NCBI RefSeq assembly: GCF_015062935.1
Contig: NZ_SUTM01000012.1
Coordinates: forward strand, 1-64,000
Direction: 5' to 3'
Source of the DNA: Methanobrevibacter sp.
Lineage (GTDB): Archaea > Methanobacteriota > Methanobacteria > Methanobacteriales > Methanobacteriaceae
DNA: 64,000 nt
The position numbers and the translations under genes were made by a program. The notes under the pieces were generated by a model. It searched no databases and had not been told where the DNA came from. It saw only the letters and a list, made by a program, of their open reading frames with translations. Of the stretch, positions 1 to 64,000 are shown piece after piece; the stretch's first letter is position 1, and each line of letters begins with the position of its first letter.

Positions 1-1
1 A

Positions 2-49
2 TTTGACTTAAAACTGAGGTATTGGGATGAGGACAATGCGATTTTCTAA
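2..49 (+). CDS. 3' end of an upstream gene (partial)
   Basis: An open frame runs from the window edge to a TAA at 47-49 and encodes FDLKLRYWDEDNAIF. The composition looks like a real protein C-terminus, followed by a T-rich non-coding gap before the next gene. Only 15 residues are visible, so the family cannot be named. Confidence 0.45.
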   Translation, partial: FDLKLRYWDEDNAIF

Positions 50-90
50 AAATCACTTAAGTTTTTGAAAGTGCCTTATTGAAACATAAT

Positions 91-123
91 TATTATATAT
101 TATTTTTTACAAAACTATATATC
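91..123 (+). promoter_or_regulatory. Probable TATA region of the adhesin-like gene
   Basis: Two TATA-like stretches, around 91-100 and 115-122, precede the ATG at 146. Either could be box A; the first gives a short leader of about 20 bases carrying the GGTGTG ribosome binding site at 135-140. Assigned from position and composition only. Confidence 0.35.
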
Positions 124-145
124 GTATTAAGATTGGTGTGTTAGA

Positions 146-2527
146 ATGCTGAATAAAAAAATTATACTTTCAATATTTTTAGTATCTTTTTTCGTCATGG
201 CGTCAGTTAATGCCGTTGATGATTTTAATAATGATACTGTAAGTGCTGATAATAATTTATCAGATGCAAGTTTAGTTGAAAGTATAAATGATGAGGTTTT
301 ATCAGCAAATACCAAATCCTTTTCGGATTTAAATTCTCTTATTAATGATGGTTCTAGTTGGAATATTCATCTGGAAAGCGATTATACATATAATCCTGTT
401 ACGGATTCTCAGTTTGTAAATGGAATTCCTATTTCCCGTTCTATCAATATATATGGGGATGGTTTTACTATAAACGCCAATTCTCAAGCTAGAATTTTCG
501 ATGTTTCTAATTATGTTAACTTTAACAATATTAATTTCATAAATGCTTATTCAACTAATGGAGCTGCGATATTAGGCTCAAATTATGCAGTTTCAAATTG
601 TAACTTTACCAATAATCATGCAACTTCCAATGGCGGTGCAATGCAGGGAGGATATGCTTCCAATTGTATTTTTGATAGCAATACTGCAGACAACCGTGGT
701 GGAGCAATGTATCAGGGAAGTGCGGATAACTGTATATTCCGGGATAATGAAGCAAATGAGGGTGGAGCAATCTACGAAGTTTATGCTACAAAATCCACCT
801 TTGAAGACAATAATGCTAAAAAGCAAGGTGGAGCTATGTTAGGTAGTTCTGCAGGTCAATGTACATTTATTGGTAACTCTGCTAGTGGTTATTCCGGAGC
901 TGCTTTCAATGCATATGTTGTAGATTGTACTTTCATAAATAACTCCGCTACTCATGCGGGCGCTGTTGGTGGGGGATCTAATTCTGCTTTAAATTGTATA
1001 TTTGACAGTAATTATGCTATAGATGATGGTGGTGCCGTTTATGGATATACGGTATTTGATTCCACGTTTACTAATAATCATGCCGCTCAAGGTGGAGCAA
1101 TGCACACAGGTTCTGCAAACAATTGTCTTTTTGAAAATAATTATGCGTATAATGTAGGCGGAGCATTGATGGAAACCTATGCTGTAGACTGTAATTTTAC
1201 AAATAATAATGCAAAAAGCGGTGGTGCAATGTACCAAAACTCTGCTAAAAACTGTATTTTTACAGGTAATACTGCACAAAATGGTGGAGCAATGTTCAAT
1301 GCACATTCTGATACATGTAAATTTTATTCCAATACTGCTACTCTAGAAGGGGGAGCAATATACGAAGGTGGTGCTGATTCATCTTTCTTCAGATATAATT
1401 CAGCACATAATGGTGGTGCAGTTGCTTTAACTGATGTTTTAGCTTGTACATTCTATGACAATACTGCTGAGGAATATGGTGGAGCTGCTTACAGGACTTC
1501 AGCAAGAAGGTCTCTTTTTGAAGGAAATACTGCTAAATTTGGTGGTGCTATTTCTGGTGCTCCTTCAGGTTTGGCGGCGGATACCAGTTCTGCTTCGGAA
1601 TGTAATTTTGTTAAAAATGTGGCTAAAGTTACGGGAGGAGCCAAATTCAATACATATACTGCGGACTGTGAGTTTGAAGGAAATTTACCAGTATATCAAC
1701 TGTTCGTTTCTGATTTTGAAGGAATTGTTGGTTTCGGTGGAGATTTACATATCTCGATGTATGACAATCCAAAATATCCTGTTACGGGTGTGAATGCAAC
1801 AATTAAGATTTATAATTCTAAAAATCAGGTTATAGGCACCTATAAGTCTGAAGTTGGATATAACTGGTTTGTGAATCTTGCTGCAGGTAAATATAAAGCT
1901 CAGGTAAGTGTTGATGATGAGGCTTATGAAATAGATCCTATTAGGGTTTCAATAACAATTATGAAATCTTCATTTATTTATGTTGCCAATTTAACCACTA
2001 GCTATCAGGCCGGAAATGTTTTACTTGTGAACTTACATGATTCTGCAGGCTCACCTTTGAAATATGCCAAAGTGTCAGTAACTCTTAACGGCGCTACTAA
2101 AACTTATCTTACTGATGACAAAGGTCAGGTAATGATTCCAACAAAAACATTAACTCCTAAAACTTATCCGGTATCGGTTCACTTTGCAGGTGATGCTAAT
2201 TATCTGGAATCTTCAGCTGAGGCACATATTATTGTTAAGAAGGTTACTCCAAAATTAACAGCCCCTAAAGCTACTTTAAAAGTTAAGGATAAGACTAAAA
2301 AGTATGTTGTAACTCTTAAAACTAACAAGAATGCAGTCATGAAAAATATCAAAATCACTGTTAAGGTCAATAAAAAGACATACTCAGTCAAAACAAACTC
2401 TAAAGGCCAGGCTATTTTCAAGTTGAAAAAACTGACTAAAAAAGGAAAATACACTGCTGAGGTTACTTATGCAGGTAACAGTATATACAATAAGGTAACT
2501 AAAAAAGTTAAAATTACTGTCAAATAA
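146..2527 (+). CDS. Secreted adhesin-like protein with PMP-type repeats and Ig-like domains
   Basis: 793 residues. Residues 1-24 form a signal peptide ending near VNA. Residues about 130-540 consist of roughly 21-residue repeats with alternating GGA(M/I/A) and C-x-F-x-x-N motifs, the Chlamydia polymorphic membrane protein (Chlamydia_PMP) pattern, which folds as a right-handed parallel beta-helix. About 560-793 holds two or three Ig-like beta domains; the last is very rich in Lys and Thr. No C-terminal membrane segment or LPxTG motif is visible, so attachment may rest on the basic C-terminal domains binding the cell wall (inference). Families of such adhesin-like proteins are typical of gut Methanobrevibacter. 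The gene stands alone, convergent with the DUF2207 gene. Confidence 0.9.
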   Translation: MLNKKIILSIFLVSFFVMASVNAVDDFNNDTVSADNNLSDASLVESINDEVLSANTKSFSDLNSLINDGSSWNIHLESDYTYNPVTDSQFVNGIPISRSINIYGDGFTINANSQARIFDVSNYVNFNNINFINAYSTNGAAILGSNYAVSNCNFTNNHATSNGGAMQGGYASNCIFDSNTADNRGGAMYQGSADNCIFRDNEANEGGAIYEVYATKSTFEDNNAKKQGGAMLGSSAGQCTFIGNSASGYSGAAFNAYVVDCTFINNSATHAGAVGGGSNSALNCIFDSNYAIDDGGAVYGYTVFDSTFTNNHAAQGGAMHTGSANNCLFENNYAYNVGGALMETYAVDCNFTNNNAKSGGAMYQNSAKNCIFTGNTAQNGGAMFNAHSDTCKFYSNTATLEGGAIYEGGADSSFFRYNSAHNGGAVALTDVLACTFYDNTAEEYGGAAYRTSARRSLFEGNTAKFGGAISGAPSGLAADTSSASECNFVKNVAKVTGGAKFNTYTADCEFEGNLPVYQLFVSDFEGIVGFGGDLHISMYDNPKYPVTGVNATIKIYNSKNQVIGTYKSEVGYNWFVNLAAGKYKAQVSVDDEAYEIDPIRVSITIMKSSFIYVANLTTSYQAGNVLLVNLHDSAGSPLKYAKVSVTLNGATKTYLTDDKGQVMIPTKTLTPKTYPVSVHFAGDANYLESSAEAHIIVKKVTPKLTAPKATLKVKDKTKKYVVTLKTNKNAVMKNIKITVKVNKKTYSVKTNSKGQAIFKLKKLTKKGKYTAEVTYAGNSIYNKVTKKVKITVK

Positions 2528-2749
2528 TTTTCTTATTTATTTTTAATTTTAGCTTTAATTATTGTGATGGTTATTATTTTATTTTTAATTATTTTGCTTA
2601 TTTCTTTAATTTATTTTAGCCGCCTATTTATTTTTCATCTTTTTATTTTTTAGAGGTATATCTCTTTTTGAAAATAAGTTAGTTTGTAAAAATAATGGTG
2701 TTAATGTTAAAAATTTGGATGAAAAATAAAAAAAAGTTGGGATGGAGTG

Positions 2750-4543
2750 CTAGAAAGCACCTCCACCTCCACCACCTGATCCTCCTCCGAAGCTTCCGAA
2801 GTCACCTACTGAACTTGAAGAAGGATTTGCTGCAGATTGTCCTGCTAAAAATGCTTCATGCATCATATAATATCCTCCATAATGGTGGTATAGGAAGACA
2901 TCGTCGTCGAGGATTGAATCTACATTTTTCTCTTGAAGTTTCATGGCTTCATAAACCTCATCGGCTACTCCAAGAGCCGCACCATAAATCAGGTATTGTT
3001 TCCAAACAACTATTGATTCTGGTGGGTGTTCGTTAATTAAACTGTTGTCCTTTAGGAACTTCTTGAAGTTATTCCATTTCAGATAGAATACTCTGCCCTT
3101 TTCGGTCCATTGTCCGAAAATGTCTTCAGGCAACATTACTACAATAAATGAGAATATAGCAAGGACAATTCCTCCACCTATTGCAAATATTCCATTGTGA
3201 AGATTTGTAAATAATCCTAAAAGGAAAATGCCTATTCCTATCAATATTCCAATAACTCCAATTTCATTCATCCTTGATGAACCTGTGTCATTGAAATAGG
3301 TTTCTAGGATTTCACTGTCTAAATATTCGTGTTTTACATCATTTTGCCATGTTTCAAATTCTTCCATAAACAACTTTGCATTTGATTCATAGGACAAATC
3401 CGCATTTAAGTTGGACATATTAACAACATTGTTGTCATCGGCAAACATTGCAAGAATGTCAAATACGGTTTGTTCCTGAATATCCAAATTATCATAATTC
3501 TCTTTATGCAGTGTCAAATACAGGTCATTGATATCTGTTTCACTGTCTTTTTTAGTATCAAGACTAAATACTTTTCTATTAATTAAATCAAGTATTGTTG
3601 CTTCAAAACCTTTCATGTTTGGTGTTCCAATATCTCCTGAATTGTCTATTAATGCATTAACGACTGCAGGAGGGTCACTTGTTGGAGGTTCCCTTTCATA
3701 AATTCCGTCATAATCCACTTTAGGTTCACGTCCATGCCTGAGATATATTACTATTCCTGCAAGCGGGCTTATCAATGCCAGTAATCCTAAAACAAGATAT
3801 GTGGTATTCCAGAAGTTTCTTCCATTTATGCTGTCCTCCAGATTATGCATAATCTTTTCTTTTCCGTCTTCATGAACTTGTCTTGCATAAGTTGCGTTTT
3901 CAAAGTCACTTAAAGGCATTAAAACGAGCAATTCATAGAATTCTCCTGAAGGTATGTGGGTAGATGTCAATGAAATTGTATCTCCTGTAAGGTAACTGGT
4001 TGAGTTGTATTCCTGAGGATTTAAATAGTAAGTGTTACTTGTATTTCCCGGAAGATGAACAACTGCAGTCAATGCTCCAATTCCAACATCCCAGTCTTCT
4101 CCCCAAAGTTTGTACTGTACACCTGCAATGTCATTGAAAAGTGTTACTGTGTTTACAAGGTCATAGCTGATGTAAACATATACTTCAGTGTCTGATATCT
4201 GTTTGGTATGCGCTTCATCCGCATATAAATAAATTTTCAGATGTTCTTTTCCATTCTCATGAGTAACCTTGGTTACAGAATATGCTCCGGTTGTGTTTAC
4301 CGTTATGTTTTCAATGTGTTCCCAGTCTTTTAGGGGTATGTCCCTGTAAACTCCATTGAAACTTCCATCGAATGAATAATCATATACTTCATCTACATGA
4401 AGCAGTCCATTACTTCCAACGGTTAGTTCAAGAAATGCCTGATCGATTGAGTAACTTCTATCGTCATCTGCTGAAACAACGCTTAATGCTGAAAATAATA
4501 CGAATATTAATAAAATTATGCAAAATGTTTTTTTAACATTCAT
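2750..4543 (-). CDS. DUF2207 family membrane protein
   Basis: 597 residues. A signal peptide (1-25) is followed by an extracellular DUF2207-type beta domain (about 27-240, with the characteristic YRDIPL stretch), one membrane helix near 250-270, a cytoplasmic region, two further helices near 430-475, and a Gly-rich tail ending GGGGGGAF, as in the bacterial YciQ/DUF2207 group. It starts 23 bases after lemA stops, so the two form an operon, a pairing seen in many bacteria and archaea. Molecular function is unknown; a cell-envelope role is inferred. Confidence 0.85.
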   Translation of the reverse strand: MNVKKTFCIILLIFVLFSALSVVSADDDRSYSIDQAFLELTVGSNGLLHVDEVYDYSFDGSFNGVYRDIPLKDWEHIENITVNTTGAYSVTKVTHENGKEHLKIYLYADEAHTKQISDTEVYVYISYDLVNTVTLFNDIAGVQYKLWGEDWDVGIGALTAVVHLPGNTSNTYYLNPQEYNSTSYLTGDTISLTSTHIPSGEFYELLVLMPLSDFENATYARQVHEDGKEKIMHNLEDSINGRNFWNTTYLVLGLLALISPLAGIVIYLRHGREPKVDYDGIYEREPPTSDPPAVVNALIDNSGDIGTPNMKGFEATILDLINRKVFSLDTKKDSETDINDLYLTLHKENYDNLDIQEQTVFDILAMFADDNNVVNMSNLNADLSYESNAKLFMEEFETWQNDVKHEYLDSEILETYFNDTGSSRMNEIGVIGILIGIGIFLLGLFTNLHNGIFAIGGGIVLAIFSFIVVMLPEDIFGQWTEKGRVFYLKWNNFKKFLKDNSLINEHPPESIVVWKQYLIYGAALGVADEVYEAMKLQEKNVDSILDDDVFLYHHYGGYYMMHEAFLAGQSAANPSSSSVGDFGSFGGGSGGGGGGAF

Positions 4544-4566
4544 ATAATTTCCCCCGTTTATTTTTT

Positions 4567-5133
4567 TTAAAATTTAACTTCAGGTACTTCCAGTTCACTT
4601 TCAGGAGCTTCAAAGAATTCCGCTTTTTCAAAGTGGAACCATTTTGCAAACATGCTGCTTGGGAATTGTTGGCATGCGTTGTTGTATTTCAATACAACAT
4701 CATTATAAAATTGTCTTGAATATGAAATTTTATCTTCTGTTTCGCTTAATTCAGTTTGCAGTTGCTGGAAATTAGAATTAGCTTTCAATTCGGGATAGTT
4801 TTCAGCTATTGCAAACAATGATTTTAGAGCACCAGTCAACTGATTATCAGCAGCACTTGTTTCATCAACACCAGTTGCATTCATGACATTGCTTCTGGCT
4901 TGAGTAACATTTTCAAATACTTCTTTTTCATGGGAAGCATAGCCTTTTACGGTTTCAACCAGATTTGGAATTAAATCATTCCTTCTTTTAAGTTGAACTT
5001 CAATTTGTGAGTAACTGTTTTCAACACGATTTCTAAGGCCAACTAGATTATTGTATAAATGGATAAATGTGTATACAATAAAAATAATTGCCAATATCAA
5101 TATGATTATTAATATAAGGGTCATCATATCCAT
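4567..5133 (-). CDS. lemA: LemA family protein
   Basis: 188 residues. An N-terminal membrane helix (about 4-24) is followed by the LemA helical domain, with the family pattern N-x-(L/V)[21 protein letters not shown] and [13 protein letters not shown]. Length matches LemA proteins. It is the first gene of a two-gene operon with the DUF2207 protein; a TATA-like TTATAATATATATAA lies just upstream on the minus strand at 5155-5171. LemA proteins have no firmly established activity. Confidence 0.9.
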
Positions 5134-5282
5134 CTTATCACCTGCTATTTAGTATTATATATATTATAACAAAATATATTTTGTCTTTACCTTTTTCAAA
5201 ATCATAAATTTTTTAAATGAGGAAAAAATAATTAATTATTGAAAAGAATTTTTTTTATTAAAATCTTAGTTTAAACAATACC

Positions 5283-5290
5283 TTTATATA
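5283..5290 (+). promoter_or_regulatory. Box A (TATA) ahead of tRNA-Ser
   Basis: TTTATATA matches the methanogen box A consensus. A start about 25 bases downstream would leave a 5' leader of some 50 bases before the mature tRNA, removed by RNase P. Position-based assignment. Confidence 0.45.
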
Positions 5291-5365
5291 GGTGTAAGTA
5301 AATATATTATTTTATCATATTATACTAGTTAATATGACGTGCAAGTATTGCTAACTATTATTAAT

Positions 5366-5450
5366 GCCGAGATAGTCTAGCCTGGTAAGGCGCGAGACTG
5401 GAAATCTCGTGGGCGTTCAGCCCTCCTGGGTTCAAATCCCAGTCTCGGCG
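5366..5450 (+). tRNA. tRNA-Ser (GGA)
   Basis: 85 bases with a seven-pair acceptor stem (GCCGAGA with TCTCGGC, discriminator G), an anticodon stem CGAGA/TCTCG around the loop CTGGAAA (anticodon GGA), a long class II variable arm, and the T arm GGGTTCAAATCCC. The long variable arm and the G discriminator fit serine. The 3' CCA is not encoded. A T-rich stretch follows and probably ends transcription. Confidence 0.95.
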
Positions 5451-5527
5451 TTTATTAGTTTTTAACTTAGTTTTTTAATTTTTTCATTATATTAAAAATA
5501 CTTGTTAAACTGATATTTTTTTGCACT

Positions 5528-5547
5528 CTTAGTTTACTTAAACTAAG
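5528..5547. repeat. Inverted repeat between tRNA-Ser and rps13
   Basis: Arms CTTAGTTTA and TAAACTAAG are perfect nine-base complements with a two-base centre. It lies just before a TTTTAAATT stretch that could be the TATA box of the ribosomal protein operon. Confidence 0.6.
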
Positions 5548-5569
5548 TTTTAAATTGTTGAAAGAACTG

Positions 5570-5589
5570 TGTTTTGAAATTTCAAAACA
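5570..5589. repeat. 20-base perfect palindrome upstream of rps13
   Basis: TGTTTTGAAATTTCAAAACA is a perfect palindrome 55 bases before the rps13 start. If the TATA box is at 5549-5556 it would fall on the transcription start, so it could be an operator, or a hairpin at the 5' end of the mRNA. Confidence 0.7.
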
Positions 5590-5644
5590 TTCGAATCTAT
5601 TATTTTACGTCTCGTAGGTTCGCTCTATAAATGGAGGTTATTTA

Positions 5645-6094
5645 ATGGAAGACGATTTTAAGCATTTAGTGCGTATTTCAAGAAAGGATGTAAATGGTAA
5701 TAAAACCATTGAACAAGCTTTAACTGAAATTAAAGGTGTTGGAATATCTTTATCTAAAACTATGTGCCGTACTTTAGACTTAGATTTAGACGCTAAAATT
5801 GGATACATTGCTGACGAAGATGTTTTAAGAATTGAAGAAATTTTAGAAAATCCTCAGAAATTTGACATTCCAACTTGGATGTTAAACAGAAGAGAAGATT
5901 ATGAAACTGGTGATGACATTCACTTAATTGAATCTGATCTTGACATGACTTTAAGAGATGATTTAAACAGAATGAAAAAGACCAGAAGTTACAAAGGTAG
6001 AAGACACGAAGTTGGTTTACCTGTTAGAGGTCAAAGAACCAAATCTACTTTCAGAAAAAGTTCTTCAGTTGGTGTAAAACGTTCACGCGGATAG
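5645..6094 (+). CDS. rps13: 30S ribosomal protein S13 (uS13)
   Basis: 149 residues, the archaeal length, longer than bacterial S13. It shows the archaeal opening [27 protein letters not shown] (read as separate parts) and the C-terminal rRNA-binding tail [13 protein letters not shown]. It binds the head of the small subunit. A strong GGAGG sits at 5634-5638. It opens the S13-S4-S11-RpoD-L18e-L13-S9-RpoN-RpoK cluster. Confidence 0.97.
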
Positions 6095-6155
6095 GCATAG
6101 AGCTTTTTTTTAGAAATTAATTAATTTAAATTCAATTTTATAAGGAGATGTTTTA

Positions 6156-6695
6156 ATGGGACAACCTAGAAAAGCAAGGAAAAAGTATAATACACCACCA
6201 CATCCTTGGAATGCGGAAAGAATTAAAAATGAAAACAAATTAATGACTAAATACGGTTTAAAAAACAAAAAAGAGATTTGGAAAGCTGATACTTTAGTCA
6301 GAAGATACAGTAGGGAAGCAAGATACTTACTTGGTTTCGGTACTGATCAAATGGTCAAAGAAAAATTACAATTATTAGGACACTTAGCTAGAACCGGTGT
6401 TTTGCCAGAAGGTGCTGCTCTTGAAGAAATCTTAGACTTAAATGTTGAAGATATCTTAAGAAGAAGATTACAAACTATTGTATACCAAAAAGGTTTAGCT
6501 CGTACTCCTAAAGAAGCAAGAATGTTTGTTGTACATGGTCACATAGCTTTAGGCGGTAAAAAAATCAATTCCCCAAGTTATGTTGTATTAAAAGGTCAAG
6601 AAGATGAAATTGGTTTCTATCGTTCTTCACCTGTAGCTAAACAAATTGAAGAGTATAACAACAATAAAGCTAATAAAGCTAATACTGAGGAATAA
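6156..6695 (+). CDS. rps4: 30S ribosomal protein S4 (uS4)
   Basis: 179 residues, archaeal S4 length. The N-terminal [14 protein letters not shown] and the S4 RNA-binding domain at about 105-165 ([20 protein letters not shown], then [20 protein letters not shown]) are clear. It nucleates assembly of the small subunit by binding 16S rRNA. AAGGAG precedes the ATG. It lies 61 bases after rps13; the gap holds a T-run that may attenuate transcription. Confidence 0.97.
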
Positions 6696-6706
6696 AGGGT
6701 GTAACT

Positions 6707-7099
6707 ATGGCAAAAGATGAAAAATGGGGTATAGCTAATATTTACTCATCATTCAATAACACTATTATTACTGTAACAGATATTACTGGTGCTGAGACTA
6801 TTTCTCAATGGTCTGGTGGTAAAGTTGTTCGTGCAGACAGACAACAAGCTTCACCTTTTGCAGCTATGGCTGCAGCAACTAGAATAGCTGATGATGCTAA
6901 AGAAAAAGGATTTGTTGGATTACATATCAAAGTAAGAGCTCCTGGTGGAAATGGACCTAGAAGTCCAGGACCTGGTGCACAAGCTACTATCCGTGCTTTA
7001 GCAAGAGCTGGAATTAAAATAGGAAAAATAGAAGATATTACTCCTATTCCTCACGATGGTACTGGAAGACCTGGTGGTAAAAGAGGAAGAAGAGTTTAA
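6707..7099 (+). CDS. rps11: 30S ribosomal protein S11 (uS11)
   Basis: 130 residues. Typical S11 features: [19 protein letters not shown] near the start, [18 protein letters not shown], and the conserved basic C-terminus [16 protein letters not shown]. It forms part of the platform of the small subunit. The start is supported by GGGTGT nine bases upstream; only 11 bases separate it from rps4. Confidence 0.97.
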
Positions 7100-7114
7100 G
7101 TGGAAGGGTTTAAT

Positions 7115-7915
7115 ATGGAGATAGAAGTTAAAAGTCAAAGCGAAAATGAAATGGTTTTCATTGTTCGTGATGCAGAAGTACCTTTTATCAATGCTATCAG
7201 AAGATGTGCAATGGTTAATGTACCTAAGATAGCTATTGAAGATGTGAATATTATAAAGAATGATTCTGCAATGTTTAATGAGGTACTTGCTCATAGACTT
7301 GGTTTAACTCCTTTAGTTTCTGATATTGATGCACTTGAAGGTTTACCTTTACCTGAAGATGCTGAATGGGAAGATTTCAATAGTGGAATCTTATTTAGCT
7401 TAAATGAAGTCGGACCTAAAGTTGTTTATTCTAAAGATTTAATATCTTCAGACTCAAAAATTAAACCAGTATACGACACAATTCCTTTAGTAAAACTTAA
7501 AAAAGATGAAGAAATCATCATTGAAGCTTCTGCAAAAGTTGGTTACGGAAAAGAACATGCTAAATGGATGCCAACTACAGTTTGCGCTTATAAACAATAT
7601 CCTGAAATCACATTTAATGATGTGGAAATTGATTATGATTGTGCTTTGGCATGTCCACGTGGAGTTTTAAAATCCGATAGAAGATCTAAAAAGATTAAAA
7701 TTTTGGATATTGAAAACTGTGCCATGTGTAAAAGTTGCGTAAGGGCTTCTTCAAACGGATACATTAATGTTGGATATCGTGAAAATGATTTCATATTCAG
7801 AATTGAAACAGATGGGGCAATGCCTCCTAAAGAAGTTTTATTGAAAGCTTGTGATGTATTAGGTGAAAAAGTGGATAAGTTTATCAAATTTAGTGAAGAA
7901 GGAGGAAGTAAATAA
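7115..7915 (+). CDS. rpoD: DNA-directed RNA polymerase subunit D
   Basis: 266 residues from the ATG at 7115, which has GGAAGGG just upstream; an in-frame GTG at 7100 overlaps this site and is unlikely to be used. RpoD is the archaeal equivalent of half the alpha dimer and pairs with RpoL to start polymerase assembly. The dimerisation domain (FINAIRRCAMVNVP, AHRLGLTPL) is clear. A ferredoxin-like insert contains CALACPRG and CAMCKSC, the cysteine arrangement that in several archaea carries an Fe-S cluster. Confidence 0.95.
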   Translation: MEIEVKSQSENEMVFIVRDAEVPFINAIRRCAMVNVPKIAIEDVNIIKNDSAMFNEVLAHRLGLTPLVSDIDALEGLPLPEDAEWEDFNSGILFSLNEVGPKVVYSKDLISSDSKIKPVYDTIPLVKLKKDEEIIIEASAKVGYGKEHAKWMPTTVCAYKQYPEITFNDVEIDYDCALACPRGVLKSDRRSKKIKILDIENCAMCKSCVRASSNGYINVGYRENDFIFRIETDGAMPPKEVLLKACDVLGEKVDKFIKFSEEGGSK

Positions 7916-8280
7916 TGGTTAAGAAAGTAGTAAAAACAAATCCTAACCTTATTGAACTTATTAATAAACTTTATGAACAATCAAGAAATGAAGATGCAGC
8001 TATTTGGAAAGATGTTGCACAAAGACTTGAAAGGTCTAATAGAAGAACTGCAGAAGTAAATTTGTCTGATATTGCTAGACATGTTGAAGCAGATGAAACT
8101 ATTTTAGTACCAGGTAAAGTTTTATCAAACGGTAATTTAGTAGAAAAAGTAAATGTTGTAGCATTAAAATTCTCAGCTAAAGCACAAGAAAAAATTGAAA
8201 GTGCTGGTGGAGAATGCATCTCAATTGATGAGATAATCGAATCAAATCCTAAAGGATCAAACATTAGGATCATTGAATAA
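7915..8280 (+). CDS. rpl18e: 50S ribosomal protein L18e (eL18)
   Basis: 121 residues, the archaeal L18e length. The sequence [17 protein letters not shown] and the later [25 protein letters not shown] match the family, which is archaeal/eukaryotic only. Its ATG overlaps the rpoD stop codon by one base (TAATG), so the two are translationally coupled. Confidence 0.95.
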
Positions 8281-8290
8281 GGGTGTTATT

Positions 8291-8713
8291 ATGATTATTG
8301 ATGGAGAAGGATGCGTTTTAGGAAGATTAGCTAGTGTAACTAGTAAAAATCTTTTAGAAGGCGAAGAAGTAATTATTCTTAATGCTGAAAAAATTATGTT
8401 AACTGGTAATAGAGACTGGGCTTATGCTAAATACAAACAAAGAGTGGACAGAGCAAGTATCTCTAACCCTCGTGATTTAGGTCCAAAATATCCAAGAAGA
8501 CCAGATGATATATTTAGAAGAACTGTAAGAGGAATGTTACCTTTCAAAAAATCCAAAGGTAAAACTGCATACAAAGGATTAAAAGCTTTTGTTGGTGTAC
8601 CTGCTGAATATGCAGATGCAGAACTCACTTCAGTTCCAGAAGCAGAATACAAAAACATTAAAAAAGGTATCGAATTAGGAGAAATCTCCAAACTTTTAGG
8701 AGCTACCTTTTAG
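8291..8713 (+). CDS. rpl13: 50S ribosomal protein L13 (uL13)
   Basis: 140 residues from ATG 8291, which follows GGGTG at 8281-8285; an upstream in-frame TTG lies inside the rpl18e gene and is rejected. L13 motifs [29 protein letters not shown] (in parts), RTVRGMLP and [12 protein letters not shown] are present. It is an early-assembly protein of the large subunit. Confidence 0.95.
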
Positions 8714-8731
8714 ATATATGGATGTGTGATT

Positions 8732-9133
8732 ATGGTTAAAGTTATTCATACAAGTGGAAAACGTAAAACAGCTATCGCAAGAGGTACTGTTCAAGAAGGA
8801 ACTGGTAAAGTTAGAATTAACAGAATTCCTTTAGAACTTTATTCCCCTGAGCTCGCTAATTTAAAATTACAAGAACCATTAACTTTAGCTGGAGATTTAG
8901 CTAATGAAGTGGATATCAATATCCGTGTTATTGGTGGAGGAGTAATGGGTCAAGCTGAAGCTGCACGTATGGTAATTGCAAAAGGACTCGTACAATGGTC
9001 TCAAGATATGGATTTAAGAGAAAAATTCATTCAATATGACAGAACCATGTTAGTAGGTGACCCAAGACGTTCCGAACCTAAAAAATACGGTGGTCCTGGT
9101 GCAAGAGCACGTAAACAAAAAAGTTACAGATAA
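8732..9133 (+). CDS. rps9: 30S ribosomal protein S9 (uS9)
   Basis: 133 residues from ATG 8732; a GTG two codons earlier is less likely. S9 features include [12 protein letters not shown] near the start and the conserved basic C-terminus [22 protein letters not shown] (given in part), which reaches the P-site tRNA on the ribosome. It directly follows rpl13, a gene pair conserved across life. Confidence 0.95.
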
Positions 9134-9180
9134 ATTCTGTACTTTTATATTTTATTTAAATTAGAAAAAAGATGATATAA

Positions 9181-9477
9181 ATGATTCCTATTAGATGCTT
9201 AAGTTGTGGAAAACCAGTTTCTGCTCATTTTGATGAGTACACAATAAGAATGATTGGTGGTAAACAATTATTTCATGAATTAGAAGATCGTGATTTAGTT
9301 AGTAAGTTTATGGAACAATTAACTATTGAGAAAAAAGAAGCTAATGAGATTCTATCTAACTTAGGATTACGTGGCAATTACTCTGGTGACAAATCTAAAG
9401 ATGTTTTAGACGAATTAGGTTTAACCAGATACTGTTGTAGAAGAATGTTAATTTCTCATGTTGAAACATGGGATTAA
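9181..9477 (+). CDS. rpoN: DNA-directed RNA polymerase subunit N, with insertion
   Basis: 98 residues. RpoN (eukaryotic Rpb10) holds one zinc ion in a C-x2-C...CC site; here C6, C9, C85 and C86 are visible in [11 protein letters not shown] and RYCCRRML. The archaeal protein is usually about 55-75 residues, so this copy carries roughly 30 extra residues between the first helix and the LDELGL-RYCC motif (about residues 25-70). The extra part is charged and helical in character. It follows rps9 and precedes rpoK as in other archaea. Confidence 0.93.
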
Positions 9478-9524
9478 AACAATTTTAGGGATTTTATATT
9501 TAAAATATAATCTTGGTAAAATAT

Positions 9525-9731
9525 ATGCCTAATATGGAAGTAATATTCATGGATGCTGATAAAAAATTTACAAGGTTTGAAAGAGCAAGACTTCTTGGGG
9601 CTAGAGCTATTCAAATATCTATGGGTGCTAAACCTTTAGTTGAGATTAAAGATTCTCTTGATCCAATTGATATAGCTTATGAGGAGTTTAAAGCTGGAGT
9701 TTTACCATTAGATGTTATTAGAGATGAATAA
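9525..9731 (+). CDS. rpoK: DNA-directed RNA polymerase subunit K
   Basis: About 68 residues. RpoK is the archaeal counterpart of bacterial omega and eukaryotic Rpb6 and helps assemble the largest subunits. The family core [23 protein letters not shown] is unmistakable. The start is uncertain: ATG 9525 and ATG 9534 are both possible and no strong ribosome binding site is seen; TTG 9513 is less likely. Confidence 0.92.
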
Positions 9732-9866
9732 ATAGTTTTTCTATTTATTCCCAAATTTATTTAAAAAAAATAAAAAATACCAACATAACTCTATAAAGAA
9801 ACTTACTGATTTTTTAAAGAGTATAGATTATATGGTAATAAATTAAATGACACTGAGGTGTTTTTT

Positions 9867-11111
9867 TTGGATAGTGTAATAGAAGATGTCCATGTTCGTA
9901 AGATTTTGGACAGCAGAGGAAACCCAACTATAGAAGTAGATGTAATTACTTGGAATGGTTTTGGTAGAGCTGCTGCACCAAGTGGGGCCAGTACAGGTTC
10001 TCGTGAAGTGGTATCTTTTCCGGAAGGCGGAGTCGATGTAGTCGTCCGTGAAATGGAAGATTTTATAGCTTCTGAACTTATAGGTATGGATACTGAAGAT
10101 ATAGCTACAATTGATGAAGTATTGAAAGAGATAGACGGTACTGAAAATTTGGCAGGTATTGGAGGTAATACTACTGTTGCTATTTCCATGGCTGTAGCTA
10201 AAGCAGCCGCAGAATCTTATAACATGCCATTGTATAAATACATTGGTGGAAATTTAGTTAATGAATTGCCATTTCCTTTAGGAAACATGATGAATGGTGG
10301 AGCACATGCAGGCGTTAATGCGCCGGATATTCAGGAATTTTTAGTAGTTCCTACCGGAGCTACAAGTGTTGTTGAAGGAATTTTTGCAAATGCTCAGGTT
10401 CATAAACGATTAAAAGAGTTAATTCAAACTAAAGACTCCAATTTTACTGGTGGAAAAGGTGATGAAGGAGGATGGATTCCTAATATTGCTAATGATGCCG
10501 CTTTGGAAATTCAAGCAAAAGCTTGTGAAGAAGTGGGAGATGAATTAGGAATTGAGATTAGGCCTTCATTAGATATGGCAGCTTCTGAACTATGGAATGC
10601 AGACGAGCAAAAATATGTTTATGCTCAAGATGGTGTTAAAAAAGACACTGGAGATCAAATCGATTTTGTTAAAGACATCATTGATACTTATAAAATGTTT
10701 TATGTGGAAGACCCATTCGATGAATCAGATTTCAATGGATTTTCTCAATTAACTTCCGAAGTCGGAGATAAATGTTTAATTTGTGGTGATGATTTATTCG
10801 TTACCAATAAGGAATTATTGGCCAAAGGAATAGAGACTAAAGCTGCAAATGCTATTATTATAAAACCTAATCAAATAGGCTCATTATCAGAAACTTTTGC
10901 TACAGTAAAATTGGCAAAGGAAAATGATATTGTTCCTGTTGTATCTCACAGATCAGGTGAGACAACTGACGAGACAATTGCACACTTGGCTGTTGGTTTA
11001 TCATGTCCTATGATTAAAACAGGTGCTATTGGCGGTGAAAGAATAGCAAAATTAAATGAACTTATCCGTATTGAAGAAGAAATTTTAAATCCGCAAATGG
11101 GCAAATTCTAA
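9867..11111 (+). CDS. eno: Enolase (phosphopyruvate hydratase)
   Basis: 414 residues. Interconverts 2-phosphoglycerate and phosphoenolpyruvate in glycolysis and gluconeogenesis. Visible motifs: [26 protein letters not shown], the metal-binding stretch [11 protein letters not shown], and the signature [14 protein letters not shown] with SHRSGET. The start is taken as TTG 9867, seven bases after GAGGTG; the in-frame GTG 9858 lies inside that ribosome binding site. Its place in the ribosomal/RNA polymerase cluster is conserved in related methanogens. Confidence 0.95.
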
Positions 11112-11137
11112 TCAAATATTTTAAAGGGAGAGAGAAT

Positions 11138-11332
11138 ATGGCAAAAGTAACTATAGATTATGACAAATGTGATGGTGCGGACTGTGCAGAATGTTCTGAT
11201 GTTTGCCCTATGGAAGTTTTAGTTCTCGAAGGAGATAAAATAACTATCAACAATCCTGAAGATTGTAGTTATTGTGAAGTATGTATGGACGTTTGTCCTA
11301 ACGAATGTGTTAAAATTGAAGATGAAGATTAA
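11138..11332 (+). CDS. Ferredoxin, 2[4Fe-4S] type
   Basis: 64 residues with two Cys clusters: CDGADCAECSDVCP and CSYCEVCMDVCP. The spacing in the first cluster (an extra Cys before C-x2-C-x3-C) is that of small methanogen ferredoxins. It carries electrons in the cytoplasm; the partner cannot be told from the sequence. GGGAGAGAG precedes the ATG. It sits between enolase and rps2 in the housekeeping cluster. Confidence 0.92.
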   Translation: MAKVTIDYDKCDGADCAECSDVCPMEVLVLEGDKITINNPEDCSYCEVCMDVCPNECVKIEDED

Positions 11333-11356
11333 ATAATAAAAACAAGGTGATTATAT

Positions 11357-11956
11357 ATGACTAATGAACTTTTAATTGATTTAGATAACTATTTAGCAGC
11401 AGGTTTACATATCGGAACCCAACAAAAAACAAGTGATATGGAAAAATATATTTTCAGAGTAAGATCTGACGGTTTATATGTTTTAGATATCCAAAAAACT
11501 GATGAAAGAATCAGACAAATCGCAAAACTTTTAGCAAAATATGACCCAGAAGATATTTTAGTAGTAGCTACCAGACAATACGGTCAAGCTCCTGTTAAAA
11601 AATTCGGTGAAATCACAGGCGCAAAAACTATCCCTGGTAGATTCATCCCTGGTACTTTAACCAATCCTAATTATGCTAAATTCATTGAACCAAAAATTAT
11701 TGTAGTAACTGACCCAAGATCAGATTCACAAGCAATTTTAGAATCAAAACAAAATGGTATTCCTGTAATTGCATTATGTGATACTGAAAACTTACTCAGT
11801 TTTGTCGATATTGCTGTACCTGTAAACAACAAAGGTAGAAAAGCTATTGCATTAGTTTACTGGTTACTTGCAAGACAAATTTTAAGAGAAAGAGGAGACA
11901 TTCCTGAAGACGGTGACTTGGATATTGAACCAACCGACTTTGAACTTAAATTCTAA
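11357..11956 (+). CDS. rps2: 30S ribosomal protein S2 (uS2)
   Basis: 199 residues, the shorter archaeal/eukaryotic S2 form. It contains [39 protein letters not shown] and [21 protein letters not shown], all S2 hallmarks. AAGGTGAT is the ribosome binding site. Followed 10 bases later by the MEMO1-family gene. Confidence 0.96.
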
Positions 11957-11966
11957 ATTGATTTGA

Positions 11967-12821
11967 ATGATTAGAAAACCTGCTGTTGCTGGAGCATTCT
12001 ATCCAGATAATCCAGATATTCTTAAAAGAACAATTGAAGATTGTTTTTTAGACAAGAGAGGTGTTGGTGAAATACCGATACTTGGTTCTTTTGATGATAC
12101 AGAGTATCCTATGAATATTATGGTTCCTCATGCAGGTTATCAATATTCTGGTGCAATAGCCAGTCATGGCTATTGTAAATTAGTTCAAAAGGGTTTTCCT
12201 GAAGTTTTTATTATTTTAAGTCCTAATCATACAGGGTTTGGTAGTGAAATTTCTGTTTTCAATGAAGGAGAATGGATTACTCCTTTGGGAAATGTTGAAA
12301 TTGACGATGAATTTGCAAATTCCATTATTTCCCATTCAAATATTGCATCAGCCGATTTCATGGCTCATGTTCATGAACATAGTATAGAAGTTCAGCTACC
12401 TTTCTTACAATATTTTTCAAATGATTTTAAAATTGTTCCTATTACTATGAGGTCTCAATCTTTTTCTGCTTCAAGTGATTTGGCAAAAGCTATTTTTGAT
12501 GTCGGAAATGATTTGAATAAATCTTATGCAGTTATAGCAAGCACTGACCTGTCTCATTTCAACAATCAAGAAAAGGCTAATAAAGTCGACAATTTTGTTT
12601 TAGAGGATGTTGGTGAGATGAATGAATTTAAATTATTTGAGGAAGTTGTTCAGTATAACATTACCATGTGTGGTTACGGTCCTGTAATGACAACAATTTC
12701 TCTTTCTAAAATGTCAGGCAAGACAAATTGCGACATATTGTCATATGGGACCAGTGGAGATGTCACAGGGGACTTCACTTCAGTTGTAGGTTATGCTTCA
12801 GGTATTTTTAATAAGGTGTGA
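11967..12821 (+). CDS. MEMO1 family protein (AmmeMemoRadiSam protein B type)
   Basis: 284 residues covering the whole MEMO fold, which is related to class III extradiol dioxygenases. Conserved parts: RKPAVAGAFYPD at the start, PHAGYQYSGAIASHGY, SPNHTGFGS, EHSIEVQLPFLQY and ASTDLSHF; the His residues in these correspond to the metal site positions of the fold. Enzymatic role in archaea is unresolved. It overlaps the mevalonate kinase ribosome binding site, so it is in the same transcript; linkage to isoprenoid genes is conserved in archaea. Confidence 0.9.
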   Translation: MIRKPAVAGAFYPDNPDILKRTIEDCFLDKRGVGEIPILGSFDDTEYPMNIMVPHAGYQYSGAIASHGYCKLVQKGFPEVFIILSPNHTGFGSEISVFNEGEWITPLGNVEIDDEFANSIISHSNIASADFMAHVHEHSIEVQLPFLQYFSNDFKIVPITMRSQSFSASSDLAKAIFDVGNDLNKSYAVIASTDLSHFNNQEKANKVDNFVLEDVGEMNEFKLFEEVVQYNITMCGYGPVMTTISLSKMSGKTNCDILSYGTSGDVTGDFTSVVGYASGIFNKV

Positions 12822-12823
12822 AT

Positions 12824-13786
12824 ATGATAGCAAAAGCTTCAGCTCCGGCAAAGGCAATTTTATTTGGTGAGCATTCCGTAGTTTATAGCGAACCAGCTAT
12901 TGCTGGTGCTGTTAATAAAAGAGCTTATGTAACTATAAAAGAGTCTGATTGTGATAAAACTATTTTTAAAGCACCTAACATTAATTTTGAAGCTGAATTA
13001 CTCACTAAAGAAAAAAAATATATTTTAAGGAAAGGAAAACCTGGTATTATTAGATATATTTTGGAATCTCTTTACAGAGTTCATGACCATACTCCAATAG
13101 ACATTACATTATCTTCAAATGTACCTATTGGTTCAGGATTGGGATCATCCGCTGCGGTTACCGTTGCAACCTTGGCGGCATTATACCGATATCACAACAT
13201 TCGTTTTAATAAGAAATCTTTAGCACATGATGCACACATGGTTGAACAGGCTGTTCAGGGTGTTGCAAGTCCGTTAGATACTTTGGTATCAACTTACGGA
13301 GGTCTTGTGTATCTATCCAGAAACAAGAAAGTGGAACATTTCAACGTTAATTTTAATGTGCCTTTTGTAGTCGGATACACAACTAAACATGGAAATACTG
13401 GAAAAATGGTTAAGGATGTTAAAAATCTTAAAAATAGGAATCCTAAAATCATTAACCCTGTAATATCATCCATGGGTAATCTGACCAATTATGCAAAGCA
13501 AGCTATTTTAAAAAGAGATTTTAATAAAGTTGGCGAATTAATGAACATCAATCATGGATTTTTAGATGTTTTAGGAGTCAACACTTTAGAATTGTCCAGA
13601 ATGGTGTATAATGCCAGGGAAGCTGGAGCCATTGGTTCCAAAACTACTGGTGCCGGAGGAGGCGGTAGTATCATTGCACTTTGTCCGGGTAAAGTTGATG
13701 AAGTTGCAAAAGCTATCGAACGTGATGATAATGTTCTTCCAATTCGTTTTACACGTAAAGGAATTTCTTCAAGGGTTTATAAGTGA
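12824..13786 (+). CDS. mvk: Mevalonate kinase
   Basis: 320 residues from ATG 12824, preceded by AAGGTG; an in-frame GTG at 12818 overlaps that site. A GHMP kinase that phosphorylates mevalonate, the entry to the archaeal lipid pathway. Visible: SAPAKAILFGEHSVVY, the ATP-binding loop PIGSGLGSSAAVTVA, and the C-terminal Gly-rich TTGAGGGGSIIAL. First of the isoprenoid block mvk-ipk-fni, with idsA further on. Confidence 0.95.
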   Translation: MIAKASAPAKAILFGEHSVVYSEPAIAGAVNKRAYVTIKESDCDKTIFKAPNINFEAELLTKEKKYILRKGKPGIIRYILESLYRVHDHTPIDITLSSNVPIGSGLGSSAAVTVATLAALYRYHNIRFNKKSLAHDAHMVEQAVQGVASPLDTLVSTYGGLVYLSRNKKVEHFNVNFNVPFVVGYTTKHGNTGKMVKDVKNLKNRNPKIINPVISSMGNLTNYAKQAILKRDFNKVGELMNINHGFLDVLGVNTLELSRMVYNAREAGAIGSKTTGAGGGGSIIALCPGKVDEVAKAIERDDNVLPIRFTRKGISSRVYK

Positions 13787-13791
13787 TTTTC

Positions 13792-14592
13792 ATGATTATT
13801 TTAAAAGTTGGGGGAAGCATTTTAACAAAAAAAGATTCCTCTAAAAGTGAAGTGGACAAAGCATCTTTAAAAAGAATTGCATCTGAAATTAAAGCTTCAC
13901 TTGACAATTCAGATAAGGAACTTATTATAGTTCATGGTGCAGGTTCTTTCGGACATCCGCTTGCTAAGGAATACAAAATTGGTGAACCGTTTGACGCTGA
14001 GGATTATCCTCAAAAAAGAATAGGATTTTGCAAAACTCAAAATGCTGTTAAAAAATTAAACATGCTAATTTGTGAAGCTTTCATAGAAGAGGGTTTGCCT
14101 GTTGTTTCAATTCCGGCCTCAAGTTTTATGAGTGCAACCAATAAAAGGATTACTGAAGGAAATCTGGATTACTTTAACAGATATCTGAAAAAGGGTTTTA
14201 TTCCGGTCATTTATGGGGATGTTGTCTTGGATTCACAATTAGAAATCTGTGTCATCTCAGGCGATCAGCTGATCCAGTATTTGGCAATGAATCTTAATCC
14301 AACACAGGTAATTTTAGGTACCGATGTCGATGGTGTTTACAATAAAAATCCTAAAACACATGATGACGCAATATTTTTTGATAAATTTTCATCACTTGAT
14401 GACCTTGAAACTTTAGAAGGAACAACCAATATTGATGTCACCGGAGGAATGGTTGGAAAAATTAAAGAATTATTATATTTAGCGGATTTGGGTATTGAAT
14501 CTAAAATAATAAATGCTGAAGTTAAAGATAATATTTTCAAAGTATTGGAAAATAAAGACGTTAAAGGAACAGTAATTTCAAGGGGAAATTAG
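13792..14592 (+). CDS. Isopentenyl phosphate kinase
   Basis: 266 residues from ATG 13792, five bases after the mvk stop. An amino acid kinase-fold enzyme (MJ0044 type) that converts isopentenyl phosphate to the diphosphate in the modified archaeal mevalonate route. It shows [28 protein letters not shown] with the His that distinguishes this family, and [15 protein letters not shown]. Adjacent mvk and IPP isomerase genes support the assignment. Confidence 0.93.
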
Positions 14593-14593
14593 A

Positions 14594-15643
<1,050 letters not shown>

Positions 15644-15646
15644 AAC

Positions 15647-16990
15647 ATGAGCATAGAAGTAATTGCTATAGGCGGATATCAAGAGGTCGGGAAAAACATG
15701 ACTGCAGTTCGCATTGGCGAAGATGTGGTAATCTTCGATATGGGAATTCATCTTGATAGAATTAGTATGCATGAAGATACAGATATCGACAGAATGCATA
15801 GCCTAGATTTAATTGAAAGAGGAGTTATTCCGGACGATACATTAATGAAAGACGTCGACGGTAAAGTAAAAGGAATTGTCTTCTCTCACGGTCACTTGGA
15901 CCACATTGGTGCTGTAGCTAAATTGGCTCATAGATATGATGCACCATTGATAGGAACACCATATACAGCTGCTTTAATCGAAAAACAAATTAAAGGGGAA
16001 CGTAAATTTAAAGTAACTAATCCTATTAGGCCTTTAAATCCTGGAAGCAAATTAAAATTATCCAAGGATATTACTTTAGAATTTGTACAGTCAACACACA
16101 GTATTCCTCAAGCTGTTTTTCCGGTTTTACACACTTCTGAAGGAGTAATTGTATATGCATTAGATTTCAAATTTGATAATCATCAAAAAGTCTCCCCACC
16201 ACCTGATTATAAAAGATTAAGAGAAATAGGTAGAAAAGGTGTTCTGGCTTTAATCGTGGAGACAACTAACGCTAAAAATTATAATGAGGTTAAAACTCAT
16301 TCTGAAAGAATTGCAAGAAATATTCTTGAAGATGTAATGAAAGGACCGCTTCAAGAAAAAACAGGTATGATTGTTACAACATTTTCATCTCACGTTGAAA
16401 GGGTACAGGCAATTGCAGACATTGCTAAGAAAAGCCACAGGGAAATATTTTTCTTGGGAAGGTCCATGGAAAGATTCTGTGGAATTGCACAAAAATTAGG
16501 AATTTTAAATTTACCTAAAAATGCAATTATCTACGGTTCTCCAAAGGCAGTAAACAAAGCTTTAATGAAAGCCGATGAAGACAGAGCTAATTATTTGCTT
16601 GTAACTACAGGTCACCAAGGTGAACCTGACGCACTGCTTCCAAGAATTGCAAACGGCAGAACCCCGTTCAACATCAAAAAAGGTGATAATGTAATCATTT
16701 CAGCACCTATTATTCCAAATCCCACCAATGCTGCTAACAGACATATTATGGAAAGGAGATTAAAATTAAAAGGTGCAAGAATTTATCCTAATGCTCACGT
16801 TTCCGGACACGCTGGAAGAGAAGACCACAGGGAATTCTTACGTATGTTAAAACCACAACATATTATTCCTGCACACGGAGATTTATCAATGCTTGCAGCT
16901 TATGCTGAACTTGCTGAAGAAGAAGGATATAGGATAGGTTATGATATCCATATTTTAAGAAATGCTCAAGCACAAGTTTTTAAAAGTTAA
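15647..16990 (+). CDS. rnj: Archaeal ribonuclease J (beta-CASP)
   Basis: 447 residues. A metallo-beta-lactamase/beta-CASP exoribonuclease acting 5' to 3'. The metal motif FSHGHLDHIGAVA, the ALDFKFD strand, the beta-CASP helices and the C-terminal VSGHAGREDHREFLRMLKP and PAHGD are present. Its length, without the bacterial C-terminal extension, matches euryarchaeal RNase J. GGAGAT precedes the ATG. It is embedded between isoprenoid genes, as in related Methanobacteriales. Confidence 0.92.
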   Translation: MSIEVIAIGGYQEVGKNMTAVRIGEDVVIFDMGIHLDRISMHEDTDIDRMHSLDLIERGVIPDDTLMKDVDGKVKGIVFSHGHLDHIGAVAKLAHRYDAPLIGTPYTAALIEKQIKGERKFKVTNPIRPLNPGSKLKLSKDITLEFVQSTHSIPQAVFPVLHTSEGVIVYALDFKFDNHQKVSPPPDYKRLREIGRKGVLALIVETTNAKNYNEVKTHSERIARNILEDVMKGPLQEKTGMIVTTFSSHVERVQAIADIAKKSHREIFFLGRSMERFCGIAQKLGILNLPKNAIIYGSPKAVNKALMKADEDRANYLLVTTGHQGEPDALLPRIANGRTPFNIKKGDNVIISAPIIPNPTNAANRHIMERRLKLKGARIYPNAHVSGHAGREDHREFLRMLKPQHIIPAHGDLSMLAAYAELAEEEGYRIGYDIHILRNAQAQVFKS

Positions 16991-17002
16991 GAGGGATGTA
17001 AA

Positions 17003-17983
17003 ATGAGTGATGTAAAAGAAGTACTTGGAAATTATTCAGGCGATATTACAAAAACAATTGAAGAAGAATTAGCAACAATTACTCCGGATAATCTTGCAGA
17101 AGCATCTGTTTATCTTACAAGAGCTGGAGGAAAAATGCTTAGACCTGCTTTAACATTAATAACTGCTGAAGCTGTTGGTGGATCTCGTGAATCTGCATTA
17201 AAATCCGGTGCAGCTATTGAATTGATTCACACTTTTTCACTTATCCATGATGATATCATGGACCAGGATGATATGAGAAGAGGAATGCCTTCCGTTCATA
17301 AGGTTTGGGGTGATGATGTAGCTATTCTAGCAGGGGACACATTATTCTCTAAAGCTTTTGAAATTATTATAGGTTCTAAGGGAACCAGTTCTGAACAAAA
17401 CAACAAGGCTTTAGCTACTGTTGCTGACGCTTGTGTAAAAATCTGTGAAGGTCAAGCTTTGGATATGGGCTTTGAAGAAAGATTCGATGTTACTGAAGAA
17501 GAATATATGGAAATGATTTTCAAAAAAACTGGTGCTTTGATTGCAGCTGCTACAAAAGCTGGTGCTATCATGGGTGGAGCATCTGATGAAGTCATTGATG
17601 CTATGTATGAATATGGTCGTTTAATAGGTCTTGCTTTCCAAATTCAGGATGATTATCTTGATATCGCATCCGATGAGGAAACATTAGGTAAACCAATTGG
17701 TTCTGATATTGGAAAAGGAAAAATGACCATTATTGCAATTAAAGGTTTGGCCAGTGTTGAAGATGACAGATTACTGGAAATCTTAAAAGCTGAAAATAAT
17801 TCTCAAGATGAGATAGATGAAGCAATTGAAATTTTAACAAATTGTGGCGCTATTGAATATGCTCGCAATTTGGCATTAGAATCTGTCAACCAAGCTAAAG
17901 AAGTACTTGAAATATTGGATGATTCTTCATCTAAACAGGTACTTGCTGACATTGCAGATTTTGTACTTGAGAGAAGCGCATAA
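17003..17983 (+). CDS. idsA: Short-chain isoprenyl diphosphate synthase (FPP/GGPP)
   Basis: 326 residues. Builds C15/C20 isoprenyl diphosphates for archaeol lipids. First Asp-rich motif [11 protein letters not shown] followed by RRG; second motif QIQDDYLD; also GGKMLRPAL near the start. These are the diagnostic prenyltransferase motifs. It closes the long housekeeping operon: a stem-loop that includes its stop codon, followed by T-runs, lies at 17967-18013. Confidence 0.95.
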
Positions 17984-18013
17984 TTTTTCTCTCAATTTTT
18001 TTAATTTTTTTTT
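17967..18013 (+). terminator. Stem-loop terminator after idsA
   Basis: TTGAGAGAA (17967-17975) pairs perfectly with TTCTCTCAA (17987-17995), enclosing the TAA stop, and is followed by long T-runs. It looks like an intrinsic terminator for the whole housekeeping cluster. Confidence 0.7.
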
Positions 18014-18014
18014 A

Positions 18015-18048
18015 AGATTCCAGAAAAATCCGGAATCTCATATTTTTT
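18015..18048 (+). terminator. Second hairpin with T-run
   Basis: AGATTCC (18015-18021) pairs with GGAATCT (18032-18038) and is followed by TATTTTTT. It may back up the idsA terminator. Confidence 0.5.
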
Positions 18049-18077
18049 AAATAATATTTTTTATTTGGTTTTGAATT

Positions 18078-18197
18078 GAAATTTCTATATTTTTAAGTAA
18101 CAATAGTATATGAATTTATTCAAGAAAGTGATTCTGTTGAATTTTTTTGAATCGCATTATAGAAATTTCATTCTGATGATAATAGAAACTATTATCA
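18078..18197. repeat. Nested inverted repeats
   Basis: GAAATTTCTATA (18078-18089) and TATAGAAATTTC (18158-18169) are perfect 12-base complements 68 bases apart, enclosing a smaller GATTC/GAATC pair. Directly after them TGATAATAG-AAA-CTATTATCA (18177-18197) is a perfect nine-pair hairpin. Could be a folded RNA or protein-binding sites. Confidence 0.6.
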
Positions 18198-18241
18198 CAA
18201 GTAATTTTATTTTAATTAGTATATATCTTTTTTCTTTGATT

Positions 18242-18298
18242 TTAAAGCAATTTTACGATGTTAAAGCAATTTTTTAGAGTTAAAGCAATAATGTTATT
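18242..18298 (+). repeat. Three direct repeats, 19-base period
   Basis: TTAAAGCAAT occurs at 18242, 18261 and 18280, exactly 19 bases apart; the first two copies continue alike (TTTT). They lie 26-82 bases upstream of the ADP-ribosylglycohydrolase start and downstream of a TATA-like element, so they are candidate operator repeats. Confidence 0.75.
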
Positions 18299-18323
18299 AA
18301 CAACTTAAACATAATATTATTTT

Positions 18324-19109
18324 ATGAAAGGAATTATTGGTGCAATTGCAGGTGACATTATCGGTTCAACAAGGGAACATAACACAATTAAAACAAAAGA
18401 TTTTGAACTCTTTCCATTAATGTCAACCTTTACGGATGATACTGTGATGACATTGGCTATCGCTCAATGGTTATGTGATAACATGTCATCAAAAGAGGTT
18501 TTAATTAATAATCTGAAACATTTTGGAAACAGATACATTAACGCCGGTTACGGAAGAAGTTTTTACCATTGGTTGGGTCAGGAATCTCCTGAACCTTACG
18601 GAAGTTGGGCCAACGGATCTGCTATGCGAGTATCTCCATGTGCATGGGTGGCTGAATCGTTAGAAGAGGCACAAAAATTAGCTGAACTGTCTGCAATAGT
18701 AACTCACAATCATCCTGAAGGAGTTAAAGGTGCGCTAGCAACATGTGATGCAATTTATTTGGCTCGTATTGGTGCTTCAAAGGATGAAATCAGAGACCAC
18801 ATTGAACTTCGCTATGATTATGATTTAAGCAGAACTGTTGATGAAATCAGACCAGTTTACTCATTTGATGTGTCCTGTGCCGGAAGTGTTCCAGAGTCCA
18901 TAATATGTTTTTTAGATGGTGATGATTTTGAAGATACTATCAGAAATGCCGTATCCTTAGGCGGTGATGCGGATACTCAGGCAGCAATTGCAGGAAGCAT
19001 TGCCAGTGCATATTGGGAAGTTCCCGAAAATATTGCAGATGAAGCTATCGCTCATTTAGATGATTTCTTATTAAATACATTCATTGATTTTGAAGATAAA
19101 TTCTTATGA
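18324..19109 (+). CDS. ADP-ribosylglycohydrolase family protein
   Basis: 261 residues of the DraG/ARH fold, which removes ADP-ribose from proteins or small molecules using a di-magnesium site. Metal-binding motifs: STFTDDTVMTLAIA near residue 35 and SLGGDADTQAAIAGSIA near 215, plus GAIAGDIIGSTRE at the start. No clear ribosome binding site precedes the ATG, so it may be leaderless or depend on the repeat-containing leader. No dinitrogenase or partner ADP-ribosyltransferase is next to it, so the substrate is unknown. It overlaps the convergent TrmB gene by six bases. Confidence 0.9.
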   Translation: MKGIIGAIAGDIIGSTREHNTIKTKDFELFPLMSTFTDDTVMTLAIAQWLCDNMSSKEVLINNLKHFGNRYINAGYGRSFYHWLGQESPEPYGSWANGSAMRVSPCAWVAESLEEAQKLAELSAIVTHNHPEGVKGALATCDAIYLARIGASKDEIRDHIELRYDYDLSRTVDEIRPVYSFDVSCAGSVPESIICFLDGDDFEDTIRNAVSLGGDADTQAAIAGSIASAYWEVPENIADEAIAHLDDFLLNTFIDFEDKFL

Positions 19110-19889
19110 TTTTTTCTTCTTTTGCTTGTTTTTCATTTTTTTAAGCTGATTTAGGAATCTCTCATCATAGTTTCTTGCAATATCTTCATATTTGTTCCAT
19201 ATGCCTATTGCGGTTTCGGGAATTACATTACGTTTGTCTTCTGAAAATTTGGTATATGTATGCATCATTTCCTTTGAATCTGAGATTAACACCTTTACAA
19301 ATGGAATGTCTGCTTTCTGGATGTTGATTTCGGCATCTTTAAACATTTTGATGATATTTATTTCTTCGTCGTTGACATAACATGTGGGTGATGCCAGAAT
19401 ATTCACGGTTAATTTTGGTCTTGACTTAAATGCCTTGATGAGCTGTTCTCCTTCGCCTTCAAACAGAAATCCTATTCTCATATTTACGGTATTTCTGGCT
19501 CTTTTTATGATTTCCAGTTCCTGTGATATGATTTTGTCAACACCGTATATTCTCCAGATTGGAGCCTGCACTTGACTCATACCGTTTTCATAGATGTAGG
19601 TCAGTCTTGTTATTGTATCATCTATTTCATTGTCCAGTCTTTCCTTTTCTCTGCTTAATACTTCAACAGGTGATTTGACATTGTATGTAAGAGGTCTTCC
19701 GTCTTCCACTTCAATAAAATTCTTTTTCACAAGGCTTTTCAAAACATCATATATTTTACTTCTGGGGATGCCTGATTTTTCAGCTATTTCTGTTGCATTT
19801 GACGAGATTAATGAAGTGAGTGTCACATATGCTTCAGCTTCATACATTGTTAGTCCGATTCCTTTGAGTACTGATATATTTTCATCCAT
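19104..19889 (-). CDS. TrmB family transcriptional regulator
   Basis: 261 residues. Residues 1-75 form a winged helix with the TrmB pattern LTMYEAEAYVTL, SNATEIAEKSGIPRSKIYDVLKSLVKKNFIEV; a coiled-coil stretch at about 85-105 is followed by a phospholipase-D-like C-terminal domain without obvious sugar-binding features. TrmB proteins often respond to small ligands. It is divergent from hcp-cupin with about 120 bases between starts, so local regulation of that operon is likely (inference). Confidence 0.88.
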   Translation of the reverse strand: MDENISVLKGIGLTMYEAEAYVTLTSLISSNATEIAEKSGIPRSKIYDVLKSLVKKNFIEVEDGRPLTYNVKSPVEVLSREKERLDNEIDDTITRLTYIYENGMSQVQAPIWRIYGVDKIISQELEIIKRARNTVNMRIGFLFEGEGEQLIKAFKSRPKLTVNILASPTCYVNDEEINIIKMFKDAEINIQKADIPFVKVLISDSKEMMHTYTKFSEDKRNVIPETAIGIWNKYEDIARNYDERFLNQLKKMKNKQKKKKS

Positions 19890-19908
19890 ATTTTAATTTT
19901 AAATTTGA

Positions 19909-19961
19909 TTTATATATAAATGTTACTTTTCACCCTTAAACAGTGACAAAATCTTTATATG
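19909..19961. promoter_or_regulatory. Divergent promoter region trmB/hcp
   Basis: TTTATATATAAA at 19909-19920 can serve trmB on the minus strand and TTTATATG at 19954-19961 serves hcp. Between them TGTTAC (19921-19926) and GTGACA (19943-19948) form an imperfect inverted pair that could be a regulator site. Confidence 0.5.
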
Positions 19962-20008
19962 TAAATATGGTATTAAATATTATTAACGAATTATATGAGG
20001 TAATTATT

Positions 20009-21319
20009 ATGGCAGAAGAAGGCTTAGATATGTTTTGTTATCAATGTTCCCAAACCGCTAAAGGTACTGGTTGTACCGTAAGTGGAGTTTGTGGAAAAAA
20101 ACCAACTGTAGCAAGATTACAAGATAATTTAATCTTTACTATGAAAGGAATTAGTGCATACAACTATAACGCAAATGTTTTAGGAAAAAATGATCCTGAA
20201 ATCGATGCATTTTTAACTAAAGGTCTTTACACAACATTAACCAATGTCAACTTCGATGTAAATGACTTAGTTGCTCTAGCACTTGAAGCAGGTAAAGTAA
20301 GTGTCGACGTAATGAGATTACTCAAAGATGCACATATTGAAGCTTACGGAGAACCACAACCTGTGGAAGTTAAAGTTGGAGCACAGGAAGGACCAGCAAT
20401 CATTGTAACCGGTCACGACTTAAAAGCATTAGAAGAATTATTAAAACAAGTGGAAGGAACTGACATTAAAGTTTACACTCACTCAGAAATGTTACCTGCT
20501 CATGGATACCCTGGATTAAACAAATACGAAAACTTAGCAGGTCAATTAGGTGGGGCATGGCACGATCAAAGAACCGTCTTTAAAAAATACAATGCAGCAA
20601 TTGTAGGAACCAGTAACTGTGTTTTACCAGCACTTGACGCATACAAAGAAAGAATGTTCACTATGGATGTAGCTAAACTTGAAGGAGTAAAAACCGTAGA
20701 AGATTATGATTTCTCAGAAGTAATTGAATGTGCAAAATCCTTAGGAGGATTAGAAGCTGAAGAATTAACCACAATTACTACAGGTTGGAGTGCAGGAGCT
20801 ATTGTTGAACATGCTGACAAAATTAAGGAATTAGTTTTAGACGGTAAAATCAGAAGATTCTTTGTAGTCGGAGGATGTGACAAAGCAGCAAAACACAACG
20901 ACTACTACAGGGAATTCGTACAGAACTTACCTCAAGACACTGTTATCTTAACATTAGCATGCGGTAAATACAAATTCAATGACCTCGACTTAGGTGACAT
21001 TGAAGGAATTCCAAGATTATTAGATGTCGGTCAATGTAATGACACTATTGTTGCAGTTGATGTAGCATTAGCATTATGCGACTTATTTGACATGGAATTA
21101 AATGAATTACCATTAACAATTGTTCTTTCATGGATGGAACAAAAAGCAGCTGCTGTTCTCTGGGCATTATTATACCTTGGAAAAACAGACATGTGGCTTG
21201 GACCTGTGCTTCCTGCATGGTGTAATGACGATATCATAAATGTTTTAGTCGAAAACTACAATTTAACTCCTACTACTGGTGATGCTATAGCAGACATCAA
21301 AACCATTATGGGAGAATAA
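20009..21319 (+). CDS. hcp: Hybrid cluster protein (hydroxylamine reductase), short class
   Basis: 436 residues from ATG 20009, which follows GAGGT; the longer frame back to 19943 would start before the promoter. HCPs reduce hydroxylamine and nitric oxide in vitro and act in nitrosative or oxidative stress. The N-terminal cubane ligands C10, C13, C22 and C28 are clear (C-x2-C-x8-C-x5-C). Later [30 protein letters not shown] and DVGQCND supply the hybrid-cluster ligands. The length, about 100 residues below the enteric form, fits the class found in archaea that lacks one helical bundle. Confidence 0.93.
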
Positions 21320-21321
21320 TT

Positions 21322-21648
21322 ATGGAAGATTTAAAAGCAAAAGCATTAGATATTGAAAACTTAGTCAAATACGAAAAAGATAGTGTAGTCAGCCGTGAAG
21401 TTATTAAAAAGGAGCTTGGAACAGTAACATTCTTCGCCTTTGATCAAGGTCAGGGATTATCAGAACATTCCGCTCCTTTTGATGCAATGGTTCAAATTAT
21501 TGACGGTGAAGCAGAAATAACAATTTCTGGTGTAAAAAACACTGTTAAAAAAGGTGAAATGATTATCATGCCTGCAAATGAACCACATGCTCTTCAGGCT
21601 GTAAATGCACCTTATAAAATGATATTAACCATGATTAAAAGTGATTAA
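21322..21648 (+). CDS. Cupin domain protein
   Basis: 108 residues forming a single small beta-barrel. The cupin motifs are readable as EHSAPFDAMVQIIDGEAEI and KKGEMIIMPANEPHALQA, with His and Glu at metal-site positions. Two bases separate it from hcp, so it is co-transcribed. Such small cupins commonly accompany Hcp or rubrerythrin-like stress proteins; the activity is unknown. Confidence 0.88.
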   Translation: MEDLKAKALDIENLVKYEKDSVVSREVIKKELGTVTFFAFDQGQGLSEHSAPFDAMVQIIDGEAEITISGVKNTVKKGEMIIMPANEPHALQAVNAPYKMILTMIKSD

Positions 21649-21688
21649 TTTCATTTTATTACTTTCATTTTTTTCAAAAATTGGTATG

Positions 21689-21719
21689 GATTATTGGAAG
21701 TGCAAATCTTTCAATAATC
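21689..21719. terminator. Bidirectional hairpin between convergent genes
   Basis: GATTATTGGAAG (21689-21700) pairs with CTTTCAATAATC (21708-21719) through 12 positions with one G-T pair. T-runs lie on both sides, so it may stop transcription of the cupin operon and of the convergent methyltransferase gene. Confidence 0.6.
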
Positions 21720-21759
21720 TTCAATACAATTAAATAACTTTTTTTAGGAATTATTCAAC

Positions 21760-22572
21760 TTATTTTTTCCACCATACCATTATCCAATCCGCTTTATCTT
21801 TAACATTATAGTATTTTTTAGTTTCACTGTCATATGTAAGAATTCTTTCAAGATATTCTCTCAGCAGTTCTTTTTCTTCATCGTTATAAATGTCCAGTCT
21901 GAATTTGCCGTTGTCCATAGCTTCTTCAATGCTGTCGTATTCTCTGTAATTGTTTAAGTCAAAACGGTCAATATTTGCATAAATTCCCATATTGAAAAGT
22001 ATATTGAAGAAATAATTGTAATCAGGAAAGTTTTCTGTTTTTATTCCGAGTTCCCTGTCAAAGTCTTTTTCTATCTTTTTATTTTCAGGTCCAAAAATTG
22101 TTATAAATACATATTTGTTGGCTATTTTATTTAATTCGGATAAAACTTCCTCAATGGGAATAATGCCATTCAAAGATCTTGAACATACAACTACATCCAT
22201 ATCACCAATTTCCTCATATTTTATCTCTTCAATTGGTTTTAAAATGGTTTCAATGTTATCCACATTATTGTCTTTGGCTCTTTTTTCGAGATATTCAAGC
22301 ATTTTTGGTGAGGAATCTAGTCCGATTACTTTTTTCACTCTTTTAGCAATTGGGATTGTTACTGATCCTTCACCGCAGCCAACATCAAGCACTGTATCAT
22401 TTTCATCCAGAATTAATTTGGACAATAATGCATCGTTGTAGTCCTCTTTATGTGTTCTTTTAAAAAAGCCTGGTGCTGCTTTATCCCAGTCTTTATCAAT
22501 TTTGTTTGCTAGTTTTTCTGCCCAAAATCCTGTCCAATCAACATCATTCGGATTCTTAATACATTGTTTCAT
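21760..22572 (-). CDS. Class I SAM-dependent methyltransferase
   Basis: 270 residues. Motif I is DTVLDVGCGEGSVTIPIA near residue 60 and the acidic end of strand 2 is VIGLDSSPKMLEYLEKRA; VVVCSRSLN follows as motif IV. Substrate unknown; nothing points to rRNA, protein or small molecule. Starts with ATG after GTGATAC. The GNAT and aldo/keto reductase genes lie just upstream on the same strand. Confidence 0.85.
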   Translation of the reverse strand: MKQCIKNPNDVDWTGFWAEKLANKIDKDWDKAAPGFFKRTHKEDYNDALLSKLILDENDTVLDVGCGEGSVTIPIAKRVKKVIGLDSSPKMLEYLEKRAKDNNVDNIETILKPIEEIKYEEIGDMDVVVCSRSLNGIIPIEEVLSELNKIANKYVFITIFGPENKKIEKDFDRELGIKTENFPDYNYFFNILFNMGIYANIDRFDLNNYREYDSIEEAMDNGKFRLDIYNDEEKELLREYLERILTYDSETKKYYNVKDKADWIMVWWKK

Positions 22573-22581
22573 AGTATCACT

Positions 22582-23028
22582 TTAAAATTCTTTTTTCATA
22601 CATATGACGTTTTCATCGTCTTTAAATTGACCAAAATTTCTAATTGGTTTATATTTCAATTTTTCATATAATTTAATAGCTGCAATATTATTTTTGCCAG
22701 TAACAATATGGGAAAATTTGAAATTTTTTTCAATCACCTGTTTTTCCAGCTGGGTTATAAGTTTGAATGCAATTCCCTTTTTTCTGTATTCTTTTTTTAC
22801 ATATACCCTTTTAAACTCAACAGTATTTTCATTTAACTGCCTATAACTGGCACAGGCTACGGCTTTGTCGCCATCAAGAAGTATTATGACAACATGAGGC
22901 TTATCGAACTCATTGTATTTTTCATATTTTTTTAAGTCATCTCCAATACGTTGATAATATCCATTATCCAACTCTTCAACAAGTTCAAGGAATCTTTCAT
23001 CTTTTTCATTTGTCAGAATGGTTTTCAT
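22582..23028 (-). CDS. GNAT family N-acetyltransferase
   Basis: 148 residues. The acetyl-CoA binding motif reads FKRVYVKKEYRKKGIAFKLI at about residues 88-107, followed by HIVTGKNNIAAIKLYEKLKYKP, typical GNAT motifs A and B. Substrate unknown. It lies nine bases upstream of the methyltransferase and six bases after the aldo/keto reductase, so the three genes probably form an operon. Confidence 0.87.
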   Translation of the reverse strand: MKTILTNEKDERFLELVEELDNGYYQRIGDDLKKYEKYNEFDKPHVVIILLDGDKAVACASYRQLNENTVEFKRVYVKKEYRKKGIAFKLITQLEKQVIEKNFKFSHIVTGKNNIAAIKLYEKLKYKPIRNFGQFKDDENVICMKKEF

Positions 23029-23034
23029 TTTAGT

Positions 23035-24045
23035 TCATGTTTTTGTTTTTCCGGATAAAATGTTTTTATAGTCTTCATAGTTTTCTTTTAGAAGTCTTGG
23101 AATGTCTAATTCATATGGGCAGTTGTCTACACATGCATAGCATTCTATGCAGTTTTCTGTTTCAGCCATTGTTTTTTGCCATTCTTCGGTTAAATGAGGT
23201 TCTGTTGGGAATCTTCTAACCCAGAGTGACATCCTTGCACAGGTGTTTATCTTAATTCCTTCAGGACAAGGCATGCAATATCCGCATCCTCTGCAGAAGT
23301 CTTCTCCCAGTTCATTTTTATCTTTTTCAATGGCCAGTTTCAAATCATCATCCAAAACGGTATTTTCCCCGTAAGATAAAAATTCATCCAGTTCGGAGAT
23401 TTTTTGAATTCCCCAAATTGGCAGAACATTATCAAATTGATTCAGGAATGCAAAGCTTGCTTTTGAATTGGTAATTAATCCTCCGCCCATTGCTTTCATA
23501 GCTATAAAACCGACATCAAGCTGTTTACATTTTTCAACCAGTTCTATTTCTTCTTCACCGCTTAAATATGAAAATGGGTATTGCAGAGTTTCATAAAGTC
23601 CGCTTTCAATGGCTTCATGTGCAAATGTTATTTTATGGGTTGTAATTCCGATATGTTTAATCATTCCTTTTTCTTTTGCTTCAAGCATTGCCTGATACAC
23701 TTCATCATCTTTTTTAGGAACGAATGAAATGTTGTGGAATTGGTATAAATCCAGATAATCTGTTTTTAAGCTTTTCAGTGATGTTTCTAAATCGCTCCAA
23801 AATACTTCCGGTGTTTCCGCTGCGGTTTTACTTGCCAGCAATAACTTTTCACGAGGTAAGTCTTTAAATGCATTGCCCATCTTTTCTTCACTGTCTGTGT
23901 AAAAATGGGCGGTGTCATAAAAGTTGATGCCGTTATCATATGCTTTTTTAAGAATTTCTATTGCTTCATCCATATTGCATCTTTGAATTGGAAGTGCTCC
24001 AAATCCATTTTTATTTACTTCAAGATTAGTTTTTCCAAGCCTCAT
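23035..24045 (-). CDS. Aldo/keto reductase with C-terminal ferredoxin domain
   Basis: 336 residues. The AKR barrel shows DTAHFYTDSEEKMG (catalytic Asp and Tyr), LDLYQFHN and IKHIGITTH. The C-terminal part adds Cys motifs CRGCGYCMPCPEG and CIECYACVDNCPYE, the Fe-S-containing AKR group common in anaerobes. Substrate unknown. A second protein of this group is encoded at 42807-43916. It is divergent from gltX; TTTATATAT at 24073-24081 lies in the shared gap. Confidence 0.88.
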   Translation of the reverse strand: MRLGKTNLEVNKNGFGALPIQRCNMDEAIEILKKAYDNGINFYDTAHFYTDSEEKMGNAFKDLPREKLLLASKTAAETPEVFWSDLETSLKSLKTDYLDLYQFHNISFVPKKDDEVYQAMLEAKEKGMIKHIGITTHKITFAHEAIESGLYETLQYPFSYLSGEEEIELVEKCKQLDVGFIAMKAMGGGLITNSKASFAFLNQFDNVLPIWGIQKISELDEFLSYGENTVLDDDLKLAIEKDKNELGEDFCRGCGYCMPCPEGIKINTCARMSLWVRRFPTEPHLTEEWQKTMAETENCIECYACVDNCPYELDIPRLLKENYEDYKNILSGKTKT

Positions 24046-24142
24046 TATCTTAATTCCCTATAATTCTTAATGTTTATATATCTTCAATTAAATAAATAAT
24101 ATTACTTATTTTTTTAATAGAATTATTAATTGTGATGATTAA

Positions 24143-25813
24143 ATGAATGATTTAGAAGAGATTATCTATAAACATGCTTTGCTCAATGCTGCAAAACATA
24201 AAGGATCAGCAAATCCTGGTGCAGTAATGGGTTCAATCATGTCAAATGAACCAGAACTGAGAAGTAAAGCAAAAGAAATTGGTCCAATGTCTGGTAAAAT
24301 TGTTGCAAAAGTCAATGCTTTATCTTTAGATGAACAAAAAGCAGAAATGGAAAAATATGGTGTTGAAGTTCAGGAGAAAAAACCTAAAGCTAAAGAGACA
24401 GGCCTTCAGGAACTTCCAGGCACTCATGAAAATATTGTATTGCGTTTTGCTCCAAACCCAAGCGGACCGCTTCATATTGGCCACTCAAGAGCTGCAGTTC
24501 CAAATGCCGAATACGTAAAAAGACATAACGGTAAATTAATTTTAAGAATTGAAGACACTGACCCTAAAAGGGTATTTGAACCTGCTTATGAAATGATTCC
24601 TGAAGATCTGGAATGGCTGGGAATCAGTCCTGATGAAATAATTTATCAGTCAGACAGATTTGAAATCTATTATGATTATGCTCGCCAATTAATAGAAAAA
24701 GGTGCTGCCTACATGTGTACCTGTGACGGTGCAGATTTCAAAGAGCTTAAAGACAATTGTAAAGCTTGCCCTTGCCGTGATAATAGTGTGGAAGAAAACT
24801 TGGCATTATGGGAAAAATTTGACACTATGCAGGCAGGAGAAGCAGTTCTTAGGGTTAAAACCGACATTGCTCATAAAAATCCTGCAATTCGTGATTGGGT
24901 TGCAATGAGATTGGTCGATGAAGAACATCCTCGTCTAGGAACAAAATATAGAATATATCCAATGATGAATTTTTCAGTAGCTGTTGACGATCATTTAATG
25001 GGTTTAACTCATGTATTGAGAGGTAAAGACCACCTTGCAAATACTGAAAAGCAAAAATATCTCTATGACCATATGGGATGGGAAGTGCCTGAATATATCC
25101 ACTACGGCCGATTGAAAATGGAAGATATTGCACTCAGTACCTCAAAAGCCAAAGAAGGAATTGAAAATGGCACATATAGTGGATGGGATGACCCAAGACT
25201 CGGAACTTTGAGAGCTATTGCAAGACGTGGAATTGACCCAAGAACCATCTATGAATTAATCACCGAAATGGGTGTTAAGATGGCGGATTCTGCAATAAGC
25301 TGGAAAAAGATTTACGGATTGAATCGTAATTTCTTAGAACCTGTAGCCAACAGATACTTCTTCTGCGAAGACCCTGTAAAAATCACTGTTGACGGTTACG
25401 ATGACGGTAAGGTGGACATTGAAAGACCGCTTCACGCAGACCATTTGGACAGAGGTAACAGGCACCTGCCATTTGACGGAACTGCATATCTCGCATCTTC
25501 CGACATTAACGATGGACTTTTCCGTTTAATGGATGCAGTAAATGTTAACATTAACGGTGAGGAAATAACTTATCATTCCACTTCATTTGAACAGGCAAGA
25601 GATGCTAAAGCCAGAATTATTCAATGGGTGCCTGTAGATGAAAATGTTAATGTTAAAATAGTAATGGATGATGCTTCAATTAAAACTGGTATTGGAGAAA
25701 GTGCACTTAAAGATTTGGAAGTTGGTGATGTTGTCCAATTCGAAAGAGTGGGTTTTGCTCGTTTGGATGAAATTGCTGATGATGAATTAATATTCTACTT
25801 TGCCCACAAATAG
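24143..25813 (+). CDS. gltX: Glutamyl-tRNA synthetase (archaeal type)
   Basis: 556 residues. Attaches glutamate to tRNA-Glu. The HIGH motif is at 111-114 in PNPSGPLHIGHSRA, the KMSKS-equivalent is LSTSK (ALSTSKAKEG), and the archaeal/eukaryotic GlnRS-like beta-barrel anticodon domain follows, ending with DVVQFERVGFARLDE. The roughly 95-residue N-terminal helical extension is normal for the archaeal enzyme. A Cys-rich insert (CTCDG, CKACPC) is the zinc-binding part. Confidence 0.96.
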   Translation: MNDLEEIIYKHALLNAAKHKGSANPGAVMGSIMSNEPELRSKAKEIGPMSGKIVAKVNALSLDEQKAEMEKYGVEVQEKKPKAKETGLQELPGTHENIVLRFAPNPSGPLHIGHSRAAVPNAEYVKRHNGKLILRIEDTDPKRVFEPAYEMIPEDLEWLGISPDEIIYQSDRFEIYYDYARQLIEKGAAYMCTCDGADFKELKDNCKACPCRDNSVEENLALWEKFDTMQAGEAVLRVKTDIAHKNPAIRDWVAMRLVDEEHPRLGTKYRIYPMMNFSVAVDDHLMGLTHVLRGKDHLANTEKQKYLYDHMGWEVPEYIHYGRLKMEDIALSTSKAKEGIENGTYSGWDDPRLGTLRAIARRGIDPRTIYELITEMGVKMADSAISWKKIYGLNRNFLEPVANRYFFCEDPVKITVDGYDDGKVDIERPLHADHLDRGNRHLPFDGTAYLASSDINDGLFRLMDAVNVNINGEEITYHSTSFEQARDAKARIIQWVPVDENVNVKIVMDDASIKTGIGESALKDLEVGDVVQFERVGFARLDEIADDELIFYFAHK

Positions 25814-25821
25814 GTGATTTG

Positions 25822-26295
25822 ATGACATTATTCTCAAATGGTTTTGTAACACTTCAGATGCCTGAAGACTTTGAAGCTGTTGCTACAAAAGATGAATTCA
25901 ATGACATGTATCTGGTAAATACAAAAATACCTATGTCAATTAAATTTTCAACAACTCCTACTTTGGTCGGCCTTCCGGAAATCATGGAGGATATTGAAAA
26001 AAACTTAAAAAACAATGACCGTATTGATTTGGTGACTTCAGATTTTCTGGCTATAAATGATGATATATATTATATGATAGTCTCATCATTCTCTGATGGT
26101 GAAAAAGAGATTCGCCGTAATGAATTTCTGTATGTTGAGGATAATAATCTGTATATCTTTGAATATACTTATCCGTATGCTGACAGGGAATTGGATGATT
26201 TCTATTTGAACGTAATCAGATCTTTAAAGATTATCGTACCAAAATATATTGTTGAAAACGGCAGTTATAGGTTAAATAAAGAAGAATCTCAATGA
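25822..26295 (+). CDS. Hypothetical protein, PsbP/DcrB-like pattern
   Basis: 157 residues from ATG 25822, preceded by GGTGAT. No signal peptide or membrane segment. The alternating pattern, opening with a FVTLQMPEDF strand and ending with FYLNVIRSLKI, resembles the PsbP/DcrB fold, but this is only a visual impression. It starts eight bases after gltX and is probably co-transcribed. Function unknown. Confidence 0.75.
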   Translation: MTLFSNGFVTLQMPEDFEAVATKDEFNDMYLVNTKIPMSIKFSTTPTLVGLPEIMEDIEKNLKNNDRIDLVTSDFLAINDDIYYMIVSSFSDGEKEIRRNEFLYVEDNNLYIFEYTYPYADRELDDFYLNVIRSLKIIVPKYIVENGSYRLNKEESQ

Positions 26296-26354
26296 TTTTT
26301 CTCTATTTCTTTTTTTTTTAAAAAATAAGTTTTGTGGTGTTAGTAAAAAAGATA

Positions 26355-27998
26355 TTAGTATATCTTTTTCACATCTGCAGGTTTGATTTTTATATCTTTT
26401 CTTCTGTATCTTACAGAGATGTCATCACCGTTGATTGCATAAACCTGACTGGAATAAGTTTCCCCATCATGTTTGAAGATGATTTCATCTCCTTTTTTAA
26501 GTACAACTTCAGAATTGTTTAGATGGATTTTAATATTTTCCCTTGATGGTTTAGGTTTAATGGTATTTAAAACCGGTTCAACCTTTTTCACTTCGGATTT
26601 TTCAAATAATTTGCGTGTGTTTTGTTCTCTTATCGCTTCATCATAGTTAGGTTCATAGTATTCACCGAATTCATCATGGGTTTCGTTGATGATTGGTGCA
26701 TATTCATCCTCATATTCATTAACATTTCTGATGTAGTTTTCTTCTAAATCATTGATTGGACTGTACTCAGGTTCAGGTCTTAATCTTTCCTTAACGTCTT
26801 GGAAGATTTTTGAACCTTTGATTGTATTTTTAATTTTGTTTAGGTCATTTCTATAATCCAATTCATTTGTTTCTTCTGGTTCAAATAAGTTAGAATCATC
26901 AATAGGTGCTCCAAAGTCATCAGATTTTTCTGAAATTTTAGTTGGGGATTTTAAAGCAGGTTCTTTAATTTCCTCTTGGACATTATCTTCTGAATTCAAT
27001 AAAACATCGGTGATATTGTCACTTTCAGATATTTCTTCAATTTCTTTTTCTTCGACTTCCTGTGAAGCGCTGGAAATTGCTTCTTCTATATCTTTTTGTG
27101 ATGCTACAGAAGGAGTTTCACTGACAGTTTCATCAGGTTCTTTCTCAGTGAGCACATCTTCAATAGTTTCAACTTCTAAAACCTCCTGAACTGTATCTTC
27201 AGGTGTTTCTTTTTCTTCTTTTGTAATGATGTCTTCTATGGTTTCTTCTTTTGGTTTTTCTGTGGTGGTAACGTTTTCTTTTTCTTCTTTTGTAATGATG
27301 TCTTCTATGGTTTCTTCTTTTGGTTTTTCTGTGCTGGTAGTGGTTTCTTCAGGAACTTTATCTTCGCCGGATAATATTTTTTCTATTTCCTCGTCGGCTA
27401 AAATTTCTTCAATGAGTTTATCTTCAATTTCCTCATTTTCTTTTCTTCTTCTGATGCTTTCTTTAAGTTCATTTAACTCTTCATCATCATCTTTGTGAAT
27501 TTGCTGTGCTTCTTTTTCCCTTTCACTGTCTTTTCTTTTGGATTCTTTAATCAATTCATCGATAGTGAATAAATCTTTTAATTCATGTTTTTCGTTATCT
27601 TGACTCATAATTTCAACCTGGTATTCGTTCATTGGATCTTGATTTTTTTTAATTTTATTTTCATAATTGATAAGTACTTGATTTTGAGATTCGTATTCGA
27701 GGTTTTTATAGTTGTCCTCTTCAACTTCAGGGGCGAGATAAATCCCTGCATCCTCTTCTACAATAGGACTGGACTTATTAAGAAAATTATTATTTTGTTG
27801 GGTTTGTGGATTCAGAGAAGGTTTTTCAGGTTCGGTTTTCCGTTGGTTGGATAAAAAATTACCAATAGCCTCTGTAGGCAATATAGATTCTTCTTCTTTT
27901 TCTAATTCAGCTCCTCTATAATGCAGTTTAACCAAAATAATGGCAATAGCACCTATAATAAAAATGGTTGCCCAAAGTATGATTGTTGTTCCGTTCAT
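26355..27998 (-). CDS. Membrane-anchored acidic protein with tandem repeat
   Basis: 547 residues. One N-terminal membrane helix (about 5-24) is followed by about 440 residues of low-complexity, Glu/Lys-rich, probably disordered or coiled sequence. It contains a tandem duplication, KPKEETIEDIITKEEKE twice, encoded by a 69-base repeat. The last 50 residues form a compact basic beta domain (KKGDEIIFKHDGETY to RYRRKDIKIKPADV) that looks SH3/KOW-like. If the helix is a signal anchor, orientation is open. Function unknown; a scaffold or cell-division-like role would be guesswork. Confidence 0.75.
   Translation of the reverse strand: MNGTTIILWATIFIIGAIAIILVKLHYRGAELEKEEESILPTEAIGNFLSNQRKTEPEKPSLNPQTQQNNNFLNKSSPIVEEDAGIYLAPEVEEDNYKNLEYESQNQVLINYENKIKKNQDPMNEYQVEIMSQDNEKHELKDLFTIDELIKESKRKDSEREKEAQQIHKDDDEELNELKESIRRRKENEEIEDKLIEEILADEEIEKILSGEDKVPEETTTSTEKPKEETIEDIITKEEKENVTTTEKPKEETIEDIITKEEKETPEDTVQEVLEVETIEDVLTEKEPDETVSETPSVASQKDIEEAISSASQEVEEKEIEEISESDNITDVLLNSEDNVQEEIKEPALKSPTKISEKSDDFGAPIDDSNLFEPEETNELDYRNDLNKIKNTIKGSKIFQDVKERLRPEPEYSPINDLEENYIRNVNEYEDEYAPIINETHDEFGEYYEPNYDEAIREQNTRKLFEKSEVKKVEPVLNTIKPKPSRENIKIHLNNSEVVLKKGDEIIFKHDGETYSSQVYAINGDDISVRYRRKDIKIKPADVKKIY
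27206..27333. repeat. 69-base tandem repeat inside the acidic protein gene
   Basis: Nearly identical segments at 27206-27264 and 27275-27333, with a 69-base period (23 codons). It keeps the reading frame, so copy number could vary without inactivating the gene. Confidence 0.8.
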
Positions 27999-27999
27999 T

Positions 28000-28320
28000 T
28001 TTCCTAACCCTTTTTCTTAATTTATAGTAAATATAATATATGTAAAATACTTAATTTAAATATTTTCATGGACTATTTAAATGTTGATAAAAATTTTTTA
28101 AATTTAAAAATAATTGTTTATTTTATTTTTTTCGATTATCTGAGTATTTCTTATCAGTTTTTGTAGTCATACTGTTTTCACATTATATGTTTAATAATTA
28201 GATAGTTTTTAAAATATTTTTTTATTTTTTAATTAAAAATCTGTATATTTTACCATACAATCAATTTATATATTTTTAAAATAAAATATAAATTAGATTA
28301 ATGATTTATGAGGAATTATC
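28000..28320. other. AT-rich divergent intergenic region
   Basis: 321 bases between the acidic protein gene and dapL. It holds the two promoters; TTTATATA at 28265-28272 is a good box A for dapL. I see no coding frame, RNA gene or strong repeat. Confidence 0.6.
28265..28272 (+). promoter_or_regulatory. Box A of dapL
   Basis: TTTATATA lies 49 bases before the dapL ATG; a start about 25 bases downstream leaves a short leader with GAGGA at 28310-28314. Confidence 0.55.
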
Positions 28321-29556
28321 ATGGTTGTTAAAATTAACGAAAACTATCTTAAATTAAAAAGCAGTTACCTTTTTGTAGAAGTAGCTAGAAGAGAAGCGGA
28401 ATTTAGAAAAGCCAATCCCGATGCAGACATTATTAAAATGGGTATTGGAGATGTTACTAAACCATTAGTCCCGGCTGTTGTAAAAGCATTCAGCGATGCT
28501 GTTGATGAAATGGGAAATGCAGATACTTTTATGGGCTATGGTCCTGAACAAGGTTACGGTTTTTTAGCTGAAGCAATTATTAAAAATGATTACAATCCTC
28601 TTGGAATATCACTGGATACTGATGAGGTTTTCATAAGTGACGGTGCAAAATGTGACACTGGTAATATCCAGGAAATTTTTGGCATTGACAATAAGATTGC
28701 TGTAACTGACCCTGTTTATACTGTATATGTTGATACCAATGTAATGGCAGGCAGAACCGGTGAAATGGGTGACGATGGAATGTATGAAGGATTAACATAC
28801 CTTAAATGCAATGCCGAAAACGGTTTTGTCCCTGAACTTCCTTCCGAACCGGTTGACATAATCTATTTATGCTACCCTAACAATCCAACCGGTACTACAC
28901 TTACAAAAGATCAATTGAAAGTTTTTGTTGATTATGCAATAGAAAATAAAGCTATTATATTATTCGATGCAGCTTATGAAGTATTCATAAATGAAGACAA
29001 TGTTCCTCATAGTATTTATGAAATTGAAGGTGCAAAAGAAGTTGCAATAGAATTTAGAAGTTTTTCAAAAACTGCAGGATTCACCGGAACACGTTGTGCA
29101 TTCACTGTTGTTCCTAAAGAATTAAAAGCATATGACAGCGAAGGTAATGCAGTTGAAGTAAATCCTTTATGGAATAGAAGACAAACCACAAAATTCAACG
29201 GCGCATCTTATCCGGTGCAAAAAGCAGCTGAAGCGGTTTACTCTCCAGAAGGTAAAAAAGAAATTAAAGAAGTAATTGATTATTATATGGCTAATGCTAA
29301 AATAATTAGAGAAAGTTTAGCTGATTTAGGTCTTGAAGTTTATGGTGGAGTAAGTTCACCTTATATCTGGGTAAAAACTCCAAATAATATGGACTCCTGG
29401 GCATTCTTTGATTTATTATTGAACGAAGCTAATGTCGTTGGAACTCCAGGTTCCGGATTCGGCCCTAGTGGTGAAGGTTATTTAAGACTTACTGCATTCA
29501 ATACTTTAGAAAATACTAAAGAAGCTATGGATAGAATTTCAAAATTAGAATTTTAG
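28321..29556 (+). CDS. dapL: LL-diaminopimelate aminotransferase
   Basis: 411 residues. A class I PLP aminotransferase that converts tetrahydrodipicolinate directly to LL-diaminopimelate for lysine synthesis, the route used by many methanogens. Visible: [17 protein letters not shown] near the start, [22 protein letters not shown], and the PLP lysine in [16 protein letters not shown]. Length and N-terminal signature are those of DapL rather than general aspartate aminotransferases. Three small genes follow closely. Confidence 0.95.
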
Positions 29557-29565
29557 GTGTTAAAT

Positions 29566-30258
29566 TTGAAAGCTAAATTTGAAAAACCTGTTGAAATAGA
29601 AGAAGAAGACACATTTAAAACTATTTTATCCAAATATGGTGCATTGGCTTTGGATAAACAAGAAAATTTATCTGAATTAATTGGTGAAACTGTAGGAGAA
29701 CTAGATATTGAAGAAGGTAAAATCTCATTTGGAGATATTGAAATTCCTGTTCAGATTTTAAGCTTCTATAATCCTGATTTAAGACAATGGTCATGGGCAT
29801 GGGATAATGAGGATATTTTTGGAAAAGATTTGATTCAAACTGCTTTTAAGGTAAAAGAGTTTGGTGATAACTTTAATATTCCTGAATTAAATACTCCTGT
29901 TCTAAATGCAGATATTAACGATTGCCATACCCTGGCAATGGTTGCTATAGGTCTTTGTAATATGGATGCATATTATGCAGTTTCAGAAGAGGGACTGGAT
30001 ATTTATGTTGTATTCAATTCAGATTTGATTAAAGAAAATAATTCCCTTATCAAATTTAGGGATACATTTTATACATTCCAAAAGAATTTCAGGATTTATC
30101 CTCAAATAGCATTTGAATCTTATACAAAACTTAAAGGCTATGGATTTAAACCTCATGATGATTTTGCTGTAGCTAAAATTGGTGAAAGCAGGATTATTGT
30201 TGGTTTTACTGAAAGAGGCAACGTAACTCGTATATTAATGTATGATGAAGAGGATTAG
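29566..30258 (+). CDS. Hypothetical protein (possibly DUF6882-like)
   Basis: About 230 residues. The start is taken as TTG 29566, six bases after GGTG; a GTG at 29557 coincides with that site. The stretch ILSFYNPDLRQWSWAWDNEDIFG recalls the W-x-WAW-x-N motif of DUF6882-type proteins, by memory only. Soluble, acidic, no signal. It is the first of three tandem genes after dapL, overlapping the second gene's possible upstream starts. Confidence 0.7.
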   Translation: MKAKFEKPVEIEEEDTFKTILSKYGALALDKQENLSELIGETVGELDIEEGKISFGDIEIPVQILSFYNPDLRQWSWAWDNEDIFGKDLIQTAFKVKEFGDNFNIPELNTPVLNADINDCHTLAMVAIGLCNMDAYYAVSEEGLDIYVVFNSDLIKENNSLIKFRDTFYTFQKNFRIYPQIAFESYTKLKGYGFKPHDDFAVAKIGESRIIVGFTERGNVTRILMYDEED

Positions 30259-30265
30259 TGGTATT

Positions 30266-30862
30266 ATGGATCGGGATTTAGTTGAAGAAATAGAATATCT
30301 GATAGAGGTTTTAACTAAATCCGGATTTTTTAATATTGATGAAATCCAGGAAATATTGGAAGATCAATTCATTGAGGAGGATATTGATTTTTCTCAATTC
30401 AATATTTCTTTAAATGATTTTGATAATGTCAATTTCAACAAACTTGAATGTGCATTCAATTCACTCGTTGAAAAGGATATTTTGGCTGTACATAATTGCG
30501 GTTTTGATATTGAGGAAGGCGTTGCGGATGCTTTTGAATTGCAGGTACACTTATTGAATAATAAATTCAATCCCGTAGGTTTTTGTTTTTACACTTTTGA
30601 AGATGTTGAGGAAGCAATTTGGGACAATAAATTAAAAATCACATTTAGCGATTTTGAAAATAATGAGAAAAAAGCATTGGAAATTGGCGAAATTGCTGCA
30701 GAAAGTTTGAAATCCGAAGGCTTTTCAATTATATGGGATGGGACTGTAAACAGTCAGATTGAAATAAATCCTTTCAAATGGGATAAATCTTTTGATAGTG
30801 AAAAGGAATATGAAATTGAAGGCGCCTATGAGTGTTTTATTAATAAAGATGTGTTAAAATGA
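30266..30862 (+). CDS. Hypothetical protein (possibly DUF6891-like)
   Basis: 198 residues from ATG 30266; ATG codons at 30242/30245 lie inside the upstream gene. The order HNCGFDIEEG, VGFCFYTFEDVEEAI, LKITFSDF, then GFSIIWDGTVNSQIEI resembles what I remember of DUF6891 proteins (NCG, GYxFYHxxD, WDG). Soluble and acidic. Function unknown. It overlaps the next gene by four bases (ATGA). Confidence 0.7.
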   Translation: MDRDLVEEIEYLIEVLTKSGFFNIDEIQEILEDQFIEEDIDFSQFNISLNDFDNVNFNKLECAFNSLVEKDILAVHNCGFDIEEGVADAFELQVHLLNNKFNPVGFCFYTFEDVEEAIWDNKLKITFSDFENNEKKALEIGEIAAESLKSEGFSIIWDGTVNSQIEINPFKWDKSFDSEKEYEIEGAYECFINKDVLK

Positions 30863-31452
30863 ATGTGAGATCACTAAAATTAATTCGTGAAGTAATGATT
30901 AATTCTTCTAAATTAACTTCTGTTGAAATAGCTCAAGATTCCATATATCTGGAATTTAAAGATGTTGAACTGGGCGTTCCTAAGGAAAGTGAAGATTTTC
31001 CTTTGACTGTTCGTTTTGCAGTTGATTCATTCATAACTGCTTTTTATAATAATATTTGGGATATTGATTTTTTGGCAAAGTACAATTTCAAAAATCAAAT
31101 ACTGAGCGAAGAGGTCTTATATGATATTGTCGAAGTTAAATTCATTGATTTTGAATATCTCAATACCTTTTTCTATAATTTCAAGAAGGAAAAAACAATT
31201 TCAGTTGTCGATGATTTTGATATCCACAATATCCGTAATGATTTTTTCATGTTGATAGAAACAAAAGACATGGCTATTGCTGTTGGCGGAAATCAAATGG
31301 ATTTCTTCACCAAATATGAAAAGTTGGATGATGCTTCTTTAAGGGAACTGTCCAATCAGTGGATGCTTTCTTTTTTAAAATATCATTTAAAAAGAAACAT
31401 TGTTAAAAATCCTGTCTTCGAAAATCATCCTCTGATGTATACTAAGAAATAA
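30859..31452 (+). CDS. Hypothetical protein
   Basis: 197 residues, soluble, rich in Phe and Asp, no motif that I recognise. It shares a four-base overlap with the preceding gene, so it is translationally coupled. The three proteins are of similar size and may act together; the sequence gives no function. Confidence 0.65.
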   Translation: MNVRSLKLIREVMINSSKLTSVEIAQDSIYLEFKDVELGVPKESEDFPLTVRFAVDSFITAFYNNIWDIDFLAKYNFKNQILSEEVLYDIVEVKFIDFEYLNTFFYNFKKEKTISVVDDFDIHNIRNDFFMLIETKDMAIAVGGNQMDFFTKYEKLDDASLRELSNQWMLSFLKYHLKRNIVKNPVFENHPLMYTKK

Positions 31453-31565
31453 TTTTATATTGATTTTATTTTTAATATTAAAAAAATTAGTTTAATAGAT
31501 ATTTTATTTAATTTCAAATTAATATCTATTAAAATTATTAACTCTTATTTTGATTTAACACATAC

Positions 31566-32189
31566 TTAATGTGGAACGTGATTAGTGATATAATTGAATA
31601 CTCCACGAACTCCTGATACAAATCCGTTGTATTCGGTATTGTGGATATTGCTCATGTCATCTTCAATACGGTCATCTATTTCCTTAACGAATGTTGTATT
31701 GTTGTAGTCGGCTGTTGTGAAGTAGTGGACCTGAATTGAATAGTTTGTATCCTCTTTTTGGAATACGTAGTTTACTCCAATATGGTTCCAGATTTCATCA
31801 GTATCTCTTGATGGATTTGAGAAATATTGCTTGGAAACATTAACTCCTGATATAGTACTATTTTCATTTTTTAAAACTTTATATCCGCCATTTTCCATTG
31901 ATTTGAATTTTGATACTGATAATGAAGTAATATGGTCTTCCGGCCAGTCATCCCAATGGTCAATGAAAACATATCCATTTGTTATTGCATGCGGGGTTTT
32001 GGATTGGTTTGTTAAATTCAATTCGTCTGTTGAATTCCATGCTTGTGGAACGACAGCAATACTGTGTCCAAATTCCACGGTGTCATCAGTTTTAAAACTT
32101 AAGAAACTGTTTATTCCGTTAATGTTAATTGCTAGGAAAATGATAATGACTATAATTATCACTGCACGGATTATGTCTTCTCGCCTCAT
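31566..32189 (-). CDS. Membrane-anchored hypothetical protein
   Basis: 207 residues. An N-terminal helix (about 8-24) anchors an outward-facing domain of about 180 residues with several N-x-S/T sites and no cysteines. The strand/helix pattern faintly resembles PsbP-type folds. Its ATG overlaps the glycosyltransferase stop by four bases, so it is made with that enzyme and may assist export or binding of its polysaccharide product (inference). Confidence 0.7.
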   Translation of the reverse strand: MRREDIIRAVIIIVIIIFLAININGINSFLSFKTDDTVEFGHSIAVVPQAWNSTDELNLTNQSKTPHAITNGYVFIDHWDDWPEDHITSLSVSKFKSMENGGYKVLKNENSTISGVNVSKQYFSNPSRDTDEIWNHIGVNYVFQKEDTNYSIQVHYFTTADYNNTTFVKEIDDRIEDDMSNIHNTEYNGFVSGVRGVFNYITNHVPH

Positions 32190-33928
32190 TGTTCTTTACC
32201 TCCTTTGTGTACAGTTTTAGACCATTTTCTTTCTTTTCTAGTCATCATAGTGTACATAGTTAAGAAGAACAATGGAATCAAGTGGAAACAATAAATATAA
32301 TATTTAACGAGGTCTTTTATTAATTCTAGAGCTCCTAGTCTATCTCTTACAAGAGCGAATATCATTCCTGGGAAAAATGCAATAGCTGATAGAATACCTA
32401 CTATCACAGGAGCTTCCATTCTGATTAAAGTAACGTTCTGGAAAAAGAACCATGAAATTGCATTAAGTATTGTAATAACGAATCCGAAGAAGATTAATAG
32501 GTTAAAACTGTAAAATGAAATGTGCTCAATAACATTGAATTTTTTCAATAAGGAAATTTTTGATCTTAAAATTTGGGGCAAGTAGACAAATAATGTTTCA
32601 AAGTTTCCGATTGCCCATCTAATTCTTTGTCTATAAAATGATTTCCAATCGGTAACGGCTTCCTGGTAAACTGCACATTCACCGCAGTAACTGATTTTTC
32701 CTCCTTGAAGAATGATTTTAATGGCTAAATTCAAATCTTCAGTAACTGCAAATCCATCCCATTTTCCGCATTCAATTATGGCTTGTTTTTTCACAAACTG
32801 TCCGTTTCCACCTAAAAATCCTGTGTGGCCTAAATTGTCTTTTGCAATTAGTGTATTTCCGAATGTTGTAAATTCTACATGTTGCATACGGGCTAAAAAG
32901 TTTTCATTCTTATTAAACATTTTAACTCTTGTTTGCACGCCGTCTATTTCATCATTTATGTAAGGCATGACAGTTTTCAGGTAATCTGGTTTAATTCTTG
33001 TATCTGCATCAAATACGCCAATAATCTCTCCTCTGGACAATGTCAATGCATCATTTAAAACAAAACCTTTTCCCTTTCCAGATCTAGGAGGGTGTCTTGT
33101 AACGATTTTAACTTGAGGATATTCTCCTTTTAAACTGGATAATATTTCTCCGGTGGAGTCTGTAGAACCGTCATTTACAACAATAAGTTCATAGTTTGGT
33201 TCTCCATCATCATTATGATAATCAAGTTGGCATACGCTTCTTACAGTATCTTCAATTGTATACTCTTCATTGTGTGCAGGAATGAAAATACTGACAAAAG
33301 GATATTCAGAAATAGGTTCTGGCTTTTTCTGTTTTTTAAGACTGACTAGTGAATTAATAAGCATTGCTCCGGTAGGAATTAAAATTACCCATTGCAGCCA
33401 AGTTGCATTTCTGGACAATATTGCCATGATTATTAAAGAAACACAAAGAATCAGAAGTAAACTGGAATCTGATTTTTCAATCAGAAGCTCTGTACTTTTT
33501 TCCTGTAATTTTGATTGAGCCTCTTGGATAGTCTGGATGTTTCTTTCATGCTTTCTTAAAGCTACAGCCATGGACCTTTGAAGTTCATCTTCGTCAAGAG
33601 GTTTAATTAAATATCCATAAGGATTGCTCATTAATAATTTATCGATGGTTTCATTGAATAAATCTCCGATGATGACTATGATTGGAATGTTATACAGTTC
33701 TAAATCATCAGTTAATTCAAGCAAGTCGATTGATTCAATCTCGGAATCTAAAAATATTAGATTTACGGATTCTTCAACTTTTTTGAATATGTCACTTTTT
33801 TCGTAGGCAGAACCTACAAAATCATAGTCATAATTAACTACATATTCTTGAATTTCAGACAGCAATTCCTTATCTTGGCTGATTGCAAAAATCTTTGGCT
33901 TACCTTCGATTAATTCATATTCAGTCAT
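32186..33928 (-). CDS. Receiver domain fused to processive family 2 glycosyltransferase
   Basis: 580 residues. Residues 10-125 form a CheY-like receiver with phospho-acceptor D61 and K109-P110; the usual acidic pair is reduced to one Asp and the switch Thr is replaced by Gly, so it may be a partly degenerate receiver. Two membrane helices (about 155-195) lead to a GT2 domain with PAHNEEYTIEDTV, VVNDGSTDST, the D-x-D motif FDADTRIK, a TED acceptor motif (VTEDLN) and RQRIRWA, the Q-x-x-RW motif of processive polysaccharide synthases. Three or four C-terminal helices complete a PgaC/hyaluronan-synthase-like layout. Encoded 10 bases after the response regulator, it is a likely signal-controlled exopolysaccharide synthase. 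Confidence 0.9.
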   Translation of the reverse strand: MTEYELIEGKPKIFAISQDKELLSEIQEYVVNYDYDFVGSAYEKSDIFKKVEESVNLIFLDSEIESIDLLELTDDLELYNIPIIVIIGDLFNETIDKLLMSNPYGYLIKPLDEDELQRSMAVALRKHERNIQTIQEAQSKLQEKSTELLIEKSDSSLLLILCVSLIIMAILSRNATWLQWVILIPTGAMLINSLVSLKKQKKPEPISEYPFVSIFIPAHNEEYTIEDTVRSVCQLDYHNDDGEPNYELIVVNDGSTDSTGEILSSLKGEYPQVKIVTRHPPRSGKGKGFVLNDALTLSRGEIIGVFDADTRIKPDYLKTVMPYINDEIDGVQTRVKMFNKNENFLARMQHVEFTTFGNTLIAKDNLGHTGFLGGNGQFVKKQAIIECGKWDGFAVTEDLNLAIKIILQGGKISYCGECAVYQEAVTDWKSFYRQRIRWAIGNFETLFVYLPQILRSKISLLKKFNVIEHISFYSFNLLIFFGFVITILNAISWFFFQNVTLIRMEAPVIVGILSAIAFFPGMIFALVRDRLGALELIKDLVKYYIYCFHLIPLFFLTMYTMMTRKERKWSKTVHKGGKEQ

Positions 33929-33938
33929 GTTAAATCAT

Positions 33939-34349
33939 TTATTCTGTAAAGCCACTAGCATCGTCAATTCTTTTTTCTTCTAACTTTGCTCTGTTGATAG
34001 TAATTTTGAGAGTTTTATCTAGTTTTTGAATATCATAAGGTTTTGAAACAAATCCATATGATCCTTTAACATTAGATTTTTCAAAGGTGTCTGTGTCTGT
34101 GTTTGCTGTCAGGTAAATGATTGGAATTCTCAATTCTGAAATAATTTCTGCAGCTTCAATACCTTCCATATCCCCTTTTAATTTAATATCCATTAAAACA
34201 ACGTCAGGTACGGTTTCTGCAGCGGTATCGATTGCATCTTGACCGGTATCTACTGTATCTACTATTTCATATCCTAATTCTTCTAAACTATATTTCAAAT
34301 CTAATGCAGTAATTGCCTCATCTTCTACAATTAATATTCTTTCATTCAT
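33939..34349 (-). CDS. Single-domain response regulator
   Basis: 136 residues, a stand-alone receiver. D10/E11, phospho-acceptor D54 (VVLMDIKLKGD), T81 and K103-P104 are all in place. There is no DNA-binding or output domain, so it must act through protein contacts, possibly relaying phosphate to the fused receiver next door. A TATA-like TATTTATAAAATAAA on the minus strand in the gap before it suggests an internal promoter after the kinases. Confidence 0.92.
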   Translation of the reverse strand: MNERILIVEDEAITALDLKYSLEELGYEIVDTVDTGQDAIDTAAETVPDVVLMDIKLKGDMEGIEAAEIISELRIPIIYLTANTDTDTFEKSNVKGSYGFVSKPYDIQKLDKTLKITINRAKLEEKRIDDASGFTE

Positions 34350-34435
34350 TTTAAACCATCCATTATTAATATTAATTTATTATTGTTTATTTTATAAATA
34401 TTTTAAGTGTATTTTGTTCGTATTTTTCTTAACTA

Positions 34436-36304
34436 TTATCCTTCGATAGTGTGTTCCATATTTAATGGGAATGTTAGTCTGTAACCTGTTCCATTTTCGT
34501 GTTGGTATAACTCGATATGTCCGTCTAGCTGTTTTGTGAGATTTTTAATAATTTCACAACCCAAGTTTTTAGATATTTTTTTAGGATTTTCTATACCAAT
34601 ACCATTGTCCTTAAGGATTAACTGTCCGGTTTCAGGGTCTAATTTGCTAATTTTTTTGTAAATTACTTTATTTGGAACGCTTTTATCTGGGAATGCATGT
34701 TTTATCGCATTCATTGTTAGTTCATCAATGACCAATAACAGTGGTGTAATGACTTCGATGGTTAAGTTAATGTCGTCATCCACTTCTGACTCGAATTTAA
34801 TTCCATCTCTTAAACCGATCAAACTTGTCATTTGACTATCTTGATCAACAATATAATCTTTTAAATTAATATTTTTGAAATCTGTAGTGTTATAAGTCTT
34901 TTCATGAAGAATAGCCAATGAAGATAATCTTGATTGCATGTGGTCTATGATTATGTGAGGTTTATCTTTATATGCTCTTTTTTCAAGATTTAGGAAACTG
35001 TTTAATACTTGCAGATTATTTTTAACTCTGTGGTGGACCTCTTTGATTAAAACTTTTTGGTGTTCGTTTGCTTCAACCAATTCCTTTTGTTTTTCTCTGT
35101 CTTCAGTCACATCAGTCAAAAATCCGATACTGTGTGAATTTTCTCCAAACTCGAATCTTTCAAGATATACTTCGATGGTTTTTTGATTGTTTTCATCACC
35201 ATGCACGTTATAAGTGAATGTTTTTTCAACTTCGTCTATTTCTCCATCAGCCAATCTTTTGATTTCAGCTTTTACGTCTTCTTCAACAATATTGTCAATC
35301 ACTTTTCGGCTATGGTAATATTTTTCTGGATCGGTTTCAATCACATGGTAAAAACCTTCGGAGAATTCATAGTGCTTGACGTTCAATGGGTCAATTAACA
35401 ATGCCAGTTTTGTGCTGCTTTTGAAACCTTTAAGTAAAAAGTCAACAGGTCTGGTCATTTTCCTGTTTGAATCGGTACTCACATCCTTCATTAAACCGTA
35501 TCTATTTAATAATTTGCCTTCATCATCAAATTTGGAATATAAGTTTACTTCAATATACTTTAATGTACCATCATCTGTTTTTATTCTGATAATTGAATCG
35601 TATGTGGTTTTTCCATCATCCAGCTCATTAAGCATTTTTTTCACTAATGGCTTGTCTTCCGGAATAACTAAATCAAAAACTATATTGTAATATTCGTCAT
35701 TTTCTTCACGTGTACGGTTGAGAATATTGTAAATACCCTGTGTCCATGTGTATCTGTCGTTGATTTTGTAATAGCTTCCTGTTTGTGAGAAGTATTCAAT
35801 TAAATTAGCTTTTTCATCAGCACCTTCATCAGGAACATGTAATCTAGTTTCCTGATTGTCACGGTGGTCTGAAATTAGGATAATTTTACCCAAATCGTTA
35901 AGGATTCGGACGTTAGAAAATCTAGCTAGTTTTTCATGGAAATGATAATAAAATATCATTCTTTTTGATTCTTTTGTTTCATAAACATGTCTTAATGGTT
36001 CAATTAAAACTTTATAAAATCCTGGTGATGTTTTACTGAGCAATCGTCCAGTTACATCATCTTGATGTATGTTACCGCGAACTAATGCACCAAGCCCTAA
36101 TCTTTGCACAATAAAGTCCTCACCGTCATTATAAGGTATAAATACGTCTAAATCGTTTGATATGGAATCTAATGTTTTTTCAAATGGTATTTCTGGTGTT
36201 TCAAATTGTCGAGGGACATGTTGAAATAGTTCACTTTCTGTAATGTCGTAGATATGGACTTCTTCAATATCTTCGAGTTGGCGATATGTTTTTTCAAGCC
36301 TCAT
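34436..36304 (-). CDS. PAS-domain sensor histidine kinase (HisKA_2 type)
   Basis: 622 residues, no membrane segments, so cytosolic. An N-terminal domain of about 160 residues, a PAS domain at about 170-278 (YFSQTGSYYKINDRYTW to YGLMKDVS), a second PAS-like region at about 290-400, then the HisKA_2 dimerisation helix EVHHRVKNNLQVLNSFLNLE with likely phospho-acceptor H425. The HATPase domain has DELTMNAIKHAF (N box) and DNGIGIENP (G1). Its ATG overlaps the upstream paralogue by 11 bases. The signal is unknown. Confidence 0.9.
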   Translation of the reverse strand: MRLEKTYRQLEDIEEVHIYDITESELFQHVPRQFETPEIPFEKTLDSISNDLDVFIPYNDGEDFIVQRLGLGALVRGNIHQDDVTGRLLSKTSPGFYKVLIEPLRHVYETKESKRMIFYYHFHEKLARFSNVRILNDLGKIILISDHRDNQETRLHVPDEGADEKANLIEYFSQTGSYYKINDRYTWTQGIYNILNRTREENDEYYNIVFDLVIPEDKPLVKKMLNELDDGKTTYDSIIRIKTDDGTLKYIEVNLYSKFDDEGKLLNRYGLMKDVSTDSNRKMTRPVDFLLKGFKSSTKLALLIDPLNVKHYEFSEGFYHVIETDPEKYYHSRKVIDNIVEEDVKAEIKRLADGEIDEVEKTFTYNVHGDENNQKTIEVYLERFEFGENSHSIGFLTDVTEDREKQKELVEANEHQKVLIKEVHHRVKNNLQVLNSFLNLEKRAYKDKPHIIIDHMQSRLSSLAILHEKTYNTTDFKNINLKDYIVDQDSQMTSLIGLRDGIKFESEVDDDINLTIEVITPLLLVIDELTMNAIKHAFPDKSVPNKVIYKKISKLDPETGQLILKDNGIGIENPKKISKNLGCEIIKNLTKQLDGHIELYQHENGTGYRLTFPLNMEHTIEG

Positions 36305-38210
36305 TTAAGTCACCTGCATTATTTTTTTCATGATATTCTTCAATTGCATGTTCAAAGTTCACAGGGAAAATTATTCTAAATCCTGTTCCGACATCAGTGT
36401 CTAAAATTTCGAGTTCCCCATTGATTTGTCGGGTTAAATTATTTATTATTTCCCATCCCAAATTGTGATTAATTAATGAATCAGGACTTTCAAGTCCCAC
36501 ACCGTTATCCTTAAGAATTAATTCACAGAAATATTTGTCAATATAATCAATCTTTTTAGATATAGTTTTATCGGGCATTTCCGGATCGGGGAATGCATGT
36601 TTAATCGCATTCATTGTCAGTTCATCAACTATTAAAAGTAGGGGTGTAATCACATCCATAGGTAAATGGATTTTTGGATCTATTTCGGATTCAAAATGAA
36701 TATTTTTTGTTCTAAATAAGGACTGCAAAGTATCGTCCTGGTCATGCATATAATCTGCGAGGTTAATGTTAATGAAATCATCGGTATTATAAGTTTTTTC
36801 GTGCAGAAGTGCAAGTGAAGCTAAACGTGCCTGCATGTTATCTAAAATTCTGTTAGGATTATCTCCATATGCTCTTCTTTCAAGATTCAGGAAACTGTTT
36901 AATACCTGCAAATTGTTTTTAACCCTGTGGTGCACCTCTTTAATTAAAATATTTTTAGTGGCATTGGAATCCATTAACTCTTTCTGTTTTTTACGGGCGT
37001 ATGTAATATCTGTTAAAAATCCGATACTGTGGCTTTTATTACCGTATTTGAATTTTTCAATAAATAATTCACAGATTTTTTGGTTATTCGGGTCTCCTTT
37101 CACATTATATGTGAAAATCCTATTCACTTCATTTCTCTGATTGTTGATTAATTCCTCAAGTTCTTCTCTAACATCATCTTCAACGACATTGTTTAAAATT
37201 GCTTTGTTGTGAATATATTCGGTTTTAGGAACTTCAATCATTCTATAGAATCCTTCACTGAATTCATATCTTTTGCTTAATGGTTCAATGAGTAGAGATA
37301 ACTTGGTATTGTGATTAAAACCGTTCAGCATGAAATCGACAGGTCTTGTCATATGTTTATGTGAATCCACACTGACGTCCTTGAATAAACCGTAATGACT
37401 TATTTCCTCACCGTTTTCATCAAATTTGGAATAAAGATATGTGTCCAAATATTTTATATGTCCTCCAGGGGTTTTAATACGAATAATATTTTCGTAAGTG
37501 TCAGTTTCAGGGCTCATTGTTTCAAGCAACTCTTCAACCAGAGGTTTGTCTTCAGGAATTACTAAATCAAAAATAATGTTATAAAATGAGTCATTTGGCT
37601 CCCTTGAACGGTTTATGATATTATAAATGCCGGGGGTCCATGTAAATTCGTCTCTTGTTTTATAATAGCTTCCGGTCTGTGAGAAGTATTCAATCATGTT
37701 TGCTTTATTCTCGTCTTCTTCTCTTTTTTGCTCTTCGAGCGTTTTTTCTTCTTCATCAATTTTGTTTAAAATATCTGAAATAATATAAATTTCATCTTCG
37801 TCCTGTGCAATATGGACGTTTGCAATATTGCTTATGCGGTCACTGTTATAATAAAATATTCTCATGGTTTTGGTTTTATTGGTTTCATAAACTTCTTTAA
37901 GTCCATCTTTGAATATTTCATAATAAAATGGTGAGACTTGACTTAATTTTCGCCCTTCAACATTTATTAATTGCGCATTAGCTCTTTCTAGAATGCTCCA
38001 CCCTACACGTTCAACAATAAAATCTTCTCCACCGTCAATTGGTGTAAATACATTTATGTCGGAAGGTACATGTTTCATTATATTGCTGAAACGAACTTTT
38101 CCAGGGTCTTTAACTTGAGGAGCATTTTTGAGAAGTTCGACTTTATTAAAATTGTACACACGAACCTCTTCGACTTTTTCCAGTTCTCGATACTTCCTTT
38201 TTATATGCAT
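36294..38210 (-). CDS. PAS-domain sensor histidine kinase (paralogue)
   Basis: 638 residues with the same architecture as the downstream kinase: N-terminal sensing domain, PAS (YFSQTGSYYKTRDEFTW), second PAS-like part, HisKA_2 helix EVHHRVKNNLQVLNSFLNLE and HATPase (DELTMNAIKHAFPD, DNGVGLESP). The pair clearly arose by tandem duplication. A charged insert rich in Glu/Lys lies at about 155-170. It is the first gene of the signalling operon; a TATA-rich region at 38252-38274 probably drives it. Confidence 0.9.
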   Translation of the reverse strand: MHIKRKYRELEKVEEVRVYNFNKVELLKNAPQVKDPGKVRFSNIMKHVPSDINVFTPIDGGEDFIVERVGWSILERANAQLINVEGRKLSQVSPFYYEIFKDGLKEVYETNKTKTMRIFYYNSDRISNIANVHIAQDEDEIYIISDILNKIDEEEKTLEEQKREEDENKANMIEYFSQTGSYYKTRDEFTWTPGIYNIINRSREPNDSFYNIIFDLVIPEDKPLVEELLETMSPETDTYENIIRIKTPGGHIKYLDTYLYSKFDENGEEISHYGLFKDVSVDSHKHMTRPVDFMLNGFNHNTKLSLLIEPLSKRYEFSEGFYRMIEVPKTEYIHNKAILNNVVEDDVREELEELINNQRNEVNRIFTYNVKGDPNNQKICELFIEKFKYGNKSHSIGFLTDITYARKKQKELMDSNATKNILIKEVHHRVKNNLQVLNSFLNLERRAYGDNPNRILDNMQARLASLALLHEKTYNTDDFININLADYMHDQDDTLQSLFRTKNIHFESEIDPKIHLPMDVITPLLLIVDELTMNAIKHAFPDPEMPDKTISKKIDYIDKYFCELILKDNGVGLESPDSLINHNLGWEIINNLTRQINGELEILDTDVGTGFRIIFPVNFEHAIEEYHEKNNAGDLNEA

Positions 38211-38400
38211 GTAATTACCTGATTTTTGTTAAATATGTATTAATTTTTATTTAATATTATATTTATATTATAATGAAAATAGTTTAAAATGGAAGTATAT
38301 AAAATTTGGAAAACCTTTTTAATTAGTAAATATATAGTATTATTGTTATGAAAATTTTATAAGATTTTCAATTATTGATATTTTAAAAAGGAGTTATTAG

Positions 38401-39420
38401 ATGACTTGTAGTATTTTAGTTGGTGGAGCATGGGGTGATGAAGGTAAAGGAAAATGTATTACCTACCTTTGTGACAATGATAAGCCAGAGATTATTGCTC
38501 GTGCAGGAGTCGGACCAAATGCAGGGCATTCCGTTGAATTCAATGGAGAAAAATATGGTTTAAGGTTAACCCCATCTGGTTTTGTACATACCGATGCTAA
38601 ACTCATGATAGGAGCAGGAGTTTTAGTTAATCCGGATGTATTATTTAATGAATTTGAAAATTTAAAGAAGTATAATGTTAAAGAAAGAATGTGCGTTGAC
38701 CCTAGATGTGCAATAATTAATGAAGATCACATGTCAAGGGATAAAAGCTCAGAGCATTTGGCTAAAAAAATCGGAAGTACCGGTTCAGGTTGCGGACCTG
38801 CAAATTCAGACCGTGTATTAAGAACTATTGAACTGGCAAAAGATGTTCCTGAACTCGAAGAATACATTACTGATGTGTCTTTAGCTTGTAATGAAGCAAT
38901 TGACAATGGTGAAGATGTATTTATTGAAGGTTCACAAGGTTTTGCTCTTTCACTTTATTATGGATCTTATCCGTTTGTAACTAGTAAAGACACTACAGCA
39001 TCCACATTTGCTGCGGATGTAGGTGTTGGACCAACTAAAGTAGATGAAGTCATTGATGTATTTAAAGCATATATTTCCCGTGTTGGTGAAGGTCCGTTCC
39101 CAACAGAAATGACCCAGGAAGAAGCAGAAAGCAAAGGTCTTGAAGAATATGGTGTTGTAACCGGAAGACGTAGAAGAATCGGTTACTTTGATATGGAACT
39201 TGCTAAAGAATCTTGTAGAATCAACGGAGCAACTCAAATAGCTTTAACTTGTGTCGATAAACTCTTTGACTGTGCCCGTGTACAAAACTATGATGATTTA
39301 TCTGCTGAAACTAAAGCTTTCATTGAAGATATTCAAACTGAAACAGGAGTTCCTGTAACAATTATTTCTACAGGCCCTGACTTAAAAGACACAATTGATT
39401 TAAGAAAAGAATTATTATAA
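38401..39420 (+). CDS. purA: Adenylosuccinate synthetase
   Basis: 339 residues, the shortened archaeal form (bacterial enzymes are about 430). Joins IMP and aspartate with GTP to give adenylosuccinate. The GTP loop [33 protein letters not shown] and [12 protein letters not shown] are clear. AAGGAG at 38388-38393 precedes the ATG, with AAATATATAG at 38328-38337 as box A. Followed by a T-run. Confidence 0.96.
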
Positions 39421-39735
39421 TTCTTTTTTACTACTTTTTTTTTTTAATGTTTTTATAATTTAAAGACTGAAATAAGGATTATTTCTATTAATCATGCCAA
39501 TGGATATTCTGTGGGTTTGAATGGTATGTTCAATAGATTCGTGATTGCAATCTGCCATTTTTCAAGCGTTTGTGATGTGATTTCGTTATAGATGATCCTG
39601 GAATTGAAGCAGAGGAGTATACTGAATATATTGCAACAATATTCTTAATCAATTAATAATTATTTAGTATTATGTTTGTTGATTGGGTAGTTTTTCTCAT
39701 AAACTTTTTATTTTAATTTATTTAAATTAATATTC
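39421..39735. other. Intergenic region with possible gene remnant
   Basis: 315 bases. After the purA T-run, one frame reads NHANGYSVGLNGMFNRFVIAI from 39490, ending at TAG 39589, and another reads DDPGIEAEEYTEYIATIFLIN to TAA at 39654-39656. Both are protein-like and near each other, which could reflect a decayed, frameshifted gene. No start or ribosome binding site is present, so it is not called as a gene. Confidence 0.3.
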
Positions 39736-40167
39736 ATGAATAAACTAATTTTTGCAGCAATTTTTTTAAGCGTTTTTTTAGGCTCAGCAGTAAATGCCGA
39801 GGATATTTCAACAGATACTGTTAAACTTAAAATTAATAATACGACTTTTGATGTTAAATTGGAAAATAATTCAGCAACAGAAGAATTAATAAATCATTTA
39901 AATGATGGAAATGTCACTGTTGAAGCAGCTGACTACGGTAATTTTGAAAAAGTGGGAAGTTTGGGTTTTTCACTACCTACTAATGATGAAAATATTGAAA
40001 CTGCATCCGGCGATATTGTACTGTATCAGGGAAATCAGATATCTCTGTTCTATGAGTCTCATTCCTGGAGTTATACAAAAATCGGTAAAATACAAAACGT
40101 AAGTTCAGATGAGCTTAAAGGCATTTTAGGCTCAGGTGATGTTAAACTGACATTCAGTTTAAATTAA
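39736..40167 (+). CDS. Secreted cyclophilin-like fold protein
   Basis: 143 residues. Signal peptide 1-21 (ends VNA). The mature domain reads VKLKINNTTFDVKLENNSATEELINHL, GDIVLYQGNQISLFYESHSWSYTKIGKI and ends DVKLTFSLN, the pattern of the small cyclophilin-like domain (Cyclophil_like family) found in many prokaryotes. It lacks a ribosome binding site and sits close to a TATA-like stretch, so it may be leaderless. Function unknown. Confidence 0.82.
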   Translation: MNKLIFAAIFLSVFLGSAVNAEDISTDTVKLKINNTTFDVKLENNSATEELINHLNDGNVTVEAADYGNFEKVGSLGFSLPTNDENIETASGDIVLYQGNQISLFYESHSWSYTKIGKIQNVSSDELKGILGSGDVKLTFSLN

Positions 40168-40187
40168 CTCATAATGTTTAAATATAT

Positions 40188-40235
40188 CTATTCAAACGGT
40201 TTAAGGCTGTTTGAATAGTTAATTCTATTTTTTTT
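40188..40235 (+). terminator. Stem-loop terminator
   Basis: CTATTCAAAC (40188-40197) and GTTTGAATAG (40209-40218) form a perfect ten-pair stem with an 11-base loop, followed by an eight-base T-run at 40228-40235. Ends the cyclophilin-like gene. Confidence 0.75.
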
Positions 40236-40328
40236 GTTATTGTAATGCTTTTAAAAGCGGAAATATTTTCATTGATGTAAAATTGATTTGACAAAATTAT
40301 ATTAATTTTAATTTTTAGATAATAAACT

Positions 40329-42791
40329 ATGTATCAAGACATGATAATTATTCGTGGAGCTAAAGTTCACAATTTAAAAAATGTTGATGTGGATATTCCT
40401 CTTGGAAAAATTGTAGCCGTTTCAGGAGTTTCCGGAAGCGGAAAATCATCACTGGCTTTAGGAGTTTTGTATTCAGAAGGATCCCGCAGATATCTCGATG
40501 CGCTTTCCACATATACCCGAAGAAGAATCACACAATCTCAAAAGGCTCAAGTTGATTTAATCCAGTATGTTCCGGCGGCTCTGGCACTCCATCAAAGGCC
40601 AAATGTTCCAAATATTCGCTCAACATTTGGAACTTCCACAGAACTTTTAAATTCATTAAGATTATTGTACTCAAGATGTGGTAACTATACCTGTCCGAAC
40701 GGACATCTTCAGGAACCTACATTAAGCGTTGCTCGTGAAATACCAATTAAATGCCCTGAATGCGGTGTAGAATTTTGGGGATTGGGTGCTGAGGAATATG
40801 CATTCAACTCCGATGGGGCTTGTCCAACATGCAGCGGAACAGGTTACATCAGGGATGTGGACGATTCAAAATTGATTTTAGATGAAACAAAAACTTTAAA
40901 AGAAGGGGCAGTTGATGCATGGAACCAGTTTGGAATCTCTTGGATGTACCATGTCGCAGGAGAGCTGGGAGTTAGATTGGATGTTCCGTTTAAAGATTTA
41001 AGCGATGAAGAAAAGGACATTGTTTATAATGGCCCTGCAGTGAAAAAGTACATTAACATTCCGTCCAAGAACGGTAAGCTGTTTGAGTTAAATGCAGAGT
41101 ATAGGAATGCACATAAGGCTATTGAAGAGGCATTGAAAAATGCAAAGACAGAAAAAGGTTTAACAAAAATCAATAAATTCCTAACAACTAAGGTATGCAG
41201 TGACTGTAACGGAACAAGACTTAATTCACAAGCTCGCAAAACTCTTTTAGGTGGAATAACTCTGCCTGAAGCGTGCCAAATGAATCTGAAGGAACTGGTT
41301 TTGTGGATTTCGCAGGTTATAGATGAACTTCCGGATGGTGTTAGGCAAATGGCAGTTGACATATCCGAAGAATTTATGGACAATGCAAAAATTTTGCTTG
41401 ATTTGGGTTTAAGCTATATTTCTCTTGACAGGCCTTCAAATACTCTTTCCACTGGCGAACTTCAGAGAGTTCAAATTGCAAAAACATTAAGAAACCGTAC
41501 AACCGGAGTGCTGTATGTTTTGGATGAACCTTCAATAGGTTTGCATCCGAATAATGTTGATGGGCTAATTAATGTTATCAGACGATTGGTCGAGGATGGA
41601 AATTCAATAATTTTAGTTGACCATGACACAAAAATATTGGGAATTGCAGATTATATGATTGAAATGGGGCCTGAAGCAGGTGCTGAAGGCGGAAATATCA
41701 TAGCAAAAGGAACTTTAGATGAAATCAAAAATAATGGCTCTTCACAAATTGCTCCGTTTTTAACAAATTCCGAAAAGATTATCATTAGGGACAAATCACC
41801 GAATGTCTTTGAAAATGGTGAGATTAACATTAAAACTTCTCAAATCCATAATGTGAAAGAGATGGATGTTTCAATTCCAAAAGGCAAATTAACAGTAGTA
41901 AGCGGAGTTTCCGGAAGTGGGAAAACAACTCTGCTTTTAGAAGCATTATATCCTGCTGTCAAATCTTACATTAACGATGAAGATTTGCCTGTTGGTGTTC
42001 AGGATATTGATTGTGACAATATTAAGAAAATAGACTTGATTGACAGTGTTCCGATAGGTAAAAATGTAAGAAGTACCGTTGCCACATACTCAAAGGTCCT
42101 TGATGATTTAAGAAGGGAATTCGCTAAATTGACTGATGAGTATAAGATGGCAGATTTCTCATATAATACTGGAAAACTGAGATGTGAAACCTGTAATGGT
42201 ACGGGACATGTTTCCATGGATGTGCAGTTCCTGCCTGATGTTGAAATGACCTGTCCTGATTGTGAAGGTCTCAGATATGATAAAAAAGTTGAAGATATAA
42301 CATATAATGGACTTTCCATTGCAGATATCATGAGTTTAACAATTGATGAAGCATTGGAAGAGCTCTTTGAGCTTAAAAAAGTCACATCTAAATTGCAGAA
42401 ACTGTCCGATTTGGGATTGGGTTATCTCACCCTTGGTGAGGCAACTCCAAGTTTATCCGGTGGTGAAGCTCAAAGGTTAAAACTGGCTTCTGAAATTGGA
42501 AAATCACAAAAGAATTCAATATTTATCTTTGATGAACCGACAATAGGTCTTCATCCGCTGGATGTTAAGGTTTTAATTGATGTTTTTGACAATCTCATTG
42601 ACAGGGGAGCAACTGTCATTGTTATTGAACATGACCTTGATTTAATCGCTAATGCTGATTATATCGTTGATATGGGAATCGGTGAAAACTACTGTGCAGG
42701 CGAAATATTGGCCAGAGGTAGTCTGGAGGATATAATTAATTCGAAAAGTAGTTTAACCGGCAAATATTTGGCTGAAAAAGAATTATTCTAG
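40329..42791 (+). CDS. UvrA-like ABC ATPase
   Basis: 820 residues, against about 940 for true UvrA. Two ABC cassettes: Walker A GVSGSGKSSL near 35 and GVSGSGKTTL in the second half, signatures LSTGELQRVQIA and LSGGEAQRLKLA. Zinc-finger Cys pairs occur as CPECG, CPTCSGTG, CSDCNGTR, CETCNGTG and CPDCEG. The shortened first half suggests loss or reduction of the UvrB-binding insertion, as in UvrA2-type proteins linked to drug or damage tolerance rather than excision repair. No uvrB or uvrC lies nearby. An alternative ATG is at 40341. Confidence 0.85.
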   Translation: MYQDMIIIRGAKVHNLKNVDVDIPLGKIVAVSGVSGSGKSSLALGVLYSEGSRRYLDALSTYTRRRITQSQKAQVDLIQYVPAALALHQRPNVPNIRSTFGTSTELLNSLRLLYSRCGNYTCPNGHLQEPTLSVAREIPIKCPECGVEFWGLGAEEYAFNSDGACPTCSGTGYIRDVDDSKLILDETKTLKEGAVDAWNQFGISWMYHVAGELGVRLDVPFKDLSDEEKDIVYNGPAVKKYINIPSKNGKLFELNAEYRNAHKAIEEALKNAKTEKGLTKINKFLTTKVCSDCNGTRLNSQARKTLLGGITLPEACQMNLKELVLWISQVIDELPDGVRQMAVDISEEFMDNAKILLDLGLSYISLDRPSNTLSTGELQRVQIAKTLRNRTTGVLYVLDEPSIGLHPNNVDGLINVIRRLVEDGNSIILVDHDTKILGIADYMIEMGPEAGAEGGNIIAKGTLDEIKNNGSSQIAPFLTNSEKIIIRDKSPNVFENGEINIKTSQIHNVKEMDVSIPKGKLTVVSGVSGSGKTTLLLEALYPAVKSYINDEDLPVGVQDIDCDNIKKIDLIDSVPIGKNVRSTVATYSKVLDDLRREFAKLTDEYKMADFSYNTGKLRCETCNGTGHVSMDVQFLPDVEMTCPDCEGLRYDKKVEDITYNGLSIADIMSLTIDEALEELFELKKVTSKLQKLSDLGLGYLTLGEATPSLSGGEAQRLKLASEIGKSQKNSIFIFDEPTIGLHPLDVKVLIDVFDNLIDRGATVIVIEHDLDLIANADYIVDMGIGENYCAGEILARGSLEDIINSKSSLTGKYLAEKELF

Positions 42792-42806
42792 ATTTTAGGT
42801 GTTTAA

Positions 42807-43916
42807 ATGAAAAATGATATTGACAGATTCGGTTTCGGATTTATGAGATTGCCATTAAAAAAAGGAAGAATCGACTATGAAAAAACTAATGAAATGGTGG
42901 ATGAATTCATTGCCAGAGGGGGTAAGTTTTTTGATACAGGCGTTGATTACCTGAGTGGTGAAAGTGAAGTAGCTATTAGAAAAGCCGTTGTTGAAAGATA
43001 TCCTCGAAATCAATTTTTCATTTCAGATAAAATGCCGGTTTACTCCATGAAAAGAAGCGATGATCCTTATGAAATTTTTGAAAATCAGCTTAAACGTTGT
43101 GGAGTTGATTATTTTGACTATTATCTAGTGCATGATGCAGAAGACAGATATTATGAAGGATTATGTAAGGATTTGGATATTTTCAACATTTTAAATGAAT
43201 TTAAACGTCAGGGAAGAATTAAAAAACTTGGATTAAGTCTACATGATACTCCCGAGGTTCTGGACAAAATTTTAACTGAACATCCTGAAATCGAATTTGT
43301 GCTTCTGCAGATTAATTACAAAGATTGGGATAATTCCTATGTTCAATCCAGGAATTGTTATGAAATGGCAGTAAAACACAACAAACCTGTTTTTGTTATG
43401 GGTCCAGTTAAAGGTGGGCAACTGGCAAAAGTTAATGTTAATGTTAAAAAGTTATTCGATTCTTATAATGACTGGACGCCTGCATTGTGGGCACTTTCAT
43501 TTGTTTTAAATTTGGATGATGCTGAAATGATTTTAAGTGGTATGAGCACAATTGATGAGATAAAACAGAATATGGATTTCATAGAAAAATTCAATAAGTT
43601 AAGTGATTCTGAAGTTAGGATACTCAGTAAAGCTTGTGACCTGATGCAAAATCGTGATGAAATTCAATGTACAACCTGTGATTACTGTAAAAATCACTGC
43701 CCTACAGATATTCCTATTTCAAAATTTTTTGATTTATATAATTTGAATAAAAAATCTGTTTCATTTAATCAGGATTATTATGATGAATACGATTCCATTT
43801 CTATGCAATATTCAAAGGCTTCCGATTGCATTGACTGTGGGGAGTGTGAAGAGTTTTGCCCGCAGCATTTAAATATTCCTCGAGAACTTAAAAAGGTTGT
43901 AAATATTTTTGAGTGA
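42807..43916 (+). CDS. Aldo/keto reductase with C-terminal ferredoxin domain
   Basis: 369 residues. AKR barrel with FGFMRLPL at the start, KFFDTGVDYLSGESE (catalytic Asp/Tyr region), YYLVHDAE and KKLGLSLHDTPEV. The C-terminus carries CTTCDYCKNHCP and CIDCGECEEFCP, two Fe-S motifs. It is the second member of this group in the window and follows the UvrA-like gene by 15 bases, so the two are probably co-transcribed. Substrate unknown. Confidence 0.88.
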   Translation: MKNDIDRFGFGFMRLPLKKGRIDYEKTNEMVDEFIARGGKFFDTGVDYLSGESEVAIRKAVVERYPRNQFFISDKMPVYSMKRSDDPYEIFENQLKRCGVDYFDYYLVHDAEDRYYEGLCKDLDIFNILNEFKRQGRIKKLGLSLHDTPEVLDKILTEHPEIEFVLLQINYKDWDNSYVQSRNCYEMAVKHNKPVFVMGPVKGGQLAKVNVNVKKLFDSYNDWTPALWALSFVLNLDDAEMILSGMSTIDEIKQNMDFIEKFNKLSDSEVRILSKACDLMQNRDEIQCTTCDYCKNHCPTDIPISKFFDLYNLNKKSVSFNQDYYDEYDSISMQYSKASDCIDCGECEEFCPQHLNIPRELKKVVNIFE

Positions 43917-43998
43917 ATTGAGTTTGAACTTCGCCGGCTTGTAGAACCTGGTGAATTTTTTATGATAATATTAAATAACACAATTCAGGGACGATTCG

Positions 43999-44808
43999 AT
44001 GAAAAAGATATTGTATTTGACAGATTTGTATTATGATGCCAAAGGCAGGGATTATTATAAAGAGGATTTGTTCATTACAGAATGCCTGAAGGATTACTTT
44101 GATTTGGTATTGTGCAATCCAAGAAACTCTAAAAGTTTTGAAAGTGATGTTGATTTGATTATTTTTAGAAATACGGGTCCCGTCAGTGAATTTAGTGATG
44201 TTTATAACTCATTTGTTGAGAGAGTTAAATCAAATAATCTTAAGACATTCAATGAATTCAAGGGAAAAGCGGACATGTGCGGCAAACAGTATCTTATTGA
44301 TTTGACTTTAGAAGGGTTTCCGGTTATTCCAACTATAGATTCCCTTGAAAACTTTGATTTGCTGCCTCAATGTGACAAGTTTGTAATCAAACCCAATGAT
44401 GGTGCTGATTCAATAGGTCTTGAATTTCTCACCAAAGAGGAGTTATTTAACCGTGAATTGGAGGATATGCTAATTCAGCCTGCTGTCGACTTTAAATATG
44501 AAGTGTCCTTTTATTTTATGAATGATACACTGGAATATGCCATGTATGCTCCTGATAAAGATAAAAGATGGGAGCTTAAAAGATATGATTTCACTCATAA
44601 TGATGAAGAATTTGCACAGAAATTCATCAGGTGGAATGATATTGAAAATGGAATTCAGCGTGTTGATGCTTGCAGAACTCAAGACGGGGAGCTATTACTG
44701 GTTGAACTTGAAGATTTAAATCCTTACCTTTCTATTCTTGAAACCGACAGTGAAACACGGGAAAAATTTCTCAAGGATTTCAGGGATGTTTTGAATAGGC
44801 AGTTTTAA
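43999..44808 (+). CDS. ATP-grasp-like protein
   Basis: 269 residues. The order FVIKPNDGADSIGLEFLTKEEL, then IQPAVDFKYEVSFYFMN and RVDACRTQDGELLLVELEDLNPYLS, matches ATP-grasp ligases (Lys-containing ATP strand, Gly-rich loop, Glu/Asn metal ligands at the end). The first 100 residues form a Rossmann-like pre-ATP-grasp domain. Such enzymes join a carboxylate to an amine or thiol; the substrate is unknown. It lies 57 bases before fdhD, which has its own promoter. Confidence 0.7.
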   Translation: MKKILYLTDLYYDAKGRDYYKEDLFITECLKDYFDLVLCNPRNSKSFESDVDLIIFRNTGPVSEFSDVYNSFVERVKSNNLKTFNEFKGKADMCGKQYLIDLTLEGFPVIPTIDSLENFDLLPQCDKFVIKPNDGADSIGLEFLTKEELFNRELEDMLIQPAVDFKYEVSFYFMNDTLEYAMYAPDKDKRWELKRYDFTHNDEEFAQKFIRWNDIENGIQRVDACRTQDGELLLVELEDLNPYLSILETDSETREKFLKDFRDVLNRQF

Positions 44809-44821
44809 TTTTTTTTTAAAG

Positions 44822-44841
44822 TATAAATATAACAATTGTTA
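44822..44841 (+). promoter_or_regulatory. fdhD promoter with TAACAATTGTTA operator
   Basis: TATAAATA (44822-44829) is box A; the perfect 12-base palindrome TAACAATTGTTA follows at once at 44830-44841. A protein bound there would block transcription-factor or polymerase loading. The same palindrome recurs at other promoters within 10 kb. Confidence 0.75.
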
Positions 44842-44865
44842 ATATTTATATTTGGAGATGAAAAA

Positions 44866-45696
44866 ATGGAATTCTTAAGACAAACTGATGTTATTCAATG
44901 GAGCGATGGCCAATATAAAACCATCAAGGAAAACAGTGTTGATGATGAATATACTTATCTGTTTATAGATTATTTGCCTCCGCGTAAGTTTTCAACCTAT
45001 CCTAAGGATCTGGAAGATTTTGCAATCGGATATTGTCTTGGTGAAGGTTTAATTAAAGATTATAATGATATTAAATCAATTAATTTAGACGGTACAAACA
45101 TTCTGGTATCAACAACATTAACTCACAGTCCCGAAGAGGACCTGGAACAGGAAGGTATTGTTCAGGAAAGAAAAGGCAACTGCGAACATGCATGTGTTTG
45201 CAGGCTTCTTGAATATCAGGGAGTAAATTCAGACAATGCCGGAGGAATAAGGTCTGAGCTTAAAACAATAGAACCAAATACCGCTGATTTAAAAATTAAT
45301 GCAACTCAAATAATTAAGGATATTAAACATCTGACTGATGAGGCAAAAATTTGGCAAAAAACTGCAGGAGTACACGTTGCACAGCTGAAATATGAAGATA
45401 ACATTATCATTCGTGAAGATGTAAGCCGTCATGTTGCAGTCGATAAGGTAATCGGAGCCGCTTCAAAAGAGGGATATGACTTTTCAAAATGTTATATTTC
45501 ATACAGTGGCAGAATGCCTGCGGACATGTTAATTAAAGTGATTAGAGTTGGAATTCCAATAATAATTTCAAATGCTGCACCTGCATCTTCAGGAATTGAT
45601 GTGGCACGTGCAGGTAACATTACTATGGTTGGTTTTGTTCGCGATAACAGGTTCACTATCTATACTGCACCCGAACGTGTAAATCTGGAAAAGTAG
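44866..45696 (+). CDS. fdhD: Formate dehydrogenase sulfurtransferase FdhD
   Basis: 276 residues from ATG 44866 with GGAGATG six bases upstream. FdhD passes sulfur from a cysteine desulfurase to the molybdenum/tungsten pterin cofactor of formate dehydrogenase. Family motifs: EDFAIGYCLGEG, DVSRHVAVDKVIGAA, SGRMPADMLIKV and GIPIIISNAAPASSGIDVA. The sulfur-carrying Cys pair region reads NCEHACVC (C106, C110, C112). No formate dehydrogenase gene is adjacent. Confidence 0.93.
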   Translation: MEFLRQTDVIQWSDGQYKTIKENSVDDEYTYLFIDYLPPRKFSTYPKDLEDFAIGYCLGEGLIKDYNDIKSINLDGTNILVSTTLTHSPEEDLEQEGIVQERKGNCEHACVCRLLEYQGVNSDNAGGIRSELKTIEPNTADLKINATQIIKDIKHLTDEAKIWQKTAGVHVAQLKYEDNIIIREDVSRHVAVDKVIGAASKEGYDFSKCYISYSGRMPADMLIKVIRVGIPIIISNAAPASSGIDVARAGNITMVGFVRDNRFTIYTAPERVNLEK

Positions 45697-45701
45697 ATGA
45701 T

Positions 45702-46457
45702 TTAAAGTTCATCTAGTGAAAATGAACCTAAATCCAATAAATCGAAAGTTAATATATTTGGAGCTACGGTTACTTTACCTACTCCAGTAATTATTTTATA
45801 TGCTTCAAATGCTTCAAGACAACCTATTAAATTAGGTGTAGGTCCAATAACAGGTGGAACACCTGATGTTACATTTTTCAAAGCATTGATTGTTTCTTCA
45901 TTCAGATCTTTACCTATTGAAGGTAAATTAAACATTTCTTCATATGTTTTTTCGCTGTTTGGTAAAAATACAGTAATTTGACCCATTGTTCCATGAATTG
46001 CACCATGGATATATGGGATTCCTTTTTCTTTTGCGGTTCTGGATACAATAACTCTTGTAAGTACATTGTCCAGCGCATCAATAACAATATTGGAATCTCC
46101 AATTACTTTGTCTATGTTTGTCTGGTCGACATGTTCATTGAATGTTGTAACTTTAACATATGGGTTTATCAGCCTTACTTTTTCAGCGGCAACGGCACTT
46201 TTGTCAAGACCTAAATCTGCAATTGATGCTAATGTTTGACGGTTTAGGTTTGATAGGTCAAAAGCGTCCTTATCAACTAGAACAAGTTCGCCGATTCCCA
46301 TTCTTGCAAGCATTTCAATAGTTTCTCCACCAATTCCGCCGCATCCTATTACTGTGATTTTGGCATCTTTAAATCTTTCTTGTTCACTTCTGGTTACTAT
46401 ACTCATTTGACGGGAAGCTATTTCCCAGTATCCATCACCGATGTATCTTGTTGGCAT
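45702..46457 (-). CDS. ThiF/MoeB/HesA family E1-like adenylyltransferase
   Basis: 251 residues. The nucleotide-binding motif VIGCGGIGGETIEMLARMG near residue 36, LVDKDAFDLSNLNRQ and DALDNVLTRVIVSRTA identify the family, which adenylates the C-terminal GlyGly of a sulfur-carrier protein. The usual structural-zinc C-x-x-C pairs are absent. A partner carrier with a GlyGly end lies at 49224-49424. It is encoded eight bases after the LarE-like gene, so the two form an operon. Confidence 0.9.
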   Translation of the reverse strand: MPTRYIGDGYWEIASRQMSIVTRSEQERFKDAKITVIGCGGIGGETIEMLARMGIGELVLVDKDAFDLSNLNRQTLASIADLGLDKSAVAAEKVRLINPYVKVTTFNEHVDQTNIDKVIGDSNIVIDALDNVLTRVIVSRTAKEKGIPYIHGAIHGTMGQITVFLPNSEKTYEEMFNLPSIGKDLNEETINALKNVTSGVPPVIGPTPNLIGCLEAFEAYKIITGVGKVTVAPNILTFDLLDLGSFSLDEL

Positions 46458-46465
46458 TCTTTCAC

Positions 46466-47476
46466 CTATATATTTCTTCTTAATTTGGGCAGCACTTCCA
46501 TAAAGGAATCTAATGCGATTTCATATGTTTCAAAGTCATGTCCTTCAATCAGTCCGTTTTCAAAAATTGTCATGTTTTTCAGGTTAATTTTTTCATTTGT
46601 GCTGGTAATAATTTGGTTTTTAAGTTGCTTTTTTGTATTTTCAATATTTATTGTATACGGGAGTTGATATGAAAATGAATTGTTACAATAATCAATTTTA
46701 ATAAATTCATCATCATCAATAGGTGATAAATTTAAGGCAACTTTTTTAAAACCCTGTTTAGTTAATTCAGCATTGATTTTAGAATATTTTGCATTGTTCA
46801 GTAATTCATCCAATTTGTCAACTTCAATTATGGCGTATTTTTTCAGATCCCTTACTTTCACGATACTGCAGGAAGTATTTTTCAGGATATAATCCTCACA
46901 GTATCGTATCCTTTCAATTTTTTCGCTGGTTGTTTTTGTATTTGTCGGAATTCTAGTTGCTAGGCATGTAGTGGATCTAGAATAAGGAATATTGTTTTTG
47001 TTTAGAAATTCATGAATGTCTTTTGAAGTTAATTTTGCTTCAATAAACGGTGTTTCAAATCCTTTACTGTATGTTACAAGTATTCCTGGTCTGTCAATGA
47101 CTAAATCGCTAATGTTATTACCATCACAAATGAAATCAAAACCATTCTCTTTAGCTATTTTTTCAATGTTTGAATACATTAAAGTTCTGCAATTATAACA
47201 TCTGCTTGAATCGTTTGACAAAAATTCTTCATGTTCATAAAAGTTAATGTCAACGATTTTGTGTTTGATTCCAAATAACTCTGCAACATGTTTTGTATGT
47301 TCAATAAAATCTGTTGGAAGCAGATGATTATTAATTGTAATTGCTAAAGTATCTTTTGAAACTTTTGAAGATAAATAAGCTATTAAAGTTGAATCCGCAC
47401 CGCCTGAAAATCCAATGGCTACTTTTTTGTCTTTTAAAATATCTTTAACGATATTGATTTTATCTTCTAAGTTCAT
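46466..47476 (-). CDS. LarE-type ATP-dependent sulfur transferase
   Basis: 336 residues. PP-loop SGGADS (24-29) for ATP pyrophosphatase activity; C93 and C96 in SRCYNC and C171 in CLATR, the three positions that bind a [4Fe-4S] cluster in some LarE proteins instead of a single sacrificial Cys. LarE makes thiocarboxylates for the nickel-pincer cofactor, but larB and larC are not here. About 60 residues more than typical LarE at the C-terminus. GGGAT precedes the ATG and an 11-pair hairpin lies in the leader. Confidence 0.85.
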   Translation of the reverse strand: MNLEDKINIVKDILKDKKVAIGFSGGADSTLIAYLSSKVSKDTLAITINNHLLPTDFIEHTKHVAELFGIKHKIVDINFYEHEEFLSNDSSRCYNCRTLMYSNIEKIAKENGFDFICDGNNISDLVIDRPGILVTYSKGFETPFIEAKLTSKDIHEFLNKNNIPYSRSTTCLATRIPTNTKTTSEKIERIRYCEDYILKNTSCSIVKVRDLKKYAIIEVDKLDELLNNAKYSKINAELTKQGFKKVALNLSPIDDDEFIKIDYCNNSFSYQLPYTINIENTKKQLKNQIITSTNEKINLKNMTIFENGLIEGHDFETYEIALDSFMEVLPKLRRNI

Positions 47477-47492
47477 TTTATCCCAATGTTTT

Positions 47493-47519
47493 TTAAGAGC
47501 ATTATGAAAATGCTCTTAA
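47493..47519 (-). repeat. Hairpin in the LarE-like gene leader
   Basis: TTAAGAGCATT (47493-47503) and AATGCTCTTAA (47509-47519) form a perfect 11-pair stem with a five-base loop, 16 bases before the start codon. May attenuate or regulate translation. Confidence 0.65.
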
Positions 47520-47600
47520 TTATGTTTCATGTTTTAAGGAGTTGTTCAATTTACATTTAACTCTATGTATTTCTATATTTTTATAGATTTGGAGATAGAT

Positions 47601-47623
47601 AAAACATTTAGTTGAAATGTTTT
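47601..47623. repeat. Inverted repeat
   Basis: AAAACATTT (47601-47609) and AAATGTTTT (47615-47623) pair perfectly with a five-base loop. It lies upstream of the minus-strand TATA candidate, so it is a possible operator. Confidence 0.5.
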
Positions 47624-47688
47624 GTTTTACATTTTTTTAATGTCTGCCCGAGGTATGGAAAAATGATAATCCCTTCGAAATTCAAATA

Positions 47689-47700
47689 TAACAATAGTTA
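47689..47700. promoter_or_regulatory. Variant operator TAACAATAGTTA
   Basis: One mismatch to TAACAATTGTTA, with the outer TAAC/GTTA halves intact, in the shared upstream region of the LarE-like and oxidoreductase genes. Confidence 0.55.
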
Positions 47701-47873
47701 TTTTTTTCCACAAATACAAATTGTGCAAATTACTATATAAATTTTTTGTTATATCTTTTATAATCAAAATTATTTTTTTTAATCATTTGGAAAATCTGAT
47801 TTAAACATTATTGTAATATTTTTTTGCATTTCTGAATTTGTTATGGAAAACTTTAAATTAGCAAACGATAATA

Positions 47874-47885
47874 TAACAATTGTTA
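47874..47885. promoter_or_regulatory. Operator TAACAATTGTTA at the oxidoreductase promoter
   Basis: Perfect copy of the palindrome, 14 bases after the TATA candidate and 21 bases before the start codon region, so at or near the transcription start. Confidence 0.75.
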
Positions 47886-47906
47886 ATATTTTTTGGAGGA
47901 ATTAAA

Positions 47907-49214
47907 ATTTATGATGTGATTGTTATCGGGTCTGGTGCAGGAGGATCAACTGTAGCCAAGGATTTAGCTCACAACGGACGGAAAGTTCTTGTTTTGGAAA
48001 AGGGAAACTTTCAAAATGACGGAAGTTATGTTGGCCATATGAAAACAAAACAGATTAATCTAAAAAATAACCTTTCCAGTGAAGATAAGAAAAATTATCC
48101 ATTTTTAACCAGACCTCTGGATTTGACAAATATAGAAGAGATTGGAGGCACAACAACTGCATCCATAGGAAATGCCTGCTTTTCATGCAGCGGATGTTAT
48201 TCCAACTCAATAATGCAACAGTTCGAAGATAAAAAATTAGATATCTTTGAAGAGCTTTTGGAAGCAAGCGGTGAATTAAATGTACGTTATTTTCCAAGAA
48301 ATCTGTGGGGAAATTCCACAAGACTCATTGCCAAAGCCGGTGAGGAATTAGGTTACATTGTCGAACCAATGCCCAAATTCATTAACTTTGAAAAATGCAA
48401 ATTATGCGGTAAATGCGTCAACGGATGTGTATTCGATGCAAAATGGGATGGGACTTATTTTATTCGCCAGGCCATAGATTACGGTTGTGATATAGTCACT
48501 GATTTCAATGTATTTGAAATACTGCATGAAAATAATGAGGTAGCCGGTGTTGTTGGAATAGATAAAAATAATCAAAAAATTGAATATCGTGCAAAAAAAG
48601 TAATAGTCAGTGCAGGTGCATTAAATACTCCTGTTATACTTAAGAATTCAGGAATTTCAAATGTAGGCGGTCAGATATTTTTTGATATTTTTACAACCCT
48701 CGGAGGATATCTCAAAGATGCAAATTTAAAAAATGAACTGATGATGGGAATCAAGGCAGAATTTGGTCCATATTTCCTGTCTCCACATTATTCAATGCAG
48801 TTACTTCCCCAAATTAAAGAACGAGGATTTGATGCTGATGAAAAGGATGTCATTGGAATAATGCTTAAATTTGCAGATACCTGTATTGGAACAATTGATT
48901 CCAAAGGCAATATAGAAAAAACATTAACTAAAGTTGATGTTGATTTAATCAAGGAAGGATATCAAAAAGCTATTAATATATTGCTTAAACTGGGTGTTTC
49001 AACAGATTCCATTGTTGCAACATCTCTTAAAGGAGCACATCCCGGAGGAACTGCTGCTGTAGGGGAAGTTGTCGACAACAATTTTGAAACCGAAATCAAA
49101 GGATTATACGTTTGTGATGCAAGCGTAATTCCAGAAGCTCCAGGAAGGCCGCCAATTTTAACAATTGTTGCAATTGCTAAAAAAGTGGCAAAAATTGTAG
49201 ATAATGCTATTTGA
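47907..49214 (+). CDS. FAD-dependent GMC-type oxidoreductase with Fe-S motif
   Basis: About 435 residues. FAD-binding VIVIGSGAGGSTVAKDL at the start and the GMC C-terminus GLYVCDASVIPEAPGRPPILT. An unusual part contains CFSCSGC (C91, C94, C97 if counted from this start) and CKLCGKCVNGC (C164-C174), enough for at least one Fe-S cluster. No ATG or GTG fits: GGAGGA at 47895-47900 points to an ATT codon at 47907 (Ile-Tyr-Asp-Val), while GTG 47916 would cut into the first strand and TTG 47880 lies inside the operator. Followed nine bases later by the ThiS-like gene. Substrate unknown. Confidence 0.85.
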   Translation: MYDVIVIGSGAGGSTVAKDLAHNGRKVLVLEKGNFQNDGSYVGHMKTKQINLKNNLSSEDKKNYPFLTRPLDLTNIEEIGGTTTASIGNACFSCSGCYSNSIMQQFEDKKLDIFEELLEASGELNVRYFPRNLWGNSTRLIAKAGEELGYIVEPMPKFINFEKCKLCGKCVNGCVFDAKWDGTYFIRQAIDYGCDIVTDFNVFEILHENNEVAGVVGIDKNNQKIEYRAKKVIVSAGALNTPVILKNSGISNVGGQIFFDIFTTLGGYLKDANLKNELMMGIKAEFGPYFLSPHYSMQLLPQIKERGFDADEKDVIGIMLKFADTCIGTIDSKGNIEKTLTKVDVDLIKEGYQKAINILLKLGVSTDSIVATSLKGAHPGGTAAVGEVVDNNFETEIKGLYVCDASVIPEAPGRPPILTIVAIAKKVAKIVDNAI

Positions 49215-49223
49215 GGTGAAAAT

Positions 49224-49424
49224 ATGAAATATAACTTAAAATTTAAAGATATTGATGAAACAAGAGAATTTAAAGAAACATTAACAATTAAAGATGTGTT
49301 GGCAGAATTAGGTTTGTCTGCTCAAACTGTTGTTGCAAAACAAAATGGTGAACTTGCCATAGAAGAAAGCCCAATTGAAGATGGTGATGATATTCAGTTA
49401 ATTCAGATAATTTATGGTGGTTAA
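49224..49424 (+). CDS. ThiS/MoaD-like sulfur carrier protein
   Basis: 66 residues with a ubiquitin-like fold pattern and a C-terminal IIYGG. VVAKQNGELAIEESPIEDGDDIQLIQIIYGG-type spacing (quoted in part) is that of ThiS. The terminal GlyGly would be adenylated by the E1-like protein of 45702-46457 and converted to a thiocarboxylate. Its coupling to the GMC oxidoreductase gene is unusual; ThiS is normally next to thiG or thiF. Confidence 0.9.
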   Translation: MKYNLKFKDIDETREFKETLTIKDVLAELGLSAQTVVAKQNGELAIEESPIEDGDDIQLIQIIYGG

Positions 49425-49427
49425 TAG

Positions 49428-50069
49428 TTATTTTTTTGCAATAACTATTAATATATAATCATTTTCTTTTTTAAAGCTTTTTACACTTTTAAATCCTGCA
49501 TTAAGTAAATATTTTTCCAGTTCATCTGCGGTGTAAACGCTCATTCCTTCAACTGTGGACAGCCATAGTTCATCGTCAGGATGGTTTCCGTCAGTTCCCT
49601 GAGCAATCATGAATTGTCCCTGCGGTTTGATGATTCTTGAAACTTCCTTAAATGTATTTGCGATATCCGGCCAGAAATATATGGTTTCAAACGCACTAAC
49701 CAAATCATAGCTTTCATCATCAATTGGCATATCACTGACATCTGCCTGGATGACATTGCACCTTCCGCTTTCAACAGCATTCTGATTCTGTCTGATTGAA
49801 GCATTAACAGATACTCCAGAATAATCAAGTCCGTCAACATTTCCGGATGTTAATTTGAGGAATTTTTCTATGTTTACTCCACCTCCGCAGCCGATATCAA
49901 GTATCTTGTCATTTTCTCCCACATTAACGCATTCAAATGCAAAATCAGATATTTCTTTGTGATTTTCATTCATGTTTTCAATTGTCTGATATCCTTCTTC
50001 GCCGTGAGGTTTCATGCATTGGGTAATTTTTTCAGCTACCATTTTTTCATAACCTTTAATAATTTTCAT
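49428..50069 (-). CDS. Class I SAM-dependent methyltransferase
   Basis: 213 residues. Motif I ILDIGCGGGVNIEKFLKL near residue 58, then DGLDYSGVSVNAS, QADVSDMPIDDESYDLVSAFETIYFWPD, all methyltransferase_11-type. Substrate unknown. It is convergent with the ThiS gene (three bases apart) and divergent from the solute-binding protein with only 26 bases between starts, so the two promoters reach into the coding regions. Confidence 0.87.
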   Translation of the reverse strand: MKIIKGYEKMVAEKITQCMKPHGEEGYQTIENMNENHKEISDFAFECVNVGENDKILDIGCGGGVNIEKFLKLTSGNVDGLDYSGVSVNASIRQNQNAVESGRCNVIQADVSDMPIDDESYDLVSAFETIYFWPDIANTFKEVSRIIKPQGQFMIAQGTDGNHPDDELWLSTVEGMSVYTADELEKYLLNAGFKSVKSFKKENDYILIVIAKK

Positions 50070-50095
50070 AATCTAATTATTATTTAGGTGATTAA

Positions 50096-51052
50096 ATGGA
50101 TAATAAAATTATCGCAATTATTTTGGTAATCATTGCTATTATTATTGGAGGGGCATATGTTACCTCCCATAGTGATGATAACATAGTTACTATTGGATAT
50201 TTGCCTTCAGATCATGATTCCGCATTGTTTGTGGCTCATGCACAGGGTGAATATGCCAACCACGGTATTCACACTAAGCTAGTTCAGTTCAATAACGGTG
50301 GAGACCTGATGACTGCAATGGCAAGTGGGGATGTTGAAGTTGGATATGTAGGTATTACTCCTGTTTTATCTTCTATCGAAAAGGGAGTTCCGGTTAAAAT
50401 TATTTCCGCAGCTCAAACTGAAGGATCAGGTATTGTTGTTTCTCCAAGTTCAGGAATTCATTCTGCTTCCGACTTGTCCGGTAAAAAGATAGCTACTCCT
50501 GGGGAGGCTTCAATCCAGCACATGCTGCTTCAATATTATTTGAAACAGAACGGAATGTCATTAAGTGATTTGAAAGTAGCTCCTATGAAAGTTCCTTCCA
50601 TGAATGACGCTTTGAAAACAAATAAAATCGATGGTATAATTACATTTGAACCTTATGTTACTACTGCTGTAGATAATGGAAATGAAGTGTTGGTGAAATC
50701 AGGTGAAATTCTGCCAAATCATCCATGCTGTGTTGTGGTGGCATCTGATGACTATTTAGGCCGTCATCCGGATGAAACTGTAAAACTTTTAGAGATTCAT
50801 GCAAATGCAACCAAATTCATCAATGACAAGATTGCTGATGATGATACTGATGATGTTGTCGGTCTGTTGCCTGCAGATATTATTTCCAATAAGGATATTG
50901 AAGAGGATTCCTTGGAAAGTTTCCCATTCATTTCAGGATTAAATGAAAGCTTTAAAAAAGATGTTAAGGATTTCATGAATCTGGAAGTTGAATTGGGTAT
51001 TTTAAAGAAACCTATTTCTGACGACAAATTATACTGGGAAGGTAGTAAATAA
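50096..51052 (+). CDS. Solute-binding protein, SsuA/TauA/NMT1-like, membrane-anchored
   Basis: 318 residues. An uncleaved N-terminal helix (about 5-22) is followed by a type 2 periplasmic-binding fold: TIGYLPSDHDSALFVAHA, FNNGGDLMTAMASGDVEVGYVG, TEGSGIVV, ATPGEASIQHMLL and the double Cys in NHPCCVVVASDD. This family binds sulfonates, nitrate or pyrimidine-type ligands. It is closely similar to the protein at 54114-55085. No ABC permease or ATPase gene lies in the window beside it. Confidence 0.9.
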   Translation: MDNKIIAIILVIIAIIIGGAYVTSHSDDNIVTIGYLPSDHDSALFVAHAQGEYANHGIHTKLVQFNNGGDLMTAMASGDVEVGYVGITPVLSSIEKGVPVKIISAAQTEGSGIVVSPSSGIHSASDLSGKKIATPGEASIQHMLLQYYLKQNGMSLSDLKVAPMKVPSMNDALKTNKIDGIITFEPYVTTAVDNGNEVLVKSGEILPNHPCCVVVASDDYLGRHPDETVKLLEIHANATKFINDKIADDDTDDVVGLLPADIISNKDIEEDSLESFPFISGLNESFKKDVKDFMNLEVELGILKKPISDDKLYWEGSK

Positions 51053-51070
51053 CTACCTTTACTTTTTTTT
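51039..51070 (+). terminator. Stem-loop terminator overlapping a stop codon
   Basis: AAGGTAGT (51039-51046) and ACTACCTT (51052-51059) form a perfect eight-pair stem including the TAA stop, followed by T-run 51063-51070. Confidence 0.75.
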
Positions 51071-51160
51071 GGGAGTGTCCGATAATTATTTGATTTTCGA
51101 ATCTCCCTTATTTTTAGTTTATGATTACCTATTTATGTTCGGATTTCCAAAATATCCAAT

Positions 51161-51580
51161 ATGAAACTTTCAAAAATTATTTGCATTTGCGCAGTGCTTG
51201 TGATTTTCTCAATAGGCATTGCCTCAGCAGTTGACATCGATGACTTTAAGCCTCCAAGCGGCTTTGATGATGGTATTGCCGAGTCAATGGATAAGGATGA
51301 CTTTTCAATTACCCTCGAAGAGTATGACAAAGACATAAGTAGTTCTCCTTTTGAAGGTGACCACTTCAATAATGTCACTGTTAAAGACAACATTGGTCAG
51401 TACACAGACTCATTTCATGATGAAGTCGGAGCAATGGAGCTTGTTAAAATTGGAAAAACTCATCAGATTGTCAAATGCAAATATAAAGACACTGATGCTT
51501 CCAAAATAAGTGAGTGTGTAAAATATCTGGAAGAATTCAACAAGAAAAACAACTTAACTCCTGAAAATATTGACAAATAG
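51161..51580 (+). CDS. Small secreted hypothetical protein
   Basis: 139 residues. Signal peptide 1-23 (CAVLVIFSIGIASA), then a mostly acidic domain with one lone Cys late in the sequence (KISECVKYL). The C-terminal half, VKIGKTHQIVKCKYKD, is strand-like. No family recognised. It stands between the first solute-binding protein and the amidotransferase operon; no operator is seen before it. Confidence 0.7.
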   Translation: MKLSKIICICAVLVIFSIGIASAVDIDDFKPPSGFDDGIAESMDKDDFSITLEEYDKDISSSPFEGDHFNNVTVKDNIGQYTDSFHDEVGAMELVKIGKTHQIVKCKYKDTDASKISECVKYLEEFNKKNNLTPENIDK

Positions 51581-51714
51581 TCTTTATTTTCTTTTTCTAT
51601 TTTTTTAAAATTCTGCTTTGTGATTGTGCCCTGATTTTATAAATGAATGAAATAATTATCAGACAAGCATTTTTTTATTTGATTTTCAATAATATTTAAA
51701 TATGATAAAATATA

Positions 51715-51746
51715 TAACAATCGTTATTGCAATATAACAATTGTGA
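51715..51746. promoter_or_regulatory. Two tandem operators before the amidotransferase operon
   Basis: TAACAATCGTTA (51715-51726) and TAACAATTGTGA (51735-51746), each one mismatch from the palindrome, start exactly 20 bases apart (two helical turns). TTTAAATA at 51695-51702 is the likely box A, so both sites cover the transcription start region. Confidence 0.75.
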
Positions 51747-51770
51747 TAAACAATGATGGGAGGATAATAT

Positions 51771-52550
51771 ATGTGTGAAATTTTTTGTTTTAATTCAAAT
51801 AAGCCAAAACAATTAAATCAGTGCCTTGAATGTTTTTATAATCACTCAGATAATCATCCGCATGGATGGGGATTGGCTACAATGCAATCCGATGAATTTG
51901 TTATAGATAAAGAGCCTATAAAAGCAGCATGCAGTCAGCACTTAAAAGATATATTATCCAATCCTGTTGTTGGCAAAAATGTATTCGCCCATATCAGGTT
52001 AGCAACGGTTGGTGAAATAATATCTCCCAATTGCCACCCTTTCGTTGAAGCAGATGATAACAATCGATCTTGGATGTTAATTCATAACGGAACCATTTTT
52101 GACTTTCCCGAATTAGATAAATACAAAGAAAAAGAAAATGGCGACACTGATTCTGAGCGAATACTATTATATATAATCGATAATGTTAATCAATTTGAAA
52201 AAGATAAAAACGCTCCTTCAACAATTAAAGAACGTTTTGACATACTTTTAAAAATTGTATCCAATCTATCTAAAAACAATAAGCTTAATCTAATGATTTA
52301 CGATGGAGAGCTAACATATATTCATTCAAACATGAAAGAGTCATTATATTACTTAAAAAACGAAGATGAATTTCTTGTTGCTACAACTCCATTGGATGAT
52401 GATGAAAACTGGAAACAGGTCGAGCTGAATAAATTATTTGGACTGATTGACGGAAACATCGTTTTTGAAAGCGAAGAACATGACAATGAATTTATATTCA
52501 CTGAAGAACATGAAAAAGCTATGGAAGAATTTTTAAAAGCTATCAATTAG
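51771..52550 (+). CDS. Class II glutamine amidotransferase-type protein
   Basis: 259 residues. Cys2 becomes the N-terminal nucleophile after Met removal (MCEIFCFNS). HPHGWGLAT, FAHIRLATVGEI and HNGTIFDFPELD are the Ntn-amidohydrolase motifs of the YafJ/EgtC-like GATase group. In ergothioneine synthesis EgtC of this group removes a gamma-glutamyl residue. A strong GGGAGG precedes the ATG. The GCS2 gene follows eight bases later, a pairing that suggests addition and removal of a gamma-glutamyl group (inference). Confidence 0.88.
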   Translation: MCEIFCFNSNKPKQLNQCLECFYNHSDNHPHGWGLATMQSDEFVIDKEPIKAACSQHLKDILSNPVVGKNVFAHIRLATVGEIISPNCHPFVEADDNNRSWMLIHNGTIFDFPELDKYKEKENGDTDSERILLYIIDNVNQFEKDKNAPSTIKERFDILLKIVSNLSKNNKLNLMIYDGELTYIHSNMKESLYYLKNEDEFLVATTPLDDDENWKQVELNKLFGLIDGNIVFESEEHDNEFIFTEEHEKAMEEFLKAIN

Positions 52551-52558
52551 GTGATTTA

Positions 52559-53959
52559 ATGATTGATAAAGAAATTATTCGAAATAGATTATACTCAGAA
52601 TTCATACAGCCAACAAATCAAGAAAAGAATTTTATAGGTATAGAAATTGAAATTCCAATTGTTAATTTGGACAAACATGCCGTGGATTTCAATATTGTTC
52701 ACAAAATTACAGAAAAGTTCAAAAATCAGTATTCTGATTTTAAAAGCGATGGTGTTGATTATGATGGAAATATCTTTTCTCTAAAAAATCATAAGACAGA
52801 TGATATACTCTGCTATGATTGCTCATACAATAATATAGAATTTGCAATGGGTAAAGAAAAGGATCTCTTCACAATCAATGACCGTTTTTGTGATTATTAC
52901 TCTTTTGTTAAAGAATCTTTTGAGGAGTATAATCATACTTTAACAGGAATGGGAATTAATCCATACAGACAATATAATGTTAACCAACCTATTCCTTCAG
53001 AAAGGTATCTGATGCTTTATCATCATTTAAAATCATTTAAGAATTATCAAAATCTCCCAATGCGTTTTCATAACTATCCAGAATATGGAATGTTTTCATC
53101 TGCATCTCAGGTGCAGTTAGATGTTCGCAAGGATGATTTAATCCAAACAATCAATGTTTTTTCCAAATTGGAACCAATTAAAGCATTGTTATTTTCCAAC
53201 TCTGTATTAATTGGTGAAGATAATGATTTAACTTGTTTTAGGGATGTATTGTGGGAGTATTCCGCCCATGGTGTTAATCCGCATAATATTGGAATGTATG
53301 ATGTTGATTTTAAGGATATTTCAGAACTTCAGTCATATCTTGAATCTTTAAACATGTACTGTGTAATGAGGGATGGTGCATACATTAATTTCCCGTCAAT
53401 GAATCTGCTTGAATATTTCCAGAAGGATTATGTTCGTGGAGAAATTTATTGTAAAGGCCAATACCGTGAAATAGATGTCAAGCCAATGTTAAGTGACATA
53501 AAATATTTGAGGCCATTTAAATTTATCAATTTGACTTTCAGAGGTACTGTTGAATTTAGAAGTGTCTGTACACAGCCTATAAAAGATTCAATGTGTGTAG
53601 CTGCATTTCATTTAGGACTTAAAGACAGCCTCGATGAACTGGAAGAAATAATAAATTCAGATGATGTATTGTACCATAAGGGTTATACTGCAACAGAACT
53701 TCGCAAACTTCTAATTCATGATGAGATTCCAACATTCTTAAATAAGAATGATTTATGCAAATTATCTAAAAAGATTGTGGATCTGGCTTCAGCAGGTCTT
53801 CAGGAAAGAGGAATTGGTGAAGAAATATTTTTAGATCCGTTATATGCACGTATTAAAAAACATGCTAATCCCGCCAATGAAATTAGAAAATTGATTGACA
53901 ATGGCATTAGTTTGGAAAAAATTATCAAGGATTATGGTAATTTGAATATGGTCGTGTAG
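52559..53959 (+). CDS. GCS2 family protein (glutamate-cysteine ligase-like)
   Basis: 466 residues. The N-terminal FIGIEIEIPIVNL (E29, E31) and the later FRGTVEFRSVCTQP match the ATP- and substrate-binding motifs of GCS2-type gamma-glutamyl ligases (plant/actinobacterial GshA, EgtA, YbdK). Such enzymes join glutamate to cysteine or another amine. Methanogens are not known as glutathione makers, so the product is an open question. RBS GGTGAT precedes the ATG; it is co-transcribed with the amidotransferase-type gene. Confidence 0.82.
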   Translation: MIDKEIIRNRLYSEFIQPTNQEKNFIGIEIEIPIVNLDKHAVDFNIVHKITEKFKNQYSDFKSDGVDYDGNIFSLKNHKTDDILCYDCSYNNIEFAMGKEKDLFTINDRFCDYYSFVKESFEEYNHTLTGMGINPYRQYNVNQPIPSERYLMLYHHLKSFKNYQNLPMRFHNYPEYGMFSSASQVQLDVRKDDLIQTINVFSKLEPIKALLFSNSVLIGEDNDLTCFRDVLWEYSAHGVNPHNIGMYDVDFKDISELQSYLESLNMYCVMRDGAYINFPSMNLLEYFQKDYVRGEIYCKGQYREIDVKPMLSDIKYLRPFKFINLTFRGTVEFRSVCTQPIKDSMCVAAFHLGLKDSLDELEEIINSDDVLYHKGYTATELRKLLIHDEIPTFLNKNDLCKLSKKIVDLASAGLQERGIGEEIFLDPLYARIKKHANPANEIRKLIDNGISLEKIIKDYGNLNMVV

Positions 53960-54016
53960 TTTTTACAAAATGTTTATATATCTTTAAAATTATAATATAC
54001 ATTCAGGGGATTCATA

Positions 54017-54028
54017 TAACAATTGTTA
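54017..54028. promoter_or_regulatory. Operator TAACAATTGTTA before the second solute-binding protein
   Basis: A perfect copy, 37 bases after a TTTATATA at 53973-53980. A second TATA-like run at 54050-54062 lies between it and the gene, so the site may act on either promoter. Confidence 0.7.
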
Positions 54029-54113
54029 ACTTAATTTAAAAGTAATGTATTATATATATAAATTACATATTAAATATTGTAAATTAAGTTAATTAATTAA
54101 CGGTGGTTTATGA

Positions 54114-55085
54114 ATGAATAAAAAAATTACATTTGTTTTAGTGTTAGCACTTGCTGCATTCCTTGTAATGGGTTCAGCTAGTGCAGGGCTCTTCGACTTT
54201 TTAGGCGGAGGCGACGACACTGTAAAAATAGGTTACTTACCTTCTGACCACGATGCAGCTTTATTTGTTGCAGATGCAAAAGGTATGTATAAAGATAAAA
54301 ACATTACTGTTGAACTTGTTCAGTTCAACAACGGTGGAGACTTGATGACTGCTATGGCTAGTGGTGATGTCGATGTTGGATATGTTGGAATTACTCCGGT
54401 TTTATCTTCTATTGCAAAAGGAGTTCCAGTTAAAGTTGTTTCATCCGCTCAAACTGAAGGTAGTGGAATTGTTGTAACTGAAGACTCTGGAATCAACTCA
54501 GCTGCAGATTTAAAAGGTAAATCCATTGCAACTCCTGGTGAAGCTACTATTCAATATGCATTACTTACCTACTACTTAAAAGAAAATAACATGACCATGG
54601 ATGATTTAAACGTTTCAGCAATGAAAGTTCCTTCAATGAACGATGCTTTAAAAACCAATCAGATTGATGGTATTGTTACTTTCCAACCTTATGTAAGTAT
54701 TGCTACTAATGATTCCAGCAACCATCTTTTAGCTGGTTCTGACGAAATTTTACCAAATCACCCATGTTGTGTAGTTGTTGCATCCGATGACTTTATCAAA
54801 AACCATGAAGACAAAGCTAAAGAAATAGTAGCTATTCACAAAGAAGCTACTGACTTCATTAACAGCAATGTTGAAAATGGTACATCTGATGTTGTTGTAA
54901 AACTTTTACCTCATGATATCGTATCTGATAATGATGTTGAAGCTCTCTCTTTAGAAAGTTTCCCATTCATCTCAGGTATTGATAAATCTTTCAAATCAGA
55001 TGTTGATGCATTCCAACAACTTGAAGTAGATATTGGACTTTTAAACAGTACAATACCTCAAGATAAACTCTACTGGGAAGCATAG
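54114..55085 (+). CDS. Solute-binding protein, SsuA/TauA/NMT1-like, secreted
   Basis: 323 residues. Signal peptide 1-25 (ending SASA), then the same fold and motifs as the protein at 50096-51052: KIGYLPSDHDAALFVADA, FNNGGDLMTAMASGDVDVGYVG, TEGSGIVV, ATPGEATIQ, NHPCCVVVASDD. The two are tandem-type paralogues about 3 kb apart; this one has a cleavable leader and its own TAACAATTGTTA promoter. The ligand is unknown; the surrounding sulfur genes make an organosulfur ligand worth testing. Confidence 0.9.
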   Translation: MNKKITFVLVLALAAFLVMGSASAGLFDFLGGGDDTVKIGYLPSDHDAALFVADAKGMYKDKNITVELVQFNNGGDLMTAMASGDVDVGYVGITPVLSSIAKGVPVKVVSSAQTEGSGIVVTEDSGINSAADLKGKSIATPGEATIQYALLTYYLKENNMTMDDLNVSAMKVPSMNDALKTNQIDGIVTFQPYVSIATNDSSNHLLAGSDEILPNHPCCVVVASDDFIKNHEDKAKEIVAIHKEATDFINSNVENGTSDVVVKLLPHDIVSDNDVEALSLESFPFISGIDKSFKSDVDAFQQLEVDIGLLNSTIPQDKLYWEA

Positions 55086-55107
55086 TTAAAAAACTATGCT
55101 TTTTTTT
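55078..55107 (+). terminator. Stem-loop terminator overlapping a stop codon
   Basis: AAGCATAGTT (55078-55087) and AACTATGCTT (55092-55101) form a perfect ten-pair stem with loop AAAA, enclosing the TAG stop and followed by a T-run. It also faces the convergent DUF447 gene. Confidence 0.8.
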
Positions 55108-55732
55108 AATTTTTTTCGTATTCTTCTTTTAAATCGGCGATAGCTTTTTTGGTTTTTTCGTCTGAAACTTTGTCGATGACCCTTTGATTTTCAATTAATT
55201 TGTCCATGTATACTTTTCTTTGATTTTCACCAACAATTTTGTATCTTGAAAAGTTAACAAGGGATTCTATGAGTGCAGACAGTCCTCTGTTAAATGCATG
55301 TACATTTTTATCATTAACGACAACTTCTCGGATATTTCCGGTAATAAAGTAAATGTTATTGTCACCTTTGATTGGGAAATCTTCAGGAGTTTTAATCTCG
55401 ACATTTTCAACATCCACAATAATGTAAGCGGGGGTGTTTTTAATGATAGCTATGTTGGTATTATCAGTATAATATTCATCGTCTAAGCAATCTAGTGTAG
55501 CATATGTGAAAACTAATGGATTTTGTGTAATGTTAACTACATATTCATTAGTCTCAAGTATGTTTTTCAATGTTTTTGATCCTTCAAAGATGTGGCAGAA
55601 AACCTTATTGTCACCAAGATACTTGAATGCAAAGGCACCTGCATTTTTAATTCCGTCTTTACTTAATGTGGTTGTAATACATTCATATTGCAAATCTTTT
55701 TCAATTCCTAACTGTGTTAAATCATGACTCAT
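55106..55732 (-). CDS. DUF447 family protein
   Basis: 208 residues. The order YECITTTLSKDGIKNAGAFAFKYLGD, VNITQNPLVFTYATLD and FNRGLSALIESLVNFSRYK matches DUF447, a flavin-reductase-like split-barrel family largely confined to methanogens and some methylotrophs. In several organisms it is encoded near C1 cofactor genes and a CitG-like gene; here the CitG-like gene is 7 kb away. Probable FMN binding is inferred from the fold. It overlaps the upstream gene by four bases. Confidence 0.85.
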   Translation of the reverse strand: MSHDLTQLGIEKDLQYECITTTLSKDGIKNAGAFAFKYLGDNKVFCHIFEGSKTLKNILETNEYVVNITQNPLVFTYATLDCLDDEYYTDNTNIAIIKNTPAYIIVDVENVEIKTPEDFPIKGDNNIYFITGNIREVVVNDKNVHAFNRGLSALIESLVNFSRYKIVGENQRKVYMDKLIENQRVIDKVSDEKTKKAIADLKEEYEKN

Positions 55733-56097
55733 TTTAGCATCTCACTGGTTGAAAACGGTTCAGCTATTTTGTTTAAGTTACTAAATACTCTTATTAGGGA
55801 AGTTATTTCTGATTCAAGTTCAGTTTCATCAATTTTTCCGAGATGCTCAATATATTGTGGAAATATTTGTTTTCCATTTGAAAAAAACAGATAATATTCG
55901 TTAATGTTAACCTCATCCTGATTCAAATCTTCAACAATTTCCTTATATAATCCGTTTAAGTCATTGTAACTTTCATTAAACATCTCTTTAATTTCATTGA
56001 TGGGTTCATTATCTTCCAATTTTTTAAAAGCAGTATTTAATCTAATAATTGAAATAGTATATGTTTCTAAATCAATTTCACCATCCATAGAAATCAC
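55729..56097 (-). CDS. Small helical hypothetical protein
   Basis: 122 residues, acidic and predicted helical throughout (DLETYTISIIRLNTAFKKLE), no Cys, no signal. It overlaps the DUF447 gene by four bases and is therefore its translational partner. No family recognised. Confidence 0.75.
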   Translation of the reverse strand: MISMDGEIDLETYTISIIRLNTAFKKLEDNEPINEIKEMFNESYNDLNGLYKEIVEDLNQDEVNINEYYLFFSNGKQIFPQYIEHLGKIDETELESEITSLIRVFSNLNKIAEPFSTSEMLK

Positions 56098-56146
56098 CTT
56101 CTGATGGTTTTAAAAAGAAAAAAAGAGTAATTTCTCAAAAGAGAAA

Positions 56147-58243
56147 TTATAATTTGATTTTAATGTCGAGTGCTGATGAACCTTCTTCGTATACGAAGAT
56201 TGGGTTTATGTCTAACTCGGATATTTCTGGGAAGTCTAAAGTCAATCTAGCTACTCTTTTGATAGCTTCTTTAACTTCTTCAACATCACAAGGAGCTTCT
56301 CCTCTGTATCCTTCAAGCAGTTTGGATACTTTGGTTGAAGCGATTTGTTCATCGATTTCCTGTGAACTCATTCCTTTTGCAAGGTTGAATGAAACATCTT
56401 CAATAAGGTTTACATAGATTCCACCCATGCCGAATGCAATCATAGGACCGAACTGTTTGTCACGGATCATACCTACAATAACTTCTTCACCGGAATCCAT
56501 CATTTTTTGCACTTCTACACCATCAGGTACAATGTCAGGGTGTGCAGCTTTAGCGTTTGCGATAATTTCATCGTATGTTGCTTTTGCTTCTTCAGCACTG
56601 CTGATTCCTACTTTTACACCGCCGATGTCTGATTTGTGTAAAATTTTATCTGATGCAATCTTAAGTACAACTGGGAATTCCATTTCTTCTGCTAAAGCAG
56701 CTGCTTCGTCTGCACTGGTTGATAATTTAATTGGTGCAGCGGAAATTCCATAAGCTTCAGCTACTGCATAAGCTTCACTACCAAGTAATGTGTCTCTGCC
56801 GTCAGCTTTAACTTTGTCGAATATTGCTTTAACTGCATCTTTGTCAACATCATCGATTTTTTCAACGACATCGTCATATTCCCTGTCTTCTAATCTTGCA
56901 TATCTTGTCATTGCTTCAAGTGCAGTTACTGCTGTTTCTGGGAATACATAGGTAGGTACTCCATTTTCTCTTAAAGCATCGTTTGCAGCTTCAAAGGATG
57001 GTCCTCCCATGTTAACAACGATAATTGGTTTGTTGAATTCTTTTCTTTCTTCTAAAATCGCATTTGCAATTCCATCAGGATCTGCGGATGCGGTTGGACA
57101 AACCATAACGATTAAACTGTCAACTTCATCTTGACTTAATACTATTTCTAATGATTCTTTGTATCTGCTTACCGGTGCGTCACCTAATACATCAATTGGG
57201 TTTTTAGCACTACCTTCTTCGGTAACACATTCTTTTAATCTTGCAGTGGTTTCTTCATCGAACTGTACTAATTGCAGTCCTGCTTTTTCCATTGCATCAA
57301 CGGTGAGTACTCCTCCACCACCTGCATTGGTAATAATAGCTACATTATCTCCTTTTGGAAGTGGTGCTTTGGAGAATGCGAGACCTAAATCGAATAGTTC
57401 TGCCATGGTTTCTACACGCATAATTCCTGATTGTCTAAATGCGGTATCAAATGCCAAATCACTTCCTGCAAGAGCTCCTGTGTGTGAGGATGCTGCTGCA
57501 GCTCCAGCTGAACTTGAACCTGATTTAAGTACAATGATAGGTTTTTTGTGTGCGGTTTCTCTCATGGTTCTAACGAAGTCATCATCATCTGAAATAGATT
57601 CTAAGTAACAGATGATTACCTTGGTTTCATCGTCTTCTGCCAGGTATTGTAGAAGTTCGATTTCAGTTACTCCTGCTTTGTTTCCTAAACTGATTACTTT
57701 ACTGAATCCTATTCCAGAAGTTACACTCCAGTCGATGATAGCTACCATCATAGCTCCACTTTGTGAAATGAATGCCATGTTTCCGGTTGGTGGCATCATT
57801 TGTGAAAATGATCCGTTTAATGGGGTGTGTGAGTCAGTAATACCTAAACTGTTTGGTCCAATAATGTTTATACCGTATTCTTCACCAAGTGCTGTTAATT
57901 CTGCTTCTAATTTAGCACCTTCTTCTCCCACTTCTTTAAAACCTGCGGTAATAACTACCATGTTTTCAACACCTGCTTCACCACATTCTTTAACGGTTGG
58001 GTTTACAAATGCAACAGGGATGGTAATTATAGCCAAGTCTACTTTTTCAGGTATATCTTTTATGTTTGCGTATGCTTTTTTACCAAGAATTTCTCCGCCT
58101 TTTGGGTTTACTGGATAGATTGCTCCTTCAAAGCCATCATTGATGAGGTTATCTACAATGATGTATCCAACTTTTCCAGGAGTATTGGAAGCACCAATGA
58201 CTGCCACGGATTCTGGTTTAAACATCTTATTGAGGTCTATCAT
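56147..58243 (-). CDS. Acetate/acyl-CoA ligase (ADP-forming), alpha-beta fusion
   Basis: 698 residues. The alpha part (1-460) opens with KPESVAVIGASNTPGKVGY (CoA-binding Rossmann) and contains SSHTGALAGSD with the His that carries phosphate. The beta part (about 475-698) is an ATP-grasp domain: SEAYAVAEAYGI, FPVVLKIASDKILHKSDIGGV, MIAFGMGGIYVN. It converts acyl-CoA, ADP and phosphate to acid, CoA and ATP, or the reverse, and could serve acetate or aryl acid uptake in a methanogen. The gene stands alone with its own promoter. Confidence 0.93.
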   Translation of the reverse strand: MIDLNKMFKPESVAVIGASNTPGKVGYIIVDNLINDGFEGAIYPVNPKGGEILGKKAYANIKDIPEKVDLAIITIPVAFVNPTVKECGEAGVENMVVITAGFKEVGEEGAKLEAELTALGEEYGINIIGPNSLGITDSHTPLNGSFSQMMPPTGNMAFISQSGAMMVAIIDWSVTSGIGFSKVISLGNKAGVTEIELLQYLAEDDETKVIICYLESISDDDDFVRTMRETAHKKPIIVLKSGSSSAGAAAASSHTGALAGSDLAFDTAFRQSGIMRVETMAELFDLGLAFSKAPLPKGDNVAIITNAGGGGVLTVDAMEKAGLQLVQFDEETTARLKECVTEEGSAKNPIDVLGDAPVSRYKESLEIVLSQDEVDSLIVMVCPTASADPDGIANAILEERKEFNKPIIVVNMGGPSFEAANDALRENGVPTYVFPETAVTALEAMTRYARLEDREYDDVVEKIDDVDKDAVKAIFDKVKADGRDTLLGSEAYAVAEAYGISAAPIKLSTSADEAAALAEEMEFPVVLKIASDKILHKSDIGGVKVGISSAEEAKATYDEIIANAKAAHPDIVPDGVEVQKMMDSGEEVIVGMIRDKQFGPMIAFGMGGIYVNLIEDVSFNLAKGMSSQEIDEQIASTKVSKLLEGYRGEAPCDVEEVKEAIKRVARLTLDFPEISELDINPIFVYEEGSSALDIKIKL

Positions 58244-58575
58244 AAGTTATTCTCCTAAAATTTTTTTTATTTATCATCAACATTTATAATGATAAATAAT
58301 TAAGAATTCTTATAATATAATATAGAGTTATATTCATATTTAAATATATTGAAAATTATAGTGTTAACTTCTTATTATATGATTTTAATCATTATTTATT
58401 CTTTTTTTGATAATTTAGAAAAATGTATTTACTATTTTTTTAAATGTGATTTTTAGAATTAACTTAAAAAGAATTTTTTCGCTTAAACTATTTATTACAT
58501 GATGAATATAAATATATATAAATAATAAATTAGGGATATTTTAAAAAATTTAAAATATCTTATTAAAGGGATATT
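58244..58575. other. AT-rich divergent intergenic region
   Basis: 332 bases holding the minus-strand promoter of the acyl-CoA ligase gene (TATA-rich around 58310-58350) and the plus-strand promoter of the DUF2121 gene (AATATATATAAATAATAA at 58509-58526). One strong palindrome is listed separately; no gene is seen. Confidence 0.6.
58535..58559. repeat. 25-base inverted repeat before the DUF2121 gene
   Basis: GATATTTTAAA (58535-58545) and TTTAAAATATC (58549-58559) are perfect complements around AAA. It falls at the expected transcription start or in the 5' leader, 17 bases before the ATG. Confidence 0.65.
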
Positions 58576-59496
58576 ATGAGCTTAATTATTGCATACATTG
58601 GAAAAAAAGGATGTGTGATGACTGGAGATAAAAGAAAAATAGGATATTTCGGTGATAAAGCAAGATTAGATGAATTAGAAAAAGATTTATATTCAGGTAA
58701 TATTAAAGGTGATGAAGAGTTTCAAAAACGTGCAAGCGAGTTAGGCATTTCCATTAAGATTACTGATGATGCAAACAAGTTAAAGATAGTCGGTAATTGT
58801 GTTAGGGGAGAAGTAAGTACAAAAGGCACCTTCGAGACAAAACGCAGAAGGATTTATGGAACTACAAACGGTTATCAGATTGTTGAGTTGTTAGGCTCTG
58901 AGACACAATCACGTAATGCCGGTGAAAATGGAATAATTATTTTCGGAAATAATTATGCAAAACAAATGGCTCAAAATCTTATTCAAAAGAGATGGAAGGC
59001 TTCTCAAAGTTTAAAATACATGGGAGAAGTATTTGAAGATATTTTAAGAGAAGTTTCTTCCAATACACCAACTGTAGGTTCTCATTTTGATACTTTAATT
59101 CAGCAACCTAAATTCAATGCTTCAGAAGCTCAAAAACATCTTAATATAACAATTGACCATGATATCAAAGTGTTAATTAAATTTAGACAAGATTTGACTG
59201 AACAATTAGTCCAACAAAGTATTGCTATTGACATGGCAAATAAGATAATTAATGAAGGTGAAGTCGGTAAAGTTGTTTCCATTGATGGAAATATGTTATA
59301 TGTTCAATTGAACAAAAATACTCAGGCCATGGATGGGAATTGGAAACAATTAGCAGGACCTGGCCAGAATGTTTTAATGTTTACTGAAAGCAGCAATGTC
59401 AAAATAGGAGATAAAGTCATAATTGAAAATGAAAATTTATGCCTTAAAAAAGATAAATCATCTCTTAAATGCGATATAATTCTTTGTTCTTTGTGA
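58576..59496 (+). CDS. DUF2121 family protein with Ntn-hydrolase-like N-terminus
   Basis: 306 residues. Methanogen-specific family of unknown function. After Met removal the protein would begin SLIIAYIGKKGCVMTGDKR: Ser at position 1, Asp at 17 and the G-x-V-x-x-G-D-x-R pattern copy the start of proteasome beta subunits, whose nucleophile is Thr1 and whose D17 is catalytic. The C-terminal 80 residues (GEVGKVVSIDGNMLYVQLN to SSNVKIGDKVIIENENL) form a small beta-barrel. AAAGGG precedes the ATG. Followed 11 bases later by the metallo-beta-lactamase-fold gene. Confidence 0.82.
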   Translation: MSLIIAYIGKKGCVMTGDKRKIGYFGDKARLDELEKDLYSGNIKGDEEFQKRASELGISIKITDDANKLKIVGNCVRGEVSTKGTFETKRRRIYGTTNGYQIVELLGSETQSRNAGENGIIIFGNNYAKQMAQNLIQKRWKASQSLKYMGEVFEDILREVSSNTPTVGSHFDTLIQQPKFNASEAQKHLNITIDHDIKVLIKFRQDLTEQLVQQSIAIDMANKIINEGEVGKVVSIDGNMLYVQLNKNTQAMDGNWKQLAGPGQNVLMFTESSNVKIGDKVIIENENLCLKKDKSSLKCDIILCSL

Positions 59497-59507
59497 TGGG
59501 GATTTAA

Positions 59508-60431
59508 ATGAAAATAACATTTTTTGGTAGTGGTGGTGGAAGGTTTTCCGCCATTTCCCAGCGAAGAATGACCGGAGGATTCAGGATTGATAATCTGGGC
59601 GGAAAGAATTATCATGTTGACCCTGGCCCAGGTGCGCTTGTAAGAACTTATCAATTCGGATTTGATCCTCGTAATTTAAGTGGTGTTTTTGTATCTCATG
59701 CACATACTGACCATTATAACGATGCGGAGATTCTCATTGAAGCCATGACAAAAGGCATGACCCGACGATTTGGTACAGTCTTTGGTAGCGACAGTGTTTT
59801 GAATGGTTATGATAAATGGGGTCCTTGCATTTCCAAGTATCACCAATCCCAATCAGACAAGGTTGTTCTGGAGCCGGACAAATTCAAGCCTGTTGATAAT
59901 ATTACCGTAAAGGGTACCAGAACAAAGCATGGTGATCCTACAGGTTCAGGTTTTCAGATTGACTATAAGGGATTTAAGATTTCATATACTTCTGATACCG
60001 GTTATTTTGACGGGCTGGCAAAGGAGCACGAAGGTGCGGATATACTGATAGCCAGTGTGCTGCGTCCTGGAAACAGAACAATCAACGGACACATGTGTAC
60101 TCGCAATTTCATTGATTTGATAAATGAAGTTGAACCAAAAGTTGCTGTCATGACTCATTTGGGTTTAAAAATGATATCCAGCAATCCTGTTACTGAAGCT
60201 AAAAAGGTTTCCAAACAAACCGGAGTAAAAACTGTAGCGGCATATGACGGATTATCATTTAATGTGAATTATAATAATCCTAAAAGATTCAGATTGATAT
60301 CACTTAAGGATGTAGAATCATCAAACCACAGTACTTCCCACACTTTATTCAACAACGAAAGAAAAAATTCATATCAGTTGGCTTTTAAGCACAATGAGTT
60401 TGATGAAGTTTCATTCATGAAAAAAGATTAG
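59508..60431 (+). CDS. Metallo-beta-lactamase-fold hydrolase
   Basis: 307 residues. The metal motif [16 protein letters not shown] (H-x-H-x-DH), [11 protein letters not shown] and MTHLG are the five-motif layout of the family; [22 protein letters not shown] at the start and [10 protein letters not shown] are typical of the RNase Z/PhnP-like branch. Substrate unknown. It is co-transcribed with the DUF2121 gene and overlaps the convergent aroC by four bases. Confidence 0.87.
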
Positions 60432-61528
60432 ATTTGTTTTTTCAAATTAGTAGGATGAATGAATCCTGAGCGAATCATATGGTCTGCAAGAACAATTGCG
60501 GTGCTTGATTCAGCTACCACTGTCACTCTAGGACAGATGCAGGGATCATGGCGTCCTTTAATTTCTATTTTTTCATTTTCCTGTTTTTCTAAATTAACGG
60601 AATCCTGACATTTTGAAATTGACGGTGTTGGTTTTATTGCTATTTTAGAAACAATTGGCATTCCATTGCTCATTCCACCAATAATTCCTCCGGAGTTGTT
60701 TGTTTTTGTAGTAATTTCATTGTCTCTAATCTGGTATTCATCATTGATTTCAGAGCCGGTGTGGTTTGCAACATCAAATCCGAGTCCGATTTCAACTCCT
60801 TTTACTGCACCGATGTTCATTAATATTCTGGCTAAATCTCCGTCAAGCCTGGAAAAAACAGGTTCTCCGATACCTGCCGGAACATTAACTGCAATGGTTT
60901 CAACAATTCCTCCAACGGAATCTCCTTCATGTTTTTTAGCCAATATTAGCTCTTCCATTTTTTCAGCCGCATCCAAATCTGCACAGCGCACAGGAGTTTT
61001 CTCAATGTTTTGCTTAATGGTTTTGAAGTCTTGAGGCTCTGCTTTAACGTCACCAATTTGGACAACATGGGAAATGATTTCGATATTTTGTGTCATTAGA
61101 AGTTTTTTAGCTATTGCTCCACCGATTACGTGGCCGATGGTTACTCGTCCGCTTCCTCTGCCCCCTCCGTTATAGTCATAGTTGCCGTATCTCATCATCC
61201 AGCCATAGTCTCCATGTGAAGGGCGTGGTGTGTTTTTAAACATGGAATAATCTTTGGAGTGCTGATTTTTGTTGAAAATAACTCCGGTAATTGGAGTTCC
61301 GTCAGTTTTACCTTCAAATATTCCGGACAAAATCTGCACTTCATCAGCTTCTTTTCTGGGTGTGGTTACACTGCTTGTTCCAGGTTTTCTTTTATCCAGT
61401 TCCTTTTGAATATCTTCAGCGGTTAATTCCAGGTTTGCAGGACATCCATCAACGATGGCTCCAACAGCAACTCCGTGGCTTGCTCCAAAACTTGTTATTT
61501 TAAATTTTTCTCCAATTGAATTTGACAT
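60428..61528 (-). CDS. aroC: Chorismate synthase
   Basis: 366 residues. Converts EPSP to chorismate with reduced FMN, the last shikimate step. Signatures: [52 protein letters not shown] and [16 protein letters not shown] (given in parts). Length is normal. No other aro gene is in the window. Confidence 0.97.
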
Positions 61529-61709
61529 ATTGAGCCTCTTTTTAGCAATTAGTGTAGTATTTGTTTTTTAATGTTTTTAAATGTTTAAATTTTGACAAAT
61601 ATTTTTGCATTTTTGGTGGTCAATTCCTCTTTCAATGTGATTTGTATCTTGAAATCCATACTGTCAATTTTAAATATTTTCAAAATAAACTATTAACTAA
61701 GTGATAAAA

Positions 61710-62714
61710 ATGCAATTTCCAACTACAAGAATGAGAAGATTAAGAAAAAATGCTAAAATAAGAAATATAGTTCGTGAAACCAAGTTAGAAAAAGACGATT
61801 TAATTTATCCTATTTACTTTAAAGAAGAGCTTCAGGGAAATGAAAAAGAGGAAATTTCATCACTTCCTGGGGAATTTAGATACTCACTGGATGCAGGTGT
61901 TGAGTTTGCAAAGAAACTTGAACAGAAAGGATTGAAATCAATTATTGTATTCGGAATTCCTAAAGAGGATACAAAAGATGAAATAGCTACTCCTGATTAT
62001 TCAGCTACAGGCATTGTTCAAAAAGCAGTCAGAAGGCTTAAAAAAGAGACTAATCTTGTTGTAATCACTGATGTATGTTTGTGCCAATACACTTCTCATG
62101 GTCATTGCGGAATGATAGTGGAAAATGATGATACTGATGATGGAATTGAAATATTGAACGATGAAAGCCTGCCTTACATTGCTAAAGTTGCTTTATCCCA
62201 TGCAGAAGCAGGTGCTGATATTGTTGCACCTTCTGACATGATGGATGGTAGAGTTGGTGCAATCCGTCAATGTCTTGATGAAAACGGCTACACTAATGTG
62301 ATGATAATGTCTTATTCTGCAAAATATGCATCTGCATTTTATGAACCTTTCAGGGTAGCTGCATGTTCTTCACCTCATGCCGGTGACAGGAAATCCTATC
62401 AGATGGATCCGGCAAATGCCGTTGAGGCAATCCGTGAATGTGAGCTTGATGTAATTGAAGGATGTGACTTTTTAATGGTAAAACCGGCACTTCCATATTT
62501 GGATGTTGTTCGAATGGTTCGTGATGAGTTCATGCTGCCTTTGGTTGCATATAACGTAAGCGGTGAATACGCTATGCTTATGGCTGCCATTGAAAAGGGA
62601 TTTTTAACAGAACGCGCAATTTTAGAATCACTCCTTTCCATAAAAAGGGCAGGAGCAGATTTAATTATTACTAATTTCGCACCGTACTTACTTTTGAATG
62701 AGTTGATAGAATGA
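61710..62714 (+). CDS. hemB: Delta-aminolevulinic acid dehydratase (porphobilinogen synthase)
   Basis: 334 residues from ATG 61710 with GTGAT just upstream; the in-frame GTG at 61701 is part of that site. Condenses two 5-aminolevulinates to porphobilinogen for cobamide and F430 synthesis. Zinc ligands C123, C125 and C133 ([12 protein letters not shown]) mark the zinc-dependent type; Schiff-base lysines are K206 (MSYSAKYAS) and K259 ([10 protein letters not shown]). Overlaps the next gene by ATGA. Confidence 0.96.
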
Positions 62715-63589
62715 ACGCTTCAGAAATAGCAAAAATAGCACAAATTGCATCTGCACTTGAAGTTAGCGGATATCCAAAACCGGGAAACGTTCACAGGACC
62801 CGTGATTATGATGATATGGAATTTGAAGATTTTATCATAAGTGGAATCGTAATAGGGGATACAATCCGTGAAGCCTGCACTGACGTTGATGTGGAAAATC
62901 CAGAACTTGGAAAATACATTCTGCAGGCAGTGGCTGAAACCGACAGATGGATTAAGAACAATACAAATCTTGGAATTGTAATGATGACCACTCCTATTGC
63001 AGTAGCAGCTTCCATTAGTGATTCCTTTGATGATATTCGAGGAAACATTAAACTTTTGATGGGAAACACTTCTGTTGACGATGCGTGTGATTTGTATGAT
63101 GCAATCAACATTGCTGATGCCGGAGGAATGGGCGATCAGGATGAATATGATGTTGCAAGCGATAATGCAAAACAGGAGCTCAGGGACAATAACCAGACCA
63201 TGTATGATGTTTTGAAAATTTCTGCTCCTTGGGATATGCTTGCACGTGAAATGACTTCTGACATGCCTGCCGTTTTTGAAATAGGTTATCCTACATATCA
63301 TGAGTTAAGAGCTGAAAAAACTAAAAACGAGGCTTGTCTTTTAACATTTTTAACAATACTTTCTCATGTTCCTGATACTTTAATTTCAAGAAAATACGGT
63401 GATGAGGAAGCGCTAAAAATATCCTTGATGACTGGGGATTTGCTTAAAATGAAAGATTCATCAGACTTTATGGACAGAGTGAGTGAATTCGATGATTATT
63501 TATTTAAAAACAAGTATAATCCTGGAACCACAGCTGATTTAACAGCAGCATCAATTTTTGTAAGTTATTTGAAATCCAATTTTGAATAA
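62711..63589 (+). CDS. CitG-like triphosphoribosyl-dephospho-CoA synthase family protein
   Basis: 292 residues. Family motifs: [45 protein letters not shown] and [22 protein letters not shown]. In bacteria CitG/MdcB make the prosthetic group of citrate or malonate lyase; methanogens have no such lyase, and related genes occur with methanopterin or methanofuran genes, so the true substrate is probably a different phosphoribosyl cofactor precursor (inference). Start codon overlaps the hemB stop. Confidence 0.87.
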
Positions 63590-63616
63590 CTTCATATATT
63601 TTTTTAACTTTTAAAC

Positions 63617-63628
63617 TAACAGTCGTTA
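63617..63628. promoter_or_regulatory. TetR operator, upstream site
   Basis: TAACAGTCGTTA within arms AAACTAAC (63613-63620) and GTTAGTTT (63625-63632). It lies just before the TATA box TTTTATATA (63630-63638). Confidence 0.75.
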
Positions 63629-63660
63629 GTTTTATATATCTTTTTTTAAATAACATTAAC

Positions 63661-63672
63661 TAACAACTGTTA
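63661..63672. promoter_or_regulatory. TetR operator, downstream site
   Basis: TAACAACTGTTA within arms AACTAAC and GTTAGTT (63658-63675). It covers the expected transcription start, 44 bases after the first site and 11 bases before the ATG. Confidence 0.75.
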
Positions 63673-63683
63673 GTTTTGATATC

Positions 63684-64000
63684 ATGAATAATAAAGAAAA
63701 AATTTTCAATGTTTCAATTGATTTGTTTTCACAATATGGTTATGATGGAGTTTCCATTCGCCAGATTGCTCGTGAAGTTGGAATAAAGGAAAGTTCAATC
63801 TATAATCATTACAAAAGCAAGGAATCAATCATGGATTCAATTTTAAAGTATTATATCGAACAGATGATTTCCGAAGATATTCCAATTGACCAGGCTAGTG
63901 AGAATCTTGATATAAGCTTTGATTATTTCTACCGTGCCGGACTGGAAGCATTTTCCTCACAGCTGCGTGATGAAAAAATGTCCAAAATCACTAGAATAAT
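63684..64000 (+). CDS. TetR family transcriptional regulator (partial, runs off the window)
   Basis: 105 complete codons are visible, reading MNNKEKIFNVSIDLFSQYGY, then the helix-turn-helix VSIRQIAREVGIKESSIYNH and YKSKESIMDSIL, the TetR N-terminal domain. The C-terminal ligand domain continues beyond the window. Two palindromes flank its TATA box, so it most likely represses itself. The frame is open to the end with no stop. Confidence 0.9.
   Translation, partial: MNNKEKIFNVSIDLFSQYGYDGVSIRQIAREVGIKESSIYNHYKSKESIMDSILKYYIEQMISEDIPIDQASENLDISFDYFYRAGLEAFSSQLRDEKMSKITRI

Follow-up and report, generated by a model that had tools for sequence, protein, structure and literature searches.

A possible split response regulator gating a membrane polysaccharide synthase in gut methanogens

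In the window, a stretch of 64 000 nucleotides from contig NZ_SUTM01000012.1 of Methanobrevibacter sp., we describe a cassette that can tentatively be read as a response regulator cut in two: pairing in trans between a stand-alone receiver (P0002) and the pseudo-receiver fused to a membrane polysaccharide synthase (P0001) may gate the synthase, and the locus holds nearly all the receivers of two gut-methanogen genera. We rate this reading as a whole at somewhat under even odds. Its sequence basis is the cassette itself, the decayed site of the fused receiver, the intact site of P0002, the affinity of P0002 for the first receiver of double-receiver relatives, co-occurrence across genomes, and purifying selection.

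The fusion gene and its cassette

The original prediction of a receiver joined to a glycosyltransferase (GT), with D61, K109, and the D-x-D, TED, and Q-x-x-RW motifs, is borne out by the open reading frame, Pfam, the AlphaFold fold, and a position check of both receiver residues and all the catalytic motifs listed in Table 1. Residues 16–118 of P0001 match Response_reg at 28.0 bits (E 2.6e-6) in a single-protein Pfam scan, slightly below the gathering score of 30.2, and at 31.9 bits in the genome scan; residues 212–440 match Glyco_tranf_2_3 (PF13641, E 1.8e-27). In the AlphaFold model (mean pLDDT 83), residues 12–126 fold as an entire (βα)5 receiver, and residues 113–172 form a single helix composed of receiver α5, linker, and TM1.

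The enzyme part looks intact, and its motifs are invariant in 14 relatives (37–87% identity to P0001) except at the variable residue of QRIRW. The nearest folds found by Foldseek are BcsA (E 2e-18), followed by hyaluronan synthases and PcManGT. By sequence and model P0001 has the features of a processive GT2 synthase (DxD, TED, QxxRW, and flanking membrane helices), and QxxRW together with the structural resemblance to cellulose and hyaluronan synthases suggests that it may be processive. It shares these motifs and helices, and the GT-A fold, with PgaC/IcaA, BcsA, and hyaluronan synthases, but scores 132.9 bits against the NCBIfam model of PgaC/IcaA poly-GlcNAc synthase (TIGR03937), far below its cut-off of 422.3, and differs from BcsA in that the Pfam scan gave no PilZ match; BcsA-style c-di-GMP control was therefore rejected.

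Table 1. Features of the cassette, in window coordinates
Feature	Coordinates	Strand	Remarks
Histidine kinase P0004	36294..38210	(-)	638 aa, no TM; N-terminal domain, PAS region, HisKA_2, HATPase_c
Histidine kinase P0003	34436..36304	(-)	622 aa, architecture as P0004; overlaps P0004 by 11 bases
Stand-alone receiver P0002	33939..34349	(-)	136 aa; canonical acids/D/T/K
Pseudo-receiver + GT2 synthase P0001	32186..33928	(-)	580 aa, ATG start
Pseudo-receiver of P0001, residues 10-124	33557..33901	(-)	S17, Q18, D61, I87, K109
D61 codon of P0001	33746..33748	(-)	
Helical linker of P0001, residues 125-152	33473..33556	(-)	AlphaFold model
First two membrane helices of P0001, residues 153-196	33341..33472	(-)	Model; hydropathy backs first
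GT-A catalytic core of P0001, residues 205-440	32609..33316	(-)	D253, DAD 307-309, TED 396-398, QRIRW 434-438
C-terminal membrane helices of P0001, residues 466-563	32240..32533	(-)	AlphaFold model
P0005	31566..32189	(-)	207 aa; one TM, then ectodomain

The cassette runs on one strand in the order kinase P0004, kinase P0003, receiver P0002, receiver–GT2 fusion P0001, and P0005, whose ectodomain weakly matches a PsbP/Mog1/LpqN-like fold (Foldseek E 1.6e-4, TM about 0.45). Only 10 bases separate the end of P0002 from P0001, and the start of P0005 overlaps the P0001 stop by 4 bases. A bacterial-type scan for promoters and terminators gave nothing above chance. The order, with P0004 as the first gene, is identical in an initial comparison set of 12 further species (in one, G019, the contig starts inside the second kinase gene), and recurs in most additional own-genus loci examined. 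On the kinase side the cassette adjoins purA, and past P0005, where the contig extends that far, comes an aspartate-aminotransferase-like gene.

Several loci depart from this layout. In G011 (L044) the cassette is in decay: an extra A in an A-run frameshifts the GT gene, and a DDE transposase gene separates two pieces of the first kinase gene. In G034 (L117:2259-3260) only P0005 and the end of the GT are left of it, the rest being deleted, with purA directly after. In a 1396-aa version in G108 (L081:5007-9197), KLD-type repeats that span about 800 residues and probably form a coiled coil come ahead of pseudo-receiver and GT2; an apparent giant receiver fusion in L082 (G033) was discarded as an assembly gap of N that encodes no protein.

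A decayed fused receiver and an intact separate one

In an alignment to CheY, S17, Q18, D61, I87, and K109 occupy the five active-site positions of the fused receiver. The expected loss of the switch Thr stands (I87, then G88), but the acidic pocket is depleted further than the partial loss first proposed, both members of the Mg2+-binding acid pair being gone (S17, Q18) and only the neighboring D19 being acidic. The phospho-acceptor Asp is kept (D61), so this is not an aspartate-less receiver, and the conserved Lys is kept as well (K109). A pseudo-receiver has been defined as a receiver that is short of one or more of the five active-site residues (PMC12632262); the P0001 domain, without three of them, is one by that definition, and to judge from its sequence looks unable to accept a phosphate signal itself. 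The pattern is uniform in the 28 own-genus sequences with a readable active site (P0001 included): in all of them the acid pair has become S/G-x and the switch Thr V or I, while the Asp is kept. The Lys is also gone in four own-genus orthologues (Ala in G002, G101, and G110; Arg in G019). In the sister lineages G069, G132, G133, G140, and G086, Ser replaces the Asp, and the Lys position reads Asp/Glu or does not align; there too a canonical stand-alone receiver adjoins the pseudo-receiver gene, in a similar cassette.

Every complete orthologue examined has the pseudo-receiver domain. Estimates of dN/dS (about 0.15 for the pseudo-receiver, 0.045 for P0002, and 0.083 for the GT core) point to purifying selection on these parts, the values being rough because dS is saturated (medians 1–2). 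Mean identity is 60% for the pseudo-receiver, the fastest-evolving folded part of P0001, versus 80% for the GT core; for P0002 it is 93% among 12 orthologues. The best-conserved elements of the pseudo-receiver are β3, α5, and β5; receivers usually pair through an α4-β5-α5 surface (PMC12632262).

We propose P0002, with its canonical site, as the phospho-acceptor. The original prediction did not mention this intact receiver, given which an unphosphorylated D61 would not undo the coupling of signal to synthase.

The relationships of the two receivers suggest where they came from. In a GT tree rooted on thermophile lineages, all single pseudo-receiver GTs form one clade (96*) nested within forms with two receivers in tandem (REC-REC-GT2). 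In receiver trees, P0002 and its kin join the first receiver, REC1, of the closest REC-REC-GT2 proteins, with support of 96/92 among 75 rows and 99/98 among 33; placing them with REC2 instead costs 16 log units, which the AU test does not formally reject (p 0.08). The linker after the P0001 pseudo-receiver matches the one after REC2. The simplest history for these sequences would be a REC1-REC2-GT2 ancestor that was split between REC1 and REC2, with subsequent decay of the REC2 site. P0002 and P0001 would then once have been fused, which is Rosetta-stone evidence that the two interact.

Two related arrangements deserve mention. The unsplit REC-REC-GT2 proteins of G072 and G073 (L094, L093) have lost the Asp (to Ser) and Thr (to Val) in REC2 only, apparently an independently arisen pseudo-receiver with its REC1 in cis. 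G144 has a canonical REC-REC-GT2 with a stand-alone receiver beside it, so the exchange of cis for trans is not perfect.

Distribution and a near-closed circuit

The four receivers of the own genome are P0002, the P0001 pseudo-receiver, and two in a paralogue, a canonical REC-REC-GT2 of 791 aa encoded with a P0005 paralogue at a separate locus (G000:C2, L043:7079-10683). Nearly all two-component signaling of the organism thus appears to converge on P0001 and its one genomic relative. The paralogue locus also encodes a 200-aa sensorless HisKA_2/HATPase-like protein with its phospho-His kept, for which a small kinase and a ChpT-like phosphotransferase are candidate readings; the same trio is found in G022, G104, and G119. 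A third kinase of the genome, 631 aa and of the same architecture, lies elsewhere (L101:2307-4202, G000:C4), with no receiver gene in the stretch examined.

Across the genus, the fusion is present in 33 of 67 genomes. Receivers are found in 33/33 carriers versus 2/34 non-carriers, HisKA_2 in 33/33 versus 4/34, and P0005 in 31/33 versus 1/34, a co-occurrence evaluated by Fisher test, which ignores the shared ancestry of the species. Of the two non-carriers with receivers, G005 is a MAG with 5% contamination and G115 has the receiver in a CheC-like fusion; a few carriers (G018, G106, G012, G101, and G033) have extra receivers elsewhere. In the second genus, that of G133, all five fusion carriers have receivers, all at the fusion locus, versus none of the 15 other genomes. 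The genus of G048, with 9–12 receivers per genome, has no such closed circuit. In G034 the kinases, the receiver, and the GT have disappeared as a set.

Other receiver–GT2 fusions, for which a search had been suggested, do exist, and belong to a class already published; among 152 genomes of the phylum, full-length matches occur only within the order (GTDB families f1–f3). A further genome-contig scan retrieved only methanogen-type loci, consistent with restriction to the Methanobacteriaceae. The locus also occurs in L140, a record titled “uncultured Bacillales”, where it is probably archaeal contamination of that MAG. In G024 (L119) two such kinases stand side by side at a contig end with no receiver or fusion detected in the genome, probably because of an assembly break.

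Proposed mechanism, alternatives, and precedents

Our best model, to which we assign a probability of about 0.55, is that phosphorylated P0002 pairs with the P0001 pseudo-receiver and switches the synthase, the phosphorylated half acting in trans. The cytosolic kinases P0003 and P0004 would phosphorylate P0002; P0002~P would then pair with the N-terminal pseudo-receiver of P0001, which would take no phosphate itself; and pairing would alter the α5-linker-TM1 helix (113–172), which would serve as transmitter. The synthase would thereby be activated or inactivated post-translationally, with no need for transcription, and its product would be an exported polymer handled with P0005. We favor this model because a formerly fused protein appears to have been split, because the receivers of the own genome have no other output, and because PleD and EpsW~P/EpsZ (below) offer precedents. 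The retention of D61 throughout the own genus, as in a functional phospho-site, counts against it. The originally predicted direct coupling of a signal to the glycan synthase is supported by the conserved cassette, the concentration of nearly all receivers of the genus in it, and the joint loss in one species, but not the idea of the fused receiver as the D61-phosphorylated switch, three of its five catalytic residues being gone.

The pseudo-receiver might instead be structural, self-dimerizing, or ligand-binding and never meet P0002, which would then act on the kinases or on another protein, the GT being regulated otherwise, for example by abundance. Several bacterial pseudo-receivers do work without partners or bind small ligands (PMC12632262), and co-transcription alone could explain the cassette; yet we judge this unlikely, given that the domain with which P0002 groups is, in relatives, part of the same GT protein, that no other output candidate exists for the own-genome receivers, and that G034 lost kinases, receiver, and GT jointly. 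Phosphorylation of the fused receiver at D61 by the neighboring kinases, switching the GT in cis with P0002 as a phosphate sink or intermediate, would account for the presence of D61 in all own-genus sequences examined and of K109 in most, and the canonical REC-REC-GT2 relatives very probably do act in cis. This seems to us more doubtful still, because no own-genus sequence examined retains either metal-binding acid or the switch Thr, the Lys is lost in G002, G101, G110, and G019, and the Asp itself is lost in a sister lineage that keeps a similar cassette. That the domain is a functionless, decaying relic on a constitutive GT is highly improbable: its rate of evolution, the fastest among the folded parts of P0001, and the frameshifted GT and interrupted kinase gene of G011 would fit, but a dN/dS of about 0.15, an intact (βα)5 fold, and retention in 28 own-genus sequences, with no complete orthologue examined having dropped it, do not.

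Trans pairing, the model that we prefer, has to be placed among known systems. The REC-BcsA and REC-REC-BcsA architectures were reportedly published by Galperin in 2006. REC-BcsA and REC-REC-BcsA response regulators of the Methanobacteriaceae (MTH_548, T2GID5) were described in 2018 (PMC5847659), so that with publications in 2006 and 2018 we do not present the receiver–GT2 fusion as a novelty. P0001, a receiver fused to a PF13641-type GT2 by Pfam and fold, fits this class, which as treated in the part of the 2018 paper considered here shares with our proteins the receiver or receivers on a BcsA-like GT2 (PF13641), the archaeal family, and both single and double layouts; nothing there concerns a pseudo-receiver state, a REC1 gene split off on its own, a conserved cassette of two HisKA_2 kinases plus P0005, or receivers reserved almost entirely for this module in two genera. 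A literature search on MTH_548 returned only Galperin et al. 2018 (PMC5847659), and the main texts of the literature searched hold no description of the pseudo-receiver state, the fission, or near-exclusive receiver use by the module. Outside the host-associated genera, the neighbors of the long forms (TPR, PolX-like polymerase, MutS-like, U32 peptidase, and AMP-binding) give no glycan clue.

The Caulobacter protein PleD is a receiver–pseudo-receiver–diguanylate cyclase (PMC12632262), in which a phosphorylatable receiver acts on an adjacent pseudo-receiver that carries the enzyme, as we propose here from fission and precedent; here the phospho-receiver would stand apart as its own protein, and the enzyme is a GT2 in the membrane, the homology having been compared at the receivers only. 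In Myxococcus, the stand-alone receiver EpsW~P activates the sugar transferase EpsZ (PMC12802240), a likeness to the post-translational control by a stand-alone phospho-receiver proposed here, but EpsZ, a phosphoglycosyl transferase, serves a Wzx/Wzy pathway, whereas the partner here is a GT2 synthase with its own receiver.

According to a 2025 review, no functional study of an archaeal pseudo-receiver is known (PMC12632262), and the locus bears on the open question of how pseudo-receivers switch. It offers a natural experiment in which one synthase comes in three states: two canonical receivers in cis, a cis REC2 that has decayed (G072 and G073), and a REC1 supplied in trans. It further points to a way in which methanogens could place a polymer synthase under phospho-signaling control, and to a control point for surface glycan in rumen Methanobrevibacter. 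If the model is true, the locus, holding nearly all the receivers of two gut-methanogen genera, would be the main output of two-component signaling in both.
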